From a virus, in IMG/VR virus record IMGVR_UViG_3300017991_001876, positions 1-26,089 of that record: a stretch of DNA of 26,089 nt; one strand, 5' to 3'. The notes under the pieces were generated by a model, which had not been told where the DNA came from, did not search any database, and saw only the letters and a program-made list of their open reading frames with translations. Position 1 is the stretch's first letter, and every line of letters begins with the position of its first letter. This document shows positions 1 through 26,089 of this stretch, in pieces. The translations under genes and the position numbers were made by a program.

Positions 1-123
1 ATATCTTGTTTATACCACTTGTAAATATGTTGAACTATATAAACCTTTCGGTATTTTTCTTAATATGTTAAGAAAACCCCTTTATAAACGGACTATGTTA
101 TCAAGAAGTAGACAGCCACAATA
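1..123. repeat. Terminal direct repeat, left copy (circular overlap)
   Basis: These 123 bases are identical to the last 123 bases (25967-26089). An exact repeat at both ends of an assembled molecule is the usual sign of a circular contig; fixed terminal redundancy of a linear genome is the alternative. The repeat is not a boundary: it contains a 9-bp inverted repeat, a TATA-like element and the 3' end of a minus-strand gene, so genes run across the junction. Confidence 0.95.
55..76. repeat. Perfect inverted repeat, 9-bp arms
   Basis: Arms TTTTCTTAA and TTAAGAAAA are separated by TATG. It lies between the 3' end of the small zinc-ribbon gene (ends at 82) and the TATA elements of the early minus operon that starts at 25944 across the circle. 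It could be an operator for that operon, a terminator-like hairpin for the 82-349 transcript, or an origin-associated element; the sequence does not decide. Confidence 0.6.
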
Positions 124-180
124 TGGACAGTTTGGGATGTGGTCTGTTACTGGGTTATTGCACATTGGACATATCTTCAT
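82..180 (-). CDS. 32-residue double CxxC zinc-ribbon microprotein
   Basis: It begins MKICPMCNNP and continues to NCPYCGC, giving CPxC and CPYC knuckles 12 residues apart, a minimal zinc ribbon that probably binds one zinc ion. The start ATG at 180 follows the stop of the upstream minus-strand gene (184-182) by one base, the TAA-A-ATG coupling seen elsewhere in this genome. An in-frame extension upstream is open to 339, but that reading lies across the 55-residue gene in another frame and has no domain. Partner and role are unknown; such ribbons commonly bind nucleic acid or protein. Confidence 0.65.
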   Translation of the reverse strand: MKICPMCNNPVTDHIPNCPYCGCLLLDNIVRL

Positions 181-181
181 T

Positions 182-349
182 TTAAAGTATGATGGGAATG
201 TTGCCATTCCCAATGCTTGTTCTTCTTCCATTTGGGGGTGAAAGAATACCTGGCTCAAAACCTGATGACAGCTCTTTCGCAAGAGCCACCAACAGGAAAA
301 AGAGGCGACAAAGAAACCCCATGTTGGCAGAGGATTCATTGCTCAACAT
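182..349 (-). CDS. Small single-pass membrane protein, 55 residues
   Basis: Begins MLSNESSANM; a hydrophobic stretch (FLCRLFFLLVALA, about residues 12-24) is followed by a polar tail with Pro and Gly. A TATA-like ATTTATATAA lies about 22 bases upstream of the ATG, so the message is probably leaderless. It is coupled to the downstream zinc-ribbon gene by a one-base gap. The product is not recognisable. The case rests on promoter spacing and coupling rather than homology, and the same DNA is open in a second frame. Confidence 0.5.
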   Translation of the reverse strand: MLSNESSANMGFLCRLFFLLVALAKELSSGFEPGILSPPNGRRTSIGNGNIPIIL

Positions 350-350
350 T

Positions 351-407
351 ATTTATAAATTAACCCTTATATAAATGTTTCGTTTATATGTGACAACAAT
401 TTATAAA
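351..407. promoter_or_regulatory. Divergent promoter region for 349(-) and 467(+)
   Basis: The plus strand has TTTATAAA at 400-407, about 60 bases before the first capsid gene; with initiation about 25 bases downstream this leaves a leader of roughly 35 bases containing a GGAGG site (453-457). The minus strand reads ATTTATATAA around 366-376, at leaderless distance from the ATG at 349. These are archaeal TATA elements; no bacterial -35/-10 pair is evident. Confidence 0.6.
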
Positions 408-466
408 CTAAAAAGTTGAGACCATAGTTTAAGATTATATTAATAAATTAATGGAGGAAAAAAAGG

Positions 467-727
467 ATGAAGAAGAAAGGACAAATTGCAAACCTTATGC
501 CTCTAGTTGTCTCACTTGTGGCAATTGGCATAACACTTGTTGTAGGTTTTTTAATCCTTTCTGAGATAGCTGCAAACTCAACTGTAGCTGCTGATACTAA
601 CGCATCGGCTGCTGTTGATGAAGTCCAGACTGCAATGGATGACATTCCAGGATGGTTGCCTATCATAGTAATCACCGTTATCGGTGCGTTGCTATTAGGT
701 CTAGTAGCCTATTTCAGGTCAAGGTAG
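467..727 (+). CDS. Major-capsid-like protein 1 (spindle-shaped virus type)
   Basis: 86 residues. A basic start MKKKGQIANL leads into hydrophobic helix 1 (about 12-32), then a small polar linker rich in Ala/Thr/Asn, then DIPGWLPIIVIT and helix 2 (about 58-80), ending in the basic YFRSR. Two helices in about 85-90 residues is the architecture of spindle-shaped archaeal virus capsid proteins, and the GWLPIIVI segment is shared with the downstream paralog. The KKKGQ start also resembles archaeal class III (pilin-like) signals. GGAGG sits 9 bases before the ATG, and the stop is TAG. Role (family-based): builds the membrane-like virion shell. No homology search was possible. Confidence 0.75.
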   Translation: MKKKGQIANLMPLVVSLVAIGITLVVGFLILSEIAANSTVAADTNASAAVDEVQTAMDDIPGWLPIIVITVIGALLLGLVAYFRSR

Positions 728-761
728 GGTTTGAAAACTCTGTTGTGTATGTGTGTCACCA

Positions 762-788
762 GGGGGAGGGTATCCCCCACCTTTTTTT
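762..788 (+). terminator. Hairpin plus T7 between the two capsid-like genes
   Basis: GGGGGA (762-767) pairs with TCCCCC (773-778) around a five-base loop and is followed by seven T residues (782-788), just before the ribosome site of the second gene. It resembles an intrinsic terminator or processing site and could set different transcript levels for the two capsid genes. Archaeal termination mostly follows U-tracts, so the T-run alone may be the active part. Confidence 0.5.
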
Positions 789-803
789 AATGAGGTTAAT
801 AAT

Positions 804-1058
804 ATGAAGAAGAAAGGACAATTAGCCAATTTACAAGCAATGGTAGCACCTTTAGTTGGTGTGGCCATAGTTCTAGTAATTGGTTTTTTGATTATGGCCG
901 AAGCTAAAACCCAAACTACTGAAAATACTACTGCTTGGAATGGTACGAATGAGGTTATAGAAGCTATGGAGGACATCCCAGGATGGCTTCCAATAATAGT
1001 AATAACTATCATAGGTAGTGTGTTGTTAGGTTTAGTGGCCTATTTCAGGTCGAGATAA
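804..1058 (+). CDS. Major-capsid-like protein 2 (paralog of 467-727)
   Basis: 84 residues starting MKKKGQLANL; the ATG at 804 is chosen because GAGGT (792-796) lies 7 bases upstream and the start matches the paralog. An earlier in-frame ATG at 753 would add a Pro-rich stretch read through the hairpin. Same plan as paralog 1: helix 1 (about 11-31), a polar linker with NTT and NGT sequons, then DIPGWLPIIVITIIG and helix 2, ending YFRSR. The second half is nearly identical to paralog 1 while the linker differs, suggesting a common scaffold with different surface loops. Confidence 0.75.
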   Translation: MKKKGQLANLQAMVAPLVGVAIVLVIGFLIMAEAKTQTTENTTAWNGTNEVIEAMEDIPGWLPIIVITIIGSVLLGLVAYFRSR

Positions 1059-1086
1059 CGAATTATTTTTTTATTTTATTTTTTTC
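1059..1086 (+). terminator. T-rich terminator after the capsid genes
   Basis: Directly after the stop the plus strand has runs of T (seven, four and seven, separated by single A residues) without a hairpin, typical of archaeal U-tract termination. It overlaps the 3' end of the convergent minus gene ending at 1063. Confidence 0.55.
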
Positions 1087-1314
1087 GTTTTCTAAGAAAG
1101 AACTAATGTTAATACCGTAACCTACATCATACTGTTTCTCGGGTATATGACATACACAATAATTTTCAATATATTTCTCATTATAATCTTTAACATAAGT
1201 GTAACCTTTATTGTACCCCCAATACATCCCTGCCACAAAAAACATAACAATAACTAAAATAATCAACCCTAATTCTAAAAATTCTTTTTTTAATCTGATA
1301 CTAGGTTCTTCCAT
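1063..1314 (-). CDS. Single-pass membrane protein, 83 residues
   Basis: A basic/acidic N-terminus precedes one transmembrane helix (LGLIILVIVMFFVAGMYWG, about 16-34) and a polar tail of about 48 residues with two cysteines in YCVCH. The orientation is probably N-inside with the tail outside. It overlaps the 3' end of the upstream gene by 25 bases and is last in the ATPase operon. The family is not recognised; placement suggests a virion membrane or assembly role. Confidence 0.65.
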   Translation of the reverse strand: MEEPSIRLKKEFLELGLIILVIVMFFVAGMYWGYNKGYTYVKDYNEKYIENYCVCHIPEKQYDVGYGINISSFLENEKNKIKK

Positions 1315-1811
1315 TCTAACTCTTTCTCAAAACTTCGCCATACCATAAACTGTGCCAAGTTCATAAAGAACAATGGCACAATTAATGGTATTTGTTTCTG
1401 GTTTATGGGTGGATTTAACGCTTGTAAGTTCCCTACTTGGTCGTTGTAGTATTCTGTTCGTGTGTCATCAGGTAATGGCTTTACTAACTCTGGTGGTATC
1501 TGTAACACTTTATAGTTGTTATACACTATCCCCATATTCAGAAACGTGAGTAAAACGATTATATAAATTATAATGTACCTTATAGTTGTAGCTATCTTTA
1601 TATCATATTTCTTGTAACACCACCAGACTAGGTAAGATGTAACAAGTATCTTAACAAGGATTAAAGGCCATATCGAATTGGTCATTAAATATACAGGTGA
1701 AGATTCATTGAAGAAAGGGAACTTGTAATATGCAATCAACGTAGTAACTATATCTCCAATAGAAAAGACCACTAGAGACAGTAGCATAACATCTTTTAAT
1801 CTGAAACTCAT
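1290..1811 (-). CDS. Multi-pass membrane protein, DUF5658-like
   Basis: 173 residues with about four or five hydrophobic helices. The N-terminal half (GDIVTTLIAYYKFP...NESSPVYL, about 19-43) resembles the D-xx-TT...E-x-NP pattern of DUF5658 membrane proteins of archaea, with ESSP in place of E-NP. A polar loop (about 105-145) precedes a final hydrophobic segment. It overlaps the preceding gene by 4 bases (ATGA). Function is unknown; the DUF assignment is from memory of the pattern and is tentative. Confidence 0.6.
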   Translation of the reverse strand: MSFRLKDVMLLSLVVFSIGDIVTTLIAYYKFPFFNESSPVYLMTNSIWPLILVKILVTSYLVWWCYKKYDIKIATTIRYIIIYIIVLLTFLNMGIVYNNYKVLQIPPELVKPLPDDTRTEYYNDQVGNLQALNPPINQKQIPLIVPLFFMNLAQFMVWRSFEKELEWKNLVSD

Positions 1812-2011
1812 AACAAAGGCCTCACTTTATTATCCATTCTAATCCATGCAATAAGACTAAATAATGATGTAAGTAAGAAGATTATTGCTTGGTAAACCCA
1901 CCCATCTATCCAGATAGACAATAATATAATGACATTAATAGATAATATCCACCAAGTTATCAGTGTATTCATCCATAATAGCCTTAATATTGAACTGTTA
2001 TCTTCATCCAT
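1808..2011 (-). CDS. Small membrane protein, 67 residues, two helices
   Basis: I take the start at 2011 (MDEDNSSILR) because GGTGAT lies about 7 bases upstream; ATGs at 2020 and further upstream are in frame but fall in the G-rich hairpin. Two hydrophobic helices (about 14-33 and 36-56) are joined by a short loop, a hairpin-type membrane protein. It is coupled to the next gene by an ATGA overlap. Not recognised. Confidence 0.6.
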   Translation of the reverse strand: MDEDNSSILRLLWMNTLITWWILSINVIILLSIWIDGWVYQAIIFLLTSLFSLIAWIRMDNKVRPLL

Positions 2012-2028
2012 ATTACACATCACCCCAC

Positions 2029-2041
2029 CCCCCAAAGGGGG
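2029..2041 (-). promoter_or_regulatory. CCCCC/GGGGG hairpin over a ribosome site
   Basis: On the minus strand CCCCC-TTT-GGGGG is followed at once by GTGGGGTGATG, which carries the ribosome site of the 67-residue gene. In RNA the hairpin could hide or expose that site. It also separates the ATPase from the three membrane genes, so it could be a processing or termination point. Confidence 0.4.
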
Positions 2042-2084
2042 TATAAGTTAATAGTTTTCCTAGTATTCGTTCTAAAATTGACCG

Positions 2085-3044
2085 TCATGCTAATACGGTC
2101 TCTGTGGTATTTATTTGTTTATTATATATCTGATTTATGTTACGTTCCCCAACATCGTACCCATATTTAGCTTTAAGTTCCTCACCTATCTTTTTGAATG
2201 TCATTCCATCCCCTCTTAGCTTTGCTATAATCTTATTCCTTATTATATCGGCTTTACAGGAGGGTAAACTAGCCTTTTCATGCCTTTCTTTGAACCTGGC
2301 AAGTGCATCGGCCTTATTTTTCCTATATTCATCTTCATCTATGGGGTATATGTTCTTAAAGTAACCGTAACAAGTCGGATTAACTATACCATAGTTCCTT
2401 CGCTTACTGCTACGGGCAAAGTCAAACATATTCTGTTTAGTATATCGGTTATAAAAATTGAATTTTCCTCTTTTGAAATGTGTAACTGGCCTTTTACCAT
2501 CACCATACATATTAATCATCTTAGTCTCATCTGTCCTGACAACATTGATTAGACATTCACTCCTGGCAATGGCCATCTCTTCTTTTAATGTAAAGAAGTC
2601 TGGTAACACTAAGATGAATATGTGGTTAAGTTGTCCACATTCATTAAAGAAGTCCATTAAGTCTTGTTGCAACTTGCTCATAGCTTTGATTGCAGCTAAA
2701 CCTTCCCTAGCTTCATCGTACTGAACCACAGAATACTTAGGCATCTTCTGGGCAGCATCAATCATGGTCTGACTATCAAAGAATATGTTATCATTAGTAA
2801 ACTTATAATCAATTTTGTACACTTGGCTAATCCTTTTTGCACAATAAGCACCAAAATTCATTGCAAGGACACTTTTTCCTGTCCTAACCATCCTATCTCC
2901 AGTAACGGTAATACAAAAGTCCCAATCTTTACCTAAATTATAAACCATTGAATCAGCTACACCCTGTAAATAGCCGTCTACGTAACACCACTTATCATTA
3001 CCTAAATGTAACTTACATCTGTACTCTTTGTTTGGGTCACTCAT
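2085..3044 (-). CDS. P-loop ATPase, putative packaging/assembly motor
   Basis: 319 residues. Walker A region TVTGDRMVRTGKS (G49-S58), Walker B YSVVQYDEA (104-112, D110 E111), then a hydrophobic strand IFILVLPDFF (sensor-like). The first glycine of canonical GxxxxGKS is replaced by Arg51, although G49 sits two residues earlier. The C-terminal ~60 residues (KIIAKLRGDGMTFKKIGEEL...) look like a helix-turn-helix tail. The fold class suggests the ATPases many archaeal viruses use for genome packaging or virion morphogenesis (Zot/A32-like); that role is inferred. The ATG overlaps the upstream stop (ATGA). It shares an operon with small membrane proteins, consistent with an assembly role at the membrane. 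Confidence 0.7.
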   Translation of the reverse strand: MSDPNKEYRCKLHLGNDKWCYVDGYLQGVADSMVYNLGKDWDFCITVTGDRMVRTGKSVLAMNFGAYCAKRISQVYKIDYKFTNDNIFFDSQTMIDAAQKMPKYSVVQYDEAREGLAAIKAMSKLQQDLMDFFNECGQLNHIFILVLPDFFTLKEEMAIARSECLINVVRTDETKMINMYGDGKRPVTHFKRGKFNFYNRYTKQNMFDFARSSKRRNYGIVNPTCYGYFKNIYPIDEDEYRKNKADALARFKERHEKASLPSCKADIIRNKIIAKLRGDGMTFKKIGEELKAKYGYDVGERNINQIYNKQINTTETVLA

Positions 3045-3430
3045 CTTCCTCTAGCTAAAGCAAACCTCGCATCACTCTTTTTTCTTATGTTCATATCGTA
3101 ACTTTGGATAAGGTCACATAATTTCAGGTAATATTCTTCAATATCTTCAATAATTTTGGTGTTGATAAGTTTATTATTCTTCAAATGTACGTTCTTGACC
3201 TCTTTATAGTTATCTTTAAACTTATTATATAATTCTGTGTATAAATCTCGGTCTTTATTGTTTAACATTGCTCTAATCTCAGACCATAACGTCTTTAACC
3301 ATCTACACATACTGTTATAATCTTCAAGTACGGTGCATTTGATGATTTCTTTACGGATACTTGCAATTCTTTCAAGTGCATCAAGTGAAGAATTAAAATC
3401 TGACTGTTCATGTAGTTCTGGGCTGCTCAT
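3041..3430 (-). CDS. Helical protein of unknown function, 129 residues
   Basis: Charged and strongly helical, with no membrane segment or cysteine motif (two isolated Cys) and a basic C-terminus (RKKSDARFALARGR). It sits between the RHH regulator (ATGA overlap upstream) and the ATPase (ATGA overlap downstream), so the three are likely translated together. It may be an ATPase partner or DNA-binding adaptor; no family is recognised. Confidence 0.65.
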   Translation of the reverse strand: MSSPELHEQSDFNSSLDALERIASIRKEIIKCTVLEDYNSMCRWLKTLWSEIRAMLNNKDRDLYTELYNKFKDNYKEVKNVHLKNNKLINTKIIEDIEEYYLKLCDLIQSYDMNIRKKSDARFALARGR

Positions 3431-3552
3431 TTTGTGAAAAATTCATCTAAAGCTTGGTTTATTATTGAACTCTTAGACCTATGCTCTTTTTTTGCCATGC
3501 ACTCAATCTTTTCTATGAATTTTGAGTCAAGGTATACTGATGTGTTCCTCAT
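3427..3552 (-). CDS. Ribbon-helix-helix regulator, 41 residues
   Basis: A short beta strand (TSVYLDSKFI) is followed by helix A (IEKIECMAKKEH) and helix B (SKSSIINQALDEFF), the compact RHH/CopG fold. The stop TGA overlaps the ATG of the next gene. The promoter lies immediately upstream, between this gene and the divergent virion operon at 3640, so it is well placed to autoregulate and to control the late promoter. DNA-binding function is inferred from the fold. Confidence 0.75.
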   Translation of the reverse strand: MRNTSVYLDSKFIEKIECMAKKEHRSKSSIINQALDEFFTK

Positions 3553-3639
3553 TTTATACGTAAATGTGTTAGATTATAATATATTTAAACATAAACTATT
3601 TAAAACTTTCCATTTATAAATTGTTAATTGCTGATTTTT
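3553..3639. promoter_or_regulatory. Divergent promoter between the RHH/ATPase operon and the virion operon
   Basis: On the plus strand ATTTATAAAT (3612-3621) is centred about 24 bases before the ATG at 3640, the spacing expected for a leaderless archaeal mRNA. On the minus strand TTTAAATATATTATAA (around 3575-3592) lies 25-40 bases before the RHH start at 3552. The region is almost entirely A/T. It is a natural target for the RHH protein encoded beside it. Confidence 0.65.
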
Positions 3640-6438
3640 ATGGTTAATCAAACCTCAAGCCAAAAAGCTGCGTCTGCATATACTCGAAGAGCATTTGCAG
3701 GTACAACTAGGTATCTTGGTTCTAGTAAACCACCGTCGGGAGGTGGAGGTGGAGGAATAAGTAAACCAAAAACACCAACTACTTCTTCAAGAGTAATCTA
3801 TGACCCAAAAACAGGTAAAGTTGTTACAAAGATTACTGTTGTCGGTACTCAGGTTACAGTTACAGACGTTGGAACTGGTAAAGTAACCAGATACAAAACA
3901 GATAAACCTATACACGCTTCTGAATTTACTGAAACTAAATCACCAGTAACAACAGGAGATGTAACTATTCAACAAAAGGGAATAAGAAGTTATGCAGAAC
4001 AAAGAAAAGAACAACTTGATACTAAACGTACAGTATTTAAAAAAACAGGTGTGTTTGAAGGTACTTTAGCAGAAGCCCAAGCTTCGGGATTCTTAGGTAA
4101 AACTTTTATTTCTCCTGAAACTATGAAACGGTCTGGTTCTCCAACAATTTCTATAACAGAAAAGACAACACCACAAGAATTTAAGATGCAAAGAGATGTA
4201 GCATTAGGTGGAGTTGGAAAAACAGTAAGTGTTGGTATAACAACACCTCCAAAATCAGTTAAAACAGGAATAATTGATGATGATGGATATGATTATGGGG
4301 TATTAGCAAGTAAAACTGGAATGACCAGTTCAATGTATCCATTACCTCCTTCACCTAAAGAACAATTTATATCTGGGTACGAAAGGAGAGTATTAGGATT
4401 AAAAAAAAGAGAAGAAAGGTTAGAAACATTTACCCAAAAATTAGATTTAGAGTTTCCAACAGGAATACAGGCTTGGAAACCTCGTGAACTCATAAAATTA
4501 CCTGGAAGATTCGCTTTTGCTCTTGCATCAATGCCTGTTGTTTATGGTGGTCGTATTTCTTTATTCACAGAATCATTATTTAGAAAGAAAGGAAGAGAAG
4601 AACTTGGAGAGGCTTTCCAAGAAACAATATCCTTCAAAAAACCTAGTGGAAAATTAAAAGTTCCAGGAATGATAACACAAATGGACTTTAAACAACCTGA
4701 AACTTATGTTGGTATAGCATTACTTGCTACTGGTGTTAGAACTGGTGCAAAAGCAAGAACACAAAAAATGTTATTTAAGGAAACAGAACTTGTAGGGGAA
4801 CAATATATGGGTATTAAATGTACACCTACAAAAGTAAAGTCGGATATATTATACCAAACTGAAAAATTTGAATATGTAAAACCTGAACATTATCCAAGTT
4901 CTTTTTATATTCAGGAAGTACCTACACCAACGGTTGCGATAGCCAAAAGTATTGGTGGAAAATCTAAAGTAACTAGTGTTATGATTGGAGGAAAACAATT
5001 TACTACAATCTCAAGAAAAATAATGGAAACACAATATCGGGCAAGGATAGAATCATACAAAGGAATAACTAAAACAAAGATATATGAACAGAAACCTGTT
5101 GTTGGTTCTGAAATTCCCATTGAAAAATTGATAAAGAAGTACACAAGAAAAACTGAACCGTCTATCGTATTCACTGAGGAAATAAGAGTAGGTAAAAAGT
5201 TACAGGCAATCTTTGAACCAGGTAGAACAATATTATCTAAACCAGAATTTCGTGTTGAAACAAAAAGAAAAGGTGTTTTTCAAAAAGGAATATCTGCAAT
5301 AGAGAAAGGTAAACAACCAATAGGAGAAATAAGTACAATTTATAGTCAAAAATTATTAACAAAAACAGTACAACCGAAGATAAGGGTAACAACTGGCCAA
5401 CCTATAATGGATTTGGATTTAGGGATGGTTGTTCCAGAGTATGTGACTTTAGAGATATTTAAAACTAAGTATAAGTATGTCGATTTTCCACCAAAACCTA
5501 AAACTGCATCATTGATTAAAGCAGGTAAAACATTATACAAAGAAACCCCAACTGTTTCTGCAACTTTTCAACAACTTTCAGCTAAACAGAGATTCTTTAT
5601 CGGTTTTGAAAAGAAATATATTAAACCAACAACAAGAAAGGTTAGCAAAGAATTTACTGAATTTGTTTCAAAGCCAATCGTAGAAGATTTTATAGGTATA
5701 AAAAAAGAGTTTGGTGGTTTTAAAGGTGACGTTGGTAATATTATGAAAGAAATGGTTGGGAAATATAAAAGACAAGGTATAAGAACGCAAGTTTTAGAAA
5801 GAACAGAAGTAGTAGAAATACCTAGACCTACAACTAAAATGGATATGTTAAGTGAACTAGAATATACTACCCCTAAACCGATAGCAGTTAGTAAAGTTGT
5901 ACCTGTAACTATTCCTAAATTAGAATCAAGATTAATTCCTTCTGTAAAGACAACTACAAAAACTGTTAGTAAGTCAAAAACTAAACCAACAAGTAAAATG
6001 ATAACAAAACCTATGATTAAACAAGTACCTAAGACAAAACCAATCAGTAAAGTTTTGATTAAGCCATTGATTAAACAAGTACCTAAGACAAAATCTATAA
6101 CAGTTCCGATAACTAAACCAGTTATGAAACAATTATCAAAACAGAAACAGATTCAAAAACAATTAACTAAACAAGTTACTAAAATGATGGAAATTAGACC
6201 AAGTACAACTATCGGAAGGAAAATTAGTTATTCGTTTTTTCCAGAAGAACCAATTATTCCTAAAATTTATGGTTTACCTTCATCAAGGTTACCGAAATTA
6301 ACTAAAAGGAAGAAGAAGAAACTTAAAATTACAAGAAAGACAAAGTACCAGCCATCTTTAGCAGGTATTGAGTATAAGATTAAAGGTGGTAAGCCTGATG
6401 TACTTACGGGTATCGGTGTGAGGCCATTAATAGGATGA
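3640..6438 (+). CDS. Large basic Lys/Thr-rich virion protein candidate, 932 residues
   Basis: The start is placed at ATG 3640 (MVNQTSSQKA) because the TATA box fits a leaderless transcript beginning there; a TTG 12 bases upstream is also in frame. The N-terminus carries a Gly6 run and Ser/Thr/Pro-rich linker. The middle has beta-rich segments and one weak hydrophobic stretch (about residues 290-310, FAFALASMPVVYGG). The C-terminal third is extremely basic with repeated TKP/IKQVPKTK units, including a perfect 25-bp DNA repeat. There is no signal peptide or enzyme motif. As the first gene of the late operon it may be a structural protein or contact packaged DNA; it belongs to no family I recognise. 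Confidence 0.75.
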   Translation: MVNQTSSQKAASAYTRRAFAGTTRYLGSSKPPSGGGGGGISKPKTPTTSSRVIYDPKTGKVVTKITVVGTQVTVTDVGTGKVTRYKTDKPIHASEFTETKSPVTTGDVTIQQKGIRSYAEQRKEQLDTKRTVFKKTGVFEGTLAEAQASGFLGKTFISPETMKRSGSPTISITEKTTPQEFKMQRDVALGGVGKTVSVGITTPPKSVKTGIIDDDGYDYGVLASKTGMTSSMYPLPPSPKEQFISGYERRVLGLKKREERLETFTQKLDLEFPTGIQAWKPRELIKLPGRFAFALASMPVVYGGRISLFTESLFRKKGREELGEAFQETISFKKPSGKLKVPGMITQMDFKQPETYVGIALLATGVRTGAKARTQKMLFKETELVGEQYMGIKCTPTKVKSDILYQTEKFEYVKPEHYPSSFYIQEVPTPTVAIAKSIGGKSKVTSVMIGGKQFTTISRKIMETQYRARIESYKGITKTKIYEQKPVVGSEIPIEKLIKKYTRKTEPSIVFTEEIRVGKKLQAIFEPGRTILSKPEFRVETKRKGVFQKGISAIEKGKQPIGEISTIYSQKLLTKTVQPKIRVTTGQPIMDLDLGMVVPEYVTLEIFKTKYKYVDFPPKPKTASLIKAGKTLYKETPTVSATFQQLSAKQRFFIGFEKKYIKPTTRKVSKEFTEFVSKPIVEDFIGIKKEFGGFKGDVGNIMKEMVGKYKRQGIRTQVLERTEVVEIPRPTTKMDMLSELEYTTPKPIAVSKVVPVTIPKLESRLIPSVKTTTKTVSKSKTKPTSKMITKPMIKQVPKTKPISKVLIKPLIKQVPKTKSITVPITKPVMKQLSKQKQIQKQLTKQVTKMMEIRPSTTIGRKISYSFFPEEPIIPKIYGLPSSRLPKLTKRKKKKLKITRKTKYQPSLAGIEYKIKGGKPDVLTGIGVRPLIG
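6015..6093 (+). repeat. Two perfect 25-bp repeats, 54-bp period, inside the large basic protein
   Basis: The copies at 6015-6039 and 6069-6093 are identical and both encode IKQVPKTK. The 54-bp offset is exactly 18 codons, so the repeat is in frame and reflects a duplicated 18-residue basic unit. Weaker copies follow (KPVMKQLSKQK), indicating older expansions of the same unit. Confidence 0.85.
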
Positions 6439-6442
6439 TAAT

Positions 6443-6547
6443 ATGTTAAAAGGGATAGTAGTAATAATGGTTTTTGGTACAATCATAATAGCTTTTTTAA
6501 AGTTGTATGGTAAATGGCCATTAATCCAGTTTGGTGATGATTTATGA
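6443..6547 (+). CDS. Single-helix membrane microprotein, 34 residues
   Basis: MLKGIVVIMVFGTIIIAFLK is followed by a short polar tail. It is one transmembrane helix with a basic flank on each side. The stop TGA overlaps the ATG of the next gene, and the ATG starts five bases after the preceding stop. Likely a virion-membrane or assembly peptide; no family. Confidence 0.6.
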   Translation: MLKGIVVIMVFGTIIIAFLKLYGKWPLIQFGDDL

Positions 6548-7152
6548 GACTTAACCCATTCAATAGTGGAAAACCAGATGAACTTGGTAGACAGATTGAA
6601 GCCCAACAAGAAGCACAGAGTTTAGATTTAGCTTCACAAGATGGTATGCCTGAACAGACATTGATGGCAGATATGAAACCAGACCCAGACTTAACGAAGT
6701 GGCAGCAGAACGCACACCCCTGGTTAAAGAAGATGGTACATCGACTTAAAAGAGAAGTTGAAGTGTCCGAAGATGTGTGGAAACCCATAAATGGTATGAA
6801 ACCTATGTGTTCAGATGAATGTATAATGAATTTATTGGGACAACTTGAGGGTAACACCAGTCCTAACGTAATGAAATCAAAGTTTAACGATGAACAAATA
6901 TCTAAAGAGATGTGGTTACTCGAAAAGAACATAATCTTGTATGTTTTAATCCCTGAACGTAAGAAGTATGGAACTGCATTAAACGATTTAGCACAAGTTA
7001 AGAAAGTGTTTAGAAGTTTTGCAATGCCAACTTATTTTAGAGCTTTGGGTGGTTTTGAATCGCTTAACGAAAGAGCAATAAGAAGTTATAAAGAGTTACA
7101 TAGTTCAGGACAAAAAGAAGAACCTAAAAAGAAAGGGTTTTGGGGGTTTTAA
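6544..7152 (+). CDS. Unknown soluble virion-operon protein, 202 residues
   Basis: Hydrophilic, with a disordered Gln/Asp-rich N-terminus (about 1-50) and a mostly helical core from about residue 55. Tryptophans W53, W60 and W80 are followed by a C-terminal tail PKKKGFWGF. No membrane segment, signal or catalytic motif is seen. The start is supported by GGTGAT six bases upstream and the ATGA overlap with the upstream microprotein. It is a candidate internal virion or scaffold protein by position only. Confidence 0.65.
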   Translation: MRLNPFNSGKPDELGRQIEAQQEAQSLDLASQDGMPEQTLMADMKPDPDLTKWQQNAHPWLKKMVHRLKREVEVSEDVWKPINGMKPMCSDECIMNLLGQLEGNTSPNVMKSKFNDEQISKEMWLLEKNIILYVLIPERKKYGTALNDLAQVKKVFRSFAMPTYFRALGGFESLNERAIRSYKELHSSGQKEEPKKKGFWGF

Positions 7153-7153
7153 A

Positions 7154-7378
7154 ATGAGAAAAGTTAAGAAAGATGTTATGGATTTTACTAAGGTTGGTGT
7201 TGGGTTAGGTGTTGGTACTGCTATCATTGCAGGTACAGGTCATGGTGCATCTGTTTTACCAGCTTTTAGTGTAGCTGGTTCAATGATGAAACCGTTAGGT
7301 GTTGGTATGATGGGGATGCACACTTTAAGATTGGTAGATAAAGGGTATAAACCTTACACTAAGAAGAAAAGAAAATGA
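7154..7378 (+). CDS. Small Gly-rich hydrophobic protein with basic ends
   Basis: 74 residues. The basic N-terminus MRKVKKD and basic C-terminus TKKKRK enclose a Gly/Val/Ala/Met-rich hydrophobic core with two weak helices (about 14-28 and 36-55). The layout resembles a small membrane-embedded virion protein with positive ends that could touch packaged DNA. It follows the preceding gene by one base and overlaps the next ATG. Confidence 0.65.
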   Translation: MRKVKKDVMDFTKVGVGLGVGTAIIAGTGHGASVLPAFSVAGSMMKPLGVGMMGMHTLRLVDKGYKPYTKKKRK

Positions 7379-7443
7379 TTGATTACAAGACTAGAGAATG
7401 GATAAACGAAGAAGAGTATGGAGGGACAAACAATGGAACATGA
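7375..7443 (+). CDS. Possible 22-residue leader peptide
   Basis: The ATG overlaps the upstream stop (ATGA) and the frame reads MIDYKTREWINEEEYGGTN before stopping inside the next gene. The next gene's GGAGGG site lies within this frame, so its translation may help open that site. It may simply be the run-up to that ribosome site; evidence is positional only. Confidence 0.35.
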   Translation: MIDYKTREWINEEEYGGTNNGT

Positions 7444-7558
7444 AATATACCTAGCTTTGCTAGAACTGAACGAAAAAGTAGATTATATCTACCAAGTATT
7501 AAAAGAGAAAGGGTTAGTTAAGGAAGAAGAAGCTAAAGAGGAAGATAAGGAAAAATGA
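7433..7558 (+). CDS. Acidic helical microprotein, 41 residues
   Basis: Begins MEHEIYLALLELNEKVDYIY and ends in an acidic/basic run rich in Glu and Lys. A strong GGAGGG (7420-7425) sits 7 bases before the ATG, and the stop overlaps the next ATG. The heptad-like spacing of Leu/Ile/Val suggests a coiled coil. Unknown function. Confidence 0.6.
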   Translation: MEHEIYLALLELNEKVDYIYQVLKEKGLVKEEEAKEEDKEK

Positions 7559-7797
7559 TAATTGATTTTAAAGAAGTTGCAAGTATCATACAAGTTATTG
7601 AAGATATTATGAAGAAACGTGACATGAACATTGAAGAAAGAGAGTTTGTACTTACTCAACTTACAAGGAGATTAAATTCACAACGGCAAAAGGCTAAAGA
7701 GAGTGACGTTATGCAAAGGGCAATAAACAATCTCCCTTTAGGATTAGGTAGACTTATGAAGAGTCAAGCTAAAGAGTTTGAAGATGAACGGAGGTGA
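7555..7797 (+). CDS. Unknown helical protein, 80 residues
   Basis: Charged and all-helical (IIQVIEDIMKKRDMNIEER... then QLTRRLNSQRQKAKES), without cysteines or membrane segments. It is joined to the 41-residue gene by an ATGA overlap, and the two may form a complex. Its 3' end carries the GGAGGTG ribosome site of the next gene. No family recognised. Confidence 0.65.
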   Translation: MIIDFKEVASIIQVIEDIMKKRDMNIEEREFVLTQLTRRLNSQRQKAKESDVMQRAINNLPLGLGRLMKSQAKEFEDERR

Positions 7798-7802
7798 AAA
7801 CT

Positions 7803-7931
7803 ATGGTAAGCTATTCGGCAATGAAGAAAACAAACGCTAAAAAGAAAGCTTGTAAGGCTAGGAAGAAAGGGTATGAAGCTTCTGTATACAAGAAAAAGAA
7901 AGGTTACGGTATATCTGTAACTAGAAAATAA
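7803..7931 (+). CDS. Very basic microprotein, 42 residues, putative DNA-binding
   Basis: Thirteen Lys and two Arg among 42 residues, with Lys clusters (KKTNAKKKACKARKK, then YKKKKGYG). The spacing of GYEASVYKKKKGYGISV suggests two short beta strands around a basic turn. A textbook GGAGGTG lies 7 bases before the ATG. Some spindle-shaped viruses have a small basic DNA-binding virion protein; a similar job is plausible here but inferred. Confidence 0.7.
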   Translation: MVSYSAMKKTNAKKKACKARKKGYEASVYKKKKGYGISVTRK

Positions 7932-7946
7932 GTGGAGGTGCAGACT

Positions 7947-7985
7947 ATGTACAAGAAAAGAAGAAAGAAGAAGAGGAAGAGATAA
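7947..7985 (+). CDS. 12-residue polycationic peptide gene
   Basis: The frame encodes MYKKRRKKKRKR and then TAA. It has its own strong ribosome site, GGAGGTG at 7934-7940, six bases from the ATG, and a one-base gap to the next gene's ATG. Ten of twelve residues are Lys or Arg. The perfectly placed site and fit between neighbours argue for translation. A protamine-like role in neutralising packaged DNA is the simplest guess; a translational leader for the 175-residue gene is the alternative. Confidence 0.6.
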   Translation: MYKKRRKKKRKR

Positions 7986-7986
7986 A

Positions 7987-8514
7987 ATGAATCCCTGGGA
8001 AAGGAACGCAATGAAGATGGTTGGTAAACCATCCTACCCAAGTAGGATGTTAAAAGACTCCGACGGAGATAAAGTACCAAACGTATTTGATTGTGAACCT
8101 TACAATAAAAAGAAACAAGGGTTGATACATCGGATAGGTAAAGGTGTTGCTAAGAAAGTTTTACGTGGTAAAACCAGGGAAGAAGCTGTACAATCTATAA
8201 GTCGAGCAGAGGAAAGAGCAGAAGCTAAAGCTAAAGCAAGACACGAAGCTAGACTTGAATATGTTGAAGAAAGAGAGAAAGCTAAGTATAAGAAGAAGCT
8301 TGAAGCTTATAAGAAACGGCCAAGTGTTAGCAAAACAATCGTATCTGGTTTAGACGCATTGACAAGACCCAGCCCCCAAATGAATAAAATGTACAGTGGA
8401 AATAAAACTGTTAAAAGAAAGAAAGGTAAGAAGAAGAAACGTAAAAAACAAACTTACTCCAAACCATCAAGACCTTCAAGACCACCTATCTCAGAATTTA
8501 ATTTTGACTTTTAA
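7987..8514 (+). CDS. Basic coiled-coil protein with a DxDxD calcium-type motif
   Basis: 175 residues. Residues about 24-40 read DSDGDKVPNVFDCEPYN, matching the DxDGDxxxNxxDxxP pattern of thrombospondin type-3/dockerin-like calcium loops. Next comes a long Ala/Glu/Lys/Arg helix (about 65-105), probably coiled coil, then a very basic stretch (VKRKKGKKKKRKK) and a Pro/Ser tail. It could bridge DNA and a metal-stabilised assembly. It is preceded by the 12-residue peptide gene with one base between. The calcium motif is seen directly; binding is inferred. Confidence 0.65.
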   Translation: MNPWERNAMKMVGKPSYPSRMLKDSDGDKVPNVFDCEPYNKKKQGLIHRIGKGVAKKVLRGKTREEAVQSISRAEERAEAKAKARHEARLEYVEEREKAKYKKKLEAYKKRPSVSKTIVSGLDALTRPSPQMNKMYSGNKTVKRKKGKKKKRKKQTYSKPSRPSRPPISEFNFDF

Positions 8515-8552
8515 GTAACTACACGACACACACATAAACAGAGGAGATTACT

Positions 8553-9215
8553 ATGGCTAACCCAGAACAGATAAGTAATATTATGAGTAAGTTTTTCAGT
8601 GGAACTGTACTCCACACATTTTTGGTGTGGGGGGGGTACATATTACTTGCATTATTAATATTAGCATTTTTTGTTGCTTTATATTTTTTTATACAGTTCA
8701 GGTATAAAGTAACATACCCTGTGTTACATTATGATAGTAACGGAAAAAATGCACAAATATTAAAGTTTAAGACTGACAGAGCAAGGATAGTTAAACGTAA
8801 AGGCATTAAACGTATGCAACTAATGAAGAAGAGAAAGTATATTGAACCTTTCCCTGATTCGATTATTAGACCCGGTAAAAGAGTAAATTTAATGCGTATA
8901 AACGATGACGGAACATACACACCAATGCCATCATTATCGTTTAATTCACCTGCACAATTCGAGTATCTTACACCAGAAGAGAAGATGTTTGCTATACTTC
9001 AACTCGAAGAATCAGCAAACGCTAACCAAACACCAGAAGCAACAAGAAGAATATTGATGTACACATTGATTGCTGTTGCATTTTGTTTGATTGCTGCCGT
9101 AGCTGCTGTGTGGCTTATAATGAAAGCACCAAACAAAGCTGTGGATGCAGTGAACTCATTAACACCTGCACTAAAGAACATTGCGGGAAACATCGCTGGT
9201 CAAGCACCTAACTAA
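8553..9215 (+). CDS. Two-helix membrane protein, 220 residues
   Basis: Helix 1 (about 20-50, very hydrophobic with a WGGY) leads to a basic soluble domain (about 51-165) rich in beta strands and Lys/Arg, then helix 2 (about 167-190, LMYTLIAVAFCLIAAVAAVWLIM) and a short Ala/Asn tail. GAGGAGAT sits just before the ATG. Two helices around a basic loop would place about 115 residues on one side of the membrane, probably inward. Virion membrane protein by position; family unknown. Confidence 0.7.
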   Translation: MANPEQISNIMSKFFSGTVLHTFLVWGGYILLALLILAFFVALYFFIQFRYKVTYPVLHYDSNGKNAQILKFKTDRARIVKRKGIKRMQLMKKRKYIEPFPDSIIRPGKRVNLMRINDDGTYTPMPSLSFNSPAQFEYLTPEEKMFAILQLEESANANQTPEATRRILMYTLIAVAFCLIAAVAAVWLIMKAPNKAVDAVNSLTPALKNIAGNIAGQAPN

Positions 9216-9223
9216 AATGGAAG

Positions 9224-9823
9224 ATGGTAAAACAAATTTATTTTATTTTATTAATATTTTTTTTGATTCCGATAGTTTACGGAGGTGTTACTGTTGAGTA
9301 TAGTATTGACAATAGTACATGGACAAATGTTACAGATGTTGAAGAAGATACTGGTGAAGCATACCAGGATAATCTTGAAGAAGGCACTTTATACTACTTT
9401 AGAGCAAAAAATGATACTACCGACTGGGTATATTTTACACAACGAACAGATACAAGTGGTGAAAAAGGGATGTCCAGTTTAGCTGTAACAGGATTTGTAT
9501 TAATAATTACGATTGGTCTATTCTTATTACCATTCTTAATCAGAAGATTTAGCCAACATGAAATACTTGATACAACTCTTAAGGGATTATGTATAATACT
9601 AGCATTATTTTTACTAAGTCTTGATACTGCGATGGTTGCTACATTATCTGATACATTTTCACTTGGAGTAACTACTGAAATATTCAGATTTTTATGGTTG
9701 ATTAACTGGACAACTTATATAGCAATCGTAATAGTTGTACTCACATTTGGTTGGAAAACTTTAAATCTATGGAAACTTAGAAAACATAATAAAAGTATGG
9801 GGTACGATGGTGAGGAAAACTAA
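9224..9823 (+). CDS. Secreted/anchored membrane protein with small ectodomain
   Basis: 199 residues. A signal peptide (LLIFFLIPIVYG, cleavage likely near residue 20) is followed by an ectodomain of about 65 residues with a fibronectin-like pattern (VEYSIDNSTWTNVTD...YYFRAKND) and several N-glycosylation sequons, then three transmembrane helices (about 86-108, 117-138, 160-182). The IPIVYG signal end is nearly the same as in the giant fibre at 13588. A virion surface protein is likely. Its 3' end overlaps the next gene by 17 bases. Confidence 0.7.
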   Translation: MVKQIYFILLIFFLIPIVYGGVTVEYSIDNSTWTNVTDVEEDTGEAYQDNLEEGTLYYFRAKNDTTDWVYFTQRTDTSGEKGMSSLAVTGFVLIITIGLFLLPFLIRRFSQHEILDTTLKGLCIILALFLLSLDTAMVATLSDTFSLGVTTEIFRFLWLINWTTYIAIVIVVLTFGWKTLNLWKLRKHNKSMGYDGEEN

Positions 9824-9959
9824 ACAACAGTGGGTTCACGTAGAATTTATAGATAATGTAAGAAAGTTATACCCAAACAAACCTTTCACAAGAGCAACTA
9901 AAGATTTATCAAAGGTTTTAGAGGAAATGTTATATGGTACGCAGCTTAAAAAGAAATAA
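9807..9959 (+). CDS. Small basic protein, 50 residues, possible RHH-like
   Basis: Begins MVRKTKQQWVHVEFIDNVRK and ends GTQLKKK. A strand-like segment precedes two helices, loosely like a ribbon-helix-helix, but the turn (PNKPFTRATKDLSKVLEEM) is not diagnostic. The gene overlaps the neighbours on both sides (17 and 26 bases). It could equally be a basic virion component. Confidence 0.5.
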   Translation: MVRKTKQQWVHVEFIDNVRKLYPNKPFTRATKDLSKVLEEMLYGTQLKKK

Positions 9960-10440
9960 ACGTGGAAGTTTATATGACTTAATCTTTATCGGAGTTATAC
10001 TTTTAAGTTTCGCTGTCGGTACAATGATTGCTTTTAAGATTTCTAGTGAAATAAACGCACAGTTTCAGGCATCGGGAGATATAACAACAGAAGGAAAAAC
10101 TGCTTATAACTCAATAAATAATATGTACCCTGGAATAATAGATAACTCATTCTTACTTTTGACTATGGGTCTTAGCATATTTGCATTAATTCTTGCGATG
10201 ATGGTACGTATCCATCCTGTATTCTTTGTATTCTACTTAATATTACTTGTAATTGTAATATTCATGTCTGGTGTATTCAGTAATATATACTTAGAGATGG
10301 CAAACAATCCTGAGATGTTAGCAATAGCAGACCAATTATCATTCACTACTCATATCATGGCTGCATTACCATTCATTGTTGGTGTTATTGGCTTCATTCT
10401 TGCAATAGTTATGTATAAGAATTGGAGGGATGCAGCTTGA
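9934..10440 (+). CDS. Four-helix membrane protein with pilin-like N-terminus
   Basis: 168 residues. The start KRNKRGSLYDLIFIGVILL resembles a class III (pilin/archaellin) signal: positive charges, a Gly, then a hydrophobic helix. Three more hydrophobic segments follow (about 70-90, 94-114, 138-160), so most of the protein stays in the membrane, unlike pilins. Placement among virion proteins suggests an envelope component. No family recognised. Confidence 0.65.
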   Translation: MVRSLKRNKRGSLYDLIFIGVILLSFAVGTMIAFKISSEINAQFQASGDITTEGKTAYNSINNMYPGIIDNSFLLLTMGLSIFALILAMMVRIHPVFFVFYLILLVIVIFMSGVFSNIYLEMANNPEMLAIADQLSFTTHIMAALPFIVGVIGFILAIVMYKNWRDAA

Positions 10441-10676
10441 AGATGAGTAAACGGTTCTGGTTACTTTCTGTATTCTCAATCAACATATCTATTTTAGTTA
10501 TAATGTTAGCTGCATACATTATTGGCATACCTGACAATTATATGTTCACAGTATATTACAATACAATTGGTGAAGCATGGATAGAAATATTCTTGATGGC
10601 ATTTGCAGTTATAGGAAACTTTTACATTATGACAAAACTAACAAAAGATAAGGTGGAAATATTAAATGAAACATAA
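10437..10676 (+). CDS. Two-helix membrane protein, about 79 residues
   Basis: Start uncertain. GGAGGG (10424-10429) is 7 bases before a TTG at 10437 (overlapping the upstream stop) and 13 before the ATG at 10443 (MSKRFWLLSV). Two hydrophobic helices (FWLLSVFSINISILVIMLAAYIIG and IEIFLMAFAVIGNFYIM) are joined by a polar loop. Its tail overlaps the next gene, and its own end supplies AAGGTGG as that gene's ribosome site. Unknown family. Confidence 0.6.
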   Translation: MKMSKRFWLLSVFSINISILVIMLAAYIIGIPDNYMFTVYYNTIGEAWIEIFLMAFAVIGNFYIMTKLTKDKVEILNET

Positions 10677-12861
10677 AACTATCATATTTATATTTATACT
10701 ATTTTTTGTAGCATTAGTATCAGCAAGACCAACATACTTACAGAACCAGTTTACTAACGGATTAAGTGTAGAAAATATAACATATAATAGTCCTTCAAGT
10801 ATTGTAAGATTTATTGAAATACCTATCGCAACGAATTTTACAGAAGCTTCTATCCTACTAAAAGGTTTCGATGCAAACACATCATTTTTTGTAGATAACT
10901 TTACAAGACCAGATAGTAATGATATTGGGATGGATTGGATTGAGGTTGAAGTAGACCCAATATTTGCAAGGTTACGTGGAAATGAGGCCGTATTATATGA
11001 AGCCATAGGAAGTAGTGCAGTTATGTATAGGGAGTTAAGTAATTGGAGTTATACAAACTTTGAGTATTATGTTCAATATAATTTAACAACCGATGGTAGT
11101 ATTATACATACTCAAATGTTTTATAATGGGAGTGGGGTAAGAGTAGACCAAAATAAACCTGGTCTATCTGTTGAAGTAAGAGGCCCTTCGGCTGGACAAG
11201 ATGTAAGAATACATTTAAACGATACTTTACTCCATGACCAAGATTATGGAGGATGGGTGGCTAATAATAATTATACATTAAAAGTTAGATATAACGGAAC
11301 TACAATAAAAGTTAAGCATTGGTTAAGTACATCATCAGAACCAGCTACATACGATTTTATGTATAATGTTACATTAACATCACTAAACTTTACAGGAGAT
11401 AAATTTATGATTACTCCAAGTGGTTCAACTTCATATAATTTGATTATCAATTATGTTAATCTTACTTTTTTTCCAAACATAACTTCACCATATTTAGAAG
11501 TTGGAGACCCGGATGGTATTTATGAATGGAATCATACAGGTATACTTTACAAATCAAAAGGTAATTTTTCAAGTAAACTTAATGAGTTATTACCTTCATG
11601 TAATTGTAATAACTGTACGATAGATAGTTCAACTTGTACAATCCCTTTATCATTTTACTCAAATAGTGGTGGTATCATAGAAGCTTCTAACATATCAATA
11701 AATTATTCATATACATTTGAGTTGAATAACTGCACTAGAGGTATGGAAACATTAAATCTATCTTCATATAACATTACTGATAATAGTAGTTTAGCTGTCG
11801 ATATGGGTGCATATTTTAATTATTGGATTACTGATAAAGTAAATGGTAAGATGGCATTTAATTATACATTGAAAAAGAACGATACAAGGAGTGAAAGAGT
11901 TTGTATATATCCAAACGGAACAAGTGTATATACTGACTTTCATATCGAATATGATTATGATTCTGTTAAGTTCAGTTATTTTGGAAACGATATAAACCTA
12001 ACAAACATTACAAGGTATGTTAATTTGTATGTAACTGACGGTACAACTTTGGTACTGTTTAATGTAAAAGATATTACAGGAAGTGACCTAGAAGATGTTT
12101 ATATAACTATTGATAAGTATGAAGTTGGAACTAACAGTTATACCACAGTTGAAGTATTAAAGACAGATTCTCAAGGTAATGCTGTCGGAAATTTAGTCTT
12201 GAATACTGAATGGTACAGGATTACTTTAACTTACGATGGAGTTGTTAGACTTGTTGATGGGCCAACTAGGATAATATCCACTACAAATAATTATGCTATT
12301 GATATAACTGGTGACGATTATTTTGATGGATACGATGATTATAAAGGTATAATATACAATCTATCATTTAATAATGCAACTAAGAACTTTAAATTGATAT
12401 ATAATGACCCCAATATGATTATTTCTACTATATGTTTAAAGGTAACTCAATGGAACGTGAGTGGTAACGTAGTTATAGGTAATACTTGTCAATCCAGTTA
12501 TAGTGGAACAATATTAATCAGTGTTGGTACTGACGTTACAGATAAAACTTTCTTAGCAACAGCTTATGTAAAACTAATTAATGGTGATGAATATGTGTTA
12601 GATGTACTAGAAAAAAGTTTCCAGACAGAATGGAAATTTTATGATAACGATGGTGACCATTATGGAGTGTATGTATCATTTTTATTTGTTTTAGTGCTTG
12701 TGATGATAGGTATATGGAATCCCATAATTTCAGTTATAATGTTGATTGTTGGTGTTGCAGTTATGAAGATGTTAGGTTTATATTATATATCATGGCCTGT
12801 GTTCCTAGTTTTCAGTTTACTTGGAGGTATTGTCATCTATAAAGTCAATAGTGCAAAATGA
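10666..12861 (+). CDS. Large membrane-anchored surface glycoprotein, 731 residues
   Basis: A signal peptide (MKHKTIIFIFILFFVALVSA, cleavage after residue 20) precedes an ectodomain of about 640 residues dominated by beta strands with more than 25 N-x-S/T sequons. Residues about 70-260 look like a laminin-G/concanavalin-type beta sandwich (DNFTRP...NGSGVRVDQN...VRYNGTTIKVK). A Cys cluster (CNCNNC...CTI, about 315-330) implies disulfides or metal. Three C-terminal helices (about 665-728) anchor it. The probable role is virion spike or host-receptor binding, inferred from topology. It overlaps the next gene by four bases (ATGA). Confidence 0.75.
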   Translation: MKHKTIIFIFILFFVALVSARPTYLQNQFTNGLSVENITYNSPSSIVRFIEIPIATNFTEASILLKGFDANTSFFVDNFTRPDSNDIGMDWIEVEVDPIFARLRGNEAVLYEAIGSSAVMYRELSNWSYTNFEYYVQYNLTTDGSIIHTQMFYNGSGVRVDQNKPGLSVEVRGPSAGQDVRIHLNDTLLHDQDYGGWVANNNYTLKVRYNGTTIKVKHWLSTSSEPATYDFMYNVTLTSLNFTGDKFMITPSGSTSYNLIINYVNLTFFPNITSPYLEVGDPDGIYEWNHTGILYKSKGNFSSKLNELLPSCNCNNCTIDSSTCTIPLSFYSNSGGIIEASNISINYSYTFELNNCTRGMETLNLSSYNITDNSSLAVDMGAYFNYWITDKVNGKMAFNYTLKKNDTRSERVCIYPNGTSVYTDFHIEYDYDSVKFSYFGNDINLTNITRYVNLYVTDGTTLVLFNVKDITGSDLEDVYITIDKYEVGTNSYTTVEVLKTDSQGNAVGNLVLNTEWYRITLTYDGVVRLVDGPTRIISTTNNYAIDITGDDYFDGYDDYKGIIYNLSFNNATKNFKLIYNDPNMIISTICLKVTQWNVSGNVVIGNTCQSSYSGTILISVGTDVTDKTFLATAYVKLINGDEYVLDVLEKSFQTEWKFYDNDGDHYGVYVSFLFVLVLVMIGIWNPIISVIMLIVGVAVMKMLGLYYISWPVFLVFSLLGGIVIYKVNSAK

Positions 12862-13268
12862 GAATAGACATATTTATTGTATCGTTGTTTTTGGCTGTCT
12901 TGTTTTTGATAGGTGGCACTATGATTATAGATGAAAATATGGATACTTATAATGTAACTGTAATAAATAAATTGTTTGAGAATGTAAGTGTTGAAGCAGA
13001 CAGGATATATAATGATAGTAAAGATTCAAAAGATGAATTTATAACAGACCCAGTAGACCAGGATGAAACAGAGAATAATCTGTTTATTAAAGGTTGGAAT
13101 GTAGTAACTAATGTATGGCAATACTTTACTACTGCTGGAAAGTTAGTGTATGCAGTTGGTCAAGCTATGGGTATCCCACCAATATTTATGGATATATTTT
13201 TATCTATCATTATGGTTTTAGCAATATTTTCATTAGTTTATCTAATATTTAGATTTATGCCGAGGTAA
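12858..13268 (+). CDS. Membrane protein with N- and C-terminal helices, 136 residues
   Basis: An N-terminal hydrophobic segment (about 5-25) is followed by an acidic external region with NVT, NVS and NDS sequons (about 26-95) and a C-terminal helix (about 108-132) ending FRFMPR. The first segment could be a signal anchor. Coupled to the spike gene by ATGA, it may be an accessory subunit of the spike. Confidence 0.65.
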   Translation: MRIDIFIVSLFLAVLFLIGGTMIIDENMDTYNVTVINKLFENVSVEADRIYNDSKDSKDEFITDPVDQDETENNLFIKGWNVVTNVWQYFTTAGKLVYAVGQAMGIPPIFMDIFLSIIMVLAIFSLVYLIFRFMPR

Positions 13269-13271
13269 AAA

Positions 13272-13586
13272 ATGTCAGTACCATCTCCACATAATTTATC
13301 AGCAATGAGTAACACAACAGGTATAGTAGGTTTAACTCAAGTTGTCAATGACCAATTAATGAACGGATTTTTTGGGTTACTCACAATTAGTACCATCTTC
13401 GTTATATGTATGATTGGTTTCATGGCAGCAACGGCCCATGCTGGAAAATCTTTTATAGCATCTTCTTGGATAACTTTTGTGTTATGTCTGTTCTTAAGAA
13501 TACTTGGTTTAGTTAATGACTTAACTATGTATGGAACTTTAGCAGTTGTAGTTTTTAGTATAGCTTTTGTTAGAACGAGGGATTGA
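13272..13586 (+). CDS. Three-helix membrane protein, 104 residues
   Basis: A polar N-terminus of about 30 residues with an NTT sequon precedes three hydrophobic segments (about 33-53, 62-80, 84-101). GAGGT lies 6 bases before the ATG. The final residues VRTRD overlap the ribosome site of the fibre gene (GAGG at 13577-13580). A small envelope protein by context; no family. Confidence 0.65.
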   Translation: MSVPSPHNLSAMSNTTGIVGLTQVVNDQLMNGFFGLLTISTIFVICMIGFMAATAHAGKSFIASSWITFVLCLFLRILGLVNDLTMYGTLAVVVFSIAFVRTRD

Positions 13587-13587
13587 T

Positions 13588-16500
13588 ATGACTAGATATA
13601 TCAACTTTTTTTTGTATGTAGTGTTTGTATTAATACTAATTATTCCGATAGTATATGGTTCTTATAATGCTTCTGTGAAGGATACTGGTATTGAATGGGT
13701 AAAAATAAACTTTTCTCCTGAGACTTCAACCACATCTTATCTTACATCCACTGCACCTCCTTATTTGTATGACCTTCTTGGGGTAGTGTATTTCAATGAA
13801 AGCAAGATGAACGCTACAATTGACGCTAGGGTATCTTCTGGTAACGCTAAAACAGGCACTGGTTATTTATATAACGATACAACATATATGTATCTAAACG
13901 AATCTCAACTAAACGATACAATCGACGCAAGAACAGGGGTAGTTGCCGTTGAAGGTAAAGTAAACTCAACTGCATGGAAATTAGTTGGTCTTGAAAATGT
14001 TACTTTACAAAATAATAATTATAATGTAAGTATAGGTACGTCTTCATCTGCATATAAATTAACAGTTGATGGTCAAACAAGACTAATGGATACTGATTGG
14101 CAATTAAGACTTACACATTCTGCAGGTGGTTGGTTAGCAACTGATTTTAATGTTGATGTAAACGGAGACTTAACCATTACTCCTCAAGGAGGAGAAACAA
14201 CTTTAACACACAACGCTTCTGTTACAAACAGATTTGGAGTAGGTACTACTACCCCTGATTATAAACTAGAAGTCGAAGATACAGGAAACGCTTACATCGC
14301 TGTTAAATCAACTGCTAACAGTGCAGCTATTTTCCGTATGGAAACTTCAACTACTGGCTATCATTTTGAAGGATACCAGGGCAAATTTAGAATAGTTGAA
14401 ACTGGTGTAGATTATCCAATAGTAGTTAATGATTATCCTGGGAAAATAGAGATTTCTAGAAACGTAACTATAAGTAATTGGTTAGAAGCAACAGGAGATA
14501 TTAATTCATCACAAAGAATATGCGATAGAAACGGATGTATAGGGTTTAATAACACAGATACGTGGAACACTACATCTGACTTTGCTGATGATTTTGTAAA
14601 TATTACAGGCGATACTATGACTGGGAATCTTAACATTTCACAAGAACTGTATGTTTACGGCAACACAAAATTATTTGATGATTTAGAGTTGTTCAACGAA
14701 CAATCGCCATCTACTATACAAATGAGAGGTAACACAAGTAAATACACTAGGGCAATACTTAAAATGTACGATAACCTTACATCAGATAATTATTGGGCAT
14801 TAATTAATAGGAATGTATCAGCTTTACCAATATTATCTTATTTAATGTTTGAGAGATATAATGGGACACACTGGATACAACCTATGAGAATATATCCGCA
14901 AGACCTTGTAACATATTTTAAAGATGAAGGAGTGGGAATAGGTGTTTACTCACCACAATATGAACTTGACGTAGAAGGAGATATTGCACTTACTAAAACA
15001 TTAATATTCGATAACGTGGGAGAAAACATATCTTCACTAGATACTGGATACCTTAAATCTGAGAGTAGAACTGGTTTACAATATGTATTTGATACAAATG
15101 CTAACAATAACCCAACAGATAAATTATTTGTAGTCTATAACGAAAATGAATCAGCTACGACAGAATTATTTGCTATAATGAAAAACGGTAGAATCGGTGA
15201 TGCTTCTAACACATACACTTGGGATGAACTTAACGCAACTGGAAGTGGAGGAGGTTCAGCACACACAGCAGTTACACCCTGGTTATACAACGATTCTAGC
15301 ACAATAACATTTAACGAAAGTTTTTTTAATTATTCAGTTATAGAACTGGTAAACGGAACTGAACTTAACGGAAGTAATTATTACGAAATTCAACCAGAAA
15401 ATGTTTTTATGCACAGTTTACCTGGTGCATCTTACAACAACTTACATAATCTGTTTGATGTAGTTGTAGGTTCGGCAGGTAGAATAGATGGTGGTATGAT
15501 TATCAAAAACCCAGACCAAACGATTAACGTAACAGGTGGCTCTGGTATGATAAGACAAACTGATGATGATTTATCAACAGTATATTTCATAAATTGGACT
15601 AATAGAGACAATATTCCTATCCCTACCGATTCAATAGTTTACATAGGTATAGATTACAATAATAGTGAACCTTTTGTTGTTAATTTCACAAACGTAGTAT
15701 CGTGGGATTTGGATACAAACTTTCCTCTTGGTTCTATAATAAACCAAAAAGATGATTTATACATATTAAATAATCCCTGGTGGGTTGGTGACGGATTAAC
15801 TAACATAATTGAAAGATTCCAAGCACAAGGTACAGAAAGAGATGATTCTATTGGTGGTTTAATCTTAGGTGTAACTGGTACTAGAAATCCAACATTAACA
15901 GCAGGCACTTTATGGTCTAGATTAAATGAGTTTGAAATATCAGCTAAAGATTGTTCTGTTGCAGATACAATATACACATTTTGGAGAGACGGTTCTGGAG
16001 GTTGGGAAAGGAGCAGCCAACAAAGTGATTATAACGTAACACATTACGATGATAATTCCGGTACATTACAAACACTTCAGAATAACTGGTACGCTAACTG
16101 GTGGGTATTCATAGAAATTGATTCTGCCAACAATGGACAACTAATGTTTATTTATCCACAGAACCAATATTCAACAAGTAGTTCAGCAGAAGCAGAAGAA
16201 GTGCCTGTATTCCCTTCGACATGGTATAAACATGGATTATTGATTGGGAGAGTATTAATCAAGGAAGGTACTGATACACCCATTGAAGTTCAAAGTGTGT
16301 TTACAACACAATTCACAGCAGCACAAGCGTCAGACCATGGGAACTTAGCAGGATTATCTGACGATGACCACCCACAATATGGGTTTAGATTAAATGTTCA
16401 ATACATAAACGAAACTCAACAAGCAGATAATACTACACAGGCAAGTTTAATCTCAACTTTAAGGGTAGATAATACCACCCAAGCTGCTGAAATAGCAACG

Positions 16501-17385
16501 AAAATATCTTTCTCAGATGTAAACGAATCATACATAAACTTAACTAACTCATACGATATGAACTGGACAAATATGATGACAGTCTTAGACGTTGTTATAC
16601 TCAACAATCTAACAGTACAAGACAACATATCAGCTAAATACTTTCATGGTAACGGTTCACAACTTACATCAATAACGTATTCAGAAACAGACCCACAGGT
16701 AGCTACGTTAGATGCAGGTGCAGAACGGTGGTGTAAAAGTAACGCAGCCGGAACTTCTATAAGTTGTTTAGCAACACACGCTATACCGAATGTACAAACT
16801 TACAAAAATATTAACGGTACATCTGGTAAAGTTACAGCGTCAGCACAAGGTAACACTCTTCAAGTTAGAAGTCCAGACGATTCTATCATATTTGGTCTTT
16901 ATAACACAGCACTCGCTAGAGGAGATTTCTGGAACTTTACATATAACTATTCTAAATATGACCATGAATTTACAGGAAACGTAAACATAACTAACGCAGA
17001 TTTAGATTTAGAAAACGGAGATTATATAGTACATGGAGATGAATTTGCTTTCCTTAACCCAACTGGTGCAGGTGTATATTTTGAATCGGCAGGGGGTGCT
17101 TCCAGAATAGCTTGGTACTCAACATCAGGTAACGAAATAGCATCAGTTAGTGTAATAGAAGCTTCAACAGCAGGTGTATTCAACGCAACCGATTATTTAG
17201 GTCAAGTTATAAGTTTATTCAGTATTGCAAGGTCTGGTAATAATATTTGCGATGATATGGATGGAATCCCTGATGCTAGATACGATTACACTTGTGTGGA
17301 TTGCGTATTATCAGAAAGTGGTGCTGCATCAACTTGTATTGCAACAACTAATTATAGAAATTGTATATGCAGAACTAATAGTTAA
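13588..17385 (+). CDS. Giant secreted fibre/adhesin with phage tail-fibre motifs
   Basis: 1265 residues from ATG 13588 (GAGG 8 bases upstream; an upstream in-frame TTG is rejected). A signal peptide (ending IPIVYGS) shows the protein crosses the membrane. Repeated FNESKMNATIDAR/LNESQLNDTIDAR units suggest short trimeric coils. Modules of the type GVGTTTPDYKLEVEDTGNAYI and MTGNLNISQELYVYGN match the repeat style of bacteriophage fibre shafts. Near residues 915-930 is DHGNLAGLSDDDHPQY, a motif familiar from phage tail fibres. A coiled stretch (ADNTTQASL...DNTTQAAEI) and a Cys-rich tip (CVDCVL...CICRTNS) follow. There is no C-terminal anchor. Probable virion fibre for host attachment, trimeric by analogy. 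Confidence 0.8.
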   Translation: MTRYINFFLYVVFVLILIIPIVYGSYNASVKDTGIEWVKINFSPETSTTSYLTSTAPPYLYDLLGVVYFNESKMNATIDARVSSGNAKTGTGYLYNDTTYMYLNESQLNDTIDARTGVVAVEGKVNSTAWKLVGLENVTLQNNNYNVSIGTSSSAYKLTVDGQTRLMDTDWQLRLTHSAGGWLATDFNVDVNGDLTITPQGGETTLTHNASVTNRFGVGTTTPDYKLEVEDTGNAYIAVKSTANSAAIFRMETSTTGYHFEGYQGKFRIVETGVDYPIVVNDYPGKIEISRNVTISNWLEATGDINSSQRICDRNGCIGFNNTDTWNTTSDFADDFVNITGDTMTGNLNISQELYVYGNTKLFDDLELFNEQSPSTIQMRGNTSKYTRAILKMYDNLTSDNYWALINRNVSALPILSYLMFERYNGTHWIQPMRIYPQDLVTYFKDEGVGIGVYSPQYELDVEGDIALTKTLIFDNVGENISSLDTGYLKSESRTGLQYVFDTNANNNPTDKLFVVYNENESATTELFAIMKNGRIGDASNTYTWDELNATGSGGGSAHTAVTPWLYNDSSTITFNESFFNYSVIELVNGTELNGSNYYEIQPENVFMHSLPGASYNNLHNLFDVVVGSAGRIDGGMIIKNPDQTINVTGGSGMIRQTDDDLSTVYFINWTNRDNIPIPTDSIVYIGIDYNNSEPFVVNFTNVVSWDLDTNFPLGSIINQKDDLYILNNPWWVGDGLTNIIERFQAQGTERDDSIGGLILGVTGTRNPTLTAGTLWSRLNEFEISAKDCSVADTIYTFWRDGSGGWERSSQQSDYNVTHYDDNSGTLQTLQNNWYANWWVFIEIDSANNGQLMFIYPQNQYSTSSSAEAEEVPVFPSTWYKHGLLIGRVLIKEGTDTPIEVQSVFTTQFTAAQASDHGNLAGLSDDDHPQYGFRLNVQYINETQQADNTTQASLISTLRVDNTTQAAEIATKISFSDVNESYINLTNSYDMNWTNMMTVLDVVILNNLTVQDNISAKYFHGNGSQLTSITYSETDPQVATLDAGAERWCKSNAAGTSISCLATHAIPNVQTYKNINGTSGKVTASAQGNTLQVRSPDDSIIFGLYNTALARGDFWNFTYNYSKYDHEFTGNVNITNADLDLENGDYIVHGDEFAFLNPTGAGVYFESAGGASRIAWYSTSGNEIASVSVIEASTAGVFNATDYLGQVISLFSIARSGNNICDDMDGIPDARYDYTCVDCVLSESGAASTCIATTNYRNCICRTNS

Positions 17386-17402
17386 ATTGGAGGAAATTAA
17401 AA

Positions 17403-17849
17403 ATGAACAAAACAAACAAGATTATGATTACGGTATTCGGTTTCATACTAATGGCTATGCTTGTATGGGCTACACAGCTTAATTTGGAAACACATTTCAA
17501 CAAAGATGATACAGATTACATTAACATAACTTGTGGAGAAACGCCCTGGGAGGACTGTGTAGCAGGCATTACAGAAGAAGATATAACAGAACTTAGAATA
17601 GAGGATAGAGAAACAGCAGTATGGCAAAAAGTAGACCAACTTTTACACTCTCCAAGATACCATAAAGCTTTCTTAGCATGGGCTGAAAATATCCAAGACG
17701 TAGGAGTATATTATTACTGCCAAGAAGGTTACGGAGAAACTGATGCAGAAATATGTTACTTAGTAAACAATTCTGGACACGATTGTTATTATAACGAAGG
17801 ACTAACATTATATGTCCCATGTATCAATAATGTATGGCAGATGTATTAG
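17403..17849 (+). CDS. Secreted Cys-rich protein, 148 residues
   Basis: An N-terminal signal/anchor (IMITVFGFILMAMLVWATQ, about 7-26) is followed by a soluble domain with seven cysteines (ITCGETPWEDC, YYYCQEGYG, EICYLVNNSGHDCYY, YVPCIN), likely disulfide-bonded outside the cell. GGAGG lies 10 bases upstream, and the stop is TAG. It is last in the virion operon, right after the fibre, and may cap or bind the fibre tip, which is also Cys-rich. Not recognised as a family. Confidence 0.7.
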   Translation: MNKTNKIMITVFGFILMAMLVWATQLNLETHFNKDDTDYINITCGETPWEDCVAGITEEDITELRIEDRETAVWQKVDQLLHSPRYHKAFLAWAENIQDVGVYYYCQEGYGETDAEICYLVNNSGHDCYYNEGLTLYVPCINNVWQMY

Positions 17850-17856
17850 TAAACTT

Positions 17857-17878
17857 AAAAATGGCTCAAAATTCATCA
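17857..17878. repeat. 22-bp direct repeat, left copy, flanking the DUF6948 cassette
   Basis: Identical over 22 bases to 18671-18692, in the same orientation (core ATGGCTCAAAATTCATCA). The two copies bracket exactly the glycine-repeat gene and the DUF6948-like gene. On the minus strand each copy reads ATGAATTTTGAGCC after a G-rich ribosome-site-like run, so it might be a duplicated 5' end of a lost or short gene. Confidence 0.85.
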
Positions 17879-17896
17879 TCCCTCAATTATGTGAAA

Positions 17897-17908
17897 CAAA
17901 AATAAAAG
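17897..17908 (-). terminator. T-rich terminator ending the early minus operon
   Basis: Directly after the glycine-repeat stop (TAA at 17911-17909) the minus strand reads CTTTTATTTTTG, a U-tract typical of archaeal termination, at the convergent junction with the virion operon. Confidence 0.5.
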
Positions 17909-18175
17909 TTAGCCATAGCCATCGCCAAAGCCATCGCCATCGCCAGAGCCATCCCCAGAGCCATAGCCAAAGCCATAGCCAAAGCCATCGCCATAGCCAT
18001 CGCCAGAGCCATAGCCAAAGCCATCGCCAGAGCCATCGCCATAGCCATCGCCAGAGCCATAGCCAAAGCCATCGCCAGAGCCATAGCCAAAGCCATCGCC
18101 ATAGCCATCGCCAGAGCCAAAGCCATCGCCAGAGCCAGAGCCATCGCCAAAGCCATAGCCAGTTTCCTTAGGCAT
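17909..18175 (-). CDS. Alternating-glycine repeat protein, 88 residues
   Basis: After MPKET every second residue is Gly, alternating with Tyr, Phe, Asp or Ser (GYGFGDGSGSGDG...). The ATG follows the stop of the DUF6948-like gene by one base, the coupling used by other real pairs here, which selects this frame among the several open ones. A low-complexity, flexible or self-associating chain is expected. From memory, DUF6948-type genes in phages are often followed by such GDGSGYG-rich sequences. Function is unknown; a surface, adhesive or condensate role is speculative. Confidence 0.65.
   Translation of the reverse strand: MPKETGYGFGDGSGSGDGFGSGDGYGDGFGYGSGDGFGYGSGDGYGDGSGDGFGYGSGDGYGDGFGYGFGYGSGDGSGDGDGFGDGYG
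17912..18160. repeat. Tandem hexanucleotide (GGC-NNN) array, about 41 units
   Basis: On the minus strand the array is GGC followed by TAT, TTT, GAT or TCT, repeated for about 249 bases with only one unit deviating (GGG). The repeat contains no stop in several frames on both strands, so three spurious long frames appear there. Variation among units is almost confined to the alternating codon, typical of slippage or recombination followed by selection. Confidence 0.9.
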
Positions 18176-18176
18176 T

Positions 18177-18554
18177 TTACTTACTCCAGATGCTAACTCC
18201 TTCGATGGACTTCTGACCTTCTTTAGTTGTGTTTATTATTTCAATCGCTTCTGTCAATGTTATTTCTGAAACAGCTACAGGAAACTTACACTTGCTAGGA
18301 TTTGAAGTTCCCCTCATAGCAAGTTCGCTTAAAGATGCTGCTCCTTCCCAGTACCAGATACGTCTAGCATTCTTCAATACTACTTCTTTTCCATTCTGTC
18401 TAAAAAGAAATCCAGCGAATACACCTGCACTATAAGTCCTCACAATAACATATTTCATTCCTTTAGACTTTTGCTTTTCCAACTGTTCAAGTAACTGGTT
18501 CTTCTTTGTGTCCAATTCTTCTATTTGTTGTTCTATTGTTTTTTTCTTACTCAA
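18177..18554 (-). CDS. DUF6948-like protein
   Basis: 125 residues from TTG 18554 (MSKKKTIEQQ): GAGGAGGT lies 7 bases upstream, whereas the ATG at 18560 is only 1-2 bases from it. A frame open to 18662 would run through an operator-like inverted repeat. A short coiled coil (about 4-28) precedes the domain KYVIVRTYSAGVFAGFLF...LKNARRIWYWEGAASLSELAMRG...CKFPVAVSEITLTEAIEII, which I recognise as the phage DUF6948 type; its biochemical function is not known. It is coupled to the glycine-repeat gene, and both sit between 22-bp direct repeats. Confidence 0.75.
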   Translation of the reverse strand: MSKKKTIEQQIEELDTKKNQLLEQLEKQKSKGMKYVIVRTYSAGVFAGFLFRQNGKEVVLKNARRIWYWEGAASLSELAMRGTSNPSKCKFPVAVSEITLTEAIEIINTTKEGQKSIEGVSIWSK

Positions 18555-18584
18555 TTTCATTACCTCCTCAATTTTTGCTATATT

Positions 18585-18628
18585 ATGTAATACATTTTTT
18601 TCAGGATTTACCCAATAATGTATTACAT
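18585..18628. promoter_or_regulatory. 12-bp perfect inverted repeat upstream of the DUF6948-like gene
   Basis: ATGTAATACATT (18585-18596) and AATGTATTACAT (18617-18628) are exact inverse complements, 20 bases apart and about 30-75 bases upstream of the start. Centre-to-centre spacing is 32 bases, about three helical turns, fitting a dimer-of-dimers repressor site. A TATA-like CATAATATAG overlaps the proximal arm. The likely binder is one of the RHH/HTH proteins of this operon (inference). Confidence 0.6.
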
Positions 18629-18670
18629 TGCTAGTTGTTATACTTAGTGTTTGACTCTCCAATATATATC

Positions 18671-18692
18671 AAAAATGGCTCAAAATTCATCA
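18671..18692. repeat. 22-bp direct repeat, right copy
   Basis: Identical to 17857-17878. It lies between the DUF6948-like gene and the next upstream early gene (ends 18768). Bases just outside the repeat differ on the left and are only loosely similar on the right (C-rich then TTAAT versus CAATTAT). Confidence 0.85.
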
Positions 18693-18767
18693 ACCCCCCT
18701 TAATCTGTAATTTTCATGCTTGAAACGCATTTGGTATACAGATGTTATACTTTTTGGCCAATGTGGG

Positions 18768-19052
18768 TTATACTAATTCTGCCTTTTTCTTGATATTTTC
18801 AATCTTTTGGGTAGCTTTTCTGATACTCTCAGACTTCCTTATAGACGTGAAGTAAGTTTCCATTTCAGCCATATCTAAGTCATTGTATACCTTTTCGGGG
18901 TTTCTTATGGCAGATAAGGCTAAGGTTATACCGAACTTCACAGCCTTTGGAATATCTCCATATACCCCTGTAATACCCATCAATTCCACTAATTCCTTTA
19001 TGTTTTGTTGGTCTTGCTCATTAAAGCTAATTGGTATCTTCTTTGTTGTCAT
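18768..19052 (-). CDS. Putative RHH-type DNA-binding protein, 94 residues
   Basis: An N-terminal strand (KKIPISFNEQD) is followed by two helices (QQNIKELVELMG; DIPKAVKFGITLALSAI) in ribbon-helix-helix order, then a charged helical tail (about 55-94) that could dimerise. AAGGATAAGG precedes the ATG. It follows the 65-residue membrane gene by a few bases. A regulator is likely; its target is unknown, with the inverted repeat at 18585-18628 a candidate. Confidence 0.6.
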   Translation of the reverse strand: MTTKKIPISFNEQDQQNIKELVELMGITGVYGDIPKAVKFGITLALSAIRNPEKVYNDLDMAEMETYFTSIRKSESIRKATQKIENIKKKAELV

Positions 19053-19057
19053 TTTCC

Positions 19058-19255
19058 TTATCCTTTTCTTCTATCTTTAAAATGAAACTCCCAACGGATT
19101 TTATCATATTTAGTCTGTTGTTCCTTTTTGTTTCTTATTTTACGATTTGTTCTTTTATTGTCATTTTCTTCTCTTTCGTTACTTATTGGCAACCACCACC
19201 CAACTATTATACCTGCTATAAAGATAATAATGATAGTTATTATTTCGATATTCAT
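19058..19255 (-). CDS. Single-pass membrane protein with basic tail, 65 residues
   Basis: An N-terminal helix (IEIITIIIIFIAGIIVGWWLP, about 3-23) is followed by a highly charged Lys/Arg/Glu tail of 40 residues, expected in the cytoplasm. The start overlaps the stop of the zinc-ribbon gene by four bases (ATGA). Unknown function. Confidence 0.6.
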   Translation of the reverse strand: MNIEIITIIIIFIAGIIVGWWLPISNEREENDNKRTNRKIRNKKEQQTKYDKIRWEFHFKDRRKG

Positions 19256-19455
19256 TTAATCACCTTTATTTTTTTTCCACAGAACGGACAGTATTTAATA
19301 TTAATAGCTGAATAACAACCACCACCGCAACAGGAATCTATACACCATTCTTGGTCATCTTTGTATCTATAAATCCCATACTCAGTATCCGAACCACAAT
19401 CGCATACATACTTGAAATATTTTCCATCATGGTTTGGGTATTCTTTCCCTGTCAT
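19252..19455 (-). CDS. Cys-rich zinc-ribbon protein, 67 residues
   Basis: The start at ATG 19455 (MTGKEYPNHD) is preferred: GGGAG lies five bases upstream and the ATG overlaps the stop of the small paralog fragment. A longer in-frame start at 19500 lies across that fragment. Metal-binding positions are VCDCG, SCCGGGC and YCPFCGKK; the last is a classic zinc knuckle. Likely nucleic-acid or protein binding; no specific family. Confidence 0.65.
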   Translation of the reverse strand: MTGKEYPNHDGKYFKYVCDCGSDTEYGIYRYKDDQEWCIDSCCGGGCYSAINIKYCPFCGKKIKVIK

Positions 19456-19550
19456 TTCATCTCCCTTCTTTCGTTTATTATAAATTTCAGCATTCTGCAT
19501 ATACTGTCTGATGGAACTTTAAGTTCCAGTTCTCCTTTGTGGTTTATACA
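19452..19550 (-). pseudogene. 5'-truncated copy of the 46-residue gene at 21885-22025
   Basis: This frame reads CINHKGELELKVPSDSICRM and ends IINERREMK with TGA overlapping the zinc-ribbon ATG. It aligns without gaps to the C-terminal two-thirds of the 46-residue protein (CMNEKGEVELSVPTQSVCKV...IINEREEG), with about 19 of 31 positions identical and many silent third-base differences, so it evolved as protein. Upstream, the frame meets only the TAA of the PP-loop gene and no ATG, GTG or TTG start. It is either a remnant or starts at a non-standard codon (an ATA follows the TAA). Confidence 0.65.
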
Positions 19551-19556
19551 TCGTAT

Positions 19557-20759
19557 TTACGTGTTACTATGTTTAATTTTTAGATACCTTTTATATGCTT
19601 CACTTTTTGGTTGTGTTAATCCTAATCCTTTACACCACCAATCATTTCTTAACAATACTTTACATAGTCTTCTGTATGATGGTACCCATTGTTTTTTTTC
19701 TAATTCTAATGGTGCTTCATCAGGTATATCGTCGATATATCCTCTTTTACGCCAACCACCAATCCATTTTCTAAATCTTTCTAAAAAGTGTTCCCTAGTT
19801 ACTTTTGGCATAGTTTTAAGTAGTAATACACAAAAACTTCTCCAAGTATGATTATCTGGTTTTATTATTTTGTTGTATCCAGTTATATTACCAGATTCAG
19901 TTATGTATAAACTACCTGAATTTACACCATTAACTCTATTAACCACTTTATACCATGTTTCTGGTTCTAATATGTGATATAACCACAATCCTCTTCGTTG
20001 GTCATCTCCATATGGTTGACATAATCTTTGTTCATGCATAGATAAACCTGCTTGATGCATTAGGTCATATATTTTATTGTATCTCTTATCTTTATTTTTA
20101 TTATGATATACCCATACATCAGTAGTTTTCCAATCATATAAAGGATATATGTTATATACTTTATCTACTACTTTTGTTGTCCATCTCATACCACTATATA
20201 CTTCTTTTTCTGCTGTTGCAACTGTTCTAAATCTATTTAATGATTCATCTGCTCTTATCCCAACAAAACAAGCTGTATCTTTTCCTTTTGCGTACCATTT
20301 AGCAAATAATATAATAAATTCTTCAAACTCCATTTTATCTTCAAAAAAATCGAAATAATTAGGGTCTGTTATAACCCCATTTAATTTAGGAGGTTCTCTA
20401 ACCCAATCTTTTTTTTTATCAGGGTCCCAAGCACACCATGTTGGTTCAAAACAACTTACAGCATTTCTCAGTTTAATTGGTAAACAAACCCAATATAATT
20501 CTATATGTTCTCTGTATTTTTCAACCATTTTAATCGAATGTTCAATGGTGTGTCTATATTGTGCTTCTAAATCAATTAATAAGACACCTATTTTTTTATT
20601 TCTCTTTATTGCTTCATCCATAACTATATGCAACATTGTAGTTGAATCTTTTCCTCCTGAAAAAGATACATATGCTGTATCAAAATTATCTAATATGTAT
20701 CCAACTCTCTTTTTTGATGCAGTATATGTATCAATACCTAAATAATTTTTAGTTTTAAT
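19557..20759 (-). CDS. IbrA-like PP-loop (PAPS reductase-fold) protein
   Basis: 400 residues if it starts at ATT 20759. The PP-loop VSFSGGKDSTTM (about 31-42) lies upstream of the first ATG (20636), so that ATG cannot be the true start; GGAGGTG lies about 7 bases before the ATT. Next come LLIDLEAQYRHT, a middle domain with Trp/Cys/Arg-rich segments and a C-terminal region (WVPSYRRLCKVLLRNDWWCKGLGL) characteristic of DUF3440/IbrA proteins. PP-loop enzymes adenylate substrates, often in sulfur transfer or nucleic-acid modification; the IbrA reaction is not established. Its partner is the ParB-like gene directly upstream. Base composition is more AT-rich than neighbours. Confidence 0.8.
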   Translation of the reverse strand: MKTKNYLGIDTYTASKKRVGYILDNFDTAYVSFSGGKDSTTMLHIVMDEAIKRNKKIGVLLIDLEAQYRHTIEHSIKMVEKYREHIELYWVCLPIKLRNAVSCFEPTWCAWDPDKKKDWVREPPKLNGVITDPNYFDFFEDKMEFEEFIILFAKWYAKGKDTACFVGIRADESLNRFRTVATAEKEVYSGMRWTTKVVDKVYNIYPLYDWKTTDVWVYHNKNKDKRYNKIYDLMHQAGLSMHEQRLCQPYGDDQRRGLWLYHILEPETWYKVVNRVNGVNSGSLYITESGNITGYNKIIKPDNHTWRSFCVLLLKTMPKVTREHFLERFRKWIGGWRKRGYIDDIPDEAPLELEKKQWVPSYRRLCKVLLRNDWWCKGLGLTQPKSEAYKRYLKIKHSNT

Positions 20760-21882
20760 ATAAATCCACCTCCATTTTTGATGATGCTTGTTCTATTGAA
20801 TCAATTGGTTCTCGTTTATTATCAATTAACCATTTATTTAAATATTTTAGTGCCAATTTATCTGCTTGAATTTGTTGTTCTTCTGTAAGTAAATTATATC
20901 CTCCTCTAAATCTTGAAGGAATGCCATTATATAGACAAATAGATGCTTGTCCTAACCAAGCTATCCTATTCATGTTTTCATTTGTTAAATAATGTTCACA
21001 TGAATGTTTCCATTCTTTAATAACTTTTTTTAAATATTTTTCGAATAACGTTAAATCTCTTAAAAATTTAGCATATGACATTTCACAATCTTCATTATTC
21101 ATTCCAGTTGGTGGATGTTCTGAATAGAATCCATGTTTGTAACATTCCCACTTATCCCAAGTATGAAGTATTCTATTACCTTCGTATCTTTTATCTTTCT
21201 TTATATCTTCTTCATTTAAAAAAAGGAAATCTTCTTCTTTAAATATTTCAGCATTCCATGCTTCACTAAAATCTTCATTAGAGAATACTTCATTTAATCC
21301 GGAAATCTGACATAATCTTAATATTTCATCTTCATCCATACCTAATTGTTTTGATATTTTCTTATTTGACCAATTCCGTTTTTTTAATTCAATAACTATA
21401 TCTGTCATTCCATCAACAGTATGTTTTCCTCTTGCTCTATTATGCCTTATTGTTGATGCTATTCTATTGTTTTTATCTTCTTGTGATTTTCTTATTTCAA
21501 CAATTGGCAAATAATCCATTAATCGTTTATTTACTTCTTCTACTTCTTTTCCTACTCTATTTCTATGAAATCCATCTACAACTGTTATCTTATTATCTTC
21601 AGGAAAAGTTACTATTGGTTGTGTAAATCCATCATTCATTATACTTACTTTTAATAATTCCATCTCTGGAGGTGCTACTTTATTTGGATTATATTCATTT
21701 GCTTGTACTTGTTCAGATTTTACCCATAACACACAATCTACAGGTTCATTCTTAAATGGGCTTATATTATGTAATTTTCTTTTTATTTCATTTATTAAGC
21801 TTATCTTTTCTTTTAAATCTGTTATGTTTGTTATATGTTCAATAAGCAAATCTATTTCTTGATTTAATCTATGTTTAATCAT
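20755..21882 (-). CDS. IbrB-like ParB/sulfiredoxin-fold protein
   Basis: 375 residues. An N-terminal helical region (1-45) precedes the ParB-like domain (about 50-130) with VKSEQVQANEYNPN, GFTQPIV and the signature VVDGFHRNRVG (101-111), then an HTH-like segment (KKRNWSNKKISKQLGMDEDEIL). The C-terminal ~150 residues (WLGQASICLYNGIPSRFRGGYNLLTEEQQ) are typical of ParB-like partners of DUF3440 proteins rather than chromosome-partition ParB. In E. coli the homologous IbrB/IbrA pair affects virulence gene expression; the mechanism is unknown. The family can bind nucleotides or cleave DNA. Its last codons overlap the start region of the PP-loop gene. Confidence 0.8.
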   Translation of the reverse strand: MIKHRLNQEIDLLIEHITNITDLKEKISLINEIKRKLHNISPFKNEPVDCVLWVKSEQVQANEYNPNKVAPPEMELLKVSIMNDGFTQPIVTFPEDNKITVVDGFHRNRVGKEVEEVNKRLMDYLPIVEIRKSQEDKNNRIASTIRHNRARGKHTVDGMTDIVIELKKRNWSNKKISKQLGMDEDEILRLCQISGLNEVFSNEDFSEAWNAEIFKEEDFLFLNEEDIKKDKRYEGNRILHTWDKWECYKHGFYSEHPPTGMNNEDCEMSYAKFLRDLTLFEKYLKKVIKEWKHSCEHYLTNENMNRIAWLGQASICLYNGIPSRFRGGYNLLTEEQQIQADKLALKYLNKWLIDNKREPIDSIEQASSKMEVDLY

Positions 21883-21884
21883 TT

Positions 21885-22025
21885 CTATCCCTCTTCTCTT
21901 TCGTTTATTATCATCTTGAGTACCTTACACACGCTTTGTGTAGGTACTGACAGTTCTACTTCTCCCTTTTCGTTCATGCACTCGAACACTAAATCCAAAG
22001 TGTTGAACTTAACTGAGTTAATCAT
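21885..22025 (-). CDS. 46-residue protein, intact paralog of the fragment at 19452-19550
   Basis: Begins MINSVKFNTLDLVFECMNEK and ends IINEREEG (TAG). It has a strand-rich first half and a helix at the end. It follows the membrane gene by one base (TAG-A-ATG) and precedes the ParB-like gene by two. Protein-level similarity to the fragment beyond the PP-loop gene supports it being a true gene. The coding DNA contains an 11-bp-stem hairpin (21920-21947). Function unknown; a small regulator or antitoxin-like peptide is possible. Confidence 0.6.
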   Translation of the reverse strand: MINSVKFNTLDLVFECMNEKGEVELSVPTQSVCKVLKMIINEREEG

Positions 22026-22026
22026 T

Positions 22027-22458
22027 CTAACCACCAAACTTCTTCATTAACCATTTATATAATCGTTTCATACCTACAAACAGTAAGTAGATAATTGCAC
22101 ACATCGGTAATACTATTGGTATAATTATCGCAATTAGCCAAATATACAGTAAATACTTGAGATAAATAAGAATCTGGTAATAATCTATTTCTGGGTGTTC
22201 ATAGCCATATTCAACTCCCCATTTAGCAACTTCAAACCCTGTGTATCCTACAAAATCTATCATCTTGTTAATAATGTTAGGTAGTCTATCTGCTGTGGTG
22301 TTTGTGTATTCTTTTACCTTATACTGAGATGAGTTCCATTTAATCTTGTTTGTCATATTATATATGTCATAGTCATCTCCTTGTGATACATAAACTTTCT
22401 GTCCAACTGCAAACATAGCTAAGAAAAACAGTAATAGTAGGAAGCTTATCCATCTCAT
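22027..22458 (-). CDS. Secreted/membrane protein, 143 residues
   Basis: A signal peptide (MRWISFLLLLFFLAMFAVGQ, cleavage near 19) precedes an ectodomain of about 75 residues with NMT, NSS and NTT sequons, then one or two transmembrane helices (about 97-130) and a basic cytoplasmic tail (KRLYKWLMKKFGG). It is unusual among early genes in being exported. It might act at the host surface, for instance in superinfection control, but nothing in the sequence says so. Confidence 0.65.
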   Translation of the reverse strand: MRWISFLLLLFFLAMFAVGQKVYVSQGDDYDIYNMTNKIKWNSSQYKVKEYTNTTADRLPNIINKMIDFVGYTGFEVAKWGVEYGYEHPEIDYYQILIYLKYLLYIWLIAIIIPIVLPMCAIIYLLFVGMKRLYKWLMKKFGG

Positions 22459-22682
22459 TTTAAATCACCATAGAGCGTCACTGATAATGCACCATTAGTA
22501 AGTTGTGTCATTTCATATCTGTACCATTTTAACTGCCTATCCTCTAGTTCATCTTTAATCTGTTGTATGGCTTTTTCTGCCATTCTTTCATAGCTAGTTA
22601 AGTTCATACCCATTAAGTTCTGGAATCCTGCTACGAAATCCATTATAAAGTTCCTAGTAACTACCTTTGTTATTGTTATCAT
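22455..22682 (-). CDS. Small alpha/beta protein, possibly YbjQ/DUF74-like
   Basis: 75 residues. The order strand (MITITKVVTRNF), Gly-containing loop (DFVAGFQNLMGMNLTSYERM), helix (AEKAIQQIKDEL), strands (LKWYRYEMTQLTNGALSVTLYGD) loosely resembles the YbjQ/DUF74 fold, whose signature is also a ...GG.L..Y..m..A pattern. The match is weak. A GGTGAGGG site lies just before the ATG. It overlaps both neighbours. Confidence 0.55.
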   Translation of the reverse strand: MITITKVVTRNFIMDFVAGFQNLMGMNLTSYERMAEKAIQQIKDELEDRQLKWYRYEMTQLTNGALSVTLYGDLK

Positions 22683-22797
22683 CTTCCCTCACCTGGTCTA
22701 TCTGTCTAATCTTTGCGTTTACCCATCTTAGATTTTCAAGATAGATGGCTTTTAGTACGCACAACGCCTTACGTTCCTCTTTAAACGCTATCGCCAT
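22654..22797 (-). CDS. Small charged helical protein, 47 residues
   Basis: Begins MAIAFKEERKALCVLKAIYL, mostly helical, ending in an Asn/Asp-rich tail (REDDNNNKGSY). Its 3' end overlaps the next gene by 29 bases and carries that gene's ribosome site. The start overlaps the preceding stop (TAATG). Function unknown. Confidence 0.5.
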   Translation of the reverse strand: MAIAFKEERKALCVLKAIYLENLRWVNAKIRQIDQVREDDNNNKGSY

Positions 22798-22931
22798 TAT
22801 TTATAACCCCTCAGACATTTATTATTTTTCCATTGATTACAGTTATTTCTACATATAACTCTATCAATAAGTTTTATAGAGTTGGCTTTACAGTAAATAT
22901 CTGCTATTTGTTTGTTGCCATTAATCGCCAT
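22797..22931 (-). CDS. Small Cys-containing protein, 44 residues
   Basis: Begins MAINGNKQIADIYCKANSIK; four cysteines (IYCKAN, VICRNNCNQW, NNKCLRG) could hold a zinc ion. The stop forms TAATG with the next gene, and the start lies inside the 3' end of the upstream coiled-coil gene. AGGTGAAA precedes the ATG. Not recognised. Confidence 0.55.
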   Translation of the reverse strand: MAINGNKQIADIYCKANSIKLIDRVICRNNCNQWKNNKCLRGYK

Positions 22932-23094
22932 TAAGTTTCACCTGCTTATCTTTAATCAGTATGTTCAACCGGGTAACTGTATTCAAGATAGTGTTATATT
23001 TCCACTCTACACGCTTCAAACGGTCATCCATCTTGTCAATACGTTCTAACAAAGACGATTCCAATAATTGTAGCTGCTTTTTTGATAAAGTCAT
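22921..23094 (-). CDS. Coiled-coil protein, 57 residues
   Basis: Nearly one amphipathic helix (LSKKQLQLLESSLLERIDKM, then DDRLKRVEWKYNTILNTVTR) with Leu/Ile at heptad positions, likely a dimer or trimer. It has no ribosome site: the ATG comes five bases after a T-run that follows a strong hairpin, so its translation may depend on readthrough of that hairpin or on a separate short leader. Confidence 0.6.
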   Translation of the reverse strand: MTLSKKQLQLLESSLLERIDKMDDRLKRVEWKYNTILNTVTRLNILIKDKQVKLNGD

Positions 23095-23103
23095 TTTAAA
23101 AAA

Positions 23104-23120
23104 GTGGGATAGAATCCCAC
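23104..23120 (-). terminator. Hairpin with T-run between early genes
   Basis: On the minus strand GTGGGAT-TCT-ATCCCAC forms a perfect 7-bp stem (extended by flanking pairs) directly after the TAA of the upstream gene and is followed by six T. It looks like an intrinsic terminator or attenuator in mid-operon, and would divide the early operon into an upstream regulatory part and a downstream part including the IbrBA and DUF6948 cassettes. Confidence 0.65.
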
Positions 23121-23121
23121 C

Positions 23122-23649
23122 TTAGTACGCTTTGACTACTAAGTAGCCGTTGTCATCTGCCACTGTTTCAAGTTCTTTTCCCCTCAAATCCTTAATATAA
23201 TCGATTTTAAGGAATCTTAACATTGAAGCCACTGCTGACCTATACCCTAACTTTCCATCTTTGTCTAGCTTAATCCACATACCATGTGTATTAATCTTTC
23301 TCCCTTTACCTTCGTACATGACACCAGATACTTCAACCAAGTTATCAGATTTCGGATGTTTTGTGTGTAACACAAGCTTATCTCCAACCTTCTTACCATC
23401 TTTCTCAATGGCCTTCACTTCGTACCTTTCTACCAGTACCTTCGCTGCTTCCATCTGTGGAGTATCTTCACCCACAGGTACATTGTCTATATCTGGTCGC
23501 ACATCTACAATATTTGTCTGTTCTTCTGTGTTTTCCATTTTCCAATTACCTCCATGCTTTGTAGCATCGTAATAACATTCTTCACACATACTACCATCTA
23601 GCCAAGCAAACTTTCCACATCCTCTACATTCACCTGCTATTGACCTCAT
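23122..23649 (-). CDS. Zinc-finger protein with conserved C-terminal domain, 175 residues
   Basis: The start at ATG 23649 (MRSIAGECRG) lies one base after the upstream stop and has GTGGGGGAT before it; an in-frame ATG at 23667 is the alternative. N-terminal zinc finger CRGCGKF...MCEECYYD (about 8-27). An acidic linker leads to a domain of about 100 residues (VLVERYEVKAIEKDGKKVGDKLVLH...GYRSAVASMLRFLKI...LRGKELETV) with the look of phage proteins that act near replication or as single-strand binders; that is a guess. Confidence 0.6.
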   Translation of the reverse strand: MRSIAGECRGCGKFAWLDGSMCEECYYDATKHGGNWKMENTEEQTNIVDVRPDIDNVPVGEDTPQMEAAKVLVERYEVKAIEKDGKKVGDKLVLHTKHPKSDNLVEVSGVMYEGKGRKINTHGMWIKLDKDGKLGYRSAVASMLRFLKIDYIKDLRGKELETVADDNGYLVVKAY

Positions 23650-23650
23650 C

Positions 23651-24151
23651 TTATCCCCCACTTTCATCTTCTAACATTTCAGGAACTATCGGTTTAGCTT
23701 CCTTTAGTTCCAGTAGTTCATCCATAATATCCTTTTGAGTTTCAATCTTAGGTTTATCTTCAACATCTGCACCGATACTTGCACCTTTAAACGATTCTCT
23801 ACCTGCGTATTTGGTTTTATCTACTGTCTTTGATGCTTTAATCTTATCAGTTTCAAACACAGTAAATTTATGGTTAGACAGTTCAGGCCTACGGATAACT
23901 AACGGCCTAGCCAGTTTAGGTAATCTTTTTATTGTAACTACAATTTTAAACTCATCTACAACAGAACTTATTTGTTTCTTATCGAAACATTTGTTACAGT
24001 AAAACAAAGAAACTGTATCTCTTTTTGTGTGATGAGTCCCTAGTATAAACTGTTTATCTGTTTTTTTGTTACATCTATCACAATATGCTTGTCCTTTATG
24101 ATAATATATATTAGTATGTTTATCAAAGTATATAGGTTTTTGTTCTATCAT
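23651..24151 (-). CDS. Zinc-ribbon protein with acidic tail, 166 residues
   Basis: N-terminal CDRCNKK...FYCNKCFDK (about 24-57) is a zinc ribbon with an internal HH. A basic strand region (IVVTIKRLPKLARPLVIRR) follows, then a disordered Lys/Asp-rich middle and an acidic C-terminus (MDELLELKEAKP...EDESGG). GAGGT precedes the ATG. The acidic tail with an N-terminal DNA-binding-like head resembles transcription adaptors, but no specific family is evident. Confidence 0.6.
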   Translation of the reverse strand: MIEQKPIYFDKHTNIYYHKGQAYCDRCNKKTDKQFILGTHHTKRDTVSLFYCNKCFDKKQISSVVDEFKIVVTIKRLPKLARPLVIRRPELSNHKFTVFETDKIKASKTVDKTKYAGRESFKGASIGADVEDKPKIETQKDIMDELLELKEAKPIVPEMLEDESGG

Positions 24152-24160
24152 CTTTTTACC

Positions 24161-24493
24161 TCACTTTATCATGTCTGCTAATATTCCAGAATCTCTAATT
24201 GCTTGGGCTGTCTTTATTCTTTCCTTAGTTTCTTCATCTTCTTCTTCTTCTTCTTTTCTTTTAAGTTCTAATAGTTGCATATTTATCATACCAAGTTTTT
24301 CACTATACTTACTAACTTCGTTTTGGTATTTCTCTTTCTGAACTAATAATTCATCTTTACTAGACTTTTTATATTTATTAGATAGATAAGCATTAACTAA
24401 ATCACAGATTAATTTACTGATATTTTCTTCGTTTTGTCTTAAATTGACATAATCATCATATCTTATCCATGCATGAATTTGTTGTCTTTTCAT
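24161..24493 (-). CDS. RHH regulator with coiled-coil tail, 110 residues
   Basis: A strand (QQIHAWIRYDDYVNL) and two helices (NISKLICDLVNAYLSN) form a ribbon-helix-helix-like N-terminus. Residues about 50-95 are a coiled coil ending in a Glu/Asp run (KRKEEEEEDEETK). AGGTGA precedes the ATG. A perfect inverted repeat (24529-24552) and a TATAAAT element lie directly upstream, and a half-site overlaps the ribosome-site region, strongly suggesting autoregulation. Confidence 0.65.
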   Translation of the reverse strand: MKRQQIHAWIRYDDYVNLRQNEENISKLICDLVNAYLSNKYKKSSKDELLVQKEKYQNEVSKYSEKLGMINMQLLELKRKEEEEEDEETKERIKTAQAIRDSGILADMIK

Positions 24494-24504
24494 TTTTCAC
24501 CTTT

Positions 24505-24552
24505 GTATCTAATTTTTTGATTTATACGTGTAGATACAATAGTGTATCTACA
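24505..24552 (-). promoter_or_regulatory. Operator-like inverted repeat, half-site and TATA box before the 110-residue RHH gene
   Basis: TGTAGATAC (24529-24537) and GTATCTACA (24544-24552) are exact inverse complements separated by AATAGT. A further half-site GTATCTA is at 24505-24511, next to the ribosome site. Between them the minus strand has TATAAAT, about 26 bases before the ATG. Site placement just upstream of the TATA box and over the leader is typical of repression by an RHH protein. Confidence 0.7.
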
Positions 24553-24574
24553 AAGCAACTGCCGATTATTCACT

Positions 24575-24805
24575 TTATTTCTCCAGCTTGAACCCATATA
24601 TACTATTATACTTTATAGATATAATATTATATATAATATTATCATAGTAGCCTCTTCTCAATTCAAAAATTCTTGCATTATACTGATAAATCCCTAAATT
24701 TAAGAGAGATTTTGTTGATACGAACTCATTTTCTGTTAATAACTTAAGGATTTTTCCACACTGGTCATCCCTATTCTGAAACTGTGTCATTGTAAGCTGA
24801 GTCAT
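24575..24805 (-). CDS. HTH_39-like helix-turn-helix protein, 76 residues
   Basis: The pattern QCGKILKLLTENEFVSTKSLLNLGIYQYNARIFELRRGY...YGFKLEK is the compact winged/HTH domain (HTH_39 type) common in phages and mobile elements; the conserved piece is LGIYQYNARIFELRRGY. It likely binds DNA; targets unknown. Start at 24805 (MTQLTMTQFQ), with AAGGAG about 10 bases upstream; it overlaps the 42-residue gene. Confidence 0.7.
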   Translation of the reverse strand: MTQLTMTQFQNRDDQCGKILKLLTENEFVSTKSLLNLGIYQYNARIFELRRGYYDNIIYNIISIKYNSIYGFKLEK

Positions 24806-24899
24806 TTTCTATGTACTCCTTAAGTTGTTCTTCTAATTGTTGAATCCTTTTCTTGAGTTCATCGCAGTTGGTACACTTAATTACGGTTTCGTAGGTCAT
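24771..24899 (-). CDS. Small CxxC coiled-coil protein, 42 residues
   Basis: Begins MTYETVIKCTNCDELKKRIQ; one CTNC knuckle is followed by a Gln/Glu/Leu coiled coil, a shape that could dimerise around a shared zinc. The ATG overlaps the upstream stop, and the 3' end overlaps the HTH gene by 35 bases. AAGGTGG precedes the start. Unknown role. Confidence 0.6.
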   Translation of the reverse strand: MTYETVIKCTNCDELKKRIQQLEEQLKEYIENDSAYNDTVSE

Positions 24900-25030
24900 A
24901 TTGCCACCTTTTTCACAGCATATCCTTCTTTTTTTATGTAGAATCCGATATACCCATCCTTAAACCTCTTAACCTGGATGTTACGGTTGTATATCCGGCA
25001 ATGTTCATCTAACTCTTTTATGGTTATCAT
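24896..25030 (-). CDS. Small basic protein, 44 residues
   Basis: Begins MITIKELDEHCRIYNRNIQV and contains FKDGYIGFYIKKEGY, probably a small beta hairpin with one N-terminal helix. A GGGGGGATGAAG run precedes the ATG. Unknown; part of the chain of tiny early genes. Confidence 0.55.
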   Translation of the reverse strand: MITIKELDEHCRIYNRNIQVKRFKDGYIGFYIKKEGYAVKKVAI

Positions 25031-25033
25031 TCT

Positions 25034-25180
25034 TCATCCCCCCAAACTATCCCCAACCAGTACGATTATAGCAAAGAAAAATATTAATATGTTGAATCCT
25101 GCCGATATATACAAGTATATGGCCAATGTCTTTAAACTAGGTTTAAGGTCATTGAAACCAACTCTTTCATCATCTTGCAT
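25034..25180 (-). CDS. Single-pass membrane protein, 48 residues
   Basis: A polar N-terminus (MQDDERVGFNDLKPSLKT) precedes a hydrophobic helix (LAIYLYISAGFNILIFFFAIIVLVG, about 19-43). AGGAGGT lies 8 bases before the ATG. It overlaps the upstream RHH gene by 11 bases. Unknown. Confidence 0.6.
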   Translation of the reverse strand: MQDDERVGFNDLKPSLKTLAIYLYISAGFNILIFFFAIIVLVGDSLGG

Positions 25181-25331
25181 CTTGCTTACCTCCTATTTTT
25201 TTATCCAATATAGCAAAATAATTCACCAGACAATCTTCAATAAATTCTGACCTGGTTATGTCGTTTGCTCTTCTTTTTTCAATATCTTCAAATATCCTAT
25301 CTCTACAAGTAAAAGTTATGTTCTTTGTCAT
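25170..25331 (-). CDS. RHH-like regulator, 53 residues
   Basis: A strand (KNITFTCRDRIFEDIEKRR) and a helix pair (ANDITRSEFIEDCLVNYFAI) follow the ribbon-helix-helix order, with the typical TRSEFIEDCL turn and second helix. The ATG follows the GNAT stop as TAAATG, with GGAGGT 8 bases upstream. Likely a transcription regulator of the early or late genes; the third or fourth RHH in this genome. Confidence 0.7.
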   Translation of the reverse strand: MTKNITFTCRDRIFEDIEKRRANDITRSEFIEDCLVNYFAILDKKIGGKQDAR

Positions 25332-25799
25332 TTATTCAACCTCCATGAGTATCTCTTTGATTTCAAATCCACATTTCTTGTAACAATTTATAGCTGCAAA
25401 GTTACCTGGAATTACGCCAAGTTTTAGTTTAGTTATACCGTACTTGTTCTTTAATCTGGTTCTTATCTGTTGTACAACTTCTTGGGCAACCCCTTTACCC
25501 CAATACTGTTTATCTCCAATCATTATACCTATTTCAGCAGAGTTGTTTTCAAAGTCAATACCTGATACCGTCACAGTTCCAATCGCAGTTAAGGTATCCA
25601 TATTTTTAATTTCGTGAACTACGTTGATGTAAAACATTTTTGAGTATGGGTTAAGGGTATGTTTAGCGATATACCTTTTACAAGATTCTATGCTTGGGTT
25701 TTTAGTATCCAGATACTTATTAACATCTTTATCTTTCAACCAGTGCAAATGGTTCTTTTCCAGTACGCCAATCTCAACTTCTTTTAATATTATGTCCAT
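25332..25799 (-). CDS. GNAT family N-acetyltransferase
   Basis: 155 residues, full length for the RimJ/RimL-type branch. The N-terminus has HLHWLKDKDVNKYLD (about 17-31, the usual W-L-x-D-x-x-V pattern). Motif A with acetyl-CoA pyrophosphate loop is GDKQYWGKGVAQEVV (95-109, Q98, G101, G103). The C-terminal motif is N133-x-x-A-I-N-x-Y140-x-x-x-GF145. The reaction is transfer of acetyl from acetyl-CoA to an amine; the substrate (protein N-terminus, ribosomal protein, antibiotic-like small molecule) cannot be told. Upstream ribosome site GGAGGGTGAT. As an early viral gene it may modify a host protein (inference). Confidence 0.85.
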   Translation of the reverse strand: MDIILKEVEIGVLEKNHLHWLKDKDVNKYLDTKNPSIESCKRYIAKHTLNPYSKMFYINVVHEIKNMDTLTAIGTVTVSGIDFENNSAEIGIMIGDKQYWGKGVAQEVVQQIRTRLKNKYGITKLKLGVIPGNFAAINCYKKCGFEIKEILMEVE

Positions 25800-25821
25800 T
25801 TAATCACCCTCCATAACTGAG

Positions 25822-25944
25822 TTAAGAGGAACTGATGTTCAGTTCCTTTTTAACATTCAGTGGATTACAAAACCATTCAGATACAATGTATCCGTCGTTT
25901 GTTGTGAACGATTCATAGTTTTTGTCTGTCATTGTTTTTTTCAT
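25822..25944 (-). CDS. First early-operon gene, 40-residue protein
   Basis: Begins MKKTMTDKNYESFTTNDGYI and ends with a hairpin-encoded ELNISSS. GAGGTG lies five bases before the ATG, and TATA-like elements are upstream (TATAAAC and TTTATATAG on the minus strand within the terminal repeat). Mixed polar, no domain. It may be a leader peptide for the operon. Confidence 0.55.
   Translation of the reverse strand: MKKTMTDKNYESFTTNDGYIVSEWFCNPLNVKKELNISSS
25827..25847. repeat. Hairpin, 9-bp perfect stem, at the stop of the first early gene
   Basis: AGGAACTGA-TGT-TCAGTTCCT; on the plus strand it is followed by five T, on the minus strand by CTTAACTC. It spans the last codons of the 40-residue gene. 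It could be an attenuator for the minus operon or block plus-strand readthrough. Confidence 0.55.
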
Positions 25945-25966
25945 ATAAAGCACCTCTTTATTGTTT

Positions 25967-26089
25967 ATATCTTGTTTATACCACTTGTAAATATGTTGAA
26001 CTATATAAACCTTTCGGTATTTTTCTTAATATGTTAAGAAAACCCCTTTATAAACGGACTATGTTATCAAGAAGTAGACAGCCACAATA
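25967..26089. repeat. Terminal direct repeat, right copy (circular overlap)
   Basis: Exact copy of 1-123. It includes the minus-strand promoter region of the early operon: TATAAAC at about 25975-25981 and TTTATATAG at about 26001-26009 (the same bases as 36-43 in the left copy). When the ends are joined, minus genes 349-82 and 25944 onward lie in tandem. Confidence 0.95.

Follow-up and report, generated by a model that had tools for sequence, protein, structure and literature searches.

The entry of small accessory modules into viral genomes has been called mysterious (PMC4378225). The closest described case is the insertion of genes 43-46 in the mycobacteriophage LRRHood, a 1.35-kb segment with 29-bp direct repeats that occur as a single copy in empty relatives (PMC3029335). 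In morons, a deviating base composition is a usual trait, not a required one (PMC4378225). A proposed route to mosaicism is relaxed recombination, carried out by Rad52-like proteins of phages (PMC3945230). The locus studied here lies in a virus contig of 26,089 nt, which we call the window; it has 123-bp direct terminal repeats and is a complete-looking virus record. The locus holds two genes, one of the family DUF6948 and one for a glycine-repeat (Gly-X) protein, flanked by two copies of a 22-bp repeat. It resembles the LRRHood insertion in its small accessory genes, its unrelated neighbours, and its short perfect direct repeat with one copy at a gene end. It differs in that the same gene pair is found in hundreds of viruses, and is thus not a one-off cargo, and in that no empty relative is known. 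On balance we lean, without great confidence, towards a moron-like two-gene module in which the 22-bp repeats are the scar of a short-homology insertion or relocation that duplicated a gene border. The features are as follows.

17857-17878, no strand assigned: left 22-bp repeat copy, which reads on the minus strand as a G-rich run followed by ATGAATTTTGAGCCATTTTT.
18671-18692, no strand assigned: right 22-bp repeat copy; on the minus strand, it precedes the DUF6948 ATG by about 110 nt.
17808-17876, minus strand: 22-codon ORF MNFEPFLSLLIHLPYIIDTWDI, beginning within the left copy and running antisense into the 3' end of the convergent gene (17403-17849).
18631-18690, minus strand: 19-codon ORF MNFEPFLIYIGESNTKYNN, beginning within the right copy; a putative gene-start remnant, with counterparts in loci L162 and L058.
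18585-18628, no strand assigned: perfect 12-bp inverted repeat ATGTAATACATT / AATGTATTACAT, between the right copy and DUF6948.
18177-18560, minus strand: DUF6948 protein, 127 aa (Pfam PF22253, E=2.5e-32), with a predicted N-terminal helix and Sm/LSm-like beta fold.
17909-18175, minus strand: Gly-X repeat protein, 88 aa, where X is Y, F, D, or S; partner gene of DUF6948, with a codon pattern that backs the frame.

The same 22 bases (AAAAATGGCTCAAAATTCATCA) match exactly at the two sites and lie in direct orientation on both sides of the two-gene unit, as given in a preliminary description of this DNA. That description placed them immediately outside the unit, which holds on the left, where 31 nt separate the stop of the Gly-X gene from the start of the copy, and is slightly loose on the right. 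The left copy also lies 8 nt past the stop of the convergent gene. There are exactly two copies in the window; no further one was found there at up to three mismatches (shuffle expectation 0.00), and the 22-mer is absent from all other contigs of the IMG/VR collection. A chance origin of the pair is very unlikely. The longest direct repeat reached 22 nt in one of 600 Markov-simulated genomes (none of the 400 built at orders 1-2 and one of the 200 built at order 4) and was mostly of 14-17 nt. From composition, about 2e-4 chance 22-mer pairs are to be expected in the whole genome and about 1e-7 in a pair of 400-nt flanks.

The repeat has an abrupt border on one side and extends on the other, G-rich side, where it covers 26 nt if one mismatch is allowed, or 40 nt at 83%. 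On the minus strand, both copies read a G-rich run and then ATGAATTTTGAGCC, which had been noticed before, and both open the short ORFs listed above. To judge from these letters, the window repeat looks like a duplicated gene start, and the left-copy ORF may be a second copy of the start seen in the right-copy ORF. The preliminary description had offered a duplicated gene start as its alternative, and this is the best fit to the window and to the parallel cases of L162 and L058 described below. In the course of events that we favour, the module would have been inserted or relocated at a gene border of the window virus, and short-homology or strand-annealing recombination would have duplicated this border (the ribosome-binding site and the stretch opening with ATGAATTTTGAGCC), so that a copy now lies at either end of the module. 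The duplication would have arisen with the arrival of the module, which would sit behind its own AT-rich leader. Relaxed recombination of the Rad52-like kind may have acted at the module, by analogy with the proposal for phages; no strand-annealing recombinase, including Rad52-like proteins, was recognised in the window virus. The spacer upstream of DUF6948 is AT-rich, 207 nt long, and contains the inverted repeat, which is a possible operator of the two-gene unit; the z-score of its hairpin is only -1.2. The base composition of the module does not deviate: the GC content of DUF6948 (35.9%) does not stand out from that of the genome (33.4%), and the 58% of the Gly-X gene is explained by its codons.

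The main rival to this reading gives the repeats a function that has no link to insertion: they could be identical U-rich terminators of the archaeal type, or some other regulatory element. A minus-strand stop lies shortly before each copy (that of an ORF ending at 18768 and that of the Gly-X gene, which ends at 17909), and each copy ends in T5 at its 3' end, but the exact identity over 22 nt and the abrupt 3' border exceed the needs of a T-tract terminator. Neither copy is structured as RNA beyond shuffles, the left one included, and the window has no Rfam or tRNA matches, on which grounds we rejected the 22-mer as a structured terminator or a known RNA. Archaeal terminators may need no RNA structure. 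The 44-mer flanking the module of L015, found nowhere else in that genome, is a terminator-like hairpin, which would suit the rival; on the other hand, the window has only two copies of its repeat even though the genome has other operons. We regard a terminator or other regulatory element as unlikely.

The two genes between the repeats form a conserved pair that is largely restricted to viruses. The window protein is a clear member of PF22253, scoring 111.3 bits against a gathering cut-off of 27. Pfam lists this family as of unknown function, and no paper in the library that we searched names it; the partner gene and the fold have apparently not been described before. Among the 122 distinct DUF6948 proteins that we collected from viral and genome contigs, 106 had at least 150 nt of readable downstream sequence, and a Gly-X repeat ORF follows the DUF6948 gene in 101 of these 106. 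It overlaps the DUF6948 stop in 86 cases, with the same 12-nt offset in 76 of them. The same pair is present in cultured phages of Pectobacterium, Iodobacter, Vibrio, and Chlorobiaceae. We assign the module to viruses because one scan found 418 viral loci and a parallel scan found 6 in 84,980 prokaryote species, a ratio that is rough since the peptide patterns searched for were not all the same in the two scans. A tightly conserved pair that is restricted to viruses and present in hundreds of unrelated ones must serve a useful role.

The Gly tract is not a frame artefact, as the codon pattern within and between viruses rules this out. Any one virus is nearly uniform in its Gly codon and in the third base of its X codons, and between viruses both differ, while the G-[S/Y/D/N/F] protein pattern stays constant despite the codon change (X is nearly always S, Y, D, N, or F). 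Even close phages differ in this tract, which is hypervariable. Across six closely related Pectobacterium phages, the DUF6948 gene has a constant 399 nt, whereas the Gly-X gene has 222, 258, 270, 222, 204, and 162 nt; these lengths differ in steps of 6 nt, and a constant MSKLIKPEKYG leader is followed by residues in scrambled order. In four loci, a longer protein encoded beside DUF6948 has the Gly-X stretch at its N terminus (L024:1863-2618, L112:3267-3872, L113:3267-3986, L114:3258-3980), and its conserved C-terminal domain of about 150 aa has no Pfam match. The Gly-X gene or its start is doubled next to DUF6948 in L045 (2179-2900) and L008 (4479-5670). Directly downstream of the module of L123 (3450-4040) lies a gene for a long Cys-rich NCSNCSDCS repeat protein.

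The pair has different neighbours in different viruses. Taking the three nearest genes on each side of 44 modules, we obtained 233 neighbour proteins that fell into 205 similarity clusters. The module tends, in counts given without a baseline, to lie within the early recombination/replication region, because the most common PHROG matches of 129 nearby proteins that we sampled were RecT, Bet, and Erf strand-annealing proteins, exonucleases, a Holliday-junction resolvase, and HNH endonucleases.

Queries with the MCP and a membrane protein retrieved L025 as the sole relative of the window virus, and a query with the ATPase retrieved none. The two viruses have structural genes in common, at roughly 28-79% identity, and L025 also has the pair; its DUF6948 protein is 73% identical to that of the window and its sister in the tree (99/90). 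In the compared part of L025, the early genes other than DUF6948 and Gly-X had no detectable match. The L025 module has another neighbourhood and no flanking repeats. For this reason, the module is probably old in this virus group, where it would be ancestral, and the repeat of the window would mark a relocation or a later event at most. The structural block also appears rearranged between the two viruses, because the large fibre-like gene sits at different places (region 13567-17849 of the window and 1813-5416 of L025). The repeat could then be a by-product of another rearrangement unrelated to the module, for example a move of the fibre gene together with the gene at 17403-17849. These two genes do sit elsewhere in L025, and the left copy adjoins the second of them, but the copies would bracket exactly the module by coincidence, and the same pattern is enriched in other viruses. 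We find such a by-product quite improbable.

The enrichment was measured in two ways. Of 92 modules, 7 are bordered by an exact direct repeat of 18 nt or longer; among 1097 size-matched random segments, 1 is. Using local alignments, and as controls segments aligned to real gene boundaries within the same loci, a score of at least 36 (a threshold set after the data were seen) was reached by 11 of 94 modules and 28 of 1065 controls (Fisher p=1.4e-4); the window, picked for its repeat, is one of the 11, and without it the count is 10 of 93. At a score of at least 45, there were 8 of 94 modules and 8 of 1065 controls. We discarded controls at random positions (2 of 938 at a score of at least 36) since they overstate the effect, the gene boundaries being the fair comparison. 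In about 88% of the modules, no duplicated border could be detected, and duplications of this kind also accompany about 3% of the other gene borders.

The flanking repeats differ in sequence and length, from 18 to about 79 nt, from virus to virus, and a search for a common motif among them found none. The copied material consists of gene starts, gene ends, ribosome-binding sites, and terminators. The start of the next gene is duplicated in L162 (MNLDEK...) and L058 (MTDDSE...), a 3' end in L079 (QEQANKLLK*), and in these three loci truncated gene starts or ends adjoin the module. Ribosome-binding sites or leader stretches are duplicated in L123, L143, and L052, and a Gly-X gene end is in tandem in L091. 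The window repeat, with its G-rich run followed by ATGAATTTTGAGCC, fits this gene-border pattern. These border duplications provide a sample of frozen insertion events with which to ask how small accessory modules enter viral genomes.

About one module in ten is closely bordered by duplications, in viruses that are unrelated, and the module roams. Both could also be expected of a dedicated mobile cassette, its repeats being att-like or the target-site duplications of a recombinase that acts on it in trans in many viruses. Such a cassette sits badly with repeats that differ in every virus, with the many modules that have none, and with the lack of a recombinase in the module itself; in the window, a Pfam scan of the 39 ORFs recognised no transposase or integrase, as previously stated, nor any other recombinase. 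There is no shared recombination site of the att or integron kind: the repeats all differ, and their lack of a common motif leaves a dedicated site unsupported. We hold the mobile cassette to be decidedly improbable. Of the cargo slot put forward in the preliminary description, one part survives, in that the genes move as a unit and that border duplications are enriched around them in unrelated viruses; the idea of a dedicated site-specific slot is unsupported, on the same grounds as the cassette and because the 22-mer is absent from the other IMG/VR contigs. The moron-like module is favoured over it because there is neither a common site nor a recognisable recombinase.

The preliminary description had also pointed to empty sites in related genomes as a check. 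Neither the window nor any of the flanked relatives that we tried yielded one, and this is the weak point of the reading that we favour. A blastn search of the window (17000-19300), L015, L123, and L162 against GenBank phages returned no matching flank, and the search among our own loci gave no convincing case. The pairings of L008 with L006/L099 and of L080 with L071/L167 were rejected, as the homologies are weak and the genomes carry the module anyway, and L015 and L115 turned out to be the same contig.

The DUF6948 protein is predicted to adopt an Sm fold. The AlphaFold model of the window protein has a pLDDT of 92, and its best 50 PDB matches in Foldseek all contain Sm/LSm proteins (probability 0.97-1.00, E from 2e-3). 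The model of a divergent member, from L018 (pLDDT 90), likewise has only Sm/LSm among its top PDB matches, and also matches 3by7, a structure described as resembling Sm/LSm RNA-binding proteins. For both models, the TM normalised by target is mostly 0.45-0.72 and the Foldseek E-values against the PDB are 2e-3 and above. In a search of a viral structure library, DUF6948 proteins rank first and phage Sm-like proteins lower. Scans of Pfam and NCBIfam found no Sm sequence family (Sm1/Sm2 motifs or profile) in DUF6948, and a profile search of the PDB matched no Sm chain and no other PDB sequence; for this reason we use 'Sm-like' for a predicted fold and not for family membership. The likeness to spliceosomal Sm, LSm, and archaeal SmAP proteins and to 3by7 lies in the small beta barrel, with an N-terminal helix in the window protein. 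In contrast to these proteins, DUF6948 has extra helices, conserved WYW-[ED]-G-A and CKF motifs, and a separate Gly-X partner gene.

We take the Gly-X protein to resemble the Gly/Tyr/Ser-rich low-complexity domains of the FUS/hnRNP type. It is like them in combining G with S, Y, D, N, and F and in its low complexity, and unlike them in its near-strict Gly-X alternation, its almost complete lack of arginine, and its being a small protein of its own. The predicted fold and the pairing of the two genes suggest that DUF6948 may form a ring that binds RNA or single-stranded DNA, with the G/Y/S/D-rich Gly-X protein as a low-complexity partner that would self-associate or act as a decoy. The fold and the partner gene give rise to a hypothesis that can be tested, in which an Sm-like protein of viruses has a low-complexity partner. 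A broader proposal, which we advance as doubtful, is that of a nomadic pair of bacterial viruses and of the window virus, made of an Sm-like ring protein and a separate hypervariable Gly-X protein, that would serve as an RNA- or ssDNA-binding assembly factor or as an inhibitor of a host process and would be pasted at gene borders with target duplication.

Some other genes of the window deserve mention. Tandem small hydrophobic proteins, two in the window (467-727 and 798-1058) and three in L025 (9968-11047), are probably paralogues of the major capsid protein in a virus group not yet described; they have no relative among GenBank phages, and the other window structural proteins that we tried have none there either, except for a tail-fibre-like segment. 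The gene at 3628-6438 contains three degenerate 54-nt in-frame repeats (5977-6138). On the minus strand, a PAPS-reductase/DUF3440 gene lies beside a ParB-like gene (19557-20636 and 20755-21882), and the relatives of the latter include a protein annotated as IbrB in an E. coli phage. The two would be an IbrA/IbrB-like pair in an unrelated virus. Finally, a perfect 22-nt palindrome, ATAATATTATATATAATATTAT, occupies positions 24621-24642.
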